DNA from: Acetatifactor muris
GTDB taxonomy: Bacteria > Bacillota > Clostridia > Lachnospirales > Lachnospiraceae
Reading direction: 5' to 3'
Assembly (NCBI GenBank): GCA_023664365.1
Contig: JAMPFR010000015.1
Location: 1-64,000 of the forward strand
DNA length: 64,000 nucleotides
The stretch's first letter is position 1; each line of letters starts with the position of its first letter. The translations under genes and the position numbers were made by a program. Shown piece after piece: positions 1-64,000 of the stretch. Below the pieces are notes generated by a model. That model worked only from the letters and a program-made list of their open reading frames with translations. It did no database searches and was not told the DNA's origin.

Positions 1-87
1 TAGCATCGGTGGATCGTTGTGCCTGTGTTCCTTGGCGTGGGTGTGAAAAGTAACTGAGAGTTCAACCCACTCTAACATCCCAAGAAG

Positions 88-1767
88 TTATGCCGCGCCT
101 GCAGAATATAATTTCTGAAAAATTCCCGAATTTTCCATCAGTTCCTGAAAAGTACCCTGTTCCACAATCCTCCCATCATCCATTACAAATATCTTGTCGT
201 ATTTCTGCAATACATTAGAATACAACTTATGTGTTACAGCAATACTGGTTACATTTTTCAGTTCTAAAAGGCTTTCCTCGATTTCCCGCGCACACTCATT
301 ATCTAAAGAAGAGGTGGCCTCATCAAGCAAAAGAACGCTTTTGTTATGCAGCAGCGCTCTGGCGATAGCAATACGCTGCTTTTCTCCTCCAGAGAAACGT
401 GATCCGTTTTCTTCAACCTTTGTATCAAGTCCTTCTTCCAAACGATCTATTGTCTCTCTTAGTCCTGCCATGCGAATCACTCTATCAAGCGCATCTGCCG
501 AATATTCCCGATACAAGGTTATATTATTTCTGACAGAATCGTCAAAAAGAAAAATATTTTGAGAAATCAGTGACAGACTGCATGATTGATTCATAACCCC
601 ATCCACATCCACGGTGCCCGTATAGTCTTTATAATAGCCTGCCAATATCTTCAACAATGTGCTTTTTCCGCTGCCGCTTTTACCTACAATGGCATATTTT
701 TTCCCCGAATCAAACTGCGCTTTTATATTCTTGATAACTGGCGTGTCACCATACGAAAACGATAAATCCTCCAGCTTCAGTGAACGCTCCATTTCCTTTG
801 TCCCTGAAACGTTCTCCGCACACTGTGATGATTGAACCACTGCTTGAATCTGATCACAGATCGGTTTCATAGCTTTCAGCTGGCTAAATTTTGCGGAAAG
901 CTGAAAAGCCGGAGAAATTACCTGTCCTGTCAACTGCGTCACAGCAATAATACTTCCAATGGTAATAAATCCGCGTACTGCAAACACACCACATAATGTC
1001 ATAATCAGGAATTGCACGGAAATCGAAGCCATATTTGCAAGACCATACAACCAAGCCATTGCGTCAGCAGACGAAACCTTGCTCTGTTCCAGCTTTGCAG
1101 CTGCTTCATTGTGTTTTTTGCCTATTATGTCATCAATATGATAGGCTTTAATTACCTCACAGCCATTTAATATATCTTTAATTTTTACATTATAATCGGC
1201 TGCACATTGCATGATGTCTCCTTGAAGTTTACCGAGTCTGTTTCCAAACAGCTTGGGAATCAGACTGGGAATGGTCATAGCAATAATGGATATTACTGCA
1301 ATAATCGGGTTAATATAAATCAATAAAACTACTGCAATCAAAATACCAACAAGTGATTCATAAATTGAAAGCAGATTTTTGAGATAATTCTCTTCAAATA
1401 CACTGAGATTTTGATTGAGCAGGGTAATATATTCCGCACTGTTTGTATTCTGCAGTTCCGATATATTTTTGTTTAAAATTCCATTCAGAATTTTTTCACG
1501 AATATGCAGCATAATATGCTTGATGCCGAGGGCCTTCATTTTCTCTCCAACCAAAATCACCAGACCAAGAAGCAGGGCATAAGCACAGCATATGCCTGCA
1601 CACCTGACAAGTGCAGATATTTGTCCTGACGTAATTGCCATGGATACAGAATCAATCAGATAATTGATCAGGATTGCGACCCCGACGGTTCCAAAGGTTC
1701 TTAGGGTCTGAAACAGTATTAGTAATACAAGCCTTGTTTTGTTTTTATAGTAAAGATACTTACGCAT
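88..1767 (-). CDS. ABC exporter, fused permease and ATPase
   Basis: This 559-residue half-transporter has an N-terminal membrane region of about six helices (residues 10-300) and a C-terminal ATPase. The ATPase shows a Walker A (GKSGSGKST, near 355), a signature FSGGEKQR and a Walker B VLLLDEAT followed by an H-loop (AVTHK). The layout matches type I exporters of lipids, drugs or peptides. No N-terminal C39 peptidase domain is present, so it would not process double-glycine leaders. A GGAGAG ribosome binding site precedes the ATG. It lies 171 bp downstream of a tiny polyvaline peptide gene and further downstream of an Rgg-like regulator, all on one strand, so its likely cargo is that peptide or a modified form. 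The DNA is AT-rich compared with the polysaccharide core. Cargo is inference; the family assignment is firm. Confidence 0.9.
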   Translation of the reverse strand: MRKYLYYKNKTRLVLLILFQTLRTFGTVGVAILINYLIDSVSMAITSGQISALVRCAGICCAYALLLGLVILVGEKMKALGIKHIMLHIREKILNGILNKNISELQNTNSAEYITLLNQNLSVFEENYLKNLLSIYESLVGILIAVVLLIYINPIIAVISIIAMTIPSLIPKLFGNRLGKLQGDIMQCAADYNVKIKDILNGCEVIKAYHIDDIIGKKHNEAAAKLEQSKVSSADAMAWLYGLANMASISVQFLIMTLCGVFAVRGFITIGSIIAVTQLTGQVISPAFQLSAKFSQLKAMKPICDQIQAVVQSSQCAENVSGTKEMERSLKLEDLSFSYGDTPVIKNIKAQFDSGKKYAIVGKSGSGKSTLLKILAGYYKDYTGTVDVDGVMNQSCSLSLISQNIFLFDDSVRNNITLYREYSADALDRVIRMAGLRETIDRLEEGLDTKVEENGSRFSGGEKQRIAIARALLHNKSVLLLDEATSSLDNECAREIEESLLELKNVTSIAVTHKLYSNVLQKYDKIFVMDDGRIVEQGTFQELMENSGIFQKLYSAGAA

Positions 1768-1806
1768 ACTCTCTCTCCAATCTTATAACCCATTTTTGCC
1801 ATAAAT

Positions 1807-1850
1807 GTGGAAATAAGGAATCAAAAAAATTTACTATCCCTTATTTCCAC
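1807..1850 (-). other. Stem-loop between peptide gene and exporter
   Basis: GTGGAAATAAGG (1807-1818) and CCTTATTTCCAC (1839-1850) form a perfect 12-bp stem with a 20-nt loop. In the minus transcript the stem is not followed by a U-run, so it is not a classical terminator. It could protect the 3' end of the peptide message or dampen read-through into the exporter. Confidence 0.6.
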
Positions 1851-1938
1851 TTTCCTTTTGTAGTTGCATTTTTTATTTATGTGCACAAGTAAAAAAGATA
1901 AATTTTCCTGTACGGAATTAATATCAACAAAAAAGACC

Positions 1939-1995
1939 TTAATTGCCGGTGACAACAACTACAACAACTACAACGACTACAGTACCTGTGTTCAT
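1939..1995 (-). CDS. 18-residue polyvaline peptide, putative signal or exported peptide
   Basis: The frame encodes MNTGTVVVVVVVVVVTGN and ends in TAA. A strong ribosome binding site (AAAGGGGG, 2003-2010) sits 7 nt before the ATG. This is good evidence for translation, because almost no other constraint would produce that spacing. The ten valines use mixed GTA, GTT and GTC codons. The gene lies between an Rgg-like regulator and an ABC exporter on the same strand, the usual place for the short hydrophobic pheromones of RNPP regulators. Streptococcal SHP peptides are likewise short and rich in Val and Ile. An alternative is a valine-codon attenuator leader, but the downstream gene is not an amino-acid pathway gene and the stem-loop lacks a U-run. 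Calling it a pheromone is inference. Confidence 0.7.
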   Translation of the reverse strand: MNTGTVVVVVVVVVVTGN

Positions 1996-2033
1996 ATGCT
2001 CACCCCCTTTCTTTTGCAACTACTGCATAAATT

Positions 2034-2077
2034 ATTATAGTTTCTCAGAAGAGGGATTCCATATCGTTAGATGATAT
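2034..2077 (-). promoter_or_regulatory. Promoter of the peptide gene with inverted-repeat operator
   Basis: On the minus strand a perfect -10 (TATAAT, 2034-2039) has no good -35: the hexamer at 2057-2062 reads ATGGAA. In its place, overlapping and just upstream, is the inverted repeat ATATC-N7-GATAT at 2061-2077, centred about 42 bp before the expected start of transcription. A weak -35 plus an operator at that position is the arrangement expected for an activator-dependent promoter. Whether the Rgg-like protein binds there is inference. Confidence 0.6.
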
Positions 2078-2160
2078 AAAAAAAATTTACATAAAATGTT
2101 ATATTTCTCTAAGTCAATATTCCATTGCAAGCAACGGGGTATTGACCCTCGCGGCATTCG

Positions 2161-3114
2161 TCAAATATCCATGCAAGCATGGTTATTTTCCTCATTGCTC
2201 GCGGGAATAAACAGATTTAGTTCCTTCTCTGCAAAATTTCGTGCCAACGCAGCAAACTCCGCTTTTTTCACAAGTTCCATATATGGAATAATCGCCTTTA
2301 ATATGGTATGGCTTTCCGCGTCATTGCCTTGCAAGTGCAATATCTTTGCTTTTATAAATTGAATTTCAGGCAGCAACATCTGTTCCTGACTGCTCATACT
2401 CAGTGATTCAGCTTCCTGGCAATACATTAACGCTTCCTTGTATCTATACTCCTTTTCCATATATTGCGCAAGATTAAATGCGACATTAATTCGCAAAAGA
2501 TTATAGCCGCTTATAGTTGATACATGCTTCTTCAGGGAACAGAATAACTCTTCTCCTAAATGGATGGCTCTGATCGTCTCATTAGAACGAAAAAGTGCTG
2601 CAGTAATTACATTTAGAATATTTGCTTCTCGGACTGTCAAAAGTTCATTCCGAAAATCAAGGAAATCAAACGATGGCTTTGTAATCTCAATAGCTTTATA
2701 TAAAATTGACAGAACCTTTTCCATGTTCGTTTCCTCATATAACTTAATAGTTGCCGACAGCAATAAGTAATATTGCATATTTACGGAATCATTATTTGCG
2801 GCTTTTTCCAGTGCAGCCAGCTTATCTTTTGCTTCCGGCAATTGACCTGAACTCAATAATTCGGCAACTCGATCTGCTTCCTGATTAAAAGCAATCTGCT
2901 TGTCAGTTTGATAATAAATATTACAAATCTGGTATGTGCTTGTACCAAGTCTGCTTAATAAAGCTTCCAACACACTATTGGAAGGCATTTGAGTTCCGTT
3001 CTCAATTCGTGACACTGATATTGGCGAACATATTCCTTCCGCTAATTCTTCTTGTGTTATATGTGCCCTTTTTCTTAATGATCGTATGATCTCTCCCAAC
3101 GTATTATTACTCAT
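2161..3114 (-). CDS. Rgg-like (RNPP-type) transcriptional regulator
   Basis: The 317-residue protein starts with an XRE-type helix-turn-helix (about residues 5-60, with TQEELAEGI and SVSRIENG). An all-helical C-terminal domain with TPR-like repeats fills the rest. Rgg and PlcR regulators have this length and layout; their C-terminal domain binds a short imported peptide. The gene lies just upstream of the polyvaline peptide gene, about 165 bp away, and has its own promoter. Orientation is tandem, not divergent as in many streptococcal Rgg/SHP pairs. AT-rich composition and an isolated position between terminators suggest that regulator, peptide and exporter moved as a unit. Family membership is well supported; the peptide ligand is inferred from context. 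Confidence 0.8.
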   Translation of the reverse strand: MSNNTLGEIIRSLRKRAHITQEELAEGICSPISVSRIENGTQMPSNSVLEALLSRLGTSTYQICNIYYQTDKQIAFNQEADRVAELLSSGQLPEAKDKLAALEKAANNDSVNMQYYLLLSATIKLYEETNMEKVLSILYKAIEITKPSFDFLDFRNELLTVREANILNVITAALFRSNETIRAIHLGEELFCSLKKHVSTISGYNLLRINVAFNLAQYMEKEYRYKEALMYCQEAESLSMSSQEQMLLPEIQFIKAKILHLQGNDAESHTILKAIIPYMELVKKAEFAALARNFAEKELNLFIPASNEENNHACMDI

Positions 3115-3199
3115 AGTATATTAACCTCCGTTCCGCCTTGGGCAACTCAGACAGACATAAGACCAGCGGCGATTCGTTACCACTATAACATGTTGTTGT

Positions 3200-3236
3200 A
3201 TATCGATATTATACATGATACGTTTAGATCAGGCAA
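3200..3236 (-). promoter_or_regulatory. Promoter of the Rgg-like regulator with palindrome
   Basis: The minus strand carries TTGCCT (3231-3236), a 17-bp spacer and TATAAT (3208-3213). The palindrome ATATCGATAT (3200-3209) overlaps the downstream edge of the -10 box. Its half-sites, ATATC and GATAT, are the same as those of the inverted repeat at the peptide promoter, so autoregulation is plausible. Confidence 0.65.
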
Positions 3237-3251
3237 GTGACTGAAAACAAC

Positions 3252-3309
3252 AAAATGACTGTGTACTGCCTCCGTCGTTTGCCAATTCGGCGCAGTACAC
3301 AGTCATTTT
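3252..3309 (-). terminator. Rho-independent terminator after htrA
   Basis: AAAATGACTGTGTACTGC (3252-3269) pairs perfectly with 3292-3309, an 18-bp stem with a 22-nt loop. T-rich tracts lie on both sides, so it may work in both directions. It closes the htrA unit and insulates the regulator cassette. Confidence 0.9.
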
Positions 3310-3324
3310 TAATTAAAGGTCTCT

Positions 3325-4755
3325 TTAGTCTTCCCCGGGCCTGCGGCCTAATGTGACTTCCAGGTCATACTCTTCATACACGCCGTCCACCGAACGCTTT
3401 ATTGTGACGGTAATGGTCTCTCCCGCCTTAATATACTGTATGGAGTCTGTAATATCCGTATTGCTGCTGATTCTCCGGCCGTCGAACTTAACGATAATAT
3501 CGCCTACCCGGATTCCCGCCTTCTCTGCGGCGCTTCCCTCCGCAACCTCCCGGACATAGACTCCCTTGGGGAATCCGAACATCTCGGAAATTTCATCCGT
3601 AACGGTCTGCATGGTGATTCCCATGTAGCCCCTTTCGCTTTCGTCCACCTTATGGATCCTGGTGGTGCGCGCCATCAGCTCCTCGATGATAGGGGTGGCC
3701 GCGCTGATAGGGATGGCATAGCCCATGGCCTCCACGCTGTAATACCCGTTATCGTCTATCCGCGCCACATTGATACCGATGACCTCACCGCTCAGGTTCA
3801 GAAGCGCTCCGCCGGAATTGCCGTGATTAATAGCCGCATTGGTCTGAATATAGATTCCCGTGGAGCCGTCCTCCGACATCATCTCCCTGTCCAGTGCGCT
3901 GATGATGCCGTTGGTGACGGACTGGCCGTACCCAAGGGCGTTGCCGATTGCCACCACAGGCATTCCCATCTTAAGCTCATCACTGTCCCCCAGTCTGGCA
4001 ACGGAAATGCTGCGCAGGGTTTCTTCGGACAGATCCGAAACAGGCACAGCGACTACGGCAAGATCCATTTCCGGATCCGTGCCCTTGATATCGGCATTGG
4101 CCGTAGTGTTGTCAATGAAGGTAATCTCCAGACTTTCCGCATCCTCCACCACATGGTTGTTGGTTGCAATCAGCAGCTCCTCGTCCGTCCTTCCTACAAT
4201 AATGCCGGAGCCGCTGGCCACACCGGGCTCGCTGTATGTCTGACCCCAGAAGCTCATTCCCGTACTGACATAATTATTCACAATGGACACCATGGAAGGC
4301 ATCACCTCTTCCACCATTTCCGAAACATCATCCACCACATAGGTGACATACTTTGTGGTTACGGCATTTCCGTCCGCAGGCACTGTTTCCGACGGCAGCT
4401 TCACAACGTCCTCCGGCAGGGCGGTAAGCACCGCGCTGTCACTGTCTGCCTGGGAAAACTGACCCGTAGCAAGCCCCACCGCATAAAATCCCAGTCCTGC
4501 AAACAGCCCGAAGCACAGTCCCAGACTGACGCTCAGCACTACCTTGCGCACAATGCCTCTTCCGGGCTTTGCCGCTCTCGCCTCCGCCTTTGCCGCTTTC
4601 CCGGCAGCCTTCTCCGCCTTCTTTGCTCCTTTTTTTGCAGCCTTGTCTGCTTTTCTTGCAGCCTTATCCGCCTTTTTGTCATAGGGAACCGCATGCTGCT
4701 TCAGTTCCTCCTCCGAATATGTTGTGTGGTCAAAATAAGTCTCATTTTCGTACAT
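3325..4755 (-). CDS. HtrA/DegP-like membrane-anchored serine protease
   Basis: A 476-residue protein with a Lys/Ala-rich cytoplasmic head (about residues 20-65), one membrane segment (about 70-95), a trypsin-like protease domain and a C-terminal PDZ domain. The triad is visible as His in ATNNHVV, Asp in MDLAVVAV and Ser in NHGNSGGALL. The PDZ domain carries YMGITMQ and GIRVGDII. Proteins of this type degrade or refold misfolded exported proteins at the outer face of the membrane. I chose the second ATG (4755) because AGGAG lies 8 nt before it but only 2 nt before the ATG at 4761. A TATACT box at 4812-4817 may be its -10. It has a strong terminator after it and no co-transcribed partner. Confidence 0.93.
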   Translation of the reverse strand: MYENETYFDHTTYSEEELKQHAVPYDKKADKAARKADKAAKKGAKKAEKAAGKAAKAEARAAKPGRGIVRKVVLSVSLGLCFGLFAGLGFYAVGLATGQFSQADSDSAVLTALPEDVVKLPSETVPADGNAVTTKYVTYVVDDVSEMVEEVMPSMVSIVNNYVSTGMSFWGQTYSEPGVASGSGIIVGRTDEELLIATNNHVVEDAESLEITFIDNTTANADIKGTDPEMDLAVVAVPVSDLSEETLRSISVARLGDSDELKMGMPVVAIGNALGYGQSVTNGIISALDREMMSEDGSTGIYIQTNAAINHGNSGGALLNLSGEVIGINVARIDDNGYYSVEAMGYAIPISAATPIIEELMARTTRIHKVDESERGYMGITMQTVTDEISEMFGFPKGVYVREVAEGSAAEKAGIRVGDIIVKFDGRRISSNTDITDSIQYIKAGETITVTIKRSVDGVYEEYDLEVTLGRRPGED

Positions 4756-4880
4756 AATCATTGCTCCTTCTGTTCTGAAACCTTTTTTGCTTCCTGCATC
4801 TTTATGTACCCAGTATAGCCTCTATTTGTGACTAAATTGTGATTGAATTATGAAGCCTTCGTGAAAATCGTCTGCCCACC

Positions 4881-4945
4881 GGAAAATGGCATCCGGGGGA
4901 AGAATGGCATCCGGGGGAAGAATGCCAGCCCGTGGAAGAATCCGC
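4881..4945. repeat. 18-bp tandem repeat beside the glmS terminator
   Basis: Units beginning GGAAGAATGGCATCCGGG repeat with an 18-bp period: 4881-4897 (17 nt, first unit), 4898-4915, 4916-4933, then a part unit 4934-4945. The last unit becomes the left arm of a terminator hairpin, so the repeat probably arose by duplication of that arm. Confidence 0.8.
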
Positions 4946-5018
4946 CTGCGGATTCTTCTCGGAATGACTTAGATTTTCTTAGGCCAGGTTCTTTCTGACC
5001 TTAGAAAATCTTCATTCC
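4935..5018 (-). terminator. Double-hairpin terminator after glmS
   Basis: Hairpin A is GAAGAATCCGC-CT-GCGGATTCTTC (4935-4958). Hairpin B pairs 4961-4983 with 4999-5018, with AGATTTTCT against AGAAAATCT at its centre. The same two-hairpin design recurs at 22869-22953 and, in diverged form, at 25492-25568. Confidence 0.75.
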
Positions 5019-5027
5019 GTTCACACT

Positions 5028-6854
5028 TTATTCGACTGTCACCGACTTCGCCAGATTTCTGGGCTTATCCACATCACAGCCCCTGCCTACCGCCACATAA
5101 TATGCAAAAAGCTGCAGCGGAACAATAGCCAGGGAATTGGCAAAATAGGGATTGGTCTCCGGAATATACATCACATAATCCGAAGCCTTCTCAACGGCCA
5201 TGTTGCTCTCATTTGTCACCACCATGACAAATGCGCCCCGGGCCTTCACCTCCACAATATTGCTGATGGTCTTCTGGAACAGGTCAGGCTGGGTGGAAAC
5301 AGCCACCACCAGCGTTCCGTCCTCAATCAGAGAAATCGTTCCGTGCTTCAGCTCTCCCGCCGCATAGGCTTCGGAGTGAATATAGGAAATTTCCTTCAGC
5401 TTCAGGGAGCCTTCCAGGGAAATGGCATAATCGATTCCCCTTCCGATAAAGAAAATATCTCTGGCGCCCAGGTATCTGTTTGCAAAATGCTGAATTTTCT
5501 GCTTCTGCCCCAACAGCAGTTCTATCTGATCCGGCAGCCGCCTCAAATCCGTCAAAAGCTGCAGGAACTGCTCCTCCCTGATGGCGCCGCGCACCTTCGC
5601 CAGCTTCATAGCCAGCATGTAAAGCGCCGTGAGCTGGGCGCTGTACGCCTTGGTAGTGGCTACGGCTATCTCAGGCCCCGCCCAGGTGTACAGACAGGCG
5701 TCCGCCTCCCTGGCAATGGAGCTTCCCACCACATTTACAATACCGAGAACCTTGAAGCCCTTTGCCTTGGCCTCCCGCAGTGCCGCCAGGGTATCTGCAG
5801 TCTCACCGGACTGGCTGATGACAATAACCATGCTCCCTTCCTCCAGAATGGGATCCCGATAGCGGAATTCGCTGGCTACATCCGTCTCCACCGGGATTCT
5901 GGCAAGCCCCTCCAGCACATACTTTCCGGTGACGCCTGCATGATAGGCGGAGCCGCAGGCCACAATATGGATTTTTTTCACCTTGCACAGCTCCTCATCG
6001 CTCATCTTCAATTCTTCGATTACAATGTCATTGTCACGGATTCTGGGCGAAATAGTGTCTGTAACGGTTTTGGGCTGCTCATACATCTCCTTCAGCATAA
6101 AGTGTTCATACCCGGCCTTCTCCGCCGCATCTGCATCCCAGTCAATAGTCACAGGCTCCTTAAACACTTCCTCGTCGTCTGCGGAGAAGAACTGCAGGCC
6201 GCCCTTCTGAAGCACCGCCACCTCCCGGTTATCCATATAGAACACATTCCTGGTATATTTCAAAATGGCAGGCACATCAGAGGCGATAAAACAGCCGTCC
6301 TCGTTTTTCCCCACAATCAGGGGACTGTCCTTGCGGGCCGCGTAAATTTCATCCGGATAATCCGCAAACAGGATGCCCAGGGCATAGGAGCCCTCCACCC
6401 GGTGCAGCACCTTCGTGACCGCTTCCAAAGGATTTCCCTTATAATAATAGTCCATCAGGTGGGCAAGCACCTCCGTGTCCGTCTCGGAGGCAAACTGGTA
6501 TCCCTTGTCCGTCAGCATCTTCTTCAGGGGAATATAATTTTCGATAATGCCGTTATGTACCACCGCAATGGTTCCCCCCGCATTGGTGTGGGGGTGTGCG
6601 TTTTTATCGCTGGGAGCGCCGTGGGTAGCCCACCGGGTATGGCCTATCCCTGACTGTCCCGGCATGGTTTCCCCGCCTTTAGTCAGGTTTTCCAGAACCT
6701 TCAGGCGGCCGATTGCCTTCCGGGTGATGATTTTCGCACCGTCATACACTGCAATTCCTGCAGAGTCATACCCCCTGTACTCCAGCTTGGACAGGCCGTC
6801 CAAGATAATGGGGGCTGCCTGCTTGCTTCCGATATAGCCTACAATTCCGCACAT
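5028..6854 (-). CDS. glmS: Glutamine-fructose-6-phosphate aminotransferase
   Basis: GlmS makes glucosamine-6-phosphate from fructose-6-phosphate and glutamine, the first step to UDP-GlcNAc. The start is fixed by MCGIVGYIG: the Cys after the initiator Met is the N-terminal nucleophile, and AGGAGG precedes this ATG. The 608 residues contain an Ntn glutaminase domain (1-240, with HTRWATHG and HNGIIENY) and two SIS isomerase domains (SQSGETADT; ATTKAYSAQ). They end in the usual PRNLAKSVTVE. It overlaps the upstream glycosyltransferase by 16 bp, so the two are translationally coupled. No space remains for the glmS ribozyme found before many Firmicute glmS genes, so control here must differ. Confidence 0.98.
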   Translation of the reverse strand: MCGIVGYIGSKQAAPIILDGLSKLEYRGYDSAGIAVYDGAKIITRKAIGRLKVLENLTKGGETMPGQSGIGHTRWATHGAPSDKNAHPHTNAGGTIAVVHNGIIENYIPLKKMLTDKGYQFASETDTEVLAHLMDYYYKGNPLEAVTKVLHRVEGSYALGILFADYPDEIYAARKDSPLIVGKNEDGCFIASDVPAILKYTRNVFYMDNREVAVLQKGGLQFFSADDEEVFKEPVTIDWDADAAEKAGYEHFMLKEMYEQPKTVTDTISPRIRDNDIVIEELKMSDEELCKVKKIHIVACGSAYHAGVTGKYVLEGLARIPVETDVASEFRYRDPILEEGSMVIVISQSGETADTLAALREAKAKGFKVLGIVNVVGSSIAREADACLYTWAGPEIAVATTKAYSAQLTALYMLAMKLAKVRGAIREEQFLQLLTDLRRLPDQIELLLGQKQKIQHFANRYLGARDIFFIGRGIDYAISLEGSLKLKEISYIHSEAYAAGELKHGTISLIEDGTLVVAVSTQPDLFQKTISNIVEVKARGAFVMVVTNESNMAVEKASDYVMYIPETNPYFANSLAIVPLQLFAYYVAVGRGCDVDKPRNLAKSVTVE

Positions 6855-7930
6855 ATAGTTTCCTCCTGTTTCCAATATTCTTTACTGTTCGTAAGGGCGG
6901 GAATCCACTTTTCCGGCAGCTTCCTGTAATTTTTTCCAAGCAGGTATCCCGCATACTTAAAGCCGCACTGCACACAGAAGCCCGGAAAGCGATAGAGCTC
7001 CCTCCTCCTCTTCATATCCCGGAAAACAGCCTTTACCAGCCGCTTCCCTTCCGTCTCCGATGGCACTCCCCGGAACACCTCCGGATGCTCCGCCTGGGAC
7101 ACCCCCAGGTCGAAATTGCGTCTCAGCTGCTGCATATTCGTGTAATTGTGGGAATGCACCACACGGGCCCCTGCCTCATAGGCAATCCCGTATCCTGCCC
7201 GAATCATTCCCGCCGCATAAATCATATCTTCATTAAATATAGTATGGCGCACAAAGCCGCCGGATTCCTCATAAATATCCCGCCGGTAAGCGGCGCAGAC
7301 ATTGGAACAGAAAAAAGTCTTAATTCCCATGGTTTCCAGGTCATCCGACGTCTTAATCCGGGACTCCTTCGGGTAATTAAAGTATCTGGAAAACTTCTCC
7401 GCCTCACTGCTGTCCCTTCCCGGCAGCTGACGCCCGTATGCCACGGCCACCCGGATGTTCCGTCCGTCCGCCGCACCCGCCGGGGCTTCTCCCATTGCCT
7501 CATCTGCCGAAGCTTCCCACACCGCATCTGCCAAAGCTTTCTCCTGCGCCGCACCCGCTGAAGCTTTCTCTGCCCTCTCCTGCGCAAGCCCCTCCCGCAG
7601 GGGCGCCGTGAGCCGTTCAATCAGGTATCGATCCGCAGGCATAGCGTCCTGGGTCATCATTACGAAAATATCCGCCCGGGAATACTGCACCGCTCTGTGC
7701 CTGGTTCCGCCATGGTCAAATTCCCGCTTGGAAAGATGATGCACCTCCGCATTGCCGTATGTCTTTGCAAAATCCGTTCCCGTCTGAGCCATCAGCTCCT
7801 CAAAATACTTTTTCTCCGTGTTCATAAGAATAATCCTGTGAACCGGCATTGTCTGTTCCCTCAATCTGTTTAACAGTTCAAGCAGCTCCCTGCCCGGCCG
7901 GTAAACGGGGATAATCACATCTGTTTTCAA
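6839..7930 (-). CDS. GT2 glycosyltransferase, rhamnosyltransferase-like
   Basis: The protein begins with a GT-A fold (DVIIPVYRPGRELLELL). It shows FDHGGTRH and MTQDAMP, motifs I associate with GT2 rhamnosyltransferases, then NEDMIYAAGMI near the acceptor site. I place the start at a TTG (7930) after AAAGGAAAAGGG, because a promoter ends just upstream and longer versions would begin inside it. This gives 363 residues. An Ala/Glu-rich insert of about 40 residues (roughly 125-165) interrupts the fold and looks like a low-complexity expansion. The 16-bp overlap with glmS links sugar supply to transfer. The sugar and acceptor are not readable from sequence. Confidence 0.85.
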   Translation of the reverse strand: MKTDVIIPVYRPGRELLELLNRLREQTMPVHRIILMNTEKKYFEELMAQTGTDFAKTYGNAEVHHLSKREFDHGGTRHRAVQYSRADIFVMMTQDAMPADRYLIERLTAPLREGLAQERAEKASAGAAQEKALADAVWEASADEAMGEAPAGAADGRNIRVAVAYGRQLPGRDSSEAEKFSRYFNYPKESRIKTSDDLETMGIKTFFCSNVCAAYRRDIYEESGGFVRHTIFNEDMIYAAGMIRAGYGIAYEAGARVVHSHNYTNMQQLRRNFDLGVSQAEHPEVFRGVPSETEGKRLVKAVFRDMKRRRELYRFPGFCVQCGFKYAGYLLGKNYRKLPEKWIPALTNSKEYWKQEETICAEL

Positions 7931-7972
7931 GGCGACGCCCTTTTCCTTTCCCGTGTCTGCGGATATGGTTTT

Positions 7973-8001
7973 ATTATAACGAAGCAGACCTGCTTTTACA
8001 A
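7973..8001 (-). promoter_or_regulatory. Promoter of the GT2-glmS unit
   Basis: The minus strand reads TTGTAA (7996-8001), 17 bp, TATAAT (7973-7978). It lies between the LCP terminator and the TTG start of the glycosyltransferase. Confidence 0.75.
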
Positions 8002-8029
8002 TGAAAAACAATAGAATCTGCCATGAATA

Positions 8030-8052
8030 AAGGGGCGCGTCCTGCGCCCCTT
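8030..8052 (-). terminator. Terminator after the LCP gene
   Basis: AAGGGGCGC (8030-8038) pairs with GCGCCCCTT (8044-8052) across a 5-nt loop, followed on the minus strand by TTTATT. It ends the operon that runs from 13146. Confidence 0.8.
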
Positions 8053-8064
8053 CAGCATCTTGTG

Positions 8065-9288
8065 TTACTCCTCGTTAAGATACTTTCTCGTTCTGGATTC
8101 TATCGTCTCGCCGCGCTCCCGGACGCCCTCCGTCACCACATAATCTTCATCATCAAACAGGAACTGATGCAGCCAGATCACGTTCTCCTCCAGATCCTGA
8201 GGAACAATACAGCTTCCGCTGGCGCCGATGTTACCGGTAACAAATTGTCCGTCGTTGGGAAATCCGCCCTCATCCACGATTTTATATTTTGCAATGTCCC
8301 CCAGCAGCTCCAGCATTTCTTCCTTGCTCAGACTGGTGTAGACCTGCCCCACCACATCATTGAAAATATTCGTCAGCGTGCCCAGATCGGCGTCCAGCGC
8401 CTTGTCCTGAATTGCCTTCAGTACGGTACGCTGCCTTTCTGTACGGGCAAAGTCGTTCCCCACATAACGGATACGGCAGTAAGCCGCCGCCTGCAGCCCG
8501 TTCAACTCCTGATACCCTGCTTCCTTCACCGGCGTATAATCAGAAGATTTCAGCACCTTCAGATCCTCCTCCGTTATTCTTCCGTTTTCGCCGCTGCCCT
8601 TGACGCCGTATTTCCACTGCACTACAATACTCTTCTGATAATCGTTAAGGTAGCTGATTTCGTTCTGCTTAATCTCAACCCATATACCGCCCAGCCCGTC
8701 AACCACATCTATCAGGCTGTTGTAGCCCACCGTTACAAAGTCCTCAATATCCATATCCAGGTTGGTGTTCAGCATCCGGATGGCTCGGGCCGGGCCTCCC
8801 TTTGCATAAGCCGCATTACATTTCGTATAAGTGTCGTTTTCCTCGCTGTCGCTGTGGCCGATATTCAGATAGGTGTCACGGTACACGCTGACCAGCTTGA
8901 TATCGCCCGTATCCTGGTTGATACTTGCAATCATGATGGTATCGCTTCGGCTGTTCTTCTCTACTTCCTTCTCGCTTGTGGCGTCCACGCCGAACAGCGC
9001 AATATTTCTGTAGCCCAGCATGGTACTTTCACCCTGCTCCTTAGCCACCTGTATCTCTGAGGGAATTGCCACCTCCTCCGGCGTTATCTTCACGATTGTA
9101 GGTCCCTGGGTAGAGATACGCGTCGCCGCCCAGAGCGCCACCAGCATAATCAGTATAACCACAACCTCAAACACAAAAATAATCAGCTTCCGCCTGGTTT
9201 TGCGCTTCATGACCGCCGCCTGGGCACTTGCGGAAGCTCTCCTGGCAGGGCCTGCCGCCGTATTTTGTCTTTTCTGCTTTGTTGCCAT
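8065..9288 (-). CDS. LytR-CpsA-Psr (LCP) wall-polymer ligase
   Basis: LCP proteins transfer undecaprenyl-linked polymers to peptidoglycan. The 407-residue protein has a short basic cytoplasmic tail, one membrane helix (about residues 35-55) and an extracellular LCP domain. Visible family motifs are LFGVDA, the conserved-arginine motif SRSDTIMI, the segment VSVYRDTYL, and later YCRIRYVGNDFARTERQR. AAAGGAG lies before the chosen ATG at 9288. The previous gene, a polyprenyl-phosphate sugar transferase, ends 16 bp upstream, so synthesis of the lipid-linked polymer and its ligation are encoded together. The N-terminal stretch is rich in Ala and Arg. Confidence 0.93.
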   Translation of the reverse strand: MATKQKRQNTAAGPARRASASAQAAVMKRKTRRKLIIFVFEVVVILIMLVALWAATRISTQGPTIVKITPEEVAIPSEIQVAKEQGESTMLGYRNIALFGVDATSEKEVEKNSRSDTIMIASINQDTGDIKLVSVYRDTYLNIGHSDSEENDTYTKCNAAYAKGGPARAIRMLNTNLDMDIEDFVTVGYNSLIDVVDGLGGIWVEIKQNEISYLNDYQKSIVVQWKYGVKGSGENGRITEEDLKVLKSSDYTPVKEAGYQELNGLQAAAYCRIRYVGNDFARTERQRTVLKAIQDKALDADLGTLTNIFNDVVGQVYTSLSKEEMLELLGDIAKYKIVDEGGFPNDGQFVTGNIGASGSCIVPQDLEENVIWLHQFLFDDEDYVVTEGVRERGETIESRTRKYLNEE

Positions 9289-9304
9289 AATACCTTCTCC
9301 TTTA

Positions 9305-10711
9305 TCAGTAAGCATTCTTGTTGACGAAACCCGTGAAAAAAGTCATGAGAATAATCTTAATATCAAAGCCGGGCGTCCAGTTCTCAATATAGTATATGTC
9401 GTAATCGATGCGCTTTCTTATGGAAGTATCTCCCCGCAGGCCGTTCACCTGCGCCCAGCCGGTCAGCCCGGGACGCACCTGATGCTTCACCATGTATCTG
9501 GGAATTTCTTCCCTGAACTTCTCCACAAACAGCGGCCGCTCCGGCCTGGGCCCCACAAGGCTCATGTCGCCCTTCAATATATTGAACAGCTGGGGCAGTT
9601 CGTCCAGACTGGTTCTTCGCAGCAGCTTTCCCACCTTTGTCACCCGGGGGTCGTCACGGACGGTCCAGGCCTTCTTTTCGTCCTTGGGCTTCTGCTGCTC
9701 CATACTGCGGAATTTATACATGTAAAAGGGCCTGTTGTGCAGCCCCACTCTCTCCTGTCTGAAAATCACGGGGCCGGGGCTCGTTGCCTTTACCAGAACA
9801 GCCGCCAGCAGCATAATGGGCGATGTTACAATGATGCCGAATACGGAACCCACAATGTCCATAGCCCGTTTGATAAACTTATTCCCGGTGTTTGTCAGGG
9901 GCACATACCTTATATTAATGACGGGAAGCCCCATCAGATCCTCTGTGTAGGGCTTACTGGGAATCAGGCTGTTATAGTCCGGTATAAATTTTGTATGGAC
10001 TCCCGATTTTTCACAGGTTCCCACAATAGTTTCCAGATAATCATAATCCTTCAGCGAAAGTGTAATCGCTATTTCATCCAGCTTGTTCTCCGGCAGAATA
10101 ATCTCCAGATTTCCCAGGCTCCCCAACACCTTTACGCCCCGGTAGACCGTTCCCGCCGGTATATTGTTGTCCAGAATCCCCACTGCCGCATAACCCCACT
10201 GGGGATTGTCCGTCAGCCTGTCGATATATTCCTCCGCCGCCCTAGAATACCCCACCAGCAGAAGATGCTTCAGATTGTAGCCCCTGCTGCGTATGGTCCG
10301 CAGTCCCTTCCGCAGGGCAAGCCGGAAACAGGCTGTGATAAAAATATTAAAGACATAAAAAAACGCCATCACGGAACGGGATATGTTAATCTCCCTGATA
10401 ATCAGGTAAAGAACTATAATCAGCGCCATAATTCCGATGGTGTTTGCCTTCACTATTCCGAAAATCTCAAATCTGCGGCGCACCGTGCGCTTGGGTGCAT
10501 ACACGCCGCAGGAATAGTAAATCAGGCCGTAAACAGGAACAATAAAAACAAGAAGCCGAAAGTATTCTATGGCCGGGAGGACGCCCGGCCCCGGGCCGTT
10601 GTTCAGGATGTAAAACTTGAAAAAGTATGCAAACATAAAGGACGCCACCGTGATGGCAGCATCAATCATCACCATTAATCGGTTGAATACTTTTTGGTTA
10701 TCCTTTATCAT
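9305..10711 (-). CDS. Polyprenyl-phosphate sugar-1-phosphate transferase
   Basis: This 468-residue enzyme of the WbaP/CpsE type would start a repeat unit by putting a hexose-1-phosphate on undecaprenyl phosphate. It has four N-terminal membrane helices, a Rossmann-like middle domain ([17 protein letters not shown]) and a C-terminal catalytic domain. That domain has a re-entrant helix ([12 protein letters not shown]), the FRQERVG and YKFRSM motifs, then [21 protein letters not shown]. The start at 10711 follows AAAGGAG. It is preceded by a GT2 gene and followed by the LCP ligase. The sugar could be glucose, galactose or an amino sugar; the sequence does not decide. Confidence 0.95.
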
Positions 10712-10769
10712 AAATTGCTCCTTTGACTTATTATACAGAAAACAACTTATGAAATTATGAAGGTGTTTC

Positions 10770-11747
10770 TTAAGATTTCTTAAGAAAGCGAAGAACGTTG
10801 AGATACAGCTGACCCTGAATGGCAAAATAATTTTTCAGGTGCCTGATTTGAAATTTGACCTTATGCTCTCTGCCCGCAGAAGACAAAAGCCTTGCAAAGC
10901 CCTTTCCGAAGCCGGTGATATAAGCCTTCCCCATGCCCTTGCCGCAGAAAAAGACAAACTTTGCCAGAAATCCCAAAGCCAGAAAAGGCAGATTCCAAAG
11001 CCACTGCAGCAGCGGCATATTTTTCCCCACCACATAAATATTGTTTGCGGACGCCAGAGACGTCTTCCAGACATTGTACCGGGAGCCGCTGGAAGCGCTG
11101 CCGTAGTGAATGACCTCCGCCCCCGGCTCATAATAACACCTGTAACCGTATATGCGGGCCCGGTAGCCTATATCCAGATCCTCCATATAAGCAAAGTGCT
11201 CCTCGTCAAAATAACCGATTTCCTCAAATATGCTTTTCCGATAGATTGCGGCTCCGGCGCAGGCGGAAAATATCCTGCAGGGAACGGAATAACGCTCCGC
11301 CGGCTTCCCTTTCCCCCGGGCGTAAGCCCATCCGAGGACACAGTAGCGATCCCCCGCATCATCCAACAGCCTCGGGTTATCCCACATGAGCATTTTCGCA
11401 CTGACCGCAAAGGCGTCCGGCCTGGCCTCAATAGCATAACACAAGTTCTTAATAAATTCAGATTTAACTTTAGTGTCATTGTTCAGGAGGATGACATAGG
11501 GAGAATCCGCACGGCGCAGTCCTGTGTTTACCGCATGACAGAATCCGGTATTTTCAGGCAAAGCTTCCACCTGTACCTGGGGATAGCTCTCCCGCAGCAG
11601 TTCAAGACTGCCGTCGGCAGAGCCGTTATCAACTACCAGAACCGTATACTCCGGTGTGTCTGCTGCCTGGGCAAGGACAGCGTCCAGACAGTCTTTTAAA
11701 AACCGGATTCCGTTGTAATTCGGTATAACTACCGTTATTTTACACAT
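10770..11747 (-). CDS. GT2 glycosyltransferase
   Basis: A 325-residue protein that begins ITVVIPNYNGIRFLKDCLDAV. It continues with VVDNGSADGS, PENTGFCHAVNTGL, the metal-binding LLNNDT, and FDEEHFAYMEDLDIGYRARI. This is the pattern of rhamnosyltransferase-type GT2 enzymes of the WbbL kind. Hydrophobic and basic residues near the C terminus suggest membrane association. TAGGAG precedes the ATG at 11747. It sits between another GT2 gene and the initiating sugar transferase. The donor could be dTDP-rhamnose or another deoxysugar from this window, but that is inference. Confidence 0.9.
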   Translation of the reverse strand: MCKITVVIPNYNGIRFLKDCLDAVLAQAADTPEYTVLVVDNGSADGSLELLRESYPQVQVEALPENTGFCHAVNTGLRRADSPYVILLNNDTKVKSEFIKNLCYAIEARPDAFAVSAKMLMWDNPRLLDDAGDRYCVLGWAYARGKGKPAERYSVPCRIFSACAGAAIYRKSIFEEIGYFDEEHFAYMEDLDIGYRARIYGYRCYYEPGAEVIHYGSASSGSRYNVWKTSLASANNIYVVGKNMPLLQWLWNLPFLALGFLAKFVFFCGKGMGKAYITGFGKGFARLLSSAGREHKVKFQIRHLKNYFAIQGQLYLNVLRFLKKS

Positions 11748-11808
11748 GCCCACTCCTACATTCACCAAGTATATCTCACACTTTGCCGGGTTTCCGATCC
11801 GCTTATCT

Positions 11809-13146
11809 TTATAAGGGTTGGTACAGAAGCCTGTAGCCTCTGTCCCGCAGCGCCCTGCTGAGCCGGAGACTGACTTCCACCGGATTCGTTCCGTCAGGCA
11901 GCGTGGCTGCGTCAAAGGTGTCCGTTCCCGGCAAAGCCTTATATGGAACACCTGTTATTTCTTCAAAAAGCCCTCTCAGGGATTCCCGCACCTCCAGATT
12001 ACGCACATCCAGCGCCTCTGCATCCTGCTGCAGTACCGCCCGATGAAGGTATCCGCTGTAAACCACAGGCAGTCCCTCATAAAAGACCGAACCGTCCGTC
12101 CCCATCCTGCCTCCTGTAACCTTTCCGTCTTCAGTAAGCCTGCCGCCTACCGCCGCCAGGTCATCCCGGATCTTCAGGGGGCTTTCCTCATATTCCAGAC
12201 GGTAAAAGCCCGGATGGGGCATTTCCACCGCCTTTGCCTTCCAGCCTCTTCTGTCCGCAAATTCCTGTACCGCCCTGCGCCCCGCGTCATAAGCGTAACG
12301 CTTGCTCCAGGGATTTTCCGATGTGGAGCTGCCGTAGCAGCGCCAGTGATAAATGGCCTTGGGAACATGCACAATGGCGTCCTCTTTCCCTGCCAGCTCG
12401 TCCACCGCCCGCAGCACCAGGTCATAATCCTGAGCGCCGTCAAATTCTTTCCGAAGCTTCAGCTTTTGAATCAGTTCCCGCTTCATCACCAAAAAATGAC
12501 AGATGTAATTATTTGATAACAGCAAATCCAGATTGAAGTCTTCCTTCCTGTTGGGTTCGTGGTATATCATCATATTGCTTTCGGCCTTGTCCTCGTCGGA
12601 ATACAGCATCTGCACCTCCAGGCCCGCCCGGCGCTTTTCATCTATCCGAACAGCCACCTCATACAAGGCGTCCCTGGTCAATGCATCGTCATGGTCCAAA
12701 AGGCCCACATAATCCCCCGTAGCCAGTTCCAGCGCCCTGTTGGTGTTTTCCGAAATGCCCCCGTTGCTCTCCAGATGCACATAACGGATACGGGGATCGT
12801 CAAATTCCCGCATCACCTTCCGAATCTTTTTCTTCCTCCTCCTTGTTGCATCCGCCAGAATCAGTTCCCAGTAAGGATAGCTCTGAAACATCATGGAATC
12901 CAGCAGATCCCGCAGACAGTTTTCTCTGGTGCGGTATGCCGGAACCACAATACTGAACTTCAATGAGGCGCTGTTCTCCTCCGCCCAGCGCTTCTGACGT
13001 TTCAACTCCTCCAGAGAAGCCAGCTCCCACCTGTAAAGGGGCTGCTTCCTCTGCTCCAGCTTCTCCTGTATTTCATAACGCGTGCTTTCAAACCCGTTCC
13101 GCGCCAGGAAAAATAATGTTCTTTTTATATCCGCAAGCTTAATCAT
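11809..13146 (-). CDS. GT2 glycosyltransferase with helical N-terminal extension
   Basis: Residues 1-70 form a charged helical region (ALEELKRQKRW-like). They are followed by a GT2 domain (SIVVPAYRTRENCLRDLLDSM, DATRRRKKKI, SNGGISENTNRAL, DHDDAL, YSDEDK, EFDGAQDYDLVLRA, IYHWRCYGSSTSENP). This domain strongly resembles the first GT2 domain of the 802-residue enzyme at 18240, including the YSDEDK and FDGAQDYD segments, so the two are paralogues. The C-terminal 110 residues are less conserved. The start may be 13146 or the ATG at 13161; the upstream terminator leaves almost no 5' leader. Confidence 0.87.
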   Translation of the reverse strand: MIKLADIKRTLFFLARNGFESTRYEIQEKLEQRKQPLYRWELASLEELKRQKRWAEENSASLKFSIVVPAYRTRENCLRDLLDSMMFQSYPYWELILADATRRRKKKIRKVMREFDDPRIRYVHLESNGGISENTNRALELATGDYVGLLDHDDALTRDALYEVAVRIDEKRRAGLEVQMLYSDEDKAESNMMIYHEPNRKEDFNLDLLLSNNYICHFLVMKRELIQKLKLRKEFDGAQDYDLVLRAVDELAGKEDAIVHVPKAIYHWRCYGSSTSENPWSKRYAYDAGRRAVQEFADRRGWKAKAVEMPHPGFYRLEYEESPLKIRDDLAAVGGRLTEDGKVTGGRMGTDGSVFYEGLPVVYSGYLHRAVLQQDAEALDVRNLEVRESLRGLFEEITGVPYKALPGTDTFDAATLPDGTNPVEVSLRLSRALRDRGYRLLYQPL

Positions 13147-13191
13147 ACCCACCCCGTTCATTCCTCTTAATATCCTGAAAAACAGACAAGA

Positions 13192-13220
13192 GAATTCCCT
13201 GCCCTTATGGCAGGGAATTC
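13192..13220 (-). terminator. Terminator after phosphoglucomutase
   Basis: GAATTCCCTGCC (13192-13203) pairs perfectly with 13209-13220 across a 5-nt loop. In the minus transcript it is followed by CTCTTGTCTGTTTTT. The next gene starts only 45 bp later, so it may rely partly on read-through. Confidence 0.85.
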
Positions 13221-13229
13221 ATTATGTTC

Positions 13230-14951
13230 TTACAGTTCAGCCTTCAAATCCTCCGTCAGCTGCTCCAGCCTTGCCTCCGCATCCCGGATACTGCTTCCCT
13301 TCACGCCCATATAAAACTTAATCTTAGGCTCTGTGCCGGAGGGACGGGCACAGCACCATTCGTCCTCAGGCAGTTCAAAATAAAGTACGTTGGACTTGGG
13401 CAGCCCGGTCTTCGTCTCTGTCCCGGCCGTCATATCCACAATTCTGTCCGTCTGATAATCTCTGAACTTCAACACCTTTCTGGAACCAAAGGCCTTTGGC
13501 GGATTCTGTCTCAACTTATCCATAATCTCCGCAATCTGCCTTGCGCCGTCGATTCCCTTCATGGTAATGGTATACTGGCTCTCCTTATAATAACCGTATT
13601 TCTCATAAGTATCCAACATCATATCCCACAAGGTCTTGCCGTGCTTCTTGCAGTACGCCGCAACCTCGCAGAGACACATAACGGCCACAATGGCGTCCTT
13701 GTCCCTGGCATGGGTTCCCGCCAGGCAGCCGTAGCTCTCCTCCAGGCCGAATACATAATTGTTGCTTCCTGTCTGCTCAAACAGCTTAATCTGCTCGCCG
13801 ATAAACTTAAAGCCCGTCAGCACTTCAATCAGCTTCACATTGTAAGCGGCGGTAATGGGCCTGGTCATGTTGGTGGTCACAATCGTAGTCACCAGAGCGG
13901 GATTTACAGGCATTGTACCCGTAGCGGTCTTCTCCCGGAGGATGTACTCCGCAATCAGCATACCTGACATATTACCTGTAAAGGAAACATATTCTCCGGT
14001 CTTTGTATCTTTTGCATACACGCCCAGACGATCCGCATCCGGATCCGTTGCCAGCACAATATCCGCATCCTTCTCCTTTGCAAGGCGCAACGCATAAGTA
14101 AATGCCTTGGGATCCTCCGGGTTGGGATAATCCAGGGTGGTGAAATCGGGGTCGGGATTTTCCTGCTCGGGCACCACATACACATTTTTAAAGCCAAGCT
14201 CGGAAAGCACCCTTCTCACCGGGAGATTACCCGTTCCGCAGAGAGGCGTATACACAATCTTGATGTCCTCAGCCATCTCCTGAATCACATCGGGATGAAT
14301 AATCTGCTTTTTCAACTCCGCCATATATTTGTCGTCAATCTCCCTGCCGATTACCTGGTACAGTCCGGCGGCAGCGGCGGCTTCCTTTTCCATGGTCTTA
14401 CACTGATGGAAGTCCTTAATTGCCTTTACTTCCTCGATAATCTGAACATCCTTGGGCGCGGTAACCTGGGCTCCATCCTCCCAGTATACCTTATAGCCGT
14501 TGTACTCCGGCGGATTATGGCTGGCCGTCACCACAATTCCGGCGGTACAGCCCAAGGTGCGGAGGGCAAAGGAAAGCTCCGGCGTAGGTCTTAAGGAGTC
14601 AAACACATAAGCCTTAATGCCGTTGGCAGCCAGGCAGAGTCCCGCCACATCCGCAAATTCGGGGGACATCCTTCTGGAATCATATGCAATGGCAACGCCC
14701 TTCGCCTGAGTACCCTGCTTTAAAATAAAATTTGCCAGGCCCTGGGTGGCCTTGCGAACCGTATACACATTCATGCGGTTGGTTCCTGCGCCGATTACGC
14801 CCCGCAGGCCGCCGGTTCCGAATTCCAGTTCCTTGTAAAACCGCTCTTCTATCTCACCGGGATTGTTGCGGATTGCCAACAGCTCATTCTTTGTGTCCTG
14901 ATCGAAATAATCGTCTTCCAGCCAAAAATTGAATTCCTCCATATAACCCAT
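13230..14951 (-). CDS. Phosphoglucomutase/phosphomannomutase
   Basis: The 573-residue enzyme interconverts hexose-6-phosphate and hexose-1-phosphate, supplying glucose-1-phosphate for nucleotide sugars such as dTDP-glucose. The four domains of the alpha-D-phosphohexomutase family are recognisable. The catalytic serine is in TASHNPPEYNGYK (near residue 147), the metal loop in DPDADRLGV (near 305), the sugar-binding loop in GLEESYG (near 405), and the phosphate-binding loop in RPSGTEPKIKFY near the end. The length matches the long PgcA/PgmB form of Firmicutes. AGAGG precedes the ATG. A good terminator follows it. Confidence 0.96.
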   Translation of the reverse strand: MGYMEEFNFWLEDDYFDQDTKNELLAIRNNPGEIEERFYKELEFGTGGLRGVIGAGTNRMNVYTVRKATQGLANFILKQGTQAKGVAIAYDSRRMSPEFADVAGLCLAANGIKAYVFDSLRPTPELSFALRTLGCTAGIVVTASHNPPEYNGYKVYWEDGAQVTAPKDVQIIEEVKAIKDFHQCKTMEKEAAAAAGLYQVIGREIDDKYMAELKKQIIHPDVIQEMAEDIKIVYTPLCGTGNLPVRRVLSELGFKNVYVVPEQENPDPDFTTLDYPNPEDPKAFTYALRLAKEKDADIVLATDPDADRLGVYAKDTKTGEYVSFTGNMSGMLIAEYILREKTATGTMPVNPALVTTIVTTNMTRPITAAYNVKLIEVLTGFKFIGEQIKLFEQTGSNNYVFGLEESYGCLAGTHARDKDAIVAVMCLCEVAAYCKKHGKTLWDMMLDTYEKYGYYKESQYTITMKGIDGARQIAEIMDKLRQNPPKAFGSRKVLKFRDYQTDRIVDMTAGTETKTGLPKSNVLYFELPEDEWCCARPSGTEPKIKFYMGVKGSSIRDAEARLEQLTEDLKAEL

Positions 14952-15034
14952 GTTATTTTACCTCTTTCTGCCCGTACCGGACCATATTTGCTTTGCAGTG
15001 CCTGCTTTGCAGCCGCCTGTCTTTCTCTGCGTAC

Positions 15035-15064
15035 ATTATATCATATTCCATAGCGCTGTACCAT
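15035..15064 (-). promoter_or_regulatory. Possible phosphoglucomutase promoter
   Basis: A TATAAT box (15035-15040, minus strand) lies about 85 bp before the gene. The -35 region, around TGGTAC, is poor. The leader also contains two copies of CTGCAAAGCA. Confidence 0.45.
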
Positions 15065-15081
15065 ACTAAATTCGGAAAATA

Positions 15082-16140
15082 TTACCGTTCATAATAACGA
15101 TAAATTTCCTCCTCACGGATGGCGCGGACCAGGCTGCGCATATCCGCCATTGTTTCCTCTCTGTTTTCCTCCGTCAGCCGACAGCCGCCCGCCTGCATCT
15201 GCTCCAGCATATACTGATTGATCTCCGGAGAATAGTGAATCATATCCATGTAATTATCCAGATTGCATATTATGTCCCTGTTATTCTGAAAATAATAAAG
15301 CTCCACATTCTCAAAGGAGAGCAGCATCGGAATCGTCTCCTCTAAAATATAAAATCTTTCTTCCTCCTCTCCGTTTATCCAGGCGCAGTCCCACCACAGC
15401 ATGGAATAAGGAGGAATCAGGAAACGGTACTGTATTTCCGGATGCTCCTCAATCTGAGCCGCCAGCATCTTCATATTTTCCTGCACCGCCTCAGCCGCTT
15501 GTGGCTCAGGATCCTTCTGCGCCACATCCTGTCCCGGATTCCGGGGCCTGTCATACCATCTCATGGCTCCCTCCGCGCTGAAATTCTTACCCGCCGCCCA
15601 GTTATATGCCTGTCCTCCCGTATTGATCCCCTTAATGGAACTGACTATCATAGCCGGTATTTTTTCCAGCAGTATTTCCTTGTTGTACAGATACGGCAGA
15701 TCGTCCAACAGTGTTTCCGTGCCCAGGTATCGGGGGGTGTTATCATACAGCTGTACCTCCGGAGACGCGTTCATGGCAAAAATATCAAGGCACCAGAAAA
15801 TGTTTTCGACAGTATGCTCTTTCTCCGCCAGCTCCACATAATACAAAAGATCGGCCACGGAGCCGGACGCTTTGATTACTTTAAGCGTATTACAGTCATA
15901 TGCGGCGTTCAGCTGATCCGTATCAAAATTCTCAGCCACGGAGGAGCCTACCAGCAGACTGTCATATTGAAAATTGCGGATGGTTCCCGGCATCTGATTC
16001 TCCCTGTCATTCAAAACGGCCCGTAAGCCAAAAAAAGGAGTATGATACTGATAAAAAGGATCCGCCAGCCATACCACGGCAGCAATTACGGCCAGCTCCG
16101 CTGCAATCAAAATAATAAGCCTCTTTAACGCACTTTTCAT
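15082..16140 (-). CDS. Membrane-anchored DltD/SGNH-like partner of the MBOAT acyltransferase
   Basis: A 352-residue protein with one N-terminal membrane helix (residues 7-27) and an extracellular domain that includes DSLLVGSSVAENFD near residue 60. The GSS could be an SGNH/DltD-type nucleophile. Further segments are FWCLDIFAMNASPE and YSPEINQYMLEQM. DltD, AlgX and related proteins pair with an MBOAT to move acyl groups onto extracellular polymers. The MBOAT gene lies immediately upstream on the same strand. The pairing is well supported by position; the exact family and substrate are not. A 35-bp repeated hairpin element lies directly before its AGGGG ribosome binding site. Confidence 0.7.
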   Translation of the reverse strand: MKSALKRLIILIAAELAVIAAVVWLADPFYQYHTPFFGLRAVLNDRENQMPGTIRNFQYDSLLVGSSVAENFDTDQLNAAYDCNTLKVIKASGSVADLLYYVELAEKEHTVENIFWCLDIFAMNASPEVQLYDNTPRYLGTETLLDDLPYLYNKEILLEKIPAMIVSSIKGINTGGQAYNWAAGKNFSAEGAMRWYDRPRNPGQDVAQKDPEPQAAEAVQENMKMLAAQIEEHPEIQYRFLIPPYSMLWWDCAWINGEEEERFYILEETIPMLLSFENVELYYFQNNRDIICNLDNYMDMIHYSPEINQYMLEQMQAGGCRLTEENREETMADMRSLVRAIREEEIYRYYER

Positions 16141-16147
16141 ATATATA

Positions 16148-16182
16148 CCCCTCTGCGTGCTTCAGCACGCGTACCAATCAAT
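16148..16182 (-). repeat. 35-bp leader hairpin element, copy 1
   Basis: The element contains the hairpin GCGTGC-TTCA-GCACGC and the flank GTACCAATCAAT. It is 33/35 identical to 50385-50419. In both places it lies just upstream of an AGGGGT ribosome binding site and an ATGAAAA start, in the same orientation, which suggests a leader role and not a random intergenic repeat. Confidence 0.8.
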
Positions 16183-16246
16183 ATTTGAAAATTTATTTTC
16201 AAACTTACGTCTCATCTTGCACATCATAATAAAGTAACATGTGCTT

Positions 16247-17746
16247 CTAAAAATTAAAATATAAAAATACACTGACCCGGGACAAAGAAATAAAGGACCA
16301 GACAAACAGCGTCGCCAGGCAGAAGCCGCCCCATCTGCTTTTCCCCTTTTCCTCGATCCACTGCTCCGCCTTCTTTCCCCTGACGGCAGCAATTCCGATT
16401 CCCGCCAGCAGGAAAAAGCAAAAGACATAAAAAGGATTCAACAGGCCGGGAGCCGCCATCTCCAGGAACTTCACCACCACATAATTCTCAGGGTATCTCA
16501 GAGTATTGCACATTGCGGCGAAAAACCCGTTATTTCCGGCTGTAAACAGTTTCTTCCACAAAAGCAGGGCGTCCGTCAGCGAATCGCTTCTGAAGACGGA
16601 AAAGGACAGCGTCACAAAAACCGCAGTCAACAGCCTGTTCATCCACTCCCATCGAAAACGGGCTTTGGGAAAAAGAGTTTCAAAAACCGCCGCAAATCCG
16701 TGCATCAGCCCCCAGACAATAAACGTCCAATTCGCACCGTGCCACAGTCCGCTGACCAGAAAAACAATCAGTAGATTCAGGCACTGCCGCCCTTTTCCTT
16801 TGCGGCTGCCGCCCAGCGGGAAATAGACATACCGGGACAAAAACCGGGATAAAGTCATATGCCATCGACGCCAGAACTCCCTGACGGAGCCTGCCAGAAA
16901 GGGCGAATTAAAGTTCTCCGGAAGCTGAAATCCAAACATCCTGCCGATTCCTCTTGCCATATCACAATAGCCGCTGAAGTCAAAATAAAGCTCCATCATA
17001 TAGAAACAAATGACACCCCAGGCGGAGGGGGTATCCAGGGCCATGATATTGCCATATTCCGCGTTTACCGGAACTGCAAGCGTATCTGCAAGCAGTACCT
17101 TCTTTGCCAGCCCCAGGATAAAAAGGGAAAAGCCCTTATAAAGGTCTTCCGCAGCGGGCTGCCGGTTCTTCCTCCCCTGAAGCTGCGGCAGCAATTCGTT
17201 ATGCATCACAATAGGTCCCGCCACCAGCTGCGGAAAAAAGCTGATATAAAAGCAGTAATCGGCCAAAGGGTAGTGAGGCGCCTCCCCCCGATAACGTTCG
17301 ATCACAAAAGAAAGCTGTTGAAATGTAAAGAAACTGATTCCAAGGGGAAGCGCGATTTTTTCCACATGAATATCCGTGTGCAGGAAAAAGTTACAGTTAT
17401 CAATGAAAAAATTAAAATATTTAAAATAGAAAAGCAGTCCCAGGTTTCCCAGAATGCCTGCCGCCGGAAACCATCCTGAAACGCTCCGGCTCTCCGCAGC
17501 CTCTGCCCCGCCCCTGCGCCGCCTTTGAATACTGTATTCCATCAATGCGCTTAATCCGTAATTGAACCCCAGCCCTGCAAGCAGAATCCACAGATAGGAA
17601 ATATTGTAATATCCGTAAAACCAAAAAGACATGCCAATCAGAAAAACCTTTGCATAAATCGGATTTTCAAGCTTCTGGAGCAGGAACCATCCGAGAAGCG
17701 CCGCCGGCAGAAATATTGTGATAAAAATTACCGAGTTAAAAAGCAT
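16247..17746 (-). CDS. MBOAT-family O-acyltransferase
   Basis: The 499-residue polytopic protein carries the family core WRRWHMTLSRFLSRYVYFPL and the likely catalytic histidine in SGLWHGANWTF. About ten membrane segments are predictable by eye. MBOAT proteins of the AlgI, DltB and PatA groups carry acetyl or other acyl groups across the membrane for attachment to polysaccharides. Here the following gene encodes a DltD/SGNH-like protein that would finish the transfer. The start at 17746 follows GAGG. The upstream intergenic region carries 72-bp tandem repeats with ATGGTACAAT on this strand in each copy, a possible -10-like box. Confidence 0.93.
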   Translation of the reverse strand: MLFNSVIFITIFLPAALLGWFLLQKLENPIYAKVFLIGMSFWFYGYYNISYLWILLAGLGFNYGLSALMEYSIQRRRRGGAEAAESRSVSGWFPAAGILGNLGLLFYFKYFNFFIDNCNFFLHTDIHVEKIALPLGISFFTFQQLSFVIERYRGEAPHYPLADYCFYISFFPQLVAGPIVMHNELLPQLQGRKNRQPAAEDLYKGFSLFILGLAKKVLLADTLAVPVNAEYGNIMALDTPSAWGVICFYMMELYFDFSGYCDMARGIGRMFGFQLPENFNSPFLAGSVREFWRRWHMTLSRFLSRYVYFPLGGSRKGKGRQCLNLLIVFLVSGLWHGANWTFIVWGLMHGFAAVFETLFPKARFRWEWMNRLLTAVFVTLSFSVFRSDSLTDALLLWKKLFTAGNNGFFAAMCNTLRYPENYVVVKFLEMAAPGLLNPFYVFCFFLLAGIGIAAVRGKKAEQWIEEKGKSRWGGFCLATLFVWSFISLSRVSVFLYFNF

Positions 17747-17800
17747 CTGTATTTACCTCGTGCGCACTGTTTATGACTATTCCGCCATACGCGCAGATTG

Positions 17801-17954
17801 ATTGTACCATGATTACAGGCCAAACATGGTATTGATGGCCATCCGGCCGTTTCATGCCAAGAATATGGACATATTGTACCATGATTACAGGGCAATCACG
17901 GTATTGATGGCCATTCGGCCCTTTCATGCCAAGAATATGGACATATTGTACCAT
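17801..17954. repeat. 72-bp tandem repeat in a divergent intergenic region
   Basis: Two 72-bp units (17801-17872 and 17873-17944) differ at a few positions, and a third begins at 17945 (ATTGTACCAT). Each holds GGCC-ATNC-GGCC and TTTCATGCCAAG. The period is a multiple of three and a 140-residue frame runs through it on the minus strand, but nothing else supports translation. This accounts for much of the 493-bp gene-free stretch 17747-18239. Confidence 0.85.
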
Positions 17955-18003
17955 ATCTTCAGTTGACAAACCACAACAAATATTGGCGTACTGTAAAAAA
18001 GGG

Positions 18004-18033
18004 CTGACATCCTTCAATGCATCATGGTATAAT
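18004..18033 (+). promoter_or_regulatory. Promoter P1 of the large glycosyltransferase
   Basis: CTGACA (18004-18009), an 18-bp spacer and TATAAT (18028-18033) point toward the gene at 18240. A second TATAAT (18161-18166) in the duplicated segment may act as P2, but it has no clear -35. Confidence 0.6.
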
Positions 18034-18224
18034 GATTCTGCTAACGCAGAATTCAATGCCGCAGCAGCGGCCTTGCCGCCGCTTGCGCGGCGCATTATAC
18101 TGCATCCATGGCTTGAAAAGTAAATGCCCTTTGGGGGCGCTTCCTTTTCTGCGCACATGGTATAATGATTCTGCTAACGCAGAATTCAAGGCCGTAGCAG
18201 CGGCCTTGCCGCCGCTTGCGCGGC
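18023..18224 (+). repeat. Pair of 69-bp direct repeats carrying a -10 box and hairpins
   Basis: Copies at 18023-18091 and 18156-18224 differ at two positions. Each begins CATGGTATAATG, then has the hairpin ATTCTGC-TAAC-GCAGAAT and a GC-rich hairpin around GCAGCGGCC/GCCGCCGC. The second copy ends 16 bp before the start codon at 18240, so it forms the 5' leader of that gene. Confidence 0.85.
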
Positions 18225-18239
18225 AGAACGGAGATTAAT

Positions 18240-20648
18240 ATGAATCAGCATCCGGAAAATTATCGGTTTTATTTATATAATAAGGACACTCTGGCGGTTC
18301 GGGGCGCATTCCCCGACAGCGCCTCCGGACACACCATCGGATTTTCACTAGACGGACAGCCCCTCCCCTGTGAACGGGAGGCCGGAGAGGAGCCGATATT
18401 TCGGATAAGCCTTCCGGCCCATTGGGAAAAGGGAAAAAGGCTCCTTATCACAGACAGCTTTGAGGACAGAACCAACACCCTGTCCACTGTTTCCGTGGCC
18501 GCGCTCCGCAAGGACATGCAGCGCCTGTTCTACAATATCGAAAGCTGCCGGATAGCAGACGGCAGCGTACACATCCAGGGCTGGGTCATCGGAAACGACG
18601 CTGTGGACATTCAGGTTCTGAATCAAAAGGGAGAGACCATAGACAGCAGCATCACCCGCTCCTATCGGCAGGACGTGCTGTATGAATATGACAACATGCC
18701 CCTTTACAGCGGCCGCGGCGGTGAAAACGCCCCGGAGTCCGTAGAAGCAGGCTTTCGGATAAAGTTCCCTGCAGATGCGGCAAAGGCTTTCCAGATCCGC
18801 TTTACCTCCGGCGCCCGGGTAACTGCTTTTAAGTCCACCGTATCCAAGGCGAACCGGCATACCGCCAGACTGAGCCCCTGGAAGCGCTTTACCGCCTATC
18901 TGGGGCGGGAGGGCTTCCGAAATACCCTGAAGCGCATTGTCCGCCAGCTGACCGGCTTTCATAACCGCACGGATTACCCCGCCTGGTATAAACGGCATCA
19001 GCCCTCCGGAAGGGAGCTGGAGCGCCAGCGGAGAGAAATCTTTACGGATCCTGTGACCTTCAGCATTGTAGTGCCTCTGTACCGCACCGGCGAAAATTAC
19101 CTGAAAGACCTGCTGAACTCTGTCCTTGCCCAGACTTATCCTCACTGGGAGCTGTGTCTGGCCGACGGCAGCGGTGAGGAATACGCTCTGGAAAAAACGG
19201 TAAAACGCCTGACCGGCAATGACAGCCGGATACGCTACCGGCTGCTTGCGGATAATTTGGGAATAGCGGAAAATACCAATGCCGCCATCGAAATGTCCTC
19301 CGGAGATTTCGTGGTTCTTGCGGACCATGATGATCTGCTGGCCCCCAACGCCCTGTACGAATGTGCAAAGGCGCTGTACCGCCATGGGGATGCGGAGGTG
19401 CTTTACACGGATGAGGACAAGGTGGACATGTCCGGCAAGACCCACTTTGAGCCTAACTTCAAGCCGGATTTCAACCCGGATTACCTGCGCAGCCTGAACT
19501 ATATCTGCCATATGTTTGTGGTAAAAAAGAGCCTTTTAGGGCAGGTGGGACTTCTGCGGCAGGAGTTTGACGGCGCCCAGGACTATGACTTTATCCTGCG
19601 CTGCTGCGAACAGGCCAAAGAAATCTGCCATATTCCCAAAATTCTGTACCACTGGCGCTGCCACATGGAGTCCACCGCCTCCAATCCGGAGAGCAAGCTG
19701 TACGCCTTTGAGGCAGGCCGCCGGGCCCTGGAAGCCCACTATCAGCGCATGGGCCTTCCTGCCACCGTGGAAAATGCAAGCTATCTGGGCATGTATCACA
19801 CGATTTACCACTGGGAGCAGACGCCCCTTGTATCTATTATGATTCCCAACAAGGATCATGTGGAGGATTTAAAGAAATGCCTGGATTCCATTGACGAAAA
19901 ATCCTCCTACCGGAATTACGAATATATCATTATAGAAAATAACAGTACGGAAGAAGAAACCTTCCGTTATTATGAGGAAATTAAAAAGCGTCCAAATGTA
20001 ACAGTCGTTATTTATCAGGGCGAATTCAACTTCTCCCGCATCAACAATTTCGGGGAGCAGTACGCAAAGGGAGAATACCTTCTTCTTCTCAATAACGACA
20101 CGGAGATGCTTGACGGAAACTGTATTCAGGAAATGCTGAATTACTGTATGCGGGAGGATGTGGGAATTACAGGAGCCAGGCTCTGGTATGAGGACGATAC
20201 CATCCAGCATGCAGGGGTCATCATAGGGCTGGGCGGCGTTGCCGGCCACACCTTTGTAGGCGCCGGACGGCATGACGCAGGCTACCAGAAACGCATCCTC
20301 TGCGCCCAGAACTATTCTGCAGTCACCGCCGCCTGCCTTATGGTAAAGCATGACCTCTACAGGGAAGTGGGGGGGCTTACCGAAGAATTTGCCGTTGCCT
20401 TCAACGACATTGACTTCTGCCTGAAAATCCGCGCTCTGGGCAAGCTGATCGTCTACAACCCCTATGCGGAGCTCCACCACTACGAGTCCAAGTCCAGAGG
20501 CTACGAGGACACGCCTGAAAAAATAAAACGCTTCAACGGAGAAATTGAAAAATTTCAAAGGCGCTGGGCAGATGTGTTAAAGCACGGGGACCCTTACTAT
20601 AACCCGAACCTGACCTTAAGCACCTCGGACTTCTCCCTGGCGCAGTGA
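18240..20648 (+). CDS. Two-domain GT2 glycosyltransferase with beta-rich N terminus
   Basis: This 802-residue protein has a beta-rich N-terminal region (about 1-215) and a basic linker. A first GT2 domain (about 275-510) shows SIVVPLYRTGENYLKDLL, LADHDDLL, YTDEDKV and FDGAQDYDF. A second GT2 domain (about 525-770) shows VSIMIPNKDHVEDLKKCLDSI, LLLNNDTEM and FAVAFNDIDFCLKIRALG. Tandem GT2 domains are typical of polymerising or multi-linkage enzymes of surface polysaccharides. The ATG at 18240 has CGGAG 8 nt upstream. It is one of few plus-strand genes in the core and converges with the methyltransferase-kinase gene, with a 15-bp minisatellite between them. Sugar specificity is unknown. Confidence 0.92.
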   Translation: MNQHPENYRFYLYNKDTLAVRGAFPDSASGHTIGFSLDGQPLPCEREAGEEPIFRISLPAHWEKGKRLLITDSFEDRTNTLSTVSVAALRKDMQRLFYNIESCRIADGSVHIQGWVIGNDAVDIQVLNQKGETIDSSITRSYRQDVLYEYDNMPLYSGRGGENAPESVEAGFRIKFPADAAKAFQIRFTSGARVTAFKSTVSKANRHTARLSPWKRFTAYLGREGFRNTLKRIVRQLTGFHNRTDYPAWYKRHQPSGRELERQRREIFTDPVTFSIVVPLYRTGENYLKDLLNSVLAQTYPHWELCLADGSGEEYALEKTVKRLTGNDSRIRYRLLADNLGIAENTNAAIEMSSGDFVVLADHDDLLAPNALYECAKALYRHGDAEVLYTDEDKVDMSGKTHFEPNFKPDFNPDYLRSLNYICHMFVVKKSLLGQVGLLRQEFDGAQDYDFILRCCEQAKEICHIPKILYHWRCHMESTASNPESKLYAFEAGRRALEAHYQRMGLPATVENASYLGMYHTIYHWEQTPLVSIMIPNKDHVEDLKKCLDSIDEKSSYRNYEYIIIENNSTEEETFRYYEEIKKRPNVTVVIYQGEFNFSRINNFGEQYAKGEYLLLLNNDTEMLDGNCIQEMLNYCMREDVGITGARLWYEDDTIQHAGVIIGLGGVAGHTFVGAGRHDAGYQKRILCAQNYSAVTAACLMVKHDLYREVGGLTEEFAVAFNDIDFCLKIRALGKLIVYNPYAELHHYESKSRGYEDTPEKIKRFNGEIEKFQRRWADVLKHGDPYYNPNLTLSTSDFSLAQ

Positions 20649-20653
20649 AGCTT

Positions 20654-20788
20654 GCAGCTTCCGTTACAGCGGTTCCCATTACAGCAGCTTCCGTTACAGC
20701 AGCTTCCGTTATAGCAGCTTCCGTTATAGCAGCTTCCGTTATAGCAGCTTCCGTTATAGCAGCTTCCGTTACAGCAGCTTCTTTACGG
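20654..20788. repeat. 15-bp minisatellite at the convergent gene ends
   Basis: About nine units of GCAGCTTCCGTTATA or GCAGCTTCCGTTACA follow each other with a 15-bp period; four central units are identical. The right end runs into the last codons of the minus-strand gene (20769), whose own sequence GCTTCCGTAAAGAAGCTGCTG resembles a unit and may be the origin of the expansion. Confidence 0.9.
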
Positions 20789-22826
20789 AAGCCGCCGTCT
20801 CCCCGGCAATGTCCAGGGGCAGGCGGGCCACCTGCATTCTGACAAAAAGGCTGTTTTCCTGCTTCCTGGGCAGCTTTTCCAGCAGAATGTTGATATTGGG
20901 ATCCTCCGTGGGAAAAATAATCGTGGAGGGCTTTGCAATTTTCCCGTTTAATAACAAATGTTTTTTATCTATAGGAACAGGCTCGCCGTTGAAGGTGAGC
21001 TTTTCTATTCTGACTGCGCAGCTGTCAAAGGCCGGGTCAATGCGGAGCATTTTCACCTCCCCGTCCACCGCAAGCTCCAGCTCCACCATCCTGTCCTCTG
21101 CATACGCAGGCTGTATCAGCCGGGATTCTTCCTCATGATAACCGGTTCCCCGATCCTCATATATCTGAATACGCTGCCTGCTCTCCGATTCCCAATACTT
21201 TTCAAGCAAGTCCCGGGGATTGGCCGTTCTTCCCGCCATAAGCTCCCCCAGCTGGGCCAGCACCAGACGTTTCCCGGACACAAAGCTCTGGAAACCTCTT
21301 TCCTGTTCCCGATATTCTTCCGCTTCCGACTCCGTAATCTCAAGCTCGTTTAATATCATATCCAGATTTAATTTATCCCGCTTCGGATCTTCCAATAAAT
21401 AACAGTAGATTGCCCTGAAGGCCAGTTCCTTTGTCTCTATAGGCTTGCCAAAGGTCCACTCATAATCAATCAGCGTCCACTTATCTCCATCCACCAGAAT
21501 ATTGGAAAAAATCAAATCATAATCTGCCACCGGCTCCCGGCTGTTATAATCGATCCGCTCCCTGTACTCCCGGAACAGCTTAAGGAAGCCCTCCTGGTCA
21601 TCCTTCTCCAGACACCTGTCCATCAGCTCGGACAGCGGCGTACCCTTTACAAACTCAAACCGGATGTATACCTGTCCGTCTTCTTCCTCCAGCCTGCAGC
21701 GGTTAATTTCCAGCCTTCCTCCCTGATATTTTTCCGCCAGTCTCTGATAAGCCGCTTCCATGCCTCTGATATGATCCGCCGCCTCCCTGCTCACAGGATA
21801 CTTGCAGACGCTGCATTCTCTCTCCGGGCCTCCTGTGATTTCCGTCCTGATTGCATATTCCGGCGTCCTGTCATTGGAATACTTTACATAGCTTATATCG
21901 AAGCCCCTTCCAATAACAGCTGTAATCGAATTAGAAAATACAGGAAAAAGCCCTTCTTCAATAATGCCGTCAAAGGCGTTCTTCTCATCAAACAAAAGCA
22001 TTCTGTCCCTGTCAAAATTCCTGAGATTATCGGAAAGCTCTCCCTTTCCCGGCAGCCTGGCGTCACTGTACAGGGCAGTCATAAATTTGTAATCGGGGTA
22101 GGGATAGTAAAAATGCGCTTCTTTCACACCGCAGCTACGGAATATTTTCTCCAGTCCGTTCCTGCTGAAGGTGCGGACGCCGCCCCCGTCGGCGTAATTC
22201 TCAATGCCGGAAAACCAGGCGCCAAGATGATCCTCCTTGCACCCCGCAAAGTATTTCAATCCGTATTTGTTCTCAATGGCAATCACAATTCTGCCGCCTT
22301 CCCCCAAATGAGGCATCAGAAGCTTCAGGAAATCCTCATAGGGCGTCTCCCCGCCAATATAGCTCTGACCGTACTCAAACACTCCTATCAGGCAGATATA
22401 ATCAAAATCCCCGGGCAGCTCCGGTTCAATGTCCTTAAAATTCCCCACATGAATGGTCACATTGCCGCAGTCGCTGTGCCTGTGGGCGTTAATCAGACTC
22501 CTCTTCCGGGATAAATCCACGCAGGTGACGCTCCCCGCCTTCCGGGCCAGCGCCCCTGTAATCGCCCCGCAGCCGCTGCCCACCTCAAGCACTTTAGCGG
22601 ACTTATCCATGGGAATCCAGTCCACGATATTCTCCCGCAGCGGGGATAAGTGATAGAGAATGGGCCAGCTTCTCCGCTCCTCAATCACCTTCCCGTATTC
22701 CACAGCCGAAAGCCCTCTGACAATATCCAAAAGCTCATCCTCCACCGCCCCGTCGCAGTACAGGTCTTCCCCCGAATATTTACCGTAATCCAGTGTCACT
22801 TTTCCAATCTGCTCTTTTTCCTGCAT
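20769..22826 (-). CDS. Methyltransferase-kinase fusion, WbdD-like capping enzyme
   Basis: The 685-residue protein starts with a class I SAM methyltransferase (motif I VLEVGSGCGAITGALA near residue 75, CVDLS, then a Rossmann core to about 260). A protein-kinase or aminoglycoside-kinase-like domain follows (about 330-520), with the hinge FEFVKGTPLSELMD, catalytic loop YDLIFSNILVD and metal-binding IDYEW. A beta-rich tail (about 585-680) ends it. Escherichia coli WbdD has the same methyltransferase-then-kinase order; it caps the O-antigen chain end so that the Wzt carbohydrate-binding domain can recognise it. The neighbours here are a Wzt with a C-terminal domain and a Wzm. Start 22826 was chosen for GGAAGGATGG upstream. 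The capping role is inference from architecture and context. Confidence 0.8.
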   Translation of the reverse strand: MQEKEQIGKVTLDYGKYSGEDLYCDGAVEDELLDIVRGLSAVEYGKVIEERRSWPILYHLSPLRENIVDWIPMDKSAKVLEVGSGCGAITGALARKAGSVTCVDLSRKRSLINAHRHSDCGNVTIHVGNFKDIEPELPGDFDYICLIGVFEYGQSYIGGETPYEDFLKLLMPHLGEGGRIVIAIENKYGLKYFAGCKEDHLGAWFSGIENYADGGGVRTFSRNGLEKIFRSCGVKEAHFYYPYPDYKFMTALYSDARLPGKGELSDNLRNFDRDRMLLFDEKNAFDGIIEEGLFPVFSNSITAVIGRGFDISYVKYSNDRTPEYAIRTEITGGPERECSVCKYPVSREAADHIRGMEAAYQRLAEKYQGGRLEINRCRLEEEDGQVYIRFEFVKGTPLSELMDRCLEKDDQEGFLKLFREYRERIDYNSREPVADYDLIFSNILVDGDKWTLIDYEWTFGKPIETKELAFRAIYCYLLEDPKRDKLNLDMILNELEITESEAEEYREQERGFQSFVSGKRLVLAQLGELMAGRTANPRDLLEKYWESESRQRIQIYEDRGTGYHEEESRLIQPAYAEDRMVELELAVDGEVKMLRIDPAFDSCAVRIEKLTFNGEPVPIDKKHLLLNGKIAKPSTIIFPTEDPNINILLEKLPRKQENSLFVRMQVARLPLDIAGETAASVKKLL

Positions 22827-22868
22827 ACTCCATCCTTCCGCCATAACTGCCGTTCCGAAAAACCTACG

Positions 22869-22953
22869 GGAAGAATCCGCTTTGCGGATTCTTCCGGATG
22901 AGAAGATTTTCTTGAGCGCTGTCCCACAAGCACCCTAGAAAATCTTCTCATCC
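22869..22953 (-). terminator. Double-hairpin terminator after wzt
   Basis: Hairpin A is GGAAGAATCCGC-TTT-GCGGATTCTTCC (22869-22895). Hairpin B pairs 22896-22912 with 22937-22953 perfectly over 17 bp (GGATGAGAAGATTTTCT). Hairpin A is nearly identical to the one after glmS. The right arm overlaps the stop codon of wzt. Confidence 0.8.
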
Positions 22954-24402
22954 TTGTACCACGATCTCCGACTCACAATCATAGTATCCCACCGTGTCTT
23001 TATCGGAAACCACCGTCACGTTCATCACATCATACAGCCTGTGGTATACCTCAAAGATATCTCCGTTATATCCCGTAACCCCCAAAGAAAGCAGATATTC
23101 TCCCCCCTGGAGGCTCATTTTCTGGGTGAAGGTAATTTTCTTCACCTGCCCGGCGTCCACGCTCTCCAGGAACGCCTTCTCAATCATGGTATTGGTTCCC
23201 GTAATCTCCGTTCCCTTCACATTTTTTACGGAAAATGCAAAAATGGGCCCGGGAATGTGGTCGTGAAATTCCACCTTCATGTGCAGGGTAAACCGGGTTC
23301 CCTTGAGAACCGCCGTGGTTCGCACTCCCCTGTCATCCGTCAGATAATATTCCACAATTTCGGCCTGCTTCGTCCCATATTCCAGCCTGTCCGGGTTATT
23401 TCCTCCCGAACCTGCGCCGCTTCCTCCCTGAAACACCGATGCTTCCCGGCTTTCTCCGCCGCTTTTTCCCTGAAACGCCGACGCCCCCCGGCTTTCTCCG
23501 CCGCTTCCTCCCTGAAACGCCGACGCCCCCCGGCTTTCTCTGCCTCCGCTCCCGAGGGCCTTCCCTGCCGCCTCCCGCAGCCCGGGGTCGTCCGCAAACT
23601 TTTGCATTTCCTGCTCCTCCGGAACTTCATATTGTCCTACCAGCACCCGCTTGTAGGCATCTATCATCTTCTTGGGGGTTCCTTCTCCCAGAAGCTTTCC
23701 CTGATTCAGCAGGAACACCCTGTCGCAGTATTTGCTGATGCTGCTCAGATCATGACTGACAAAGACAATGGTCTTTCCCAGCTTTTTAAACTCCTCGAAC
23801 TTATGGTAGCATTTCGCCTGGAAGAACACATCTCCCACAGAAAGCGCCTCGTCCACAATCAGTATTTCCGGATCGATATTGATAGCCACCGCAAAGGCAA
23901 GCCGCACAAACATACCGCTGGAGTACGTCTTCACCGGCTGATATACATAATCTCCTATGTCCGCGAACTCCAGAATGGCCGGAAGCCTTTCATCTATCTC
24001 CTTCTCGGAAAAGCCCATCATAGTGCCGTTGAGATACACGTTTTCAATGCCGTTATATTCCTGGTTGAATCCGGCTCCCAGCTCCAGCAGCGCCGAAATC
24101 CGTCCGGACACCCGCACCTCGCCTGCCGTAGGCGTCAGCACTCCCGTGATAATCTTCAGCAGCGTGGATTTACCGGAGCCGTTGGTGCCGATGATACCCA
24201 CAGTCTCGCCCCTGTATATGTCCATATTGATGCCGCTTAAGGCATAATGCAGCTTATGCACCTGCTTTTTACCAAACCCAAAAGCTTCCTTCATCCGATC
24301 CCTGGGCTTGTCATACAGCTTGTATATCTTTTCCACATCCTGTACCGCAATGGCGGGAACATCCACCTCATGCACATTAATCTGTATCTCTCTGTCTTCC
24401 AT
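22948..24402 (-). CDS. wzt: Wzt-type polysaccharide ABC exporter ATPase
   Basis: The 484-residue protein has an ATPase domain (about 10-265) with Walker A GTNGSGKST, the Q-loop and signature region LELGAGFNQEYNGIENVYLNGT and YSSGMFVRLAFAVA, then Walker B ILIVDEAL. A linker with three 14-residue Gly/Ser-rich repeats (about 295-340) follows. A C-terminal beta domain (about 345-480) is of the kind that in Wzt proteins binds the end of the finished chain. TagH/Wzt proteins with such an extension usually work with a chain-capping enzyme, here the next gene downstream. The permease gene lies just upstream. Confidence 0.92.
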   Translation of the reverse strand: MEDREIQINVHEVDVPAIAVQDVEKIYKLYDKPRDRMKEAFGFGKKQVHKLHYALSGINMDIYRGETVGIIGTNGSGKSTLLKIITGVLTPTAGEVRVSGRISALLELGAGFNQEYNGIENVYLNGTMMGFSEKEIDERLPAILEFADIGDYVYQPVKTYSSGMFVRLAFAVAINIDPEILIVDEALSVGDVFFQAKCYHKFEEFKKLGKTIVFVSHDLSSISKYCDRVFLLNQGKLLGEGTPKKMIDAYKRVLVGQYEVPEEQEMQKFADDPGLREAAGKALGSGGRESRGASAFQGGSGGESRGASAFQGKSGGESREASVFQGGSGAGSGGNNPDRLEYGTKQAEIVEYYLTDDRGVRTTAVLKGTRFTLHMKVEFHDHIPGPIFAFSVKNVKGTEITGTNTMIEKAFLESVDAGQVKKITFTQKMSLQGGEYLLSLGVTGYNGDIFEVYHRLYDVMNVTVVSDKDTVGYYDCESEIVVQG

Positions 24403-24460
24403 TTTTCCCAATTTACTCCGCATCCTCCCACATACAGGAAATAGAATATTTCCGCCTCTC

Positions 24461-25447
24461 TCACAGCACATCCGCAAAATGCACCTTCAGCCGCTTAAAC
24501 ACCGCCGCGCCGATTCCGAACAAAACCACCGTCACAATCCAGAAATACATGGTGGAAAAGAAGTCCTGAAAAAACCATTCCCGCCGGCAGACTGCGCTTC
24601 TGTAACCGTTCACAATATACACCAGAGGATTCAACTTGAGAACAACGATCCACCTGCCGCTTAAATTGTCAAGGCTCCAGAGAATGGGCGTGGCCCACAT
24701 ACCGATCTGCAGGGCAATATTGATAATCTGCGCCAAATCCCGGAAAAAAACCACGACGGCACAGCTGGTATAGGACAGCGCCAGCACAAAAATAAAAAGA
24801 CAGGCACTGTAATAAAAAATCTGCAGGGTGTACACCGTGGGATAATAGCCGTAAGCAGCGGCCACAATCAGCAATACCACCACAAAAAAGCCATGTATAA
24901 AGGTGGCCGCAATAATCTTGATGATGGGCAGGATACTGATTTTAAATACCACCTTCTTCACCAGATAATTGTATTCCAGCATGGCATTGGTTCCGCTGTT
25001 TAATGCCTCGGTAAAATAAAACCAGGGCACCAGCCCGGCCGTGAGAAACAGCACGAAGGGGATTTCCCCGTCCCCCCTGTTGACCTGGTTTCGCATGATC
25101 TTTTCAAACACTACATAGTACATGGCCACCGTGACTACCGGCTGCGCCATGGCCCACACCGCCCCCAGATAGGAGCCGGCATACCGCTTTTTAAAATCGT
25201 TTTTTGCCAGCTTCCAGATAAGATGTCTGTTTTGAAACAGTTCTACCGGAAGTGTGGTGAATTTGTCATACCATTTCGCAAACACTATGCAGGAGACCAG
25301 AATCACCGTGCAGGACAAAAGCTTTTTTATCAGCTCCTGCCGGGGATCCGCCCCCGGCCCCGTATTCTGATGTATGATAATAATGGCGGCCAGTATGGCG
25401 CCTGCCGCGGAAAATATGGCAATTCCGCCCTTTTTGCTTATCTTCAT
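24461..25447 (-). CDS. wzm: Wzm-type ABC-2 permease
   Basis: A 328-residue ABC-2 permease for lipid-linked polysaccharide. Two N-terminal membrane helices precede the typical KRYAGSYLGAVWAMAQPVVTV segment near residue 110. Six further hydrophobic segments and the PxxY-type end of the family (LNPLVYIVNGYRSAVCRREWF) follow. The two extra N-terminal helices are unusual compared with short TagG/Wzm proteins. GGAGAGGG precedes the ATG at 25447. It is transcribed with wzt. Confidence 0.92.
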   Translation of the reverse strand: MKISKKGGIAIFSAAGAILAAIIIIHQNTGPGADPRQELIKKLLSCTVILVSCIVFAKWYDKFTTLPVELFQNRHLIWKLAKNDFKKRYAGSYLGAVWAMAQPVVTVAMYYVVFEKIMRNQVNRGDGEIPFVLFLTAGLVPWFYFTEALNSGTNAMLEYNYLVKKVVFKISILPIIKIIAATFIHGFFVVVLLIVAAAYGYYPTVYTLQIFYYSACLFIFVLALSYTSCAVVVFFRDLAQIINIALQIGMWATPILWSLDNLSGRWIVVLKLNPLVYIVNGYRSAVCRREWFFQDFFSTMYFWIVTVVLFGIGAAVFKRLKVHFADVL

Positions 25448-25491
25448 TTTATTCCCTCTCCAGCCTGAAACAATAAAATGCCATAAATTCG

Positions 25492-25568
25492 GGAAGAATG
25501 ACCCTAATGGCATTCTTCCGGGTGGAAATAAAACCTTAGCCCTTACGGGCTTAGATTTTTTTCCACCC
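25492..25568 (-). terminator. Diverged double-hairpin terminator after rmlC
   Basis: GGAAGAATG (25492-25500) pairs with CATTCTTCC (25511-25519). GGGTGGAAA (25520-25528) pairs with TTTCCACCC (25560-25568) and encloses the small hairpin GCCC-GTAA-GGGC. Its design resembles the elements at 4935 and 22869. Confidence 0.65.
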
Positions 25569-26096
25569 CGGCCACCGGGTATCCCGCTCGGACAAAATCA
25601 GTTCCATTCCTTCCGGGATCGGCCATTCCACGCCGATGGCAGGGTCATTGTACATAATGCCCCCCTCGTCGCCGGGATGGTAAAAATCCGTGCATTTATA
25701 GCAGAACTCCGCATAGTCGGAAAGCACCAGGAAACCATGTGCAAACTGCTTCGGCACATAAAACTGCTTCTTGTTTTCCTCGGAAAGCAGTACCCCGTGC
25801 CACTGGCCGTAGGTAGGAGAGCCCTTCCGCAGGTCCACCGCCACATCGAAGACTTCGCCTCTGATGACTCTCACAAGCTTCGCCTGAGGATGCTCAATCT
25901 GAAAATGCAGTCCTCTGAGCACACCCCGGCCGGAGGCAGATTGATTGTCCTGTACAAAAACGTCGGGAATCCCCGCCGCTTTGTAGTCCTCATAGTGATA
26001 GGTCTCGCAGAAATATCCCCGGGCGTCCCCGTGTACGGTGGGGGTAATCACCTTCAAGCCATCGATTTCACAGGTTTCTACCACAATTTTTCCCAT
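25551..26096 (-). CDS. rmlC: dTDP-4-dehydrorhamnose 3,5-epimerase
   Basis: The 181-residue cupin converts dTDP-4-keto-6-deoxyglucose to dTDP-4-keto-rhamnose. Family motifs are GDARGYFCETY, the NQSASGRGVLRGLHFQ segment with the catalytic histidine, and AHGFLVLSDYAEFCYKCTDFYHPGDEGG with the catalytic tyrosine. It follows a GH25 gene that separates it from rmlA and rmlB. No rmlD reductase is in the window, so rhamnose synthesis would need one from elsewhere in the genome. Confidence 0.95.
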   Translation of the reverse strand: MGKIVVETCEIDGLKVITPTVHGDARGYFCETYHYEDYKAAGIPDVFVQDNQSASGRGVLRGLHFQIEHPQAKLVRVIRGEVFDVAVDLRKGSPTYGQWHGVLLSEENKKQFYVPKQFAHGFLVLSDYAEFCYKCTDFYHPGDEGGIMYNDPAIGVEWPIPEGMELILSERDTRWPGWKKI

Positions 26097-26137
26097 GTCA
26101 CATAATTTCCTTTCCTTTTTTTACAGCTGCTGCCTTT

Positions 26138-27400
26138 TCAGTAGTAGCTTATATCCATGTCTACATTTCCGGAAATACCGTCCACCTTTCCCTTGGAGGT
26201 ATACTGCCACAGCTGGTAGTATCCCTGGTACAGCGGTACGCTTCTGTACTCCGCCAGCCAGATGCAGTAATTATTGTCCAGCCTGTCCGTATAAAGACGA
26301 TTGTTGTACCAGTTGCGGCTTCCGTAGACGCCCGCCCGGTATCCGGCGTTCTCTATGGTGCGGCAGAATGCCTCGCAGACAAGGGTTCTGTTCTCCACGT
26401 CCAGCCCGTCCGCGCGCCCGTTTCCTCCCGCGCCCTCAGTGTCGATAAAAATCGGATAATCCAGATTATATTCCTTTACCAGCCGCAGCACCGCAGAGGC
26501 CTCCTCCACGGCCTCCACCTCGTTCACCGCCTGGGTAAAAAAGTAAACCCCCACCTGCAGGCCGCTGGCTGTGGCTCCCTTGATATTCGCGGCAAAGTAC
26601 GGATCCTCCACCAGGCTTCCCGTCACGGAGCCTCTGTACCCCGCCCTGATAATCGCAAATTCCACGCCTGCATTCCGCACCTTGTCCCAGTCAATGTCAC
26701 CGTTCCACTTAGATACGTCAATGCCCGCATGGGTGCTGCCCCCGGCGTTCTGAAGCTTCTTGATCTCCGTTTTGTCCGCGTCCTCCAGGGCGTCAGCCAC
26801 ACCGGTATCCTCGGCTTCCGCGTCAATGTCCGCCTCCGTCTTCAGCAGCAGGGAAATATCGTCGATGGCCACATATTCCACCTTATCCTTGACGTGTACT
26901 CTGGTCTCGTTTTCCGGAACCCGGTATCCTTCCATGGGCTGCAGCTTCACATAATAATCTCCCGCCGCCAGGCCCCCTATATAGATGATACCGTCCGTGT
27001 CCAGATCCTTATACTGCCCCAGGCCCTCCAACTCCACAAAAAAGCTTTTCCCCGCCACAGGAGCGCCGGACATGTCCACAATCTGTATACGCAAATCCTT
27101 TTCCACAGACGTGACTACCAGAGACAGCCTGTTGGAATCGTCCATTGCTTCCTCCAGAATAGGATTTCTCTCCGGGTCGAAAAAGGTGGGATCTGTCAGA
27201 AAAGCCGAAAGGTTATTCCCTATCTGTCCGCTTTCCGGCTGCGCAGAATTCCCTTCCGGATCCTGCGTCCGGGTGCTTTCCGGCTGGGGGGCCGGTCTTG
27301 CCGATCCTCTGTCCCGGTTGGTATAAAGCACCAGCAGCGCCACCAGCAGAATAACAGCCATGGAACACAAAATTGTCATCTTCCGCAGTTTAGAGTCCAT
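26138..27400 (-). CDS. Membrane-anchored GH25 lysozyme-like muramidase
   Basis: A 420-residue protein with an N-terminal membrane helix (8-26), a low-complexity spacer, a prealbumin-like beta domain (about 90-185, [18 protein letters not shown]) and a GH25 domain (about 225-420). The GH25 domain starts [14 protein letters not shown] and carries the acidic pair in FIDTEG; it ends [16 protein letters not shown]25 enzymes cut between MurNAc and GlcNAc. Its ATG lies within the end of rmlA (11-bp overlap), so it is translated with the sugar operon. A role in opening the wall for polymer attachment is possible. It is a shorter paralogue of the protein at 29616. Confidence 0.9.
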
Positions 27401-28259
27401 TTGCTACCTCAACCAGATATTTTCCGTAATTGGTCTTCATCAGAGGCTCCGCCAGCTTCAGCAGCTGCTCCCTGTCAATGAAGCCCCTCTTGTACGCAAT
27501 CTCCTCGATACAGGAGATGTACAATCCCTGCCGTTTCTGAAACGCCGCCACAAAGTCGGAGGCGTCCAGAAGCGCGTCATGGTTCCCCGTATCAAGCCAG
27601 GCAAAGCCTCTGCCCAGAGTCTCCACATGAAGGGTTCCTCTCTGCAGATATTCGTTATTCACCGTGGTAATCTCAATTTCTCCCCTGGCGGAGGGCTTCA
27701 CGTTCCGGGCAATCTCCACCACGTCGTTGTCATAAAAATACAGGCCCGGCACCGCGTAATTACTCTTCGGATGCTCCGGCTTCTCCTCGATGGACAGCGC
27801 TTTCCCGTTCTCGTCAAATTCCACCACCCCGTACTCTCTGGGATCCCGCACATAGTAGCCGAAGATAGTGGCGCCTTTCTCTCTGGCCGCCACCTCCCGC
27901 AGCACCCTGGAAAAACTCTGGCCGTAGAAAATATTGTCTCCCAGCACCAGGGCTGCCCGGTCGCCGCCGATAAAGTCCGCACCGATAATAAAGGCGTCCG
28001 CCAGCCCTCTGGGCGTTTCCTGCACCGCATAGGACAGCTCCATGCCCAGCTGACGCCCGTCTCCCAAAAGCTCCTCAAACACAGGAAGATCCCTGGGAGT
28101 GGAAATAATCAGAATTTCTCTGATGCCCGCCAGCATCAGGGTGGACAGGGGATAATAAATCATGGGCTTGTCATACACCGGCATAATCTGTTTGGAAATC
28201 GCCTTAGTCAGCGGATAAAGCCTGGTGCCGGAGCCTCCGGCAAGAATGATTCCTTTCAT
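27390..28259 (-). CDS. rmlA: Glucose-1-phosphate thymidylyltransferase
   Basis: The 289-residue enzyme makes dTDP-glucose from glucose-1-phosphate and dTTP. The N terminus [33 protein letters not shown] is split here only by its motifs: GGSGTRL, the lysine in SKQIMPV, and later LGDNIFYG and [17 protein letters not shown] precedes the ATG. A hairpin in the gap to rmlB could reduce transcription between the two genes. Confidence 0.97.
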
Positions 28260-28293
28260 AAGCAGCCTCCTAACCTCTTTTTATTACATACCG

Positions 28294-28321
28294 AATGGGA
28301 ACGACGTTCATCGTTCCCATT
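28294..28321 (-). other. Hairpin between rmlB and rmlA
   Basis: AATGGGAACGA (28294-28304) pairs with TCGTTCCCATT (28311-28321). No strong U-run follows on the minus strand, so it is more likely a processing or partial termination site than a full terminator. Confidence 0.5.
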
Positions 28322-28331
28322 TTCCATTGCT

Positions 28332-29417
28332 TTATTGCTTTTCATACATCTCCGCATAATACTTCTGATAGTCGCCGCTGGTCACATTTTTCATCCAGTC
28401 CTCATGTTCAAAGAACCACTGTATGGTTCTGCGGATGCCATCCTTAAACGTGGTCTCCGGCTCCCAGCCAATCTCCGCCTTAATCTTGTCCGGAGCAATG
28501 GCATATCTTCTGTCATGTCCCTTTCTGTCCTCCACATAGGTAATCAGAGCCCCGTTCACATGAGCCTTTCTGGGATCGCCCTCCGGCAGCATCTCCTGTA
28601 AAGTCTCCAGAATCGTATGAATAATCTCAATATTCTGTTTTTCATTGTGGCCGCCGATATTGTAGGTCTGGAACAGCCTGCCCTGCTCCTGCACCATGTC
28701 GATTGCCTTCGCATGGTCTTCCACGAACAGCCAGTCCCGGACATTCTTTCCGTCGCCGTACACAGGCAGCTTCCTGCCCTGAAGGGCGTTATTGATAATC
28801 AGCGGAATCAGCTTCTCCGGGAACTGATAGGGGCCGTAATTGTTAGAGCAGTTGGTAATATTGGCCGGGAAATGATAGGTGTCCATGTAGGCCTTCACCA
28901 GCATGTCCGAACCGGCCTTGCTGGCGGAGTAAGGACTGTGAGGGTCATAGGGCGTTGTCTCATAAAAGAAGGCGCTGTCGTCCTCCGGCAGAGAGCCGTA
29001 CACCTCGTCCGTGGAAACATGCAGAAATTTCTTGTCCTCTCTGAAGCTTCCGTCCGGCAGCTCCCAGGCCGCCTTTGCGCAGTTCAGCATCACCGCCGTT
29101 CCCAGCACATTGGTCTGCACGAACACCTCCGGATTCCGGATGCTTCTGTCCACATGGCTTTCCGCCGCAAAATGCACCACCCTGTCAATGTCGTTTTCCC
29201 GAAAGATCTTTGCAATGGCCTCCTTGTCGCAGATGTCCGCCTTTACAAAGGTATAATTCGGCCTGCTCTCAATGTCCTTTAAATTCTCCAGATTGCCCGC
29301 GTAGGTCAGCGCATCCGCATTGATAATGCGGATTGCATCGCCATACTTGCGGAACATATAATGAATATAATTGGAGCCGATAAATCCCGCGCCGCCTGTA
29401 ACCAGATATGTCCTCAT
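28332..29417 (-). CDS. rmlB: dTDP-glucose 4,6-dehydratase
   Basis: The 361-residue extended short-chain dehydrogenase converts dTDP-glucose to dTDP-4-keto-6-deoxyglucose. It shows the NAD-binding TGGAGFIGSNY at the N terminus, STDEVYGSLPED with the active-site Asp-Glu pair, the YSASKAGSDM Tyr/Lys motif, and NCSNNYGPYQFPEKLIP. Start 29417 is set by AAAGGA upstream and by a promoter that excludes longer frames. Its product can feed both RmlC (25551) and the WecE-like transaminase at 36387. Confidence 0.97.
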   Translation of the reverse strand: MRTYLVTGGAGFIGSNYIHYMFRKYGDAIRIINADALTYAGNLENLKDIESRPNYTFVKADICDKEAIAKIFRENDIDRVVHFAAESHVDRSIRNPEVFVQTNVLGTAVMLNCAKAAWELPDGSFREDKKFLHVSTDEVYGSLPEDDSAFFYETTPYDPHSPYSASKAGSDMLVKAYMDTYHFPANITNCSNNYGPYQFPEKLIPLIINNALQGRKLPVYGDGKNVRDWLFVEDHAKAIDMVQEQGRLFQTYNIGGHNEKQNIEIIHTILETLQEMLPEGDPRKAHVNGALITYVEDRKGHDRRYAIAPDKIKAEIGWEPETTFKDGIRRTIQWFFEHEDWMKNVTSGDYQKYYAEMYEKQ

Positions 29418-29457
29418 AAAATGTGTCGTCCTTTCCGCTTCCTTGGAAGTCAAAAAT

Positions 29458-29486
29458 ATCATAACACACTTTCTGCGGAATTCCAA
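29458..29486 (-). promoter_or_regulatory. Promoter of the rml-GH25 operon
   Basis: The minus strand has TTGGAA (29481-29486), a 17-bp spacer and TATGAT (29458-29463), about 40 bp before the rmlB start codon. Confidence 0.65.
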
Positions 29487-29530
29487 ACGCTTTTATTCTT
29501 AAAAATATTTTGCGTTTTTATTAAGCAACA

Positions 29531-29613
29531 GTTCACTCGTCAGCCTGTCAGACTCAAATTTCATGCTTGCATGAGAATTTGAGTTGATTGGCTGACGAAG
29601 GGCGCGGGTGAAC
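29531..29613 (-). terminator. Long nested hairpin after the giant lysozyme gene
   Basis: Three nested arms pair: GTTCAC/GTGAAC (outer), TCGTCAGCC/GGCTGACGA (middle) and ACTCAAATT..CATGC/GCATG..AATTTGAGT (inner, 2-nt loop). It begins 3 bp after the stop codon at 29616. No strong U-run follows, so its action as a terminator is uncertain. Confidence 0.55.
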
Positions 29614-29615
29614 TG

Positions 29616-32600
29616 TCAATATCCCAGATAGCTCAGGTTCAGATCCACATTCCCGCTGATGCCGGACACCCTGCCGGTAGACCGGTACTGCCACAAATCG
29701 TATCTTCCGACGTAGGTAGGCGTCTGGGCATACTGGGCCAGCCATATTTTGTATGCGCTCAGCGCGCCGGCGTCTATCCTGTTCTCCAGCCAGGTCTTGT
29801 TGGCATAAATCCCGGCCGTATAGCCCGCATTCTGAATCGTCTGACAGAATGCCTTGCAGACTGCCGTCCGAGTCTCTTTGCTGATGGAATCCGCCCGTCC
29901 GCCGCTGGACTCTACGTCCAGAAATACAGGATAGGAAATCTTATAGTTCTTAATCAGCCCCAGTACCATGGAAGCCTCTTCCACCGCTTCCCGCTCGTCA
30001 ATCGCCTGGGTGAAGAAATATACTCCCACCTTCAGGCCTGCTGCCGTTGCCCCTTTAATATTGGCCTGGAACTTGGGATCCTCTATCAGCGCACCCTGTG
30101 AAGATCCCCTGTAGCCGCAGCGGATAATCACATAGCTGACGCCCGAATTCTTAACGGCGTTCCAGTCAATGGTGCCGTTCCACTTGGATACATCAATGCC
30201 CATGGCGCCGCTTCCGGTTACCAGCGCCCCGTCGCTGGCGAAGTTATACTTGGCGCCCTGAATCACCTGCTCTCCGGTAACCTTCTTTCCTTCGGCGGTA
30301 AAATAGTACACCTGTCCGTTGAGAGTCTGCCATCCGGTATACTTTACCTCACCCTTGACATAGAACTTGTCATAGGTATAATAATCCGCATATTTCGCCT
30401 GCCTGTAATCCTTGATGTTGTTGTCATAGACATACAGCTGCTGCTTTGACTTATCCAGCAGCAGAGTTGTATTGTCCGCTTTAGGATTCGCCTTCACCGT
30501 AACGGCGCAGACAGCCTTCACTTCCTCGCCGTTTTCCGCGCACTTCACGGTAAGCGTGGCGCTGCCCGTCTTCAGCAGCTCCAGTGTAACCGGCGCCGTA
30601 ATCACATTGTTTTCCGCCTTCAGCGTTCCCAGCGTGGCTTTCATCACGGTGGCGTCGCTGGATTCCACTGTGATCTGGGGCGTCGTGCCGGAAGCCCCCT
30701 TAACCGTTATGCTCAATACCAGCGGATTCGCCACATATGCCAGCGTCGCGGTGCTGCTCAGCTCTATCGTCTTGTTTGCCCCCACTGTTACCGCAATCAC
30801 TGCCTTTGCTTCCGTCTCAGGCGTGCCGCCTTCTTTATAATTTGCGGTTACCGTAATGTTTGCAGTGCCTGCCGTAACACCCGTTATTGTAACCTTGCCT
30901 GCGGCGTCAACCGCAGCCGTTGCCACGGTATCCTTATCGGAGGAAACCTGATACACAAGATCCTTGCCTGTCTCAAAGTCCTTCGCCGTAATCTGCGCCG
31001 TGGCCGTGCCCTTGATAACCACGGACAGCGCCGTCTTGTCCGCCGTAATGGTGCCCTTTGCGGACTGCCCGGCAACCTCAATGGAAATACTGCCGCTGAC
31101 CTGCAGCTTCTCTGTTTTCGCTTCTGGTGCGATTTCGGTCTGGGCAGCAGGCGCCGACTCTGCTGCCGCCTGTTCTGCTGCGGCATTCACATCCCCGCCG
31201 GAAACAGAAGGATCCTGCGTAGGCTCCGGTGTAGGTGTGGGAGCAGGTTCCGGTGTGGGCGATGGTTCCGGCGTCACCGCCGGGGTTACAGTATATGTGA
31301 CAGTCACCTCTGCGGTATATGTGATCGTCGCCGTACCGGCTGCAACGCCTTTGACAAGGCCGCCTGCATCCACCGTGGCAACAGCAGCATTGCTGCTTTC
31401 CCATTTCACACTTCCTGTCGTAACATCCGTTATTGTTTCTCCTGCATTTCCGGTGATCTTGCTGACTGTTATATCTTCTGCCTTCAGCTGGGTAGTGCCG
31501 CCCACCTGAAGCTTCGTTCCTCCGTCTCCGGCTGTCACAGTCACAGCGGCGCTCTGAAGCGTCATCCGCAGGAATTCCTTATCCAGACTTACGGAAGCCG
31601 TCAGAATTGTCAGCGGATCTGTAATGTCGCTCTTTTTAACCTCGATATAAGACACTCCCACAGCAGTGCTTTCCACCCATGCCACGGTATCCTGCAGGAC
31701 AGATTCCACTGCTGTATCTTTCTGGGCCGTATCCTCCTTTTTTGCGTCAACCTCCGACTCTGTTTTGACCTCGTTTGCCACATCCACCTTCTCATAGGCA
31801 ATATCCTTTTTTACCTTCACTGTCCGGGTCTCGGTAGAGATGGAATAATTGGCATATTTTTCATCGGACAGCTCTTCCATGGCGACCTTATAGGTTCCGG
31901 CGGCAATATCCTTTTTATATATAATGCCGTCCATATCATCATCAGACCAGATACTGCTCTTGCCGTCCGGGTCTGTAACCGTTACGGAAAACGGCACATT
32001 GGCCACCAGCTTCCCCGTCTTCGCATTGGTAAACTTAATCTTCAAATCCTTCTGAATAGAGGTCATATTCATCTCTACGGACACCTGACGGGAATACTCA
32101 CTTTCCTCATATCCGGGATCGTCTTCCTCCTCAGACGGATCCGCCTCATCCGGATCCCCCACCATAGCTGCCGCCTCAAGCCGGGCTATCTGTGCATCCG
32201 CTACCGCAAGCAATCCGTCCTCTCCAATCAGTTCAATATTCTCCAACTGTGCGCCCACGCTGACAAAATCAGACACCTGGTTTGCCGCCATTCTGGAAGT
32301 CATCAGTACCGCACCCGTTACCATCGCCAACACCAGAACGGCAACCCCCGTCCCGGCAATTACCCGATCCATCACGGTCATCTCTCTCAGCTTCCGAATC
32401 AGCCAGCCGCCTTCCGCTCTGTCCCGATCTCTGTCCCCACGGCCGGACTCCCCCCGGTAATCCGCATTATAAAGGTCATCATCCTCATAAATGATTTCCC
32501 CCTCTCCGGTATAAGCGCCTTCCTCCTCCGCATAATATGCTTCATCCCCGGTATAAGCCCCCTCTGCCGCATAGGATTCCGCTTCCGCGTAAGGCCCTTC

Positions 32601-32993
32601 TTCCTCCGCGTAGTACCCGTCTCCTTCCGCATAGGGTTCCTCTTCCTCCGCGTAGTATCCGTCTCCTTCGGTATAAGACTCCTCTTCCTCCGGGTAGTAC
32701 CCGTCCTCTCCCGCATAAGATTCCTCTTCCTCCGCGTAGTATCCGTCTCCTTCGGTATAAGACTCCTCTTCCTCCGCGTAGTATCCGTCTCCTTCGGTAT
32801 AAGGTTCCTCTTCATCTGCATAGTACCCGTCTTCTTCGGTATAAGGTTCCTCTTCATCTGCATAGTACCCGTCTTCTTCGGTATAGGGTTCCTCTTCCTC
32901 CGGGTAGGCTTCATCCTCCTCGTATGTCTCCCAATCCTTCCAGGAATTATCTCCCTTATCCGGACGTTTTGTATGATTAAAAATTTTTTTCAT
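29616..32993 (-). CDS. Giant membrane-anchored GH25 protein with Tyr/Glu repeat tail
   Basis: The 1125-residue protein has, in order: an acidic N-terminal tail with seven 14-residue repeats (residues 39-136; unit like EGDGYYAEEEESYT), a basic stretch, one membrane helix (about 211-232), prealbumin-like beta domains, several bacterial Ig-like (BIG2) domains around a Pro/Thr/Glu hinge (about 565-590), choline-binding-like repeats (YTGWQTLNGQVYYFTAEGKKVTG) and a GH25 domain (about 935-1125). The GH25 domain starts [14 protein letters not shown] and has the acidic motif FLDVESSGG. With no signal peptidase site and the basic residues before the helix, the repeat tail should stay in the cytoplasm. 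GGAAAGG precedes the ATG. It is divergent from the SGNH-like gene at 33195. Confidence 0.9.
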   Translation of the reverse strand: MKKIFNHTKRPDKGDNSWKDWETYEEDEAYPEEEEPYTEEDGYYADEEEPYTEEDGYYADEEEPYTEGDGYYAEEEESYTEGDGYYAEEEESYAGEDGYYPEEEESYTEGDGYYAEEEEPYAEGDGYYAEEEGPYAEAESYAAEGAYTGDEAYYAEEEGAYTGEGEIIYEDDDLYNADYRGESGRGDRDRDRAEGGWLIRKLREMTVMDRVIAGTGVAVLVLAMVTGAVLMTSRMAANQVSDFVSVGAQLENIELIGEDGLLAVADAQIARLEAAAMVGDPDEADPSEEEDDPGYEESEYSRQVSVEMNMTSIQKDLKIKFTNAKTGKLVANVPFSVTVTDPDGKSSIWSDDDMDGIIYKKDIAAGTYKVAMEELSDEKYANYSISTETRTVKVKKDIAYEKVDVANEVKTESEVDAKKEDTAQKDTAVESVLQDTVAWVESTAVGVSYIEVKKSDITDPLTILTASVSLDKEFLRMTLQSAAVTVTAGDGGTKLQVGGTTQLKAEDITVSKITGNAGETITDVTTGSVKWESSNAAVATVDAGGLVKGVAAGTATITYTAEVTVTYTVTPAVTPEPSPTPEPAPTPTPEPTQDPSVSGGDVNAAAEQAAAESAPAAQTEIAPEAKTEKLQVSGSISIEVAGQSAKGTITADKTALSVVIKGTATAQITAKDFETGKDLVYQVSSDKDTVATAAVDAAGKVTITGVTAGTANITVTANYKEGGTPETEAKAVIAVTVGANKTIELSSTATLAYVANPLVLSITVKGASGTTPQITVESSDATVMKATLGTLKAENNVITAPVTLELLKTGSATLTVKCAENGEEVKAVCAVTVKANPKADNTTLLLDKSKQQLYVYDNNIKDYRQAKYADYYTYDKFYVKGEVKYTGWQTLNGQVYYFTAEGKKVTGEQVIQGAKYNFASDGALVTGSGAMGIDVSKWNGTIDWNAVKNSGVSYVIIRCGYRGSSQGALIEDPKFQANIKGATAAGLKVGVYFFTQAIDEREAVEEASMVLGLIKNYKISYPVFLDVESSGGRADSISKETRTAVCKAFCQTIQNAGYTAGIYANKTWLENRIDAGALSAYKIWLAQYAQTPTYVGRYDLWQYRSTGRVSGISGNVDLNLSYLGY
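32586..32879 (-). repeat. Seven 42-bp coding repeats
   Basis: The DNA coding for residues 39-136 of the giant GH25 protein repeats with a 42-bp period. Units keep DGYY and the Glu run but vary at Ala/Pro/Asp and Ser/Pro positions, so the array has had time to diverge while preserving Tyr pairs. Confidence 0.9.
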
Positions 32994-33045
32994 ATGCAGA
33001 TTCCTTTCCAGATTCAGAAACTAAAAAATTTAATAATTCTGTAAT

Positions 33046-33074
33046 ATTATAGCATCCCCTCTGATCTTCAGCAA
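33046..33074 (-). promoter_or_regulatory. Promoter of the giant GH25 gene
   Basis: TTGCTG (33069-33074), a 17-bp spacer and TATAAT (33046-33051) on the minus strand, about 52 bp before the start codon. Confidence 0.75.
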
Positions 33075-33121
33075 GCATTAACATTATTTCTTTATAATTT
33101 CTTAAATCTTTTAAAATCCGT

Positions 33122-33151
33122 TTGATAATATGGACTTTCCGAACACATAAT
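33122..33151 (+). promoter_or_regulatory. Promoter of the SGNH-like gene
   Basis: TTGATA (33122-33127), an 18-bp spacer and CATAAT (33146-33151) on the plus strand, back to back with the GH25 promoter. Confidence 0.6.
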
Positions 33152-33194
33152 AGTAAAATAATTGTATTTACAACCAACCGAAGCGGAGAAAAAT

Positions 33195-34502
33195 ATGAGC
33201 AGACTGGACATTCCCGACATTGAAATCATCGACTTGGAAGACGACAGAGCAGCTGACGAAAACGGCAATGCGAACGACGGCGAAGGCAGCAATGCGAACA
33301 ACGGCGGCGCGGACGAAGGCAGCGATAGGAACAACGGCGAAGGCAGCAATGCCAACGGCGGCGAAGACAGCGATAGGAACGACAGCGAAAGCAGCAATGC
33401 CAACGACAGCGGCGCGGACGAAGACAGCAATGCCAATGACAGCGGCGCAGATGAAGGCAGCGATAGGAGCAACGACGAAGACAGCGATACAAATGGCGGC
33501 GGGAAGCCCTCACGCCGCAAAAAGCTTCCCATTAATATACACATTGTTTTACTGGCGGTAGTGCTCCTGACCTTTGGCTATATATTTTACAAATATGTAA
33601 ATTTCGGACGAGTCATAGATCCCAGTGATGCTCTTACGGACTCGGAGGATTATGTTGTAGAAAGCTACGATCATATTCTGGCCCTGACGGATGAGGAGGG
33701 GAATGTGCTTGCGCCCAATCTGGAGGACGGGCTTTCCATTGCCGTTTTCGGAAACGGCCCCTTTGCGGAAGACCGGGATTCTGAGGAGGGCCTTGCGAAG
33801 CTGCTGGCCGCGGCCGCCGATGCAAAGGTCTACAACTGCTCCATCAGCGGCAGCCTCCTTACCACCACCCAGACGGGTTCTCCCAAGTCAGACATCAATC
33901 CCTGGGATGCTTTCAGCTTTTACTGGCTGGCGCTTTGTTCAACAGATGTGAGACTGAACGATTTTTACAATCAGGCTCTGGAAGCCCTGGGCGACGATGC
34001 GCCGCCGGAAGCGGCAGAGGTTTGGGAAATTCTCTCCACGGTTGATTTTGATACGATAGATGTGATTGTGGTTATGTATGATTCCTCCGACTACTTTTCC
34101 GGGCGTCCTGCTGTTTCCACGGAGGACATTCACCCGATTCAGTCCTTTGCCGGGAATCTGGAGGGCGGATTGGACGTCCTGCGGCAGCACCACCCGAATG
34201 CCCGCATCATCGTAATGTCCCCCACCTACGCGTTTTCCGACCAACTGGACGAAAACGGCGATTATATCAGCAGCGATATTGTCCGCTACGGCGGGGATAA
34301 CCTTTCCGCCTATGTAAGCAACTCGGCTGCGGTTTGCTCCGCAGCCCAGGTCTCCTTTGTAGATAATTTTTATGTCACGTTTAACGAGGATACCGCGCAG
34401 GACTATCTGAGCGATAACATGCACCTGAACGCCGAGGGCCGCAAAAAGGTGATTGAGCGGCTTATGTATGCCCTGCATTATTACGACGCCTTTTACCAGT
34501 GA
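33195..34502 (+). CDS. SGNH-fold membrane protein with probable loss of the nucleophile
   Basis: A 435-residue protein with a low-complexity Asn/Asp/Gly/Ser cytoplasmic tail (about 18-110), one membrane helix (about 118-138) and an extracellular SGNH-like domain. The block-I motif, usually GDS, reads FGNGPF near residue 185, so the catalytic serine is missing. The closing Asp-x-x-His block is present as DNMHLNAEG. The paralogue at 46467 keeps both FGDSV and DTVHPN. The protein may therefore be a non-catalytic binder, or I may have aligned block I wrongly. GCGGAG precedes the ATG at 33195. It shares a divergent promoter region with the giant GH25 gene. Confidence 0.7.
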   Translation: MSRLDIPDIEIIDLEDDRAADENGNANDGEGSNANNGGADEGSDRNNGEGSNANGGEDSDRNDSESSNANDSGADEDSNANDSGADEGSDRSNDEDSDTNGGGKPSRRKKLPINIHIVLLAVVLLTFGYIFYKYVNFGRVIDPSDALTDSEDYVVESYDHILALTDEEGNVLAPNLEDGLSIAVFGNGPFAEDRDSEEGLAKLLAAAADAKVYNCSISGSLLTTTQTGSPKSDINPWDAFSFYWLALCSTDVRLNDFYNQALEALGDDAPPEAAEVWEILSTVDFDTIDVIVVMYDSSDYFSGRPAVSTEDIHPIQSFAGNLEGGLDVLRQHHPNARIIVMSPTYAFSDQLDENGDYISSDIVRYGGDNLSAYVSNSAAVCSAAQVSFVDNFYVTFNEDTAQDYLSDNMHLNAEGRKKVIERLMYALHYYDAFYQ

Positions 34503-34539
34503 TGCGCTGTTGATGCGCGCCCGGCACCGCCCGGCTGTA

Positions 34540-35307
34540 TCAGCCGTCCGTTTCGGGCAGCACCAGCGGCACCGCCGTATCACGGTAGATGATATAACCG
34601 TCCGTCTGTCCGAACAGCTCCCAGCCGAACTCTCGGGGATTCCCCAGGATTTCTTTTTCTTCCCCGAGAATGATATAATGACACTGCTTCTCCCTGGCAA
34701 GGGGAACAAGCTCTTCCAAAGCCACGGTTTCCTGCTCCATCGTCTCATAAAACAGATTACTGTACCCCATAATCACTTCCCGTCCGTAAGGCATACAGAC
34801 CATAGGAGAATACTGGCGGACATATAAAAGCAGTTCCGACGGAAACGCCGCCATAACCTCCCTGCCGGGCACTACAATGGCGTCGCATATATGCACCACG
34901 CTGTCCGGCACATGATAACTGTTCTCAGCCCTGCTGTACAGAGGATTACTGTATACCGGCTTTCCCGATAATGCTATGAGCGCCATGACGGCAGCCGCAA
35001 ACAGGAGCTGCTTTTTCCCCGTCAGCCTGCGGAAAATACATACCGCCGCATAGGCAATCACCACAATGACAGGCATCAGCCAGCAGACGCGGAAATAAAT
35101 CTCACTGCCTACAATTTTGCAGAACGCGGAGGCAAACAGCGGGTTAAAATACAACGCCAGCATGATAATCGGCATATATACCAGAACAATCCGCTTAGGC
35201 TTTTCCTTTTCGTTGACGAACAGATAAATCAACGCCGCCATAAACCAGAGCACCACAAAGCCCGCTCCCATATACCTTTGAAAAATTGCTATCACATCTG
35301 TCCACAT
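34540..35307 (-). CDS. Membrane protein of unknown function, last gene of the Pse operon
   Basis: A 255-residue protein with about four membrane helices in the first 125 residues and a soluble C-terminal half that is probably outside the cell (SYHVPDSVVHICDAIVVPGREVM, LGEEKEILGNPREFGWELFG). I do not recognise a family. It starts 12 bp after the preceding membrane-protein gene, with AAGGA upstream, and the two could form one functional unit like the halves of a GT-C enzyme. This is a guess from topology. Confidence 0.6.
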   Translation of the reverse strand: MWTDVIAIFQRYMGAGFVVLWFMAALIYLFVNEKEKPKRIVLVYMPIIMLALYFNPLFASAFCKIVGSEIYFRVCWLMPVIVVIAYAAVCIFRRLTGKKQLLFAAAVMALIALSGKPVYSNPLYSRAENSYHVPDSVVHICDAIVVPGREVMAAFPSELLLYVRQYSPMVCMPYGREVIMGYSNLFYETMEQETVALEELVPLAREKQCHYIILGEEKEILGNPREFGWELFGQTDGYIIYRDTAVPLVLPETDG

Positions 35308-35319
35308 ATATGATCTTCC

Positions 35320-36384
35320 TTACCCCAGCACCAGATATAAAATCATAAACACCGCCGGTATCACGCTACAGGCCGCCACAGACAGGAGCGCCTTTATGCT
35401 GCGGCAGCCTGCGGCGGCGCATATCCCTCCCGTTCCCGCCAGCAGGCAGACCAGCAGCGCCCCCTGGGTACTGCACAAGCAACCGGAAATCATGGTAACG
35501 CCAAACAACAGCCAGTACGAAAAGCCCGTCTTCTCCTGCCGCTGCAGCTTTTTCACCAGAACAAGCAGCAGCCAAAACAGAAAAGGAATCACTATGCCGG
35601 CCAGAACCGCTTTCCCCTGCGCCGTCCTCACCAGCAGAAAATTTTCCGCAGTATAAAGGGATTGCCCCCCGAATATCACCAGAAATTCAATCAGGAGCAT
35701 AAACAGCGGAAGACCCCGGCGGCTGTTCCCCACCAGTTCTCTTCCTATCAGATAATAGATGGAATAAGCCATGGCAATCAGCGCCACAGACAGCACAACC
35801 TGGGAAATAATGGCGGCGTGTACGCCGGAAAGCCTGGCAAGGAATGCCGCCCAGACCGGAAAGGGCGCCAGTCCGTGACGTATGTCAAGCCCCGTGGCAA
35901 AGCCGGTATAAGGCAGAATCTGATACATGGTGTCCGACTTTTCCGTAATGACGGCAGTGGCCACATAAAATGCGTCGTCCCCTTCCTCGTAGGCCCGGGT
36001 CACGGCAAGCGCCAGCTGCAGAACAAACAGGCCGAACACAGCCAGCCACAAAGACAGCGCCGCCTTATCCCGATCCCGGTTCTGCCCTTCGGCCGGGGAA
36101 ATTCCGGCACTTTTCCGCCTCCGGACTGCCGCCACCAGCGCCAAAAACAGCGCCAGGGCAAGAAAGCACCCGAACAATATGCACAGACGCCGGAAATTGT
36201 GATTCTGTCCCCCCAGGATCAGGGGCACACAGATGACCTGAAACCCCGCCCACAAAAACATCTGCCCGCCTACCCACCGCAGGGGCAGAGAACCGGCCCC
36301 TCTTTCCTCGGCAGGCATAAACAGCCCGCCCACAAAGAGCGGAACCACCCCCAGCAGCAACACAAGAATCAAAGTCTGAACCAT
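35320..36384 (-). CDS. Polytopic membrane protein of unknown function
   Basis: A 354-residue protein with about nine hydrophobic segments and an extracytoplasmic loop containing TRAYEEGDDAFYVATAVIT. An acidic loop after the first helices is a feature of GT-C glycosyltransferases, which use polyprenyl-linked donors. No firm family can be named. It begins 2 bp after wecE ends and is followed by another membrane protein. GAGG precedes the ATG. Confidence 0.6.
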   Translation of the reverse strand: MVQTLILVLLLGVVPLFVGGLFMPAEERGAGSLPLRWVGGQMFLWAGFQVICVPLILGGQNHNFRRLCILFGCFLALALFLALVAAVRRRKSAGISPAEGQNRDRDKAALSLWLAVFGLFVLQLALAVTRAYEEGDDAFYVATAVITEKSDTMYQILPYTGFATGLDIRHGLAPFPVWAAFLARLSGVHAAIISQVVLSVALIAMAYSIYYLIGRELVGNSRRGLPLFMLLIEFLVIFGGQSLYTAENFLLVRTAQGKAVLAGIVIPFLFWLLLVLVKKLQRQEKTGFSYWLLFGVTMISGCLCSTQGALLVCLLAGTGGICAAAGCRSIKALLSVAACSVIPAVFMILYLVLG

Positions 36385-36386
36385 TT

Positions 36387-37520
36387 CTAAAACCTCTTCA
36401 CCACATCGCAGATATCGTCAACCTGCTCAAGGGTCAGTCCATAGTACATGGGCAGCCGCATGAGCCGCTCGCTCTCCCGGGTGGTATACTTGTCCTCACC
36501 GTGAAAACGCCCGAATTTCCGTCCCGCAGGCGCCGTATGCAGCGGAATATAATGAAAGACGGAAAGGATTCCGTTCTCCCGCAGCTTTGCAATCCTTGCG
36601 GTTCTCTCCTCAATGTCCTTTGCCTTGATGTAAAACATATGCGCGTTATGTACGCAGCCCTCCGGCACGGCAGGCAGCTCGATTCCGCCCGCCTCCGCCA
36701 GCGGCAGCAGATTCTCGTAATAGCGGTTCCACAGGGCAAGCCGGGCCTCGTTGATTTCATCCGCCATCTCCAGCTGGGCATAGAGATAAGCCGCATTCAT
36801 GTCGCTTGGAAGATAGGAAGAGCCATAGTTGACCCAAGTGTACTTGTCAATCTGTCCCCTGTAAAATTTGCTGCGGTTGGTACCCTTCTCCCGGATGATT
36901 TCCGCTTCCTCTACCATATTCCCGTCCCGAATCAGCAGCGCGCCTCCCTCTCCCATGCTGTAATTCTTCGTCTCATGGAAGCTGAAGCAGCCGAAATCCC
37001 CTATGGTTCCCAGGGCTTTTCCCTTATAGGAGGACATGATGCCCTGGGCGGCGTCCTCAATCACCGCCAGGTGGTATCTGTCCGCGATTTCCATGATAAC
37101 ATCCATCTCACAGGACACGCCTGCATAGTGAACCGGCGCAATGGCCCTTGTCTTCTCCGTCACCGCCGCCTCAATCAGCTTCTCGTCAATATTCATGGTG
37201 TCCGGACGGATGTCCACAAACACGGGCACCGCTCCCCTGAGTACAAAGGCGTTCGCTGTGGACACAAAGGTATAGGCGGGCATGATTACCTCGTCTCCGG
37301 GCTGTATGTCGGTCAGCAGGGCCGCCAGCTCCGTGGCATGGGTGCAGGAGGTGGTCAGAAGACATTTCGTGGTTCCCGTCCTTTCCTCAATCCATTGGTT
37401 ACACTTTTTCGTATAGGGGCCGTCACCGCAGATTTTCTGATTTTTCACACATTCCCGGATATACTCCATCGCCTTGTCCGCACAGGGCGGCACATTAAAC
37501 TTAATTGTTATGTCATTCAT
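36387..37520 (-). CDS. wecE: dTDP-4-amino-4,6-dideoxygalactose transaminase
   Basis: The 377-residue PLP enzyme closely resembles E. coli WecE as I remember it. Shared stretches include IPAYTFVSTANAFVLRGA-like text, FVDIRPDTMNIDE, PVHYAGVSCEMD, EDAAQGIMSSYKGKALGTIG, FSFHETKNYS (with the PLP lysine), REKGTNRSKFYRGQ and VHNAHMFYIK. WecE converts dTDP-4-keto-6-deoxyglucose to dTDP-Fuc4N. The substrate is made by RmlA and RmlB in this window. It lies in the middle of the pseudaminic-acid operon, so the locus can make at least one more rare amino sugar. Confidence 0.92.
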   Translation of the reverse strand: MNDITIKFNVPPCADKAMEYIRECVKNQKICGDGPYTKKCNQWIEERTGTTKCLLTTSCTHATELAALLTDIQPGDEVIMPAYTFVSTANAFVLRGAVPVFVDIRPDTMNIDEKLIEAAVTEKTRAIAPVHYAGVSCEMDVIMEIADRYHLAVIEDAAQGIMSSYKGKALGTIGDFGCFSFHETKNYSMGEGGALLIRDGNMVEEAEIIREKGTNRSKFYRGQIDKYTWVNYGSSYLPSDMNAAYLYAQLEMADEINEARLALWNRYYENLLPLAEAGGIELPAVPEGCVHNAHMFYIKAKDIEERTARIAKLRENGILSVFHYIPLHTAPAGRKFGRFHGEDKYTTRESERLMRLPMYYGLTLEQVDDICDVVKRF

Positions 37521-37543
37521 CTTTTTTCATACTCCTCTCATTT

Positions 37544-38476
37544 CTATTTTCCTTGCAGGTTATCCGTCATTTTGCTGATAATATATTTAGGCCTTCCCTT
37601 TACCTCCTCATAAATTCTTGCAATATAATGTCCGATGACGCCAAGGCTCAGCATCAGGAAACCGCCGATAATCAAAAGCAGGAGAATCACCGTAGTGAAG
37701 CCCTCCACGGAATCTCCCATCAGGAACCGCACAAAGGTCTGCACTGCCATCACTGCGCTGAACAGAAGGAACAGCAGGCCTGCCACCGTCACCATCTGCA
37801 GGGGAAACGTACTGAAAGAGGTTGCGTTGGACACAGCGTATTTCATCAGGCTCCAGAAGGACCACTTGCTTTTCCCGAACCTGCGCTCCTGCACCTCATA
37901 CTCTACGCTCTCCGTCCGAAAGCCTGCCCAGAAGCTTAAAGCCCGGAAAAAGGTATTGCGCTCGGGAAGGGACAGCAGCACATTCACCACCTTGCGGTCC
38001 AGCAGCTTGAAATCTGAGGAGGCGCTCATATCTATCTTAATCAGCCTGCTCATGATTTTATAAAAAAGCCCTGCGGAAAGTCTGTGCCCCAGGCTTTCCT
38101 TTCCACGGCTTATCTTGATTCCCTCCACAATCTCCACGCCTGCCTGCCAGCGCTCCCACATCTTCGGGATTATCTCCGGCGGATGCTGCAGGTCACAGTC
38201 CATGACAATCACCGCGTCCCCTCCGGCAAGCTCCAGCCCCGCAAAAATTCCTGCCTCCTTGCCGAAATTCCGGGAGAATTCCGCTCCTCTGACTCTGGGA
38301 TTCTTTTCGGAGACCTTTTGTATTTCACTATAGGTTCCATCCTCGGAGCCGTCGCTGATAAACACCAGCTCATAGTCGATTTTATGCTCCTCAAGCAGCC
38401 CTGCGAGAACCTCCGCCGTATTTGCTATATTCTGTTCCTCATTGTAAGCGGGCAGAACAATGGATAACAACGCCAT
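37544..38476 (-). CDS. Polyprenyl-phosphate hexosyltransferase, GtrB/DPM1-like
   Basis: The 310-residue protein has a GT2 domain (SIVLPAYNEEQNIANTAEVL, FISDGSEDGT, GAEFSRNFGKEAGIFAGLELAGGDAVIVMDCDLQHPP) followed by two C-terminal membrane helices. This is the layout of GtrB-type enzymes that make undecaprenyl-phosphate glucose or a similar donor on the inner face of the membrane. The start at 38476 has AAGAGGAG upstream. The next gene upstream encodes a GtrII-like membrane protein, the expected user of such a donor. Confidence 0.92.
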   Translation of the reverse strand: MALLSIVLPAYNEEQNIANTAEVLAGLLEEHKIDYELVFISDGSEDGTYSEIQKVSEKNPRVRGAEFSRNFGKEAGIFAGLELAGGDAVIVMDCDLQHPPEIIPKMWERWQAGVEIVEGIKISRGKESLGHRLSAGLFYKIMSRLIKIDMSASSDFKLLDRKVVNVLLSLPERNTFFRALSFWAGFRTESVEYEVQERRFGKSKWSFWSLMKYAVSNATSFSTFPLQMVTVAGLLFLLFSAVMAVQTFVRFLMGDSVEGFTTVILLLLIIGGFLMLSLGVIGHYIARIYEEVKGRPKYIISKMTDNLQGK

Positions 38477-38489
38477 CTCATATCTCCTC

Positions 38490-40049
38490 TTAACGATGTA
38501 TATTTTCCGTCTTAATGTACAGGATCCCATCCATGATCCGAATGGAATTTTCTCCCGGGAAGCTGTCCATGGCAATATACGCCTCGTCATAGTACATTTC
38601 CGCCATAGCCTCCGCAGGCAGAATATTCAGAGTGGCCCCCAGGTAATTCTGTATAAACAGTCTGTAATTTTCTCCCGTATACAAAAGACTGTCCCCATAT
38701 ATGCCGATCATTCCGGATGTCACATGCTGTGTAAGATCCGTGGCCGGGAACTGCTCGTCCCCCACCATCCCCATCATGGCAATGGGTATTCCCTGATAAT
38801 AGCCCGGCGTCTGCTCTATCCTGTCCAACAGCCGCACACAATAGGCATAAGTCTTCTCATACTTCTTCTGCAGATTAGAATAACCGATGTTATCTGTCAC
38901 TCCGTAATAGAACACCAGCACAAAGGCCGCCCCCAGAACCGCCCACTGAATCACGGCTCCTCCCCGAACCTCTCCGCCATGTCTGTCCGCCAAGGCAATC
39001 AGGCCAATGGGAAACAGCACCCACTGGTAACGCATGAGGAGATGATAGGTCACAGACGGAGACACCAGCAGGATAACATTTGTCACAAGCGGCAGCGCCA
39101 AAAGCGCTGTCACTATTATAACGAAAAACCAGGGGCTCTTCCACCACTTTCTTTTGACCGCCAGAAGGATTACGGCCGCAAATGCCGCGCAAATCAACAG
39201 AATCCAGGCCGCAGCTGAGATCCAGTTGTTCCAGAGCACATTCCCCTTTACGGAAAAAGCCGCAAAATCCCGGTACATTTCCCAAATCCGTCCCGGAAGC
39301 CCGGCGGCGGAGCTTCCCGAAGAAAGACCGGAAATGCCCTGATAGGAATCCAACTCCTTCCCCTGCAGCTGCAGGAGTACCTGCAGAATCACATAATAGA
39401 GCACCGCGCCCAGCACTCCCATATACAGATAGCGCAGCCCCCTCTTTACCTTCTCCCATATTCCCTTCCGCTCCATTGCCAGCATGAGTATGGCAAAGAC
39501 AGAGAGTATCATGGCAAAGGCCAGATAGCCCTGATAGGTTCCCAGGCTGAAGGCAAGGCAGAAGCCCCCCGGCAGGAATCCATACCTGTACTTCTTGGTA
39601 AACAGTACCGCCAGCACCGCCAGCAGCAGCGCCAGCATATATCCGTCCAGGGTAAACACATAGGCAAAGGTAGAGGTCAGGGCCGGAAAAGCCGCCAGCA
39701 GCCCGCCGGCTGCCACAACGGCCCAGGACTGCCGAAGCTCCAGCAGCTCTGTCAGCGCCACAGCCGCCGCACTTAAGGCCAAAAGCCCCAGAAGGCCGAT
39801 CACCCAGGGGATGGTATAATAGGAAGAAAACCCGCAGGCCACCGTGAGGAACCACCTGCCGGAGGTAATCATATTCTGGTCAAAATACAGGCTGCTCAGC
39901 CCGTCATGGTTGGGAATATCCGATAACATTGCGGGCATATGTATCAGCAGCCCTGTCACAAATGCCGCCAGAAAGGCGGTTTTCCATTGCCTTTTTATTT
40001 TTCCCGATCCCTTTTTAAGTGCCTCTGCAGGTGAAAGCATACTCCTCAC
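38490..40049 (-). CDS. GtrII-like membrane glycosyltransferase
   Basis: The 519-residue protein has about eleven membrane helices and an early extracytoplasmic loop with DIPNHDGLSSLYFDQNMITSGRW, typical of glucosyltransferase GtrII proteins, which add a side sugar from a polyprenyl-linked donor. The C-terminal 100 residues are soluble. The start is GTG, fixed by a GTGA overlap with the stop of pseG and a GAGGAAGGG site. Together with the GtrB-like protein downstream it could add a side-chain sugar to the polymer. Confidence 0.8.
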   Translation of the reverse strand: MRSMLSPAEALKKGSGKIKRQWKTAFLAAFVTGLLIHMPAMLSDIPNHDGLSSLYFDQNMITSGRWFLTVACGFSSYYTIPWVIGLLGLLALSAAAVALTELLELRQSWAVVAAGGLLAAFPALTSTFAYVFTLDGYMLALLLAVLAVLFTKKYRYGFLPGGFCLAFSLGTYQGYLAFAMILSVFAILMLAMERKGIWEKVKRGLRYLYMGVLGAVLYYVILQVLLQLQGKELDSYQGISGLSSGSSAAGLPGRIWEMYRDFAAFSVKGNVLWNNWISAAAWILLICAAFAAVILLAVKRKWWKSPWFFVIIVTALLALPLVTNVILLVSPSVTYHLLMRYQWVLFPIGLIALADRHGGEVRGGAVIQWAVLGAAFVLVFYYGVTDNIGYSNLQKKYEKTYAYCVRLLDRIEQTPGYYQGIPIAMMGMVGDEQFPATDLTQHVTSGMIGIYGDSLLYTGENYRLFIQNYLGATLNILPAEAMAEMYYDEAYIAMDSFPGENSIRIMDGILYIKTENIHR

Positions 40050-41089
40050 GTCCCTTCCTCACAGTTTCCGTAACGGCACAGCTCCCCGGCAATTCTCAGG
40101 GCCCCCCGGCCGTCCACCAGTTTTCGCAGCCTTTGACTGCAGCTCTTACGCAGCTTATAGTCCGCTGCCAGTCTTCCCATGTGGTATACGATTTCCTCCG
40201 GCAGGCTCTCTCCCATGGCCGAATAATCGCCGCCAAAGCAGACCAGTCCTCTTTCTGCAAACCCCTGCACAATGCGTTTCTGGTTGTCCACAAAGGAAAA
40301 GCAGATAACAGGTACGCCCACGGCGCTGAGCTCATACATGGTGGAGCCTCCCGCGGACACTGCCAGATCGCTTTCCTGCATAAGCTGCCGCATATTACTC
40401 ACATTACTGCAGACATGCACATTTTCATGCCCGCAGGCCAGCTCCTGCAGCTCCTCGAAATGTATATTGTAAGCCCCGCTTACTACCGTATACTGCAGAT
40501 TTGCCGTATCCGCCTCCGCCAGCGCCCGCTTCAGCAGCTTGGTCCCCAGATTATAAGTATCGCTGCCCCCGGTGGTAATCAACACCCGCTCCGCCCTTTC
40601 ACGAACTCTGTAAGCCGCCTCCGTAAATTCCCTTCTCAAGGGCACATACGCCGGGCCAAGCAGATACCGGGTTTCCGTCTCCTCCGACACGTCATACAGG
40701 GCGTCGGAGGCAAAGATATTGTAATTAATCAGCACATCCGCCGGATAGCCCGTCAGTCCCGTGTCATCCAGAAGCCCCACCGGCACAATTTTACGCACCT
40801 CCCGAAGATATTCCGGCGTGGCGCAGTAGCTGTCCGCCAGAAAAAAATCCGGTTTTTTCTCCTGAAGCAGCTGTCGGAGCCGGGGTAACTCTTCCTCCAT
40901 GGAAGCGTAGTCCGTATGCAGCACCAGATACTCCCGGTTCCTGTCCTGCAGCAGGCGGCTGCCGGTATCGTCCGCCAGCAGAAAGCACACCTGCTGCCCC
41001 CGCTGTTCCAGAGCCTCTGCAATAGCCATGCAGCGCATCACATGCCCTGTTCCAATCCGCTCATTGGCGTCGGCCCGAATGAAAATCAT
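40046..41089 (-). CDS. pseG: PseG-like UDP-sugar hydrolase
   Basis: The 347-residue GT-B-fold protein begins IFIRADANERIGTGHVMRCMAIAEAL, the PseG signature with the catalytic His in GTGHVMR. It continues with ITTGGSDTYN and VSAGGSTMYEL. PseG removes UDP from UDP-2,4-diamino-2,4,6-trideoxy-L-altrose derivatives to give the free sugar that PseI condenses with phosphoenolpyruvate. It overlaps pseI upstream and the GtrII-like gene downstream by 4 bp each, so coupling is tight. Confidence 0.9.
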   Translation of the reverse strand: MIFIRADANERIGTGHVMRCMAIAEALEQRGQQVCFLLADDTGSRLLQDRNREYLVLHTDYASMEEELPRLRQLLQEKKPDFFLADSYCATPEYLREVRKIVPVGLLDDTGLTGYPADVLINYNIFASDALYDVSEETETRYLLGPAYVPLRREFTEAAYRVRERAERVLITTGGSDTYNLGTKLLKRALAEADTANLQYTVVSGAYNIHFEELQELACGHENVHVCSNVSNMRQLMQESDLAVSAGGSTMYELSAVGVPVICFSFVDNQKRIVQGFAERGLVCFGGDYSAMGESLPEEIVYHMGRLAADYKLRKSCSQRLRKLVDGRGALRIAGELCRYGNCEEGT

Positions 41090-42720
41090 AGCTGTCTCCC
41101 CAACGCTTTCTTAAAGTCCGCAATCCCGTCCGCCCAGGTAAAAGCGTGCTTTTCGCGGATTGCCTCCAGTTCCCTCATCCGATGACAGGTTCCCTCCCCC
41201 GTCTGCCTGCGGGGCACAAGCTCTCCCGCCTTTATCTTCTCCCAGTTTTCCCGAAACAGCTCCTTTATGGCCGCCAGAAGCTTATCGTAGGTGCTTGCGA
41301 AGGTTTCCTGCTCCTCGTCAAAGACAAGCTCCCGCTGACAGAGAATGTCCCCCGTATCCAGCCCTTTATCCACCAGATGAATGGTGACGCCCTTGGGCGT
41401 ATTATCCCAGAAGCTGAAGAAATTAGGGGCAGAGCCTCTGTTAAAGGGCAGGAGAGAGGTATGCAGATTGATAATCCTGCCCGGCATCAGCCCCAGCACC
41501 TCCTCCGGGATGAGATGCCTGTAATTGAAGCTGACAATAAAAGAAGGGGCCAGCTGCTCCACCATCTCCCGCGTCAGCTTATTTTCCACCCTGTAAACCG
41601 CAGGTTCCCGCTGCTTCAGCCAACGATACAAATCCTCCGTATTGCGATTGTTGGTGACAAACAGGACGGCTCCCTTTTCAACCGCCTCAAAGGAAAGGGG
41701 CGTCCCCCGCTTCAACTCCCTGTCCGTCCGCATTCCCATAATATCCCTGTGGTACTTGGGCTTCAGGCCGTAGCCGGGGCGGATGATGCGGGTGTTCTCC
41801 CCTGTCAGCTCCTCCCCCTTTGCAATGTCCTTTACCGCAAAGACAGAACGGCGGAACACCATGCTGCTCTCCTCCTCCGGCGTCACCCCGTAAAAAGGCT
41901 CTCCCAGCGCCGCCTCGGCCTTTCGTATCTCCCGCACCATGGATCCGTACTCCTCCGGCGTCATGGAAAAGGAAGCGTCCGGATTCTCAATCTCACGGCT
42001 GAGACAAAAATGCTTTTCAATCACCTTTGCCCCCAGCGCCACAGCGGTTACCGCGCTCAGAGAACCCATGGAATGATCGGACAGCCCTATGGGAATTCCA
42101 AACCGCTCCTGCAGATCCTGAATCGTGCGCAGATGCATCCCTGCCGGATCTGCAGGATATGCGCTGGAGCATTTTAGAAGCACAAGCTGACGGTTGCCCG
42201 TCCTGTATACCGTCTCCACCGCCTCCCGGATCTCCTCCAGGGTCCCCATGCCCGTGGACAGAATCACCGGCTTTCCCTTGGACGCAATGTATTCCACCAA
42301 AGGCAGATCCACCATTTCAAAGGAAGCAATTTTATAAAATTCCAGCCCCAGCTTCTCCAGGAAATCCACCGAGGTGGCATCAAAGGGCGTTGAGAGAAAA
42401 TCAATGCCCACCCGGTCTGCCTCCTCCTTCAGGGCGCCCTGCCATTCCCAGGGCATGTAGGCCTTTCCGTAGAGGCTGTAAAGATTTTCTCCCTCCCAGG
42501 TGCCGTTTTTTACCTGAAAATACTCATTGCTGCAGTCTATCGTCAGCGTATCCGGCGTATAGGTCTGCACCTTAATGCAGTCCGCCCCGCTCTCCTTTGC
42601 CGCATGTATAATCTCCTTCGCCCGCTCCATGCTTCCCGCATGGTTTGCCGACATTTCCGCTATCATATACACGGGGCAGCCCTGACCGATAGAACGGTTT
42701 CCTATCCTGATTTTCTCCAT
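41086..42720 (-). CDS. pseI: Pseudaminic acid synthase fused to a formyltransferase
   Basis: Residues 1-350 are a NeuB-type synthase with a C-terminal SAF domain (AEMSANHAGSMERA, KVQTYTPDTLT, LSTPFD, ILSTGM, GLSDHSMG, EKHFCLSREIENPDASFS, FRRSVFAVKDIAKGEELT). They condense a hexose with phosphoenolpyruvate. Residues about 352-544 are a formyltransferase-fold domain with INLHTSLLPFNRGSAPN (Asn-His pair and SLLP) and LVDKGLDTGDILCQ with the third catalytic Asp. This matches N10-formyl-THF-dependent sugar formyltransferases. I do not recall this fusion. No pseH acetyltransferase lies nearby, so the domain may formylate the 4-amino group instead. The gene overlaps pseG by ATGA. Confidence 0.9.
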   Translation of the reverse strand: MEKIRIGNRSIGQGCPVYMIAEMSANHAGSMERAKEIIHAAKESGADCIKVQTYTPDTLTIDCSNEYFQVKNGTWEGENLYSLYGKAYMPWEWQGALKEEADRVGIDFLSTPFDATSVDFLEKLGLEFYKIASFEMVDLPLVEYIASKGKPVILSTGMGTLEEIREAVETVYRTGNRQLVLLKCSSAYPADPAGMHLRTIQDLQERFGIPIGLSDHSMGSLSAVTAVALGAKVIEKHFCLSREIENPDASFSMTPEEYGSMVREIRKAEAALGEPFYGVTPEEESSMVFRRSVFAVKDIAKGEELTGENTRIIRPGYGLKPKYHRDIMGMRTDRELKRGTPLSFEAVEKGAVLFVTNNRNTEDLYRWLKQREPAVYRVENKLTREMVEQLAPSFIVSFNYRHLIPEEVLGLMPGRIINLHTSLLPFNRGSAPNFFSFWDNTPKGVTIHLVDKGLDTGDILCQRELVFDEEQETFASTYDKLLAAIKELFRENWEKIKAGELVPRRQTGEGTCHRMRELEAIREKHAFTWADGIADFKKALGRQL

Positions 42721-42739
42721 TTATATACCTCCCGCAGGC

Positions 42740-43432
42740 TCAAAAGCCGCCGTGCTTCAGCCGATACTTTACCTGGGCCAGCTCCCAATCCTCCTCCGTG
42801 TCAATATCCTGAATCTCCATCTCCGGCAGAATAAGAGGCACTGTCTTCCGCATCACCAATGTCTTCTGCTCCAGAAAGCTCTTACCCCGCAGACAGTAAA
42901 ACTGTCCCGCATCATGATAAAAGGGGTCCAGATCCTGGGATCTTGCCTGCGCATATTCCGGCCACTTATACTGCAGGCTTCCCGCGCTTATCACCAGGCA
43001 TCTCTGAGGAGGAAAACTGAACCTGACTACCGGCAGTACGCTGTCGGCGCCGCTCTCCTCCAGAAGGCCTGCCGCCTCCCTCAGTCTCTCCCCTGTGACA
43101 AAGGGCGCAGTCGGATAAATGCAGCACACCATATCAAACCACTCACCTTTTCCTTCGTACTCCGCCAGCACCTCCAGCAGCACATCGCCGGTAGTGGCGT
43201 AATCGTCCGACGTTTTCTCACTGCGCAGGAAGGGAACCTCTGCGCCGTACTTTTTTGCAATCTCTGCAATTCCTTCGTCGTCCGTGGACACCATGACACG
43301 GCTGAAGACCCCGGCGGCCAGCGCTGCTTCTACGGAGTATGCCAGAATGGGTTTCCCGCAGAATTCCTTTTTATTTTTCCCCGGGATACGCTTGCTGCCT
43401 CCCCTGGCGGTAATAATCGCGATTGCACTCAT
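42740..43432 (-). CDS. pseF: CMP-pseudaminic acid cytidylyltransferase
   Basis: The 230-residue enzyme of the NeuA/PseF family would activate the nonulosonic acid as its CMP derivative. It begins AIAIITARGGSKRIPGKNKKEF, with the nucleotide-binding ARGGSKRIPGKN motif, then MVSTDDEGIAEIA, LRSEKTSDDYATTGDVL and CCIYPTAPF. Start 43432 is fixed by an ATGA overlap with the upstream ABC transporter. It is followed 19 bp later by the pseI fusion. Confidence 0.93.
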   Translation of the reverse strand: MSAIAIITARGGSKRIPGKNKKEFCGKPILAYSVEAALAAGVFSRVMVSTDDEGIAEIAKKYGAEVPFLRSEKTSDDYATTGDVLLEVLAEYEGKGEWFDMVCCIYPTAPFVTGERLREAAGLLEESGADSVLPVVRFSFPPQRCLVISAGSLQYKWPEYAQARSQDLDPFYHDAGQFYCLRGKSFLEQKTLVMRKTVPLILPEMEIQDIDTEEDWELAQVKYRLKHGGF

Positions 43433-45180
43433 CCTGCCGAATTCCTCTCTTTCACTATTTTCCCGTCCTGTACCCGGTATACAATATCGCACTTCTCAAT
43501 GGTCTGCAGCCTGTGGGCTATAATAATCAATGTCTTCCTGCCCTGGAGCAGATTGATGGAATCCATAATGGCCTTTTCCGTGTCGTTGTCCAGACTGGAG
43601 GTAGCCTCATCCAGCACCAGAACCTCCGGATCATGATACAGCGCCCTGGCGATGCTGATACGCTGTCTCTGGCCGCCGGAGAGCCTGATTCCCCTCTCTC
43701 CCACCACCGTGTCAAGCCCTTCCGGCAACGTGCGGATAAATTCATCCAGCCGGGCTTCCCGCAGCACCTCCCAAACCCTGTCCTCATCTATCTTCTCATC
43801 CGATATGCCAAAGGCAACATTGCGGCGGATTGTGTCATCCAGCATGAATATCATCTGGGGAATATAACCGATATTTTTCAGCCAGCGTCTGTAATTGCTC
43901 CGTATGTCCACACCGTCGGCGCAAACGGTTCCCGCCTTTACATCCAGAAGCCCCAACAGAATATCCGCCATCGTACTTTTTCCCGCCCCGGTAGTTCCCA
44001 CGATTCCCACGGACGCCCCCACGGGGATCACCATATCCGCGTGGTCGAAAATCAGCTTGTCCGTGTTGGGATAGGCATAGGTGATATTTTTCAGTTCTAT
44101 GCTTCTTTGCACCGGCAGCCGTTCCTCTTCCTCCGCGGCAAAGGACATGTCCACCTTTTCGCCGGAAATTTCATCCTGCAGAGTATCGCTGACCCCCATA
44201 AAGAAGGGCTCAAAATATGCAATGGAGGTAAGCTGGTTGTTAATGCGGTTTACGCTGGGCAGCAGCACAAATGCAGCTGCCGCCAGGGTTGTCAGCACTC
44301 CCAGCATATTCTCCGTGGACGCTCCCGTAACCACAAGAAAGATCATATAGCCCACCATGGCCCCTACGCAGGCCGTCTCCATCAGCAGCTTGGGAGTGGC
44401 ATTGTAGAGGGAATACTTCCGAACCGCGTTGACATACCCTCTGCCGCACTTTTTATAGCCCTCCACAAAATACTGTTCCTTTCCCCCTACCTTGACCTCC
44501 TTGATTCCCTGCACCGTCTGGGAAATCCACTTGAAAAGCCCGCTGTAATAGTCCTGATTATCCTTGCCCGCCTTGTACATAATGGGTTTCATCACCCATT
44601 TAATCAGTACCATCAGCGCCACCAGAACCCCGCCCAACAGCAGGGTCATGGTTCCGTTGGTCAGGAAGCAGTAGCCGATGACAAACAGGGACATAACGCC
44701 GTCCGACACAAGGGTCAGCAGCGCCAGAATCAGGGCGTACATATTGTTCACGTCAGAGGTAATGCTTCTCTGCACCACCGCCGTGTCCGCATTCAGGAAG
44801 AACTCATACCCCCGCCGCAGATAATTACGCATCATGCGCTCGGAGGTGCGGAACTGATTGGTATACACAAAATAAAGCGTCAGCTTCTGCTGTAAAAACA
44901 AAAGCAGATTCTTCACGGCAAACACCAGAATCAGCAGTACCATCACCGTCACCGAAAAGCTCCGGTAAGAAGTGCAGCCCAGAAAATCATACAGCCGGGC
45001 TACGATAGCGTTGTTCTCCAGGGCGTTCGGGTCAACGGCCACATTCACCACATTTACCAGCATTCCCACGCCTGCGGTCTGCAGAAACGCGCTGATAATC
45101 ATGATAAACACAAGCCCCGCCATGGCTGCTTTTTGTTTTTTATCCAGCAGAACATTCAGCTTCTTTAAAATCTTCTTCAT
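43429..45180 (-). CDS. PglK-like ABC flippase
   Basis: A 583-residue half-transporter with six membrane helices (about 20-330) and an ATPase domain with GTTGAGKST, LSGGQRQRISIA and VLVLDEAT. Its N terminus (KKQKAAMAGLVFIMIISAFLQTAGVGML) resembles PglK-type flippases of lipid-linked oligosaccharides. In the absence of a Wzx or Wzy in the window it would carry the Pse-containing oligosaccharide across the membrane. It overlaps pseF by 4 bp and starts after GAGGATGGG. Confidence 0.85.
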   Translation of the reverse strand: MKKILKKLNVLLDKKQKAAMAGLVFIMIISAFLQTAGVGMLVNVVNVAVDPNALENNAIVARLYDFLGCTSYRSFSVTVMVLLILVFAVKNLLLFLQQKLTLYFVYTNQFRTSERMMRNYLRRGYEFFLNADTAVVQRSITSDVNNMYALILALLTLVSDGVMSLFVIGYCFLTNGTMTLLLGGVLVALMVLIKWVMKPIMYKAGKDNQDYYSGLFKWISQTVQGIKEVKVGGKEQYFVEGYKKCGRGYVNAVRKYSLYNATPKLLMETACVGAMVGYMIFLVVTGASTENMLGVLTTLAAAAFVLLPSVNRINNQLTSIAYFEPFFMGVSDTLQDEISGEKVDMSFAAEEEERLPVQRSIELKNITYAYPNTDKLIFDHADMVIPVGASVGIVGTTGAGKSTMADILLGLLDVKAGTVCADGVDIRSNYRRWLKNIGYIPQMIFMLDDTIRRNVAFGISDEKIDEDRVWEVLREARLDEFIRTLPEGLDTVVGERGIRLSGGQRQRISIARALYHDPEVLVLDEATSSLDNDTEKAIMDSINLLQGRKTLIIIAHRLQTIEKCDIVYRVQDGKIVKERNSAG

Positions 45181-45195
45181 TGCCCATCCTCTTGT

Positions 45196-46284
45196 TCAGA
45201 TCTGTTCATTTATCCGATGCACCCGGGGATCCTCGTAAGCGTCCATAAAGTCTTCCCCCAGCCTTACTGCCTCGTCTGCAAACTGAATCGCCCTGACCTC
45301 CGTCAGCACCCCCACTACCTTCTTAAACCTTAAGTCCGGAAACAGATTCAATATTTCCATGGGCACTGCGGCGTCAAACTGAGGAACCTCCGCAAACAGT
45401 CTCCGATAGTCCAGTTCATCTCTGGGATGGGGTTTTAAAAATACAGTGCCTTCTGCCTCGTACCGTGCAATCAGATCCCGGAAAATCTTCTCTCTGACCT
45501 CCAACGAACAAAGCGGCTCCGTGAGAATCAGTATCTTATCCCCGCACCGGCCGCTCCCCGCAATCTGGCGCTCCAGTTCTTCTCTGTTCCGGATAAAAGC
45601 CCGGAGCAGTACATCCTTATCCTTCTCCGTCAGCCTGTCCGTCAGTTCCTGACGGGACTGTTCAATATAGCGGGGACAGGGGTATCGGATGGCGGAAATG
45701 TCATTGACCTCCATATCCAGACAGTATTTCCCATATCCGTTCTGCACTAAAATAAGATTTAAATATCTGGAGAAAAATGCTTTCAGCTTAAAGTGCCTTC
45801 TGTTGTCATACCGGGCCGCATCGTAATTTTTCAGACAGTTGAGCCCGTCCTCCAGGGCGTGATAATATATTTTATTCTGATTCAGATAATAGCCTATGGG
45901 ATCCGAATCGCAATAGACATAAATATCCCTGTATCCTTTAAAATCCACCGGCACCAGAGGCGCTTCCAGATCGGCAAACCGTCTTGTGAACCGGATGCGG
46001 TTCCGCAGATTGCCCGCAAAGCTGCCCGTGTCCTTTCTGTACTCCGCCAGCTCCGGAAAGGCGCCCTCCCCTTTCTCATCAAACTCAATCACTTCTCCGA
46101 AAAGCCCGGTGCTTTCTACTCTTGATTTCAAAGCTTCAAAATCCGTGGACATCTTTGAGAGAACCAGGTCGGCTTTCTCCGGCTCCCCTTCGCTCCTGCG
46201 CTTCAGTTCCTTCAAAAACGTAACATATACATGATAATAGGTATGGCACACATAAATACGCGCCTTCTTGCATTCCGCGCCCAT
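45196..46284 (-). CDS. GT52-like sialyl/nonulosonate transferase
   Basis: A 362-residue protein beginning ARIYVCHTYYHVYVTFLKEL. It has a mid-protein HALEDGLNCLKNYD, and TEPLCSLEVREKIFRDLI, GTVFLKPHPRDELDYRRLF and KKVVGVLTEVRAI near the end. The early H-T-Y-Y-H segment, the E-D-G and the KPHPRD are features I associate with family GT52 and related CMP-sialic-acid transferases. As the first gene of the CMP-Pse operon, it is the best candidate for transferring the nonulosonic acid. Family placement is moderate. Confidence 0.6.
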   Translation of the reverse strand: MGAECKKARIYVCHTYYHVYVTFLKELKRRSEGEPEKADLVLSKMSTDFEALKSRVESTGLFGEVIEFDEKGEGAFPELAEYRKDTGSFAGNLRNRIRFTRRFADLEAPLVPVDFKGYRDIYVYCDSDPIGYYLNQNKIYYHALEDGLNCLKNYDAARYDNRRHFKLKAFFSRYLNLILVQNGYGKYCLDMEVNDISAIRYPCPRYIEQSRQELTDRLTEKDKDVLLRAFIRNREELERQIAGSGRCGDKILILTEPLCSLEVREKIFRDLIARYEAEGTVFLKPHPRDELDYRRLFAEVPQFDAAVPMEILNLFPDLRFKKVVGVLTEVRAIQFADEAVRLGEDFMDAYEDPRVHRINEQI

Positions 46285-46323
46285 TCTGCTCCTTCCTTAC
46301 GCCTGCTTTTATTCAGTCCTATT

Positions 46324-46352
46324 ATTGTAGCACACTTTTCCCGACGAGTAAA
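46324..46352 (-). promoter_or_regulatory. Promoter of the pseudaminic-acid operon
   Basis: The minus strand has TTTACT (46347-46352), a 17-bp spacer and TACAAT (46324-46329). From here ten genes (46284 down to 34540) follow with overlaps or gaps of at most 23 bp and no terminator. Confidence 0.7.
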
Positions 46353-46361
46353 ATATTAAGA

Positions 46362-46390
46362 TTCCTTTTTCTCCTGAAGTCTGCTATAAT
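46362..46390 (+). promoter_or_regulatory. Promoter of the SGNH hydrolase gene
   Basis: TTCCTT (46362-46367), a 17-bp spacer and TATAAT (46385-46390) on the plus strand. A 12-bp tandem duplication (ACACTCAAGAAT twice) follows at about 46391-46414. Confidence 0.55.
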
Positions 46391-46466
46391 ACACTCAAGA
46401 ATACACTCAAGAATCCAGACGCTTTGCACTTAATGATTCTTTCGTTATGAGAGGGGAAGGACTGTC

Positions 46467-47909
46467 ATGAGCATCAGCAGACGAAAAAAAACACGGATCG
46501 GAGTTATCATCTTTTCCTTTATTGCTGCCCTGTTGAGCGCTTTTTTTCTGTATTTCTTCATGCAGCAGCGCCGCAGACCGGCTTATCCGCCCTATCATGT
46601 GGAGAACATTCTGAAGGATGCCGTGCGAAAAAGGGACATGGCACATATTACTTTTGACGCATATGACACCGTCTTTCTGTCCACGTTTCCCATTAACACC
46701 TATGACCCGGCGGACTATCTGTACTTCTACGCCCTGACTCTCTTAAAGACAGACTATGTTCTTCCCGACTTTTTTTCCCTGCAAAGCTATATGGAACGCA
46801 TTGCAAAATCAGACCATACGGTTTCCACCGTATATCTGGGGATTCGTCCGGACAGAATTTCAGCCGGGGAAATAGCTTTGCTGGCCGACGCCTGGCCGGA
46901 TCTGAACTTTGAGGTAATCCTTGCCTGTCCTTCCATAGAATACTGGCGGCAGCTGTCCGATTCGGAATATAAACGAACCCTGGATGCGTACTGTGATTTT
47001 CTCTCCGACATCAACACTGTTGACAGGGTTCACGCTTACTTTCTCTCTGCAAATGAGTGGTTGATCGCCAATCCGGCGCTTTATAACGGCAGTTTCAGCC
47101 TGGCGGCGGATGCAATGCACCTTGTCATGGCCATCAGCACTACCAGCGGCTACTATCAGGTCACTTCCGACAATGCGGACATTCTCTCCGCCTCCCTGAC
47201 GGAGCTGACCGCCGCCGAACGTACTGCCCCAACCGTCTATCCCGACCTGAGTGATACCGCCATCGTCTTCTTCGGTGACAGCGTCACCGGCAATTATACG
47301 AACGGCATGTCCATTCCGGGAGCTGTGCATGGTCTTACCGGCGCTACGGTCTATAACTGCGGCTACGGCGGCAATTCCGCCGCCATGCGTGAAGAATACC
47401 CTATCGCGCTTGCGGGAATTGCTGCTGCCTTCGCAGAACAGGACCCTTCCGTCCTGCCGGAGGGCACCCAGGTATACGCGGGCTTCCTGGAATATGCGGA
47501 AACACCCCCGGAGACAGACAAGCTCTGCTTTGTCATCAATTACGGATTGAACGATTATTTCTGCCAGCTTCCTATCACGACAGAAGATCCCTATGACATT
47601 TTTTCCTTCAACGGCGCCATCCGCACTGCGATAAACTGCCTGAAGGAAAACTATGCGGACGCCCGGATCTTTCTCTGCACCCCCAACTATACCTCCTTTG
47701 TACCCGAGGAGATGCAGCTGCCCCTGGAGGAGTATATAAACGCAGTCATTGCCCTGGCCCGGGAGCTGGACGTAGAGCTGATTGACAATTACGGCTCTCT
47801 GGGAATCGACGAAACCAATTACGAACTCTATCTGGCAGACACAGTGCATCCCAACGAAACAGGACGTTTCATGATGGCCCGGAAAATCATCAGCGCAATC
47901 GATAAATAA
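46467..47909 (+). CDS. Membrane-anchored SGNH/GDSL hydrolase
   Basis: The 480-residue protein has a basic N terminus, one membrane helix (about 10-31) and an extracellular region. The C-terminal half is an SGNH domain: IVFFGDSVTGNY carries the nucleophile (near residue 270), followed by YGGNSA, INYGLNDYF and the closing DTVHPNETG with Asp and His. Such enzymes remove or transfer acyl groups on polysaccharides. It is convergent with the membrane gene at 47890, overlapping by 20 bp. It is a paralogue of the protein at 33195, where the serine appears lost. Confidence 0.85.
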   Translation: MSISRRKKTRIGVIIFSFIAALLSAFFLYFFMQQRRRPAYPPYHVENILKDAVRKRDMAHITFDAYDTVFLSTFPINTYDPADYLYFYALTLLKTDYVLPDFFSLQSYMERIAKSDHTVSTVYLGIRPDRISAGEIALLADAWPDLNFEVILACPSIEYWRQLSDSEYKRTLDAYCDFLSDINTVDRVHAYFLSANEWLIANPALYNGSFSLAADAMHLVMAISTTSGYYQVTSDNADILSASLTELTAAERTAPTVYPDLSDTAIVFFGDSVTGNYTNGMSIPGAVHGLTGATVYNCGYGGNSAAMREEYPIALAGIAAAFAEQDPSVLPEGTQVYAGFLEYAETPPETDKLCFVINYGLNDYFCQLPITTEDPYDIFSFNGAIRTAINCLKENYADARIFLCTPNYTSFVPEEMQLPLEEYINAVIALARELDVELIDNYGSLGIDETNYELYLADTVHPNETGRFMMARKIISAIDK

Positions 47910-49452
47910 CCAGCGCCTCATCCCTGCCGATTTCCCTGTACCCGGCGTCCGCGCACATACGGTCAAGGCTGTCGCCGGGCAGTACCGCCATATATCCGCT
48001 TTCCAGGGCGTCAAAATTTTCCGCCGCATATTCCGGCGTACAGAAGCTGATTCCGAAGCCCTCCGGCAAAGCATACAAAAGCTGCCATCCGGTATAAGAC
48101 AGGCCTTCCTCGGGAGTCTCCTCCTGCAGCGCCCAGATAACGGTATTATCATAGGCTGAAACACCGGACTCACGGTTCAATTCCAGTTTTATCTCAAAAG
48201 TCTCTTCCCATTCGGCAAGCTGCTCCGCCTTCTCCTCCTGCCTGTAGGGCAGTTCATAATACAGGGAATCCGCAGGCAGGTATAAGTAAAGGTACGCAAA
48301 AAAGGCACTCAGCACTGCCGCCTTTACGCAATACCCGGCATCCATAAGCGCAGCCGCAAAAATGCCTGCAGTTATAAAAACCGGCAGCTGCCTGCCGCCC
48401 TCCTCCGGCCCGTATAGAAACAGCATACCCAAAAACACAGCCGCGTAACAGATCATAAGATGCACCTGTATTACCAGCCGGTTATACAGCCTCCGCCGCT
48501 CCGTCACATTTTCCTCATCCCGCACCACACTGTCTTCGGAATCCCTGCTCAAACGCCGAAACCGTCTGCGATCCAGAAGGCTCTGCCCTGCCAGAATGCA
48601 AAATAGAAGTGCACAGCTGCAAAGAAAAGCCCCCCCGGGCAATCCCGTGCGGAGCCCCTGAACCATGCTCTCCCGGATACGTTTTGCCGCATAAAGGGGC
48701 CCGGCAAAGTCCGTCTCCGGACCGGAGCCGGCCCAAATGCAAAGCCCCAGCGAAACCCCCAGCACTGCCGCCGACCCCCAAAATCCCCGCCAGCCGTCCC
48801 TGCGAATCCAAAGCCGGGACGGCAGCAGCAGAAACAGCAGCAGCCAGGGGCGCATCAGCGTCATAAACACTCCCAGTACAAACAGCAGCACCAGCTTCCG
48901 GATCCTTTTTCTCTCTAAATAATTCACTGCCAGCGCATAAAAAAGAATTACCATATCAAAACAGAGAACCTCCGGCATTCCGGAGAGCATATACCTTGTA
49001 AAGGGAGTATACAGGGAGAACAACAGTGCAAGAATACCCAGCTGCTTCCAGGCGGGCTTTACCAGAAGGACAAACAGAAAGCAGGCCAGGGACGTCAGTA
49101 CGATGTTGCAGACCACGGGAGACCACAGCTTCCATCCGAACAGCAGCCCCCAGATTACCCAGGGCAATACCGGGATGGGATTCGACATTACAGCGGAAGA
49201 ATTCGGCCCATGGCCCTCGTTAAAGTCAAAAATCCCCCGGGGCCAGCCATAATGAACTATGCCCTCCGTCTGCTTGTAATAAAGCAGTTCATCGCTCCAT
49301 GCGCCGGCAGGCAGCCAGACGCTGCTGATGGTCTCACCGTCCAGCGCGCACCGCACGAAACAGCACAATACAGGAAGCAGTGCCAGAAGCACTGCTTGGG
49401 TAAATACCATATATCTTTTGTCCTGCTGCCACCATGGCCTAAATCTCTTCAT
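47890..49452 (-). CDS. Polytopic membrane protein, GT-C-like
   Basis: About eleven hydrophobic segments in 520 residues. The first extracytoplasmic loop holds AGAWSDELLYYKQTEGIVHYG, with the acidic pair typical of GT-C enzymes that use polyprenyl-phosphate sugars. The C-terminal 110 residues are soluble. It starts inside the end of a GtrB-like gene (14-bp overlap), the usual pairing of a donor-making and a donor-using enzyme. ATG at 49452 is preferred over the TTG one codon before. Specific function is unknown. Confidence 0.7.
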   Translation of the reverse strand: MKRFRPWWQQDKRYMVFTQAVLLALLPVLCCFVRCALDGETISSVWLPAGAWSDELLYYKQTEGIVHYGWPRGIFDFNEGHGPNSSAVMSNPIPVLPWVIWGLLFGWKLWSPVVCNIVLTSLACFLFVLLVKPAWKQLGILALLFSLYTPFTRYMLSGMPEVLCFDMVILFYALAVNYLERKRIRKLVLLFVLGVFMTLMRPWLLLFLLLPSRLWIRRDGWRGFWGSAAVLGVSLGLCIWAGSGPETDFAGPLYAAKRIRESMVQGLRTGLPGGAFLCSCALLFCILAGQSLLDRRRFRRLSRDSEDSVVRDEENVTERRRLYNRLVIQVHLMICYAAVFLGMLFLYGPEEGGRQLPVFITAGIFAAALMDAGYCVKAAVLSAFFAYLYLYLPADSLYYELPYRQEEKAEQLAEWEETFEIKLELNRESGVSAYDNTVIWALQEETPEEGLSYTGWQLLYALPEGFGISFCTPEYAAENFDALESGYMAVLPGDSLDRMCADAGYREIGRDEALVIYRLR

Positions 49453-50377
49453 CAAAATTAATTTTCTCCCGAATCACATATTGGGGCGAATTGTTCAGGC
49501 TGATGTAAATGCGCCCGATATACTCTCCAATCAGTCCCAGCATCAGCATAATCATTCCGCCGAAAAACACCAGCGCCGCCATGGTGGAACTGAAGCCCAT
49601 CGGCACATTCGGCTTCAGCAGCCGTTTTACAATCGTATAAACTCCATACACAAACCCTAACAAAGCGCTGAAGGCTCCCAGAGCCGTTGCAATCCGCAGA
49701 GGCTTTACGGAAAATGCGGTAAAACCGTTAAACCAGAGACTCACCAGCTTTTTCAGGGTATAGCCGGAAGAACCCTCTTCCCGTTCCCTGTGATTTACCA
49801 CCACATTTGTAATATTCTTCGTGGCCCGCAGCACAAGGCCGATAACATAGGGATAGGAATTTTCATACCGCACCATATCATCCACCACGAACCGTTTCAC
49901 TGCAAAATAGCTGGACACATACAGACCGGACGGTTTCCCAAGCATGGTTCTGGCCATAAGATCGTTGACCCTGCTTCCCATATTGCGGAATGCGGAATGC
50001 CGCTTGTGTTCATAGCGGGCATACACCGCGTCGTATCCTTCCTCCAGCTTGTCCAAAAGCTTGTCCGCCTCGTCCGCAGGCGTCTGTCCGTCGTCGTCCA
50101 GACAGATCACATAGTCCCCGTCGGAATGCCGCAGTCCGGCCATCAGCGCGGCATGCTGTCCGAAATTCCGCGAAAAGGCAATTCCCCTGATATTGTTGTT
50201 TTCTTCACACAATTTCCTGATTGTCCCCAGGGTATCATCCGGCGAGCAGTCATTCACCAGAAAAATATCATATTCATATTTTCCCAGACTGTCCATTTTC
50301 TCTTTGATTTCCGATACCACATGGGGAAGCGTGTGTTCCGAGCGATAACAGGGAATCACAAAACTGACCTTTTTCAT
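49439..50377 (-). CDS. Polyprenyl-phosphate glycosyltransferase, ArnC/GtrB-like
   Basis: A 312-residue GT2 protein (SFVIPCYRSEHTLPHVVSEI, LVNDCSPDDT, GIAFSRNFGQHAALMAGLRHSDGDYVICLDDDGQTP) with two C-terminal membrane helices. It is the second such enzyme in the window besides 37544. It would load a sugar onto undecaprenyl phosphate for the membrane protein encoded next. Its leader contains copy 2 of the 35-bp hairpin element. Confidence 0.92.
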   Translation of the reverse strand: MKKVSFVIPCYRSEHTLPHVVSEIKEKMDSLGKYEYDIFLVNDCSPDDTLGTIRKLCEENNNIRGIAFSRNFGQHAALMAGLRHSDGDYVICLDDDGQTPADEADKLLDKLEEGYDAVYARYEHKRHSAFRNMGSRVNDLMARTMLGKPSGLYVSSYFAVKRFVVDDMVRYENSYPYVIGLVLRATKNITNVVVNHREREEGSSGYTLKKLVSLWFNGFTAFSVKPLRIATALGAFSALLGFVYGVYTIVKRLLKPNVPMGFSSTMAALVFFGGMIMLMLGLIGEYIGRIYISLNNSPQYVIREKINFDEEI

Positions 50378-50384
50378 ACTTACA

Positions 50385-50419
50385 CCCCTATGCGTGCCTC
50401 AGCACGCGTACCAATCAAT
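50385..50419 (-). repeat. 35-bp leader hairpin element, copy 2
   Basis: It matches 16148-16182 at 33 of 35 positions, including the hairpin GCGTGC-CTCA-GCACGC and GTACCAATCAAT. It lies between the pseC stop and the ribosome binding site of the glycosyltransferase gene. Confidence 0.8.
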
Positions 50420-50425
50420 TTATCC

Positions 50426-51631
50426 TCATTGCTGCCTGTAGTATTCCACTACCTTCTTTACTGCATGAATCACATCCTCCACGTCCCGGTCGGTCAGGGA
50501 ATAGTAAAGAGGTATGCTCATCACTTCCTCATAATACTTCTCCGCGTTGGGGCAAAGCCCTCTTTTATACCCCAGCTTCTCATAATAGGAATGCCAATAG
50601 ACCGGAAGGTAATGCACCTGGGGCTGCACATTCTCCGCAGAAAGTGCATCGAAAAACTGCCTTCTGTCACAGCGCAGCTTCTCCGGCTTCAATCTCAGAA
50701 TATAGAGATGCCTGGTGGTATCCGACTCCGGAATCTCACGCTGCACTGTAAGCTCCGGCATATCAGCAAAGGCCCTGTCATACTTTTCCGCGATTTCTTT
50801 CCTGCGGGCGGAAAATGCAGGCAGCTTCTTCAGCTGGCTCCGCAGCAGCGCCGCCTGGAAGTCGGTCATACGGTAATTGTAACCCAGCTCTACCTGTTCA
50901 TTATACCACGCTGCATCCGTGGGATGCACCATTTCGTCCTGATTTCGGGTAATGCCATGGGTACGCACCCGCATCAGACGGCGATACAGCTGTTCGTCAT
51001 TGGTGGTAATTGCGCCGCCCTCGCCTGCGGTAACCGTTTTCACCGGATGAAAGCTGAAACAGGTCATATCCGCAATGCTGCCTATGGGCTGTCCCCTGTA
51101 CTTCGTCCCGATGGCATGAGCCGCATCCTCTATCAGAAGCAGCTTATGCTTCTCACAGACTGCCCGGAGCGCATCATGCTCCACGGACTGCCCCGTAAAG
51201 TCCACCGCCACAATCCCCTTCGTCCGGGGGGTTATCAGCTTCTCAACCGCCTCCGGATCTATATTGTAAGTATCCGGCTTTATATCCGCAAATACGGGTG
51301 TGGCGCCGCAGTACAGCACACAGTTGGCGGAGGCCGCAAAGGTAATGGAGCTGACGATCACCTCGTCCCCTTCCCCAAAGCCTGCGGCCAGCGCCGCCAG
51401 ATGAAGCGCTGCCGTGCCGTTTGCCACCACCACCGCATACTTTGCCCCGGTGACCTCACAAAGCTCCTTCTCCAGAGCCTGTACCTGCGGCCCGCAGGTA
51501 ATCAAATCGCTTCTCAGCACCGCAGCCACCGCATCTATATCATCCTGTTCAATACACTGTCTTCCGTAATATATCTTCTGTTCCCTCACCGGAGTTCCGC
51601 CGAATACCGCCAATTTCTCCATATGAATCAT
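50426..51631 (-). CDS. pseC: UDP-4-amino-4,6-dideoxy-AltNAc transaminase
   Basis: The PLP enzyme (about 401 residues) shows PseC features: ANGTAALHLAALAAG, VDFTGQSVEHD, EDAAHAIGTKY, the PLP lysine in FSFHPVKTVTAGEGGAI, RTHGI and QVELGYNYRMTDFQAALL. PseC aminates UDP-2-acetamido-2,6-dideoxy-L-arabino-hexos-4-ulose, the second step to pseudaminic acid. The start may be 51631 (AGGA 7 nt before) or the ATG at 51622. It lies outside the main pse operon, followed by two glycosylation genes. Confidence 0.88.
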   Translation of the reverse strand: MIHMEKLAVFGGTPVREQKIYYGRQCIEQDDIDAVAAVLRSDLITCGPQVQALEKELCEVTGAKYAVVVANGTAALHLAALAAGFGEGDEVIVSSITFAASANCVLYCGATPVFADIKPDTYNIDPEAVEKLITPRTKGIVAVDFTGQSVEHDALRAVCEKHKLLLIEDAAHAIGTKYRGQPIGSIADMTCFSFHPVKTVTAGEGGAITTNDEQLYRRLMRVRTHGITRNQDEMVHPTDAAWYNEQVELGYNYRMTDFQAALLRSQLKKLPAFSARRKEIAEKYDRAFADMPELTVQREIPESDTTRHLYILRLKPEKLRCDRRQFFDALSAENVQPQVHYLPVYWHSYYEKLGYKRGLCPNAEKYYEEVMSIPLYYSLTDRDVEDVIHAVKKVVEYYRQQ

Positions 51632-51777
51632 CCGCCCTTCCTGAAAGCCTGACAAACTTTGCATCTGCCTTATAGTTTAACAGGAATCCGCCTCTGTTAC
51701 AAGGAAAATAATATAAACTTATCCGTTCCCCGGTCTGCAGACCCTCATGCGGGCAACTATAGTATGCAATAATCCTA

Positions 51778-51815
51778 TTGACTTGTACTTTTTCGGTGAT
51801 ATAATTAATGATATA
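51778..51815 (+). promoter_or_regulatory. Promoter of the small secreted protein with BlaI-like box
   Basis: TTGACT (51778-51783), a 16-bp spacer and TATAAT (51800-51805). The stretch 51800-51815, read on the minus strand, is TATATCATTAATTATA, 15/16 identical to the box in the blaI promoter (53808-53823). It covers the -10 box, so a bound repressor would block transcription. Confidence 0.7.
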
Positions 51816-51844
51816 TAAAATAATACAAAGGAGGTTCATGTATT

Positions 51845-52102
51845 ATGAACAAAAGAAAAAAACTGCTTGCAGCTCTCGGCAGCGCGGCATGCGTAGCCCT
51901 TGCGGTTCTGACCTGCCCCGTCTCCGCCATTTCCGTCCAGGCGGCCGCCGCCCCTCAGGAAGAGGCAGTTATGCCCATGTCGGATGACATTAGATGGAAG
52001 TATATCGTGTTTAACCACAGGCTCTACCGGCGTCTCTTTAATTATTCCACCAACACCTGGGCCGGCAAGTTGGAGTATGTCATGGAGTGGCCTTACGAAT
52101 GA
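51845..52102 (+). CDS. Small secreted protein of unknown function
   Basis: The 85-residue product has a classical signal peptide (basic start MNKRKK, hydrophobic core LAALGSAACVALAVL, cleavage near VQA-A). The mature part is about 50 residues and contains MSDDIRWKYIVFNHRLYRRLF and a Trp-rich end (TNTWAGKLEYVMEWPYE). No cysteines remain after processing. AGGAGG lies before the ATG, and promoter and terminator are clear, so it is a real monocistronic gene. I do not recognise a characterised family. Its promoter carries a box shared with the adjacent blaI operon, which suggests control by wall stress or a related signal. Confidence 0.85.
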   Translation: MNKRKKLLAALGSAACVALAVLTCPVSAISVQAAAAPQEEAVMPMSDDIRWKYIVFNHRLYRRLFNYSTNTWAGKLEYVMEWPYE

Positions 52103-52127
52103 CGAATGATGATTGATGATTGAGTAA

Positions 52128-52163
52128 AAAGCGGCCCCTCTGCGGAGCCGCTTTCTTTTTTGT
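52128..52163 (+). terminator. Terminator after the small secreted protein
   Basis: AAAGCGGC (52128-52135) pairs with GCCGCTTT (52147-52154), followed by CTTTTTTG on the plus strand. It also lies downstream of the convergent M56 gene. Confidence 0.85.
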
Positions 52164-52201
52164 TTTATTTTTGGTTTACTTTTTTATTTACTTTTCTGTT
52201 T

Positions 52202-53368
52202 TTACTTTTCTTCTGCGGATTCCGTTTCCGCCCATTCCTGCTCGTCCATGACAGATATGCCTGCATACAGCTTCAATGTGTCCACATTCTCTATAAAATG
52301 ACCGTACAGATAAATGTCATAGGTACCGTCTGCTTTGGAAACCGCGCAAAAGCAGTCATCCGTGGACGATATAGCGCCGTCATAATCTACCCAGTGAAAA
52401 TCATAGCTTGCCTCCAGTGTAAAGCAGTAGGAACCTATGTACACCAACAGCGCAACGGCCGCCAACGAATAAGACAGGAAGCCTCTCCTGCGCCTTTCAC
52501 CCCGCATCATATCCTGCCGGCGTTCCAAATCCTCGCTCCTGACATCCGCTACGGGAATGGCGGCGTCAGCACCCGGCATGACGGACTTACCGCGGATTTC
52601 CTCATTGATGCGATCCAGAGTCCTGCAATAAATTTCCCCGGATGCTTCGCTGCCTTCAATGAGATTTTTATCCACACGCATCTCCAGCAAAAGATCCGTA
52701 TTAAGTCCCATCTGCCTTGACAGGGGATTCCACCAGTAAACAGCCTGCAGAATACACATGGCGTCTTTAATCAGCGTGTCATGCCGTTTGTAATGTGCCG
52801 CCTCATGGCGCAGGATACAGTAAACTTCCTCGTCCGAAAAGTCCATGGTGCCGGGAATGACTATGTATGGCCGGAAAGTCCCGTACTGCATGGGCGTTCC
52901 GTAATAGGGAACCTTCACCACCCAGAGGGAATTCCCGCCTTTGCCGCAGATCTCATCCATCATGGCCTTATAGGGCTCCTGATTGTTCATCTTCTGTCCG
53001 TATCGGATGATATAATGCCTGAAATTTGATTTTGCCTTAAAATATCTGTACAGATAATATACTGTCCCGCCAAGCCATACACATCCGAAAATCGAAGAGA
53101 TGGAAATTTTTATTATCCCAAAGGTGAAAAAGGGATGGCGCAGCAACACAATGCCTGCGGACAGCCATTTGGGAAAATAAACGTTTCTTGAAAAGGGCGT
53201 TTCAAAAGGAACCAGAAAACGCAACACAGCCAGCATCAGAAATACAGCCACCAACTTATATCCGATTGACAGCATAATCTTCTGACTCCTGACGCACTTT
53301 CCCATCACAACAATCAGAAGATTGCCTGCCAATATTGTCATTAATACAGTAGAAAATGAATAATTCAC
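52202..53368 (-). CDS. BlaR1-like M56 membrane metallopeptidase without sensor domain
   Basis: The 388-residue protein has about four N-terminal membrane helices, a zinc peptidase motif HEAAHYKRHD (near residue 195), and one more helix near 295. Unlike BlaR1 (about 600 residues) it lacks the C-terminal penicillin-binding sensor; only about 80 extracellular residues follow. M56 proteases of this type are activated by a surface signal and inactivate a BlaI repressor. The blaI gene precedes it by 12 bp. The natural signal is unknown. Confidence 0.88.
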   Translation of the reverse strand: MNYSFSTVLMTILAGNLLIVVMGKCVRSQKIMLSIGYKLVAVFLMLAVLRFLVPFETPFSRNVYFPKWLSAGIVLLRHPFFTFGIIKISISSIFGCVWLGGTVYYLYRYFKAKSNFRHYIIRYGQKMNNQEPYKAMMDEICGKGGNSLWVVKVPYYGTPMQYGTFRPYIVIPGTMDFSDEEVYCILRHEAAHYKRHDTLIKDAMCILQAVYWWNPLSRQMGLNTDLLLEMRVDKNLIEGSEASGEIYCRTLDRINEEIRGKSVMPGADAAIPVADVRSEDLERRQDMMRGERRRRGFLSYSLAAVALLVYIGSYCFTLEASYDFHWVDYDGAISSTDDCFCAVSKADGTYDIYLYGHFIENVDTLKLYAGISVMDEQEWAETESAEEK

Positions 53369-53380
53369 AGCACTTTCCTC

Positions 53381-53779
53381 TTATGACTTCAGCTTCTTCT
53401 CACAGTCTGAAATAACGGCCTTCAATTTCTTAATTTCGGCTTTCAGCTTCTCCGGCTGTTCCTCCACATGCAGAATTGCTGCGCAGATATCAGACTGTGC
53501 AATAACGTTTTTAAAGTTGGCGTAATCTGTTGCGAAATTGTCCATGATAACGTCTCTGGATGCTTCTGTAGGGCGGTAAGTCCGGCTCAATACCTTTCCG
53601 CTGTGGGTGACGCCGTCTACCTCTACCAGTCCTTCCTTTAAAAGCTTTCTGAGAACGGCGATGACGGTGCTTTGCGTCAGTCCCCGCATCTCATTTACAA
53701 TATCCGTAGAAGTCATAGCATCGCCGGACTTCCACAGGATATTCAGTACATCTAATTCTCTTGGGTTTAATTGTGCCAT
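53381..53779 (-). CDS. BlaI/MecI-family repressor
   Basis: The 132-residue protein has the winged helix of the family (LNPRELDVLNILWKSGDAMTSTDIVNEM, TQSTVIAVLRKLLKEGLVEV) and a C-terminal dimerisation and cleavage region. I prefer the ATG at 53779 because AGGAGG is 8 nt before it but only 2 nt before the ATG at 53785. It should repress its own operon with the M56 protease through the palindrome between its -35 and -10 boxes. Confidence 0.92.
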   Translation of the reverse strand: MAQLNPRELDVLNILWKSGDAMTSTDIVNEMRGLTQSTVIAVLRKLLKEGLVEVDGVTHSGKVLSRTYRPTEASRDVIMDNFATDYANFKNVIAQSDICAAILHVEEQPEKLKAEIKKLKAVISDCEKKLKS

Positions 53780-53805
53780 TTGCATATCCTCCTTATATAG
53801 GCATA

Positions 53806-53833
53806 ATTATATCATTAATGATAAATAAGTCAA
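53806..53833 (-). promoter_or_regulatory. Promoter and operator of the blaI-M56 operon
   Basis: The minus strand has TTGACT (53828-53833), a 16-bp spacer and TATAAT (53806-53811). The perfect palindrome TATCATTAATGATA (53810-53823) fills the spacer, a classical repressor position. The extended 16-mer 53808-53823 recurs at 51800-51815. The -35 box overlaps the end of the upstream second blaI gene. Confidence 0.8.
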
Positions 53834-54168
53834 GCATCCTGAAGATTTTGTATTCTTTCTACCAGTTCTTCAGGCGGAATGGCATCTTTGAACCAGTCGT
53901 ACAGTTCCATAAAGTTCTGAAAAAGAACCTCCTTTGACTCAGGCGTAGGAACATAGGTTCTCCCCAGCACCCTCCCGCAATAAGTTGTTCCGGAAACCTC
54001 AATCAGTCCGTCTTCCAAAAGCCGTCTTATAACAGCGGTTCCCGTGTTTTGTGTAAGTTCCCTTTTTTCCGCCACAATATCGCTGCATGTCATCGGCCGG
54101 TTCTCCCGCCACAGGATATTGAGCATGTCGATTTCTCTTTGGCTTAACAATTTTTTCCCATCCTTCAC
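53830..54168 (-). CDS. Second BlaI-family repressor
   Basis: About 112 residues from a GTG at 54168. Longer frames would start inside the promoter and are excluded. The winged-helix motifs are LLSQREIDMLNILWRENRPMTCSDIVAE and TQNTGTAVIRRLLEDGLIEV. It resembles the next gene closely (TYCGRVLGRTYVPTPESKEV against THSGKVLSRTYRPTEASRDV), so the two are tandem paralogues with separate promoters. Its targets are unknown; heterodimers with the other repressor are possible. Confidence 0.85.
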   Translation of the reverse strand: MKDGKKLLSQREIDMLNILWRENRPMTCSDIVAEKRELTQNTGTAVIRRLLEDGLIEVSGTTYCGRVLGRTYVPTPESKEVLFQNFMELYDWFKDAIPPEELVERIQNLQDA

Positions 54169-54213
54169 CTTATTTTTTCGCTGACCGCCTCGTAATCCCG
54201 GCCAACAATTTTT

Positions 54214-54243
54214 ATTATATTTACAGTTCTTCCTATATGTCAA
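54214..54243 (-). promoter_or_regulatory. Promoter of the second blaI gene
   Basis: The minus strand has a consensus TTGACA (54238-54243), an 18-bp spacer and TATAAT (54214-54219). No palindrome like that of the first blaI gene is seen. Confidence 0.8.
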
Positions 54244-54403
54244 GTGTTTCGGACAAATTTTCTCAATTTTCTTTTTAATTTTTCTTTTGTTTCCAAAATA
54301 GACGCAAATTCATCTTTCTTCCGTCAATTATTTGACATCATTACATACTGTTCTCACATTAATAAACAAATAAAATCAGCCGCCTTATGCTGTAAAAACA
54401 GAA

Positions 54404-54444
54404 AAGCTGCCATGTCCGACATTTCATGTCTTTCATGGCAGCTT
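54404..54444 (-). terminator. Terminator after the 62-residue protein gene
   Basis: AAGCTGCCATG (54404-54414) pairs with CATGGCAGCTT (54434-54444), followed on the minus strand by TTCTGTTTTT. In the gene-free stretch 54169-54531 this and the blaI promoter are the only features I see; the rest is AT-rich without a supported frame. Confidence 0.75.
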
Positions 54445-54531
54445 CTGTACTAATTTAATTCCGCTTCAGCACGCTTCTTCAATAGTTCTTCCCGAATTTC
54501 GTTAATGGACGGCAAGGGCACTGTAAGAAAA

Positions 54532-54720
54532 TTATTCTTTAATCTTATCAATCTCAGTAAGATTTACACCCAGACTTGTTAGGGTGACCTTTAATTCAAT
54601 ATATCGGTCATGCATCGAATTATAAGTGTCCGGTGCTACATCTTTAATCGAAAGCATCCAATTCTGAAGCCTTGAAAATTCGGTAACATAATCTTTAATA
54701 ATATCTGCACCGCTTGGCAT
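54532..54720 (-). CDS. 62-residue helical protein of unknown function
   Basis: The product (MPSGADIIKDYVTEFSR at the start) is charged, probably alpha-helical, without signal or membrane segment. A consensus promoter, a GTAGGTG ribosome binding site and a terminator support a real monocistronic gene. Family unknown. Confidence 0.75.
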   Translation of the reverse strand: MPSGADIIKDYVTEFSRLQNWMLSIKDVAPDTYNSMHDRYIELKVTLTSLGVNLTEIDKIKE

Positions 54721-54769
54721 ATAATCACCTACTTCCCGAAAATGTTATTGGCATGGAACTTACACATTT

Positions 54770-54798
54770 ATTATAGCAATCTTTTTTCAGCATGTAAA
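54770..54798 (-). promoter_or_regulatory. Promoter of the 62-residue protein gene
   Basis: TTTACA (54793-54798), a 17-bp spacer and TATAAT (54770-54775) on the minus strand. Confidence 0.8.
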
Positions 54799-54838
54799 GC
54801 TTTTATTTAAATGTAGCATTATTTTTACACGACAGCCT

Positions 54839-56449
54839 TCACTCCGCCACAAGTCCGCCTAAGACTGTAATTTCCTGCCTCTGCAGCAGATCCAGTTCCT
54901 TCAGTATCTCATCATACAGGGTTACGCCTGCAGTTTCCACAAGCACCACGCTCTCAGCGCCGCCCAGCTGCTCCATGGCTTCAGCGTCATACAGCACATT
55001 GCTCAATGTATTGACCTGGAGCCCGGCTTCCTCCAGCTGCTTCTTTATCTGTCCGCAGATTTCCAGTGTGTTCCCCTTCAATTCACACCCGAGAAGGCAC
55101 ACCGACCTCGCCCCCTTCTTCCGCGCTGCCATCTTCACCGCAACCGCCGCCAGTCCCACGGATTCCTCCGGGGTAAACCTCCTCTGGTTATGATAGCGCA
55201 GCTTTAATATCCACTGATCCACCACGCCCAGGAAACGCTTTCGGGATACGGCAGGCACCGTTCCGAGCTGAGGTATTCCGTAAAGCTCGCAAATGTCATC
55301 TGTACTGCGAAGCCGATTGTTCATACTATATTTTATAAAAAGCCCAAAGACATAGATGCAGGCAAATAAAACAGCGCCGAACAGAACATACTTTCCGCTG
55401 ACTCCGGAGGCTGCCGTTGCCGCCGGAGCTTCATGAAACGCGCCCCCCCCATTTACCGGATCTCCGGATCCTGCGTTATCCGCCGGACTGCCTGCAGCCA
55501 AGTAATCCAGATATGCCTTTTCCTCAGTTCCAAAGTCCTTCATCAGAGTTGCATAATTGCTCGAAAGCGTAAAAAGCACGGTCGTATAGATGTTCTGCCA
55601 TTCTGCCACCTCTCTGTCCGCAACTGCCCCCTGGGTACGGCTGAGTAATGCGATCTCATGGCTTCCAACCGTTTGCTCCAGTTCCTTCTGCTGCTGCCGG
55701 ATGAATTCCTCCGCCGCATCCGCCATGGCGCTGCAGGTATCTGCGTCGTCATGCCGCAGCTGCACGCCCAGCACGAATATGCTGCTCTGCGGGACATTTT
55801 GGACAAACACATTGATTTTATCCGCATGTTGACCTGCGCTTCGACCCGCACCTTGATCTGCACTTAAATTCATCTGCCCCAAAGAAATCAGTTCACTTAC
55901 ACTGTTATCCAGACCGCAGCTTTCTTCCGTATACCGAAAAAATGCCTCGCTTGTAAGCAAACGCTCGTAAGCGCTCCTGGCGCCGTATGCGCAGTCGGCA
56001 TCCTCCGCCTGAATCACAAAGAGCAAATCCGCCTGCTGTATATCCGCCGGTTCCAGCTGCATCAAAAGCGAGTTCTGCTGATAGTCAAGCTGTTCCGCAT
56101 AACTCTGCCGGATTGCATATGCCGTATGAACCTTAAACAGCTGCTCATCAGCCAGCTTGCTTCTCAGGGAAGCGCCCTGCGCCTCCCAGTGTTTCATGCG
56201 CTCTTCCGGAGACATGTTCTGCTGCTCTTCCAGCGTCCGCATCTGCGCGTCCGCCGCCTGCTGTCGCTCCATTGAACGCGCATAGCCGAAGCCGCCCAGC
56301 AGGATTCCCCCAAGCAGCATAGCCACAAGCCCCATGCGCCAGTGAAGCAGGAAATCCACAAACATATCCACTAGGCTGATTTCACGTTCTCGCATTTTCA
56401 CAGCCTCTGAAACCACATTTTCCGCTGCCATACTCAACTTTTCCTCCAT
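54839..56449 (-). CDS. Wzz-like chain-length protein with decayed kinase-like domain
   Basis: The 536-residue protein has two membrane helices (about 38-57 and 350-370) around a long helical extracytoplasmic region, as in Wzz/CpsC proteins. A cytoplasmic C-terminal domain (about 385-536) resembles the ATPase part of BY-kinases (FTPEESVGLAAVAVKMA, GARSVCLLGCEL, VVLVETAGVTLYDEIL). The Walker A position reads GCELKGNTLE, with no GKT/S, and the tyrosine cluster is absent, so it cannot be a normal kinase. It begins inside the end of capG (16-bp overlap), joining it to the FucNAc genes. The role in chain length is inferred. Confidence 0.8.
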   Translation of the reverse strand: MEEKLSMAAENVVSEAVKMREREISLVDMFVDFLLHWRMGLVAMLLGGILLGGFGYARSMERQQAADAQMRTLEEQQNMSPEERMKHWEAQGASLRSKLADEQLFKVHTAYAIRQSYAEQLDYQQNSLLMQLEPADIQQADLLFVIQAEDADCAYGARSAYERLLTSEAFFRYTEESCGLDNSVSELISLGQMNLSADQGAGRSAGQHADKINVFVQNVPQSSIFVLGVQLRHDDADTCSAMADAAEEFIRQQQKELEQTVGSHEIALLSRTQGAVADREVAEWQNIYTTVLFTLSSNYATLMKDFGTEEKAYLDYLAAGSPADNAGSGDPVNGGGAFHEAPAATAASGVSGKYVLFGAVLFACIYVFGLFIKYSMNNRLRSTDDICELYGIPQLGTVPAVSRKRFLGVVDQWILKLRYHNQRRFTPEESVGLAAVAVKMAARKKGARSVCLLGCELKGNTLEICGQIKKQLEEAGLQVNTLSNVLYDAEAMEQLGGAESVVLVETAGVTLYDEILKELDLLQRQEITVLGGLVAE

Positions 56450-57612
56450 ACCATCCTGTCCACCACCGCTGTGTAGCTCTGGATGATCTTAACCACCTTG
56501 GTGCTGACATTTTCCTCCGCATAATCCGGCACAGGCGTCCCGTAATGTCCCGCCTTGTTCAACTCAACGGCCACCTCCACCGCCTGCAGCAGCGAATGCC
56601 CGTCTATACCTGCCAGCACGAAGCATGCCTTGTCCAGCGCCTCCGGGCGCTCTGTGCTGGTCCTGATGCACACCGCCGGGAACGGGTGGCCCACAGAAGC
56701 AAAGAACGCACTCTCCTCCGGCAGGGTTCCGGAGTCGGAAACCACGGCAAAGGCGTTCATCTGCAGGTGATTGTAATCGTGAAATCCCAGCGGCTCATGC
56801 CGAATGACATGCTCATTCAGGCAAAAGCCGGATTTTTCCAGTCGATTTCTGCTGCGTGGGTGACAGGAGTACAGAATCGGCATATCATACTTCTCCGCCA
56901 GCCCGTTGATTGCAGAGAAAAGTGAGTTGAAATTTTTCTCCGTGTCGATATTCTCCTCCCTATGGGCAGACAGAAGGATATACTTCCCCCGCTCCAGCTT
57001 CAAATTTTGCAGGATATGGGAGTTTTCTATTTCCGCCAGATTACGGTGCAGCACCTCCGCCATAGGACTTCCCGTCACATAGGTGCGTTCCCGGGGGACG
57101 CCGCATTCCGCCAGATAACGCCTGGCATGCTCACTGTATGCCATGTTTACATCCGAAATAATATCCACAATCCGCCTGTTTGTCTCCTCCGGCAGACATT
57201 CATCCTTGCAGCGGTTCCCCGCCTCCATATGAAAAATAGGGATATGCAGGCGTTTGGCAGCAATAGCCGACAAGCAGGAATTGGTATCTCCCAGAATCAG
57301 CAGTGCGTCCGGTTCTGTCTGCTTCATGAGTTTATAAGAGGCATTGATAATATTTCCTACCGTCTCTCCCAGATCCTCCCCCACCGCATCCATGTATACC
57401 TCCGGATCCGCCAGTTTCAAATCCCGGAAAAAGACACCGTTTAAATTGTAATCATAATTTTGTCCCGTATGAGCCAGAATGCAGTCAAAATACTGACGGC
57501 ACTTTTTAATTACCTCACTCAGCCGGATAATTTCAGGGCGCGTTCCCACGATAATCAGCAGCTTCAGACTGCCGTTATGTCGGAATTGTATTTGGGAATA
57601 ATCTGTTTTCAT
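56434..57612 (-). CDS. capG: UDP-FucNAc-forming 2-epimerase (CapG/FnlC)
   Basis: The 392-residue GT-B-fold epimerase shows LLIIVGTRPEIIRLSEVIKK, HTGQNYD, ILGDTNSCLSAIAAKR, HMEAGNRCKDECLPEETNRRIVD and HREENID. These are features of UDP-GlcNAc 2-epimerases, with the RCKDECLPEE variant of the CapG/FnlC group. It makes UDP-L-FucNAc in the last step of the CapE-CapF-CapG pathway. It overlaps capF by ATGA. Confidence 0.93.
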   Translation of the reverse strand: MKTDYSQIQFRHNGSLKLLIIVGTRPEIIRLSEVIKKCRQYFDCILAHTGQNYDYNLNGVFFRDLKLADPEVYMDAVGEDLGETVGNIINASYKLMKQTEPDALLILGDTNSCLSAIAAKRLHIPIFHMEAGNRCKDECLPEETNRRIVDIISDVNMAYSEHARRYLAECGVPRERTYVTGSPMAEVLHRNLAEIENSHILQNLKLERGKYILLSAHREENIDTEKNFNSLFSAINGLAEKYDMPILYSCHPRSRNRLEKSGFCLNEHVIRHEPLGFHDYNHLQMNAFAVVSDSGTLPEESAFFASVGHPFPAVCIRTSTERPEALDKACFVLAGIDGHSLLQAVEVAVELNKAGHYGTPVPDYAEENVSTKVVKIIQSYTAVVDRMVWRKS

Positions 57613-58751
57613 CCGTTTCCTCCTTTTATGTCTCTGTCCACCCTCTCCGTCATTGTATCCGGCCTTTCCGGGTCATAGCATTCATTGCTCCACATCAGTG
57701 TCACCAGGTCAGTGGTACCTGTGTTCACAATCTCATGGATATAGCCCACAGGAATATCCACTACCTCCAGCTTGTCCCCGCTGACAGAATACTCCGTAAT
57801 TTCATCTTCTCCATGCCTGCGGAAACGAATTACCCCGCTGCCGCTGACTACTACAAACTTCTCGTTTTTGGTGTGGTGCCAGTGATTGCCTTTTGCAATG
57901 CCCGGTTTGGAAATATTGACGGACATCTGCCCCCTGTCGGCACTTCTTAAAATCTCCGTAAAACTCCCTCTGGCATCTCCGTGCATGTTAAGCGGATAAG
58001 AAAAACCGTCCTCCGGAAGATAGCTTAAATAGGTGCTGTACAGTTTCTTTTCAAAGCTCCCCTCCGTCATATCCGGCACCATCAGGCTTTTCCTGCTTTC
58101 CCGGAATTCATACAGCAGCTTCACAATCTCCCCCAATGTCACCTGATGAACCACCGGCACAAAACAGTAACCGTCTCCGCCTATATGCGGATGTCCCTCC
58201 AACGCCCGCAGCAGTTCCTCCACCACGTCATCAATATAGGCCAGACACAGCGACGTACCGCTGTCATTCACCTGTATGGGCAGACCATGAGCAATATTAT
58301 GGCAGAAAGTAGCTACTGCACTGTTATAATTCGGCCGACACCACTTACCGAATACATTGGGGAAACGGTATATATATACCATAGCCCCTGTCTGCTCCCC
58401 ATAGGCAAGCATCCTGTCCTCGCCGGCTTTTTTGCTTCTGCCGTAGGGATTGTCCAGAACCGCCTGAATAGAAGAAGCATTCATAACAGGGCATCTGTTT
58501 TCATATTTTTTCAGAGTTTCAAGCAATACGGCGGCAAAGCCGAAATTTCCTTCCATAAACTCTTCCGTGCGCTCAGGCCGGTTCGCGCCTGCAAGATTGT
58601 ATACAAAATCACACTCCCCGCAGTATTCCTCCAGCATTTCCGCAGGCGTCTCTCTGTCATAGGGCAACACTGTCACATCCGTGCGCCTCTCCAGCCACGA
58701 TATCAGATTTCTCCCGATAAACCCTTCTGCTCCCGTCACAAGAACCTTCAT
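57609..58751 (-). CDS. capF: CapF-type reductase/epimerase
   Basis: The 380-residue protein combines an N-terminal short-chain dehydrogenase domain (MKVLVTGAEGFIGRNL, YNLAGANRPE, NPYGRSKKAGEDRM) with a C-terminal cupin (about 255-375, GDARGSFTEIL, HHTKNEKFVVVSG, GYIHEIVNTG). This layout is specific to CapF/FnlB, which converts the CapE product to UDP-6-deoxy-L-talNAc. The ATG at 58751 overlaps the capE stop as TAATG. Confidence 0.95.
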   Translation of the reverse strand: MKVLVTGAEGFIGRNLISWLERRTDVTVLPYDRETPAEMLEEYCGECDFVYNLAGANRPERTEEFMEGNFGFAAVLLETLKKYENRCPVMNASSIQAVLDNPYGRSKKAGEDRMLAYGEQTGAMVYIYRFPNVFGKWCRPNYNSAVATFCHNIAHGLPIQVNDSGTSLCLAYIDDVVEELLRALEGHPHIGGDGYCFVPVVHQVTLGEIVKLLYEFRESRKSLMVPDMTEGSFEKKLYSTYLSYLPEDGFSYPLNMHGDARGSFTEILRSADRGQMSVNISKPGIAKGNHWHHTKNEKFVVVSGSGVIRFRRHGEDEITEYSVSGDKLEVVDIPVGYIHEIVNTGTTDLVTLMWSNECYDPERPDTMTERVDRDIKGGNG

Positions 58752-59791
58752 TACCTGCTCTCCCACTGTGCGATTTCGTCCCTGATATAGGATAAAGTCA
58801 GCAGCTTTTCCTTTACCTGCGCTACATTCATTAACTCCGTATTATTGGAGTTGAACTCAGACAGCTTCACCCGTTCCGTATTTCCGTCCGTAAAGTATTT
58901 ATCGTAGTTTAAATCTCTCTTATCTGCCGGAACGCGATAGAAATTACCCATATCAATGGCATGGGCGCACTCCTCGTTGGTCAGAAGCGTCTCATACATT
59001 TTCTCTCCGTGACGGATTCCGATTACCTTAATCTCGCTGTCCGCGTGAAACAGCTCCTTTACAGCCTGAACAAGCACGCCAATGGTGCAGGCAGGCGCCT
59101 TCTGTACCATAATGTCTCCGCTCTCCGCGTTTTGAAACGCGTAAACCACCAGTTCCACCGCTTCCTCCAGACTCATCACAAAACGGGTCATGGAGGGCTC
59201 CGTCACCGTCAGCGGCTTTCCCTCTTTAATCTGGCTGATAAACAGGGGAACCACGGAGCCTCTGGAGCAGAGCACATTGCCATATCTGGTACAGCAAATG
59301 CTTGTCTCCTCTGCAGATACCGTCCTGGACTTCGCCACAATGACCTTTTCCATCATTGCCTTGGAGGTTCCCATAGCGTTTACGGGATAAGCCGCCTTAT
59401 CCGTGGACAGGCAGATAACCTTCTTTACCCCCGCCTCCACAGCGGACTGCAGCACATTTTCCGTGCCCAGTACATTGGTTTTCACCGCCTCAATAGGGAA
59501 AAACTCGCAGGAGGGAACCTGTTTCAACGCCGCCGCATGAAAAATAAAGTCCACCCCATGCATCGCCTTGTCGATGCTCTGGCGATCCCGCACATCTCCG
59601 ATATAAAACTTCAGTTTATTGCTGTACTCGGGGAATTCCCGTTGATAAAAATGACGCATATCATCCTGCTTCAATTCGTCTCTGGAAAAAATGCGGATCT
59701 CACCGATATCCGACGCCAGAAACCTGTTAAGCACTGCATTGCCAAAAGAACCGGTTCCTCCGGTAATCAATAATGTCTTTCCTGCAAACAT
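58751..59791 (-). CDS. capE: UDP-GlcNAc 4,6-dehydratase/5-epimerase (CapE/FnlA)
   Basis: The 346-residue enzyme shows TGGTGSFGNAVL, FHAAALKQVPSCEFFPIEAVKTNVLGTENVL, the STDKAAYPVNAMGTSK active-site region (with Met-x-x-x-Lys in place of the common Tyr-x-x-x-Lys) and RYGNVLCSRGSV. It closely resembles Staphylococcus aureus CapE. It makes UDP-2-acetamido-2,6-dideoxy-L-arabino-hexos-4-ulose, which is also the substrate of PseC. GAGGAG precedes the ATG; a weak TATACT box lies about 50 bp upstream. It starts the capE-capF-capG-wzz operon. Confidence 0.95.
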   Translation of the reverse strand: MFAGKTLLITGGTGSFGNAVLNRFLASDIGEIRIFSRDELKQDDMRHFYQREFPEYSNKLKFYIGDVRDRQSIDKAMHGVDFIFHAAALKQVPSCEFFPIEAVKTNVLGTENVLQSAVEAGVKKVICLSTDKAAYPVNAMGTSKAMMEKVIVAKSRTVSAEETSICCTRYGNVLCSRGSVVPLFISQIKEGKPLTVTEPSMTRFVMSLEEAVELVVYAFQNAESGDIMVQKAPACTIGVLVQAVKELFHADSEIKVIGIRHGEKMYETLLTNEECAHAIDMGNFYRVPADKRDLNYDKYFTDGNTERVKLSEFNSNNTELMNVAQVKEKLLTLSYIRDEIAQWESR

Positions 59792-59942
59792 TTAAGCGGT
59801 CTCCTCTTACTATACATTGACATTTCTGCCTTCTGTTGTACAGTATACCACAAAGCTGCAAAATTGCACACCATTTCTTCTCTCCGGTCCAAAATAATCC
59901 GCACTTTAGGGAAACACTGATGCCACGATCTTTTCCTTTCAA

Positions 59943-62657
59943 TCATTTTGGGGTTCGTCTGAACAATGGCTTCCAGACAGTGTCCTTGTATTTTCCTTCT
60001 GCCCAAAAGGCTGTGATAGTATATGTAGGAACACTGGATTTCAGAAACACCATCTGCTGCGCATTGTTATATCCTAATGCCGCCTGCTCTATGCGCTCCC
60101 GGTTCCATCCCTTCTTATACGAATCGCCTGACATCTTAGAAGATTGCATCACAGACAAACCAATCTCATAAAGAACCTTTTTCGTCAACCTTCTTTGCTC
60201 ATCGTTCTCGAACCAGCTGTCTTTTCCAGATTCCAGACATTGTACGCTCATGTCCTCGATATAGTCAAAAGCGATTTTCTCCAGCCCTATTTTCATCAAC
60301 TCCGTCCGAATAGCTTTTTCATTATTCTTATTGAATGCACAAAAGAAAAACTGAATGTCCTTTTTGCACAGGGCTTCCCGACACGCTTCCGGCAGCTCTT
60401 TCACATGCTCCTCCTGCGTCCTTCGCTCTGTTACTCCCATATACTCCTGCATAATAGAAATAACCTGCGTACCAGAATAAGAACCATCATCAAAGAAGGT
60501 TATTCTGTTAACCTCTTCCATCTGCAAAAGTTCTTCCAGACTACGCTCTGTCTCAATTATCAGGTCTGAACATTGCACATCATTCCAAAAATATGTCATA
60601 TGTTTGGCACTATCACGCAAACTCCCCAACGGAACCATATATAGCTTACCATCTCCCCGCGCCAATTCGTTAAATTTCGGAGCAGCCTTATGGCCAATAT
60701 ACTCCCGGTCAATAATCAGCGCATGCTCCAACATAACACATATTCCGTTCAACAAACTGCTGCATTTACTTTTATCCTCACAGGCACATAGAAATTGTTT
60801 CAGAAATATTTCCAGATTCTCTTTGGTAATCCGATATCCTTCCGGGCCTTCATACCCGTTAAACCGTCTTACTATGTCAATAATCCGTTTTTCCCCGATA
60901 CAATTATATAAAAGCGTGTCACTAAGCAGGTCGGGAGCATCATCATAATATCCCTTGTTAAACAACGCTGCCCGTTTTCCGTTTACGTCTTTCAAATCAT
61001 ACTTACCGCAGGAAATAGCTTCTTCTCTTAAAAAAATATGGTATCTCCTCATAAATACTTTTTCTACTGCCAGAAAGACCAGAAGCTTATCATCCGCATC
61101 CGTAACTATATACGAGGACAAACTGCTTGTCTCTCGGCTACTGACCAACTCATATCCTCTGAAATCTCTCTTGTACCCATTTCGCAAATCGATTGGCACC
61201 TGTATCTTGCTATGTCCAAGCACCTGTGTAGGTGCCTGAATCGCAAAAATCTGCACTTCATTACTGTTTTCTCCGGCATATTCCAGCAGCTTCTGAATGA
61301 CCTGATATTCCTCCTTTATTTCACTGATAAACTTCCTTTCGTCCTTCGAATCAAAGGCAGACATAATCGAATCCCAAAATGCCTCTGTACATTTTTGTTT
61401 TCCCTCCAAATAATCCGGAGTAAGGCATACGACTCGTTTGGGCAAATGACGTTCATATATTTTTTTGATTTCCTGATATATAGCATCAATTTCTTTACAA
61501 TCGTTCTCGCTTCTTCCATATTTCAAGTTTTCAAAAAAATAGGAATTGAAATCTTCATCCGTGTGCCGGAGTATTTCCAAAAAATCTACAAAAAAGGGTT
61601 TTTCCAAATTTGCAAGTCTATTTATGAGTCCGCGGAATTCCGTTTCTGCCGTAAGCACTTTATGGTGGTAGTATACGCTGTCAAACATAATCGTTCTGGC
61701 AATACATAATTGAAATAATGCCTTTTCCGCAGAATCCTGCATAGCCAGTTCATAATAGCCCTCTCCCACATTTGCGTCTTTATGCCATAATTCGGAAAAA
61801 CATATCTCGTCATTTTTCACTACACTTAATTTCTGCGTTATTCTCGATATATCCACTGCCACAGGTACTCGCGTAACATGCGAATCCCGGGACAGATAAT
61901 CGCATTTATCCGCATCGATTGGACCATTTATAATGCTGGAATACGGCAGAATTTCTCTGTCTACAGGCACACCGACAATCAGGGAAGATATATACTCAAC
62001 TAACTCATCAATGTCTATCGGGCGTCTTCCATTCAGACCCTTTATACACCCTGCCACCTTATTCAGTAATTGATGAACTGCTTTTGTATTAACAATCATA
62101 CATCCCAACAGTTCATGTAAAGCAGTCCTTTTTCCCGCTTTCTTTTCAAACGTATCCAATAACTCCTTAATTTGTGCATTTCGCTTATATAGCGGACTTT
62201 TGGAGAAATAATGTTCTGAAACATGACTAAGAAACATATGACCCGAATCATGAAAAATGGCTGCCAGACGCACGACCGCTCTGAAATAGTTTCTATCTTC
62301 CTCTTGCGTCCCCAAATCACATCTATTTATTGCCGCCGCCATTCGGTCTGCCAGATATGTAACTCCTAATGTATGATAGTATCTTGAGTAATCGCAGCCA
62401 CAGTATACAAAACAGGCTAATCCTAACTGCTTAATCTTTCTTAAACGCTGTAACAAAGGGGAATCTAATATGTATATTTCTCCGCCGGAAAACTCTATAT
62501 TTCCCCACACTGCATCAAATATTTCCTTATTTTCATCTTTCAGGCTAATTCCTTCCAGACGGCTATTATACCTGAATAATATCTCATTTGTAAATTGTTC
62601 TATTTCGTCAAAAATTTCTTTGAATTCTGCTTCTGTAAACAATTCCCTAAAAGACAT
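59943..62657 (-). CDS. HD phosphohydrolase with C-terminal PRTase-CE-like domain
   Basis: About 904 residues. The N-terminal third is an HD domain of the dGTPase/SAMHD1 type: LLQRLRKIKQLGLACFVYCG, YSRYYHTLGV, IFHDSGHMFLSH and DADKCDYLSRDSH give a complete His...His-Asp...Asp set. The middle is helical. The C-terminal part (about 640-904) shows ITFFDDGSYSGTQVIS, like a phosphoribosyltransferase loop, and ends with GYNNAQQMVFLKSSVPTYTITAFW. Together these resemble the PRTase-CE domain described from bacterial conflict systems. The gene is AT-rich against the core. A role in phage defence or nucleotide control is inference. I preferred the ATG at 62657 because AAGGAGG directly abuts the earlier ATG. 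Confidence 0.75.
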   Translation of the reverse strand: MSFRELFTEAEFKEIFDEIEQFTNEILFRYNSRLEGISLKDENKEIFDAVWGNIEFSGGEIYILDSPLLQRLRKIKQLGLACFVYCGCDYSRYYHTLGVTYLADRMAAAINRCDLGTQEEDRNYFRAVVRLAAIFHDSGHMFLSHVSEHYFSKSPLYKRNAQIKELLDTFEKKAGKRTALHELLGCMIVNTKAVHQLLNKVAGCIKGLNGRRPIDIDELVEYISSLIVGVPVDREILPYSSIINGPIDADKCDYLSRDSHVTRVPVAVDISRITQKLSVVKNDEICFSELWHKDANVGEGYYELAMQDSAEKALFQLCIARTIMFDSVYYHHKVLTAETEFRGLINRLANLEKPFFVDFLEILRHTDEDFNSYFFENLKYGRSENDCKEIDAIYQEIKKIYERHLPKRVVCLTPDYLEGKQKCTEAFWDSIMSAFDSKDERKFISEIKEEYQVIQKLLEYAGENSNEVQIFAIQAPTQVLGHSKIQVPIDLRNGYKRDFRGYELVSSRETSSLSSYIVTDADDKLLVFLAVEKVFMRRYHIFLREEAISCGKYDLKDVNGKRAALFNKGYYDDAPDLLSDTLLYNCIGEKRIIDIVRRFNGYEGPEGYRITKENLEIFLKQFLCACEDKSKCSSLLNGICVMLEHALIIDREYIGHKAAPKFNELARGDGKLYMVPLGSLRDSAKHMTYFWNDVQCSDLIIETERSLEELLQMEEVNRITFFDDGSYSGTQVISIMQEYMGVTERRTQEEHVKELPEACREALCKKDIQFFFCAFNKNNEKAIRTELMKIGLEKIAFDYIEDMSVQCLESGKDSWFENDEQRRLTKKVLYEIGLSVMQSSKMSGDSYKKGWNRERIEQAALGYNNAQQMVFLKSSVPTYTITAFWAEGKYKDTVWKPLFRRTPK

Positions 62658-62780
62658 CTCTGCCGACATCCTCCTTAATTTATCTCAAGTAGATATCCCT
62701 GTTCAATAACTTCACTTTCGTTTCGATTCTTTTGCTCCCTGTCCTACACTTAAACCTATTGTCTTTCTATACCATGCAGC

Positions 62781-63179
62781 TTATGCCTTTTGAATTCCCC
62801 TCTTGAAACAATCTACAAGCTGTTGAAATTGTTCATATGCAATTCCTAATTCATTATCTTGTACTAAATCATTGACATAATCATCCTCCAACTTAAGGTT
62901 TGCCTTTATATAATGCGGATTTTCCAGAGATACGATCCTACCGTTGAAGCTTTCTATAATTCTGGAAAACTGGCTAAAATCTCCCCTTGTTGTATACTTT
63001 AGAAAAAGCATGCTCAGTTGTTCAACATATGGCCCAAATTTCTCTGCATTATCCCGATAATAATCTGCCATATTCTGTATACCGGCTTTAAATTCCTGAT
63101 TATTGATTGGAATCGTACGAACCTCTGCCTTACACAATGCTGCCAAAAATTGTTTTACAAATAAGATTTTAGGTTCCAT
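62781..63179 (-). CDS. 132-residue helical protein, partner of the HD/PRTase gene
   Basis: A charged, mostly helical soluble protein (EFKAGIQNMADYYRDNAEKF, FSQFSRIIESFNGR) with GGGAG before its ATG. It lies 123 bp upstream of the HD/PRTase gene in the same orientation and shares its low GC content, so the two probably form one transcription unit. I recognise no family. It could be a sensor, regulator or immunity-like partner; this is a guess from context. Confidence 0.65.
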   Translation of the reverse strand: MEPKILFVKQFLAALCKAEVRTIPINNQEFKAGIQNMADYYRDNAEKFGPYVEQLSMLFLKYTTRGDFSQFSRIIESFNGRIVSLENPHYIKANLKLEDDYVNDLVQDNELGIAYEQFQQLVDCFKRGIQKA

Positions 63180-63347
63180 TCTCTCCCGCCTGTCTTTCTC
63201 TTGTAATAATATAGGTCAGCAATATCAACTTTATTCAAACATTCTCTTGCAACATTTTCTTAATTGTACCACACATCCGCGAATTCCGCAATAACGGAAA
63301 TTCCTTGAGACACATAGACAACAATTTAAACAAAATGTCTGCTTTAT

Positions 63348-64000
63348 TCACCAACACTGCAGACGCTGACCTTGCGCCTTCTTAACCCTCTCTATCACAC
63401 AGCTGTGCGGCTTATTCTTATTTTCTCTGTCATAGCTTATTCCCACCGGCAGAATTTCGCCGGTATATCCTTCCAGCGCCTGCGTATACTTCCTGTCCTT
63501 AATCTGTTGTATGGCAGCGTCTGCCGTCCTGTCATATTTCAGTTCCACTACCAGCGCAGGCTTACTACAGGAGGGAAGGGGCAGAAATACCACATCTGCA
63601 AAGCCTCGCCCGGCAGGCATTTCCCGGATAAGCATATAGTCTTTCCGCGCACTGTAATACGCCAGGCCAATAGCGCACCCCAGACTATTTTCGTCATTAT
63701 AAGTCAATATAGACGCAGCCTCTCCATGAGCCTGATCCAGACCTGCCGCAACACTCGCTTCGTCACCGGCAAGGGTATCCGCGAGAAGCTTCTCCGATGC
63801 TTTCAAAATCCGCATAATCTCCGCCCAACCGCTTACACTCATAGCAGTCTCAAATTCCCCTATGATTTCCTTATTGGGAATAAAGACTTCTTTTGCCACG
63901 GAATCATAAGCCAAATATCCCAGATGAACCAGCAGCGTCAACACATCGTCTTTTGTGCTGAAGGTACGCATATCGTTCTGGAAACTGCGGGTATTTACTC
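63348..64000 (-). CDS. C-terminal part of an AAA-ATPase/PD-(D/E)XK protein, cut by the window edge
   Basis: The frame is open to the last base of the window; residues before the internal ATG at 63971 read VNTRSFQND and join smoothly to MRTFSTKDDVLTLLVHLGYLAYD. That join and the C-terminal nuclease-like domain match the C terminus of the AAA-ATPase family with a PD-(D/E)XK tail (DUF1703-like) that is common in Lachnospiraceae and Bacteroidetes. The nuclease-like domain has GFADVVFLP, ALVVELKYDR with the E-x-K pair, and QIKDRKYTQAL. Function in the cell is unclear. The ATPase domain lies outside the window. Confidence 0.8.
   Translation of the reverse strand, partial: VNTRSFQNDMRTFSTKDDVLTLLVHLGYLAYDSVAKEVFIPNKEIIGEFETAMSVSGWAEIMRILKASEKLLADTLAGDEASVAAGLDQAHGEAASILTYNDENSLGCAIGLAYYSARKDYMLIREMPAGRGFADVVFLPLPSCSKPALVVELKYDRTADAAIQQIKDRKYTQALEGYTGEILPVGISYDRENKNKPHSCVIERVKKAQGQRLQCW

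What the first reader, a model, noticed from the sequence alone, without database searches (positions are those of the whole stretch)
88..3236. Rgg-like regulator, polyvaline micropeptide and ABC exporter form a possible new signalling or bacteriocin cassette
The sequence shows three same-strand genes: an HTH/TPR regulator of RNPP layout, an 18-residue peptide MNTGTVVVVVVVVVVTGN with an excellent ribosome binding site, and an ABC half-exporter. RNPP regulators are known to be controlled by short hydrophobic peptides encoded next to them. A run of ten valines is far more extreme than the SHP peptides I know. The cassette is AT-rich and bounded by a strong terminator. That the peptide is the ligand or cargo is inference.
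Basis: partly seen in the sequence, partly recalled or inferred. Interest (0 to 1): 0.85.

Follow-up and report, generated by a model that had tools for sequence, protein, structure and literature searches.

The report
Leaderless valine/isoleucine signal peptide with exporter
A gut bacterium carries a three-gene unit (a peptide-sensing switch protein, a tiny gene for a peptide made mostly of valine, and a membrane exporter), and relatives carry differently spelled valine/isoleucine peptides in the same slot, so this is probably a little-known kind of bacterial chemical signalling rather than a chance open frame.

Summary
On the minus strand lie an HTH-TPR regulator (3114-2161), the frame MNTGTVVVVVVVVVVTGN (1995-1939) behind a strong Shine-Dalgarno site, and an ABC half-exporter (1767-88). 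The peptide is not a chance frame: of 29 related regulator loci, 8 carry an intact leaderless Val/Ile-rich micropeptide beside the exporter (e.g. MDIIIILIN, MGVIIVIVVV, MDVVIIIIIVVS, MVIIIIVRM). Two more keep a broken frame. In about 1 Mb of background, one other Shine-Dalgarno-preceded small ORF has such a run. An operator-like element lies before the peptide/exporter in 28 of 29 loci, in 25 of them 20-21 nt from a -10-like box; there is no -35 consensus, suggesting direct activation. The regulator family is RNPP; its best solved relative is PlcR, and Rgg models do not hit the window protein. The peptides resemble mature streptococcal SHP pheromones without their leader. Best reading: a Clostridia counterpart of leaderless communication peptide signalling, with an exporter in the same unit. 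Binding, secretion, activation and exporter cargo are inferred. Against: 19 loci have regulator and exporter without the peptide, presence is scattered on the tree, and the window's Val run is a DNA tandem repeat. New variant of a known kind.

The parts
2161..3114 (-). RNPP-type transcriptional regulator, 317 aa: N-terminal HTH_3 and C-terminal TPR-like region
   Evidence: HTH_3 E 5.7e-12; family profile hits PlcR 2qfc over positions 1-266, E 1.4e-15; RNPP_C in 10 of 25 family members, though not in the window protein itself
2059..2104 (-). Palindrome-like operator ATATAACATTTTATGTAAATTTTTTTTATATCATCTAACGATATGG (approximate bounds)
   Evidence: Aligned in 18 loci; operator pattern found just after the regulator in 18 of 24 loci; right arm recognised in 28 of 29 loci
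2034..2039 (-). -10 box TATAAT, 20 nt after the operator's ATG; the hexamer at a 17-nt spacing is ATGGAA, so there is no -35 consensus
   Evidence: -10-like hexamer (at least 4 of 6) at 20 or 21 nt in 25 of 28 loci
1999..2010 (-). Shine-Dalgarno site AAAGGGGGTGAG of the peptide gene
   Evidence: Sequence; Shine-Dalgarno-like sites before the other seven intact peptides
1939..1995 (-). Leaderless micropeptide gene, MNTGTVVVVVVVVVVTGN
   Evidence: Val/Ile-rich peptides in the same slot in seven other loci
1807..1850 (-). Stem-loop between peptide and exporter (GTGGAAATAAGG ... CCTTATTTCCAC), no T-run after it
   Evidence: Sequence and fold; no terminator-like match
88..1767 (-). ABC half-exporter (membrane domain plus ATPase), 559 aa, no peptidase domain found
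   Evidence: ABC_membrane E 1.6e-21 and ABC_tran E 2.5e-27; distances track those of the regulator, r 0.906 over 25 loci
3208..3236 (-). Promoter-like site of the regulator gene, TTGCCT-17-TATAAT
   Evidence: Consensus scan, 10 of 12 matches; 8 sites found against 5.4 expected in shuffles, so weak
3256..3305 (.). Hairpin, probably the terminator of the upstream protease gene; upstream edge of the cassette
   Evidence: Sequence, by eye

Best explanation
A leaderless peptide-signalling unit. The RNPP-type regulator binds the operator 3' of its own gene and activates a promoter that has a good -10 but no -35. That promoter makes an mRNA for the micropeptide and the ABC exporter. The micropeptide is made directly as a mature-like pheromone, with no signal or leader segment, is exported (plausibly by the co-encoded exporter), re-enters neighbouring cells and binds the regulator's TPR groove, which raises transcription of peptide and exporter (positive feedback). 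Shown here by sequence: the gene order, the shared operator/-10 geometry, the recurrence of Val/Ile-rich peptides with Shine-Dalgarno sites in the slot, co-divergence of regulator and exporter, and two loci in which the peptide frame is broken while regulator, operator and exporter are kept. Inferred: translation, secretion, which transporter exports, re-import, binding, activation rather than repression, and the biological output.
For: Eight of 29 regulator loci carry an intact Val/Ile-rich peptide in the slot. Among 2751 Shine-Dalgarno-preceded ORFs of 6-35 codons in 1,010,192 bases (some loci overlap), a Val/Ile run of 5 or more occurs in 7, and 6 of the 7 lie in the regulator-exporter slot; a further one, L184, was found later. 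Peptides differ in sequence but keep the composition, as pheromones of diverging specificity would. They resemble mature SHPs: EGIIVIVVG, DIIIIVGG, DILIIVGG (passages of PMC3679016; PMC13361665). The family profile matches PlcR along HTH and TPR. Window N214, nearly invariant over 41 regulators, aligns with PlcR N201 by my count on that alignment. RopB N192 contacts its peptide's backbone (passage of PMC6565748); that PlcR N159/N201 do so, and that RopB N192 is the equivalent position, is recalled. Operator and -10 keep a 20-21 nt spacing in 25 of 28 loci. Regulator and exporter distances correlate, r 0.906, 0 of 999 permutations as high. In the pair L184/L185 (599 of 626 aligned columns identical) operator to -10 are identical, while L185 lacks the Shine-Dalgarno site and start codon that the peptide has in L184. 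The own genome encodes SBP_bac_5 peptide-binding proteins, so an uptake route is possible. In L. reuteri a synthetic leaderless peptide induces an ABC transporter (passage of PMC10518010).
Against: Nineteen of 29 loci have regulator and exporter but no recognisable peptide, so the exporter's ancestral cargo need not be the peptide. Peptide presence is scattered: 6 changes on the tree, and 84 of 500 label shuffles are as low. The closest relative (L071, 88% identity) has only a frame without an ATG, GTG or TTG before the run. L185 still has a longer frame (28 codons) over the same run from an ATG inside the operator, upstream of the -10, so probably not transcribed. The window's Val run is a DNA tandem repeat and may be partly slippage. 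L065's longest Val/Ile run is 4. An 18-residue peptide with ten Val is longer and, I expect, more aggregation-prone than known ligands. TIGR01716 does not hit the window regulator. No structure model was obtained. No expression or peptide data were available.
Confidence: 0.6

Rival explanations
1. Cis-acting leader: the Val/Ile codons are read as a branched-chain amino acid (or ribosome-stalling) sensor that controls expression of the exporter by attenuation, like ilv leader peptides.
For: Runs of Val/Ile codons upstream of a gene are the hallmark of ilv leaders (recalled). By eye, a clear stem-loop lies between peptide and exporter in six of the seven loci folded, all but L074. L070 and L072 have a terminator-like site there. 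Loss of the frame with retention of the exporter would also fit a dispensable leader.
Against: A terminator-like site after the peptide is found in only 2 of 8 loci, not in the window. The codon run pairs with downstream RNA no better than with mononucleotide-shuffled downstream sequence: shuffles at least as good were 190, 291, 30, 295, 70, 118 and 195 of 300 in seven loci (L184 not tested). No Rfam family reaches its gathering score in window 1700-2200. An exporter is an odd target for amino acid starvation (inference).
Confidence: 0.13
2. The peptide is the exported product (a leaderless bacteriocin, toxin or surface-active peptide); the exporter gives secretion or immunity and the regulator senses something else.
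For: Exporter in the same unit; very hydrophobic peptide; leaderless bacteriocins exist (recalled; one paper on them, PMC5413573, is in the listing).
Against: Nine to 18 residues is short for such products (recalled). Sequences diverge freely. No modification or immunity gene shared between loci was seen by eye among the large frames near 12 loci. Known RNPP regulators bind peptides (recalled, and passages).
Confidence: 0.15
3. The unit is basically a sensor-efflux pair for foreign hydrophobic peptides; the micropeptide is a later add-on in some lineages (self-inducer or decoy).
For: Regulator, operator-like element and exporter without the peptide occur in records named Lachnospiraceae, Oscillospiraceae, Treponema or Spirochaetaceae, and Olsenella and in L144 from another family of the order, so the pair can work alone.
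Against: In peptide-bearing loci the peptide gene sits behind the same operator and -10 with its own Shine-Dalgarno site. Two loci keep broken frames, pointing to losses as well as absences.
Confidence: 0.1
4. Chance ORF created by a GTTGTAGTT microsatellite.
For: The Val run coincides with a 9-bp tandem repeat.
Against: Seven other loci have Val/Ile-rich peptides in the slot with differing codons. Scaling the single background hit gives about 0.003 expected in 29 slots (rough).
Confidence: 0.02

Closest known systems
Leaderless communication peptides (LCP) with RopB-clan receptors (PMC10518010)
   Same: Ultrasmall leaderless hydrophobic peptide with a Shine-Dalgarno site beside a TPR regulator; in L. 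reuteri the peptide induces an ABC transporter
   Different: The paper names six families, all Bacilli; LCPs are generally divergent from the receptor (PMC13361665 passage). Here 7 of 8 are co-directional and downstream, the hosts are mostly Clostridia, the peptides are Val/Ile-rich, the regulator leans to PlcR and a half-exporter is in the same unit
Rgg/SHP systems of streptococci (PMC3679016, PMC13361665)
   Same: Peptide composition: mature SHPs such as DIIIIVGG and EGIIVIVVG are nearly all Ile/Val
   Different: SHPs are made as precursors and use PptAB and Eep (passages); here the frame has no room for a leader, and TIGR01716 does not hit the window regulator
PlcR/PapR of the Bacillus cereus group
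   Same: Best solved relative of the regulator family; PlcR is an activator that binds a defined box (passages); papR lying just downstream of plcR is recalled
   Different: PapR is a secreted precursor with a different mature peptide and no exporter gene beside it (both recalled)
ilv-type attenuation leader peptides
   Same: Val/Ile-rich short frame upstream of a gene
   Different: No consistent terminator or codon-run pairing; target is an exporter

Membership tests
RNPP/RRNPP regulator superfamily | N-terminal HTH plus C-terminal TPR-type peptide-binding domain | tested here: met
   HTH_3 in 25 of 25, TPR_2 in 13 and RNPP_C in 10 of 25 family members; family profile matches PlcR over both domains, E 1.4e-15. 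The window protein alone shows only the HTH at E 0.01
RNPP/RRNPP regulator superfamily | Direct binding of a short peptide | not testable with these tools
   Needs a binding assay; the structure queue was full at every attempt
Rgg subfamily | TIGR01716 / Rgg_C domain | tested here: not met
   TIGR01716 does not match the window regulator at E up to 1 in the own-genome search and is not among hits of 5 members; Rgg_C matches 2 of 25 members, not the window protein
LCP (RopB clan) | Leaderless small hydrophobic ORF with Shine-Dalgarno site next to the receptor | tested here: met
   Window and seven other loci
LCP (RopB clan) | Receptor passes the paper's filter (RopB homologue, TIGR01716) and falls in the RopB clan | tested here: not met
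   TIGR01716 part not met. Identity to RopB was not measured and no tree with RopB was built
LCP (RopB clan) | Peptide secreted, re-imported and active as signal | not testable with these tools
   Experiment needed
SHP precursor | Longer precursor with N-terminal leader and C-terminal mature part | tested here: not met
   18 codons; the stop-to-stop frame begins 8 codons upstream of the ATG
ilv-type attenuator | Terminator and alternative pairing after the codon run | tested here: not met
   Terminator-like site in 2 of 8 loci, none in the window; pairing no better than shuffles in 7 loci
Peptidase-containing bacteriocin exporters | N-terminal C39 peptidase domain | tested here: not met
   Only ABC_membrane and ABC_tran score above their cut-offs

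The most novel reading that the evidence does not exclude
A mainly Clostridia class of leaderless pheromones made largely of beta-branched residues (in the window a run of ten valines), sensed by PlcR-like receptors and released by a dedicated exporter in the same regulated unit, in which the signal gene is repeatedly silenced while receptor and exporter are kept (listeners that no longer speak).
Probability: 0.4. Interest if true: 0.82.

Novelty: new variant of a known kind. Interest (0 to 1): 0.68.

Why it matters
The 2023 LCP paper states that export and import mechanisms of leaderless peptides are unknown and that the canonical machineries are not used by SIP (passages). A leaderless peptide encoded in one regulated unit with an exporter makes that question directly testable. 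It would also extend leaderless peptide signalling from Bacilli to gut Clostridia; none of the papers listed in my searches (lists capped at 20, 20, 15 and 10) appeared from title and abstract start to be on such a system. The L184/L185 pair offers a natural comparison of closely related loci with and without an intact signal gene.

Tried and rejected
Attenuation: tested by folding and duplex shuffles, terminator scans and Rfam; not supported as a shared feature. Bacteriocin cassette: large frames near 12 loci listed and compared by eye only; apart from regulator and exporter I saw nothing shared, except that the sister loci L066 and L068 share neighbours. Defence system: PADLOC gave matches to HTH and ATPase parts only. 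Plasmid or virus carriage: 6 plasmid records matched about the first 75 residues at most, none covering 80% of the query; one weak viral-contig match. Exporter subfamily from PDB: the best 60 of 127 matches are general ABCB/ABCC-type exporters and MsbA. More distant regulators (L005-L032, L144-L172): no Shine-Dalgarno-preceded small frame with a Val/Ile run of 5 in the flanks held, about 1.5 kb or less.

Rows dropped before counts: of the 80 loci I used L063-L086 (24); L087 and L096 (both broken or rearranged) and the 54 more distant ones were left out. The 29 are the window, these 24, and L184-L187. L144-L146, fairly close regulators of another family, are not among the 29; of these I read L144 (exporter and operator-like element, no peptide). 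L191 was left out of the tree because my motif rule missed it; on the + strand of the stretch held no large frame follows it. The operator pattern, the -10 test and the run-of-5 rule were set after seeing sequences. The first background scans used ATG starts only and missed L069, found with GTG. L065 has a run of 4 and does not pass the run-of-5 rule. A note of mine put L184/L185 at about 97% identity; the count is 599 of 626 columns.
Full report
WHAT IS THERE. All three genes lie on the minus strand of the window, which is G000:C66:1-64000. The regulator is 3114-2161, the peptide frame 1995-1939, the exporter 1767-88. The peptide is MNTGTVVVVVVVVVVTGN, preceded by AAAGAAAGGGGGTGAGCAT. Eight GTN in a row occur in the window only inside this frame, and in none of 100 shuffles. 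The codons are a mixture of GTA, GTC and GTT, but the stretch is also a 9-bp tandem repeat, so slippage may have lengthened it. The cassette has 38.1% GC against 50.2% for the window, and only 11 of 138 genomes of the genus, the window's own included, have a close regulator (E up to 1e-50); together these suggest horizontal acquisition (inference). The genus is probably Acetatifactor (Lachnospiraceae): same-genus handles G826, G828 and G799 have slot sequences like those of records L071, L064 and L068, which bear that name; the handles themselves are unnamed.

IS THE PEPTIDE REAL? I collected relatives by regulator and exporter searches and read the slot between regulator and exporter. Among 29 regulator loci, 8 have an intact frame behind a Shine-Dalgarno-like site: window MNTGTVVVVVVVVVVTGN; L072 MIANPMDEVIIIIIVTQ; L069 MDVVIIIIIVVS (GTG start; peptide and exporter divergent from the regulator); L074 MDIIIILIN; L067 MGVIIVIVVV; L070 MNRVIVIIIQ; L184 MVIIIIVRM; L065 MDTISTVVIVYIEIIVKK. 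In L071, the closest relative (88% identity), a frame containing RVIIYVVVGIN has no ATG, GTG or TTG before the run. In L185, which matches L184 in 599 of 626 aligned columns, the Shine-Dalgarno site and the start codon are gone while operator to -10 are identical; a longer frame over the run starts inside the operator, upstream of the -10. In the remaining 19 loci my scans show nothing like it; L080 has an unrelated 54-codon frame there. As background, 1,010,192 bases held 2751 Shine-Dalgarno-preceded ORFs of 6-35 codons; 7 have a Val/Ile run of at least 5, and 6 of these lie in this slot. The seventh is L052 (see noticed items). Scaled from that single hit, about 0.003 would be expected in 29 slots (rough). 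The codons in the other loci are varied, so selection on the amino acids is the simplest reading.

HOW IT IS CONTROLLED. After the regulator (in L069 before the exporter) lies a conserved, palindrome-like element, roughly ATAACAAATCATGTAAGTTT...TTAACATGnnnCGATATGG, aligned in 18 loci including Treponema and Olsenella. A pattern for it hits just after the regulator in 18 of 24 loci, and 70 times in all in 1,125,681 bases on both strands. With a looser pattern its right arm is recognised in 28 of 29 loci; a -10-like hexamer (at least 4 of 6) follows at 20 or 21 nt in 25 of the 28. L074's best scored at 17 nt, and L075 and L076 have only 3 of 6. The hexamer at -35 spacing has no consensus. The loci are related, so these are not independent counts. 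An operator lying over a missing -35 is typical of activation (established knowledge), so I infer that the regulator activates this promoter. Regulator and exporter distances correlate (r 0.906, 0 of 999 permutations, 25 loci), so they seem to travel as a unit.

WHAT THE REGULATOR IS. Pfam finds the HTH. The family profile matches PlcR along HTH and TPR with E 1.4e-15; the entries that I take for Rgg (5w4m, 4yv6; identity recalled) come at 7e-6 to 3e-5, ComR at 0.001 and PrgX at 0.05. RNPP_C is found in 10 and Rgg_C in 2 of 25 members. TIGR01716 matches nothing at the window locus and is not among the hits for 5 members. Window N214 is nearly invariant over 41 regulators and aligns with PlcR N201 by my count; RopB N192 and R188 contact the backbone of its peptide (PMC6565748, passages). 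The equivalence of these positions is recalled, not tested by structure.

MECHANISM. I favour a leaderless pheromone loop: regulator plus peptide activates the peptide-exporter transcript; the peptide leaves, plausibly through the exporter, and returns, perhaps through an oligopeptide permease, for which the genome has binding proteins. For one leaderless peptide, however, Opp was not needed for import (PMC10518010 passage). The composition is that of mature SHPs such as DIIIIVGG and EGIIVIVVG (PMC3679016 passages). In that family the leading acidic residue matters for activity (PMC3150281 passage), and three of the peptides here start with MD. Leaderless communication peptides are an established class in Bacilli (PMC10518010: abstract, section 12, the first of two parts of section 6, and passages), and one of them induces an ABC transporter.

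RIVALS. An attenuation leader is the serious alternative because Val/Ile codon runs are its hallmark. I found a terminator-like site after the peptide in 2 of 8 loci, no codon-run pairing beyond shuffles in seven loci, and no Rfam match at gathering score in window 1700-2200. Clear stem-loops between peptide and exporter do occur in six of seven folds, the window included, so some post-transcriptional role is not excluded. A bacteriocin or effector role and a sensor-efflux pair with a late-added peptide remain possible; the 19 peptide-less loci speak most for the last. On the regulator tree the peptide needs 6 changes and is not significantly clustered (84 of 500 shuffles as low), which fits repeated loss but does not prove a single origin.

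WHAT IS KNOWN. It works like LCP or SHP signalling. By membership it is an RNPP-family regulator at family level, and it is not an Rgg member by the TIGR01716 and Rgg_C criteria; its place relative to the RopB clan was not tested by a tree. Its closest class is LCP; it differs in host group, receptor branch, gene order, peptide composition and the exporter in the unit. None of the papers listed in my searches appeared from title and abstract start to be on such a system in Lachnospiraceae; the lists are capped and the library lacks most subscription journals.

LIMITS. No structure could be modelled (queue full, 24 attempts). I had no expression or peptide data. The contig ends 87 bases after the exporter, so downstream genes of the window's unit are unknown.

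Noticed in passing
L192:132-194 (same as L052:4523): Another Shine-Dalgarno-preceded Val/Ile-run peptide, MSGIIIVIQLKMLLASERGV, followed by a hairpin with a T-run (by eye) and, further on, a 626-aa frame with a P-loop-like motif; not in the regulator-exporter slot, and it may be a true attenuation leader.
   Followed up: partly
G000:C105:9515-11317 (L002, L003): The own genome has a 613-aa open frame with two successive matches to the regulator, as if two HTH-TPR units were fused; 600-700 aa frames of this kind recur in the genus.
   Followed up: no
L116, L128 (downstream of roughly 600-aa regulator frames): Large inverted repeats around CCATAACAAAACTGGCACAT (by eye) lie beside double-length regulators; the outer ends resemble the operator of this family.
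   Followed up: no
L080:5930-6227: The slot holds a Shine-Dalgarno-preceded 54-codon basic frame instead of a Val/Ile peptide.
   Followed up: no
L068:9120-10750: A frame with a CxxxCxxC motif typical of radical SAM enzymes and a nitroreductase-like frame (both labels recalled) lie downstream of the peptide-less pair.
   Followed up: no
L096:200-930: Regulator start apparently joined in frame to exporter remnants: an internally deleted copy of the unit.
   Followed up: partly
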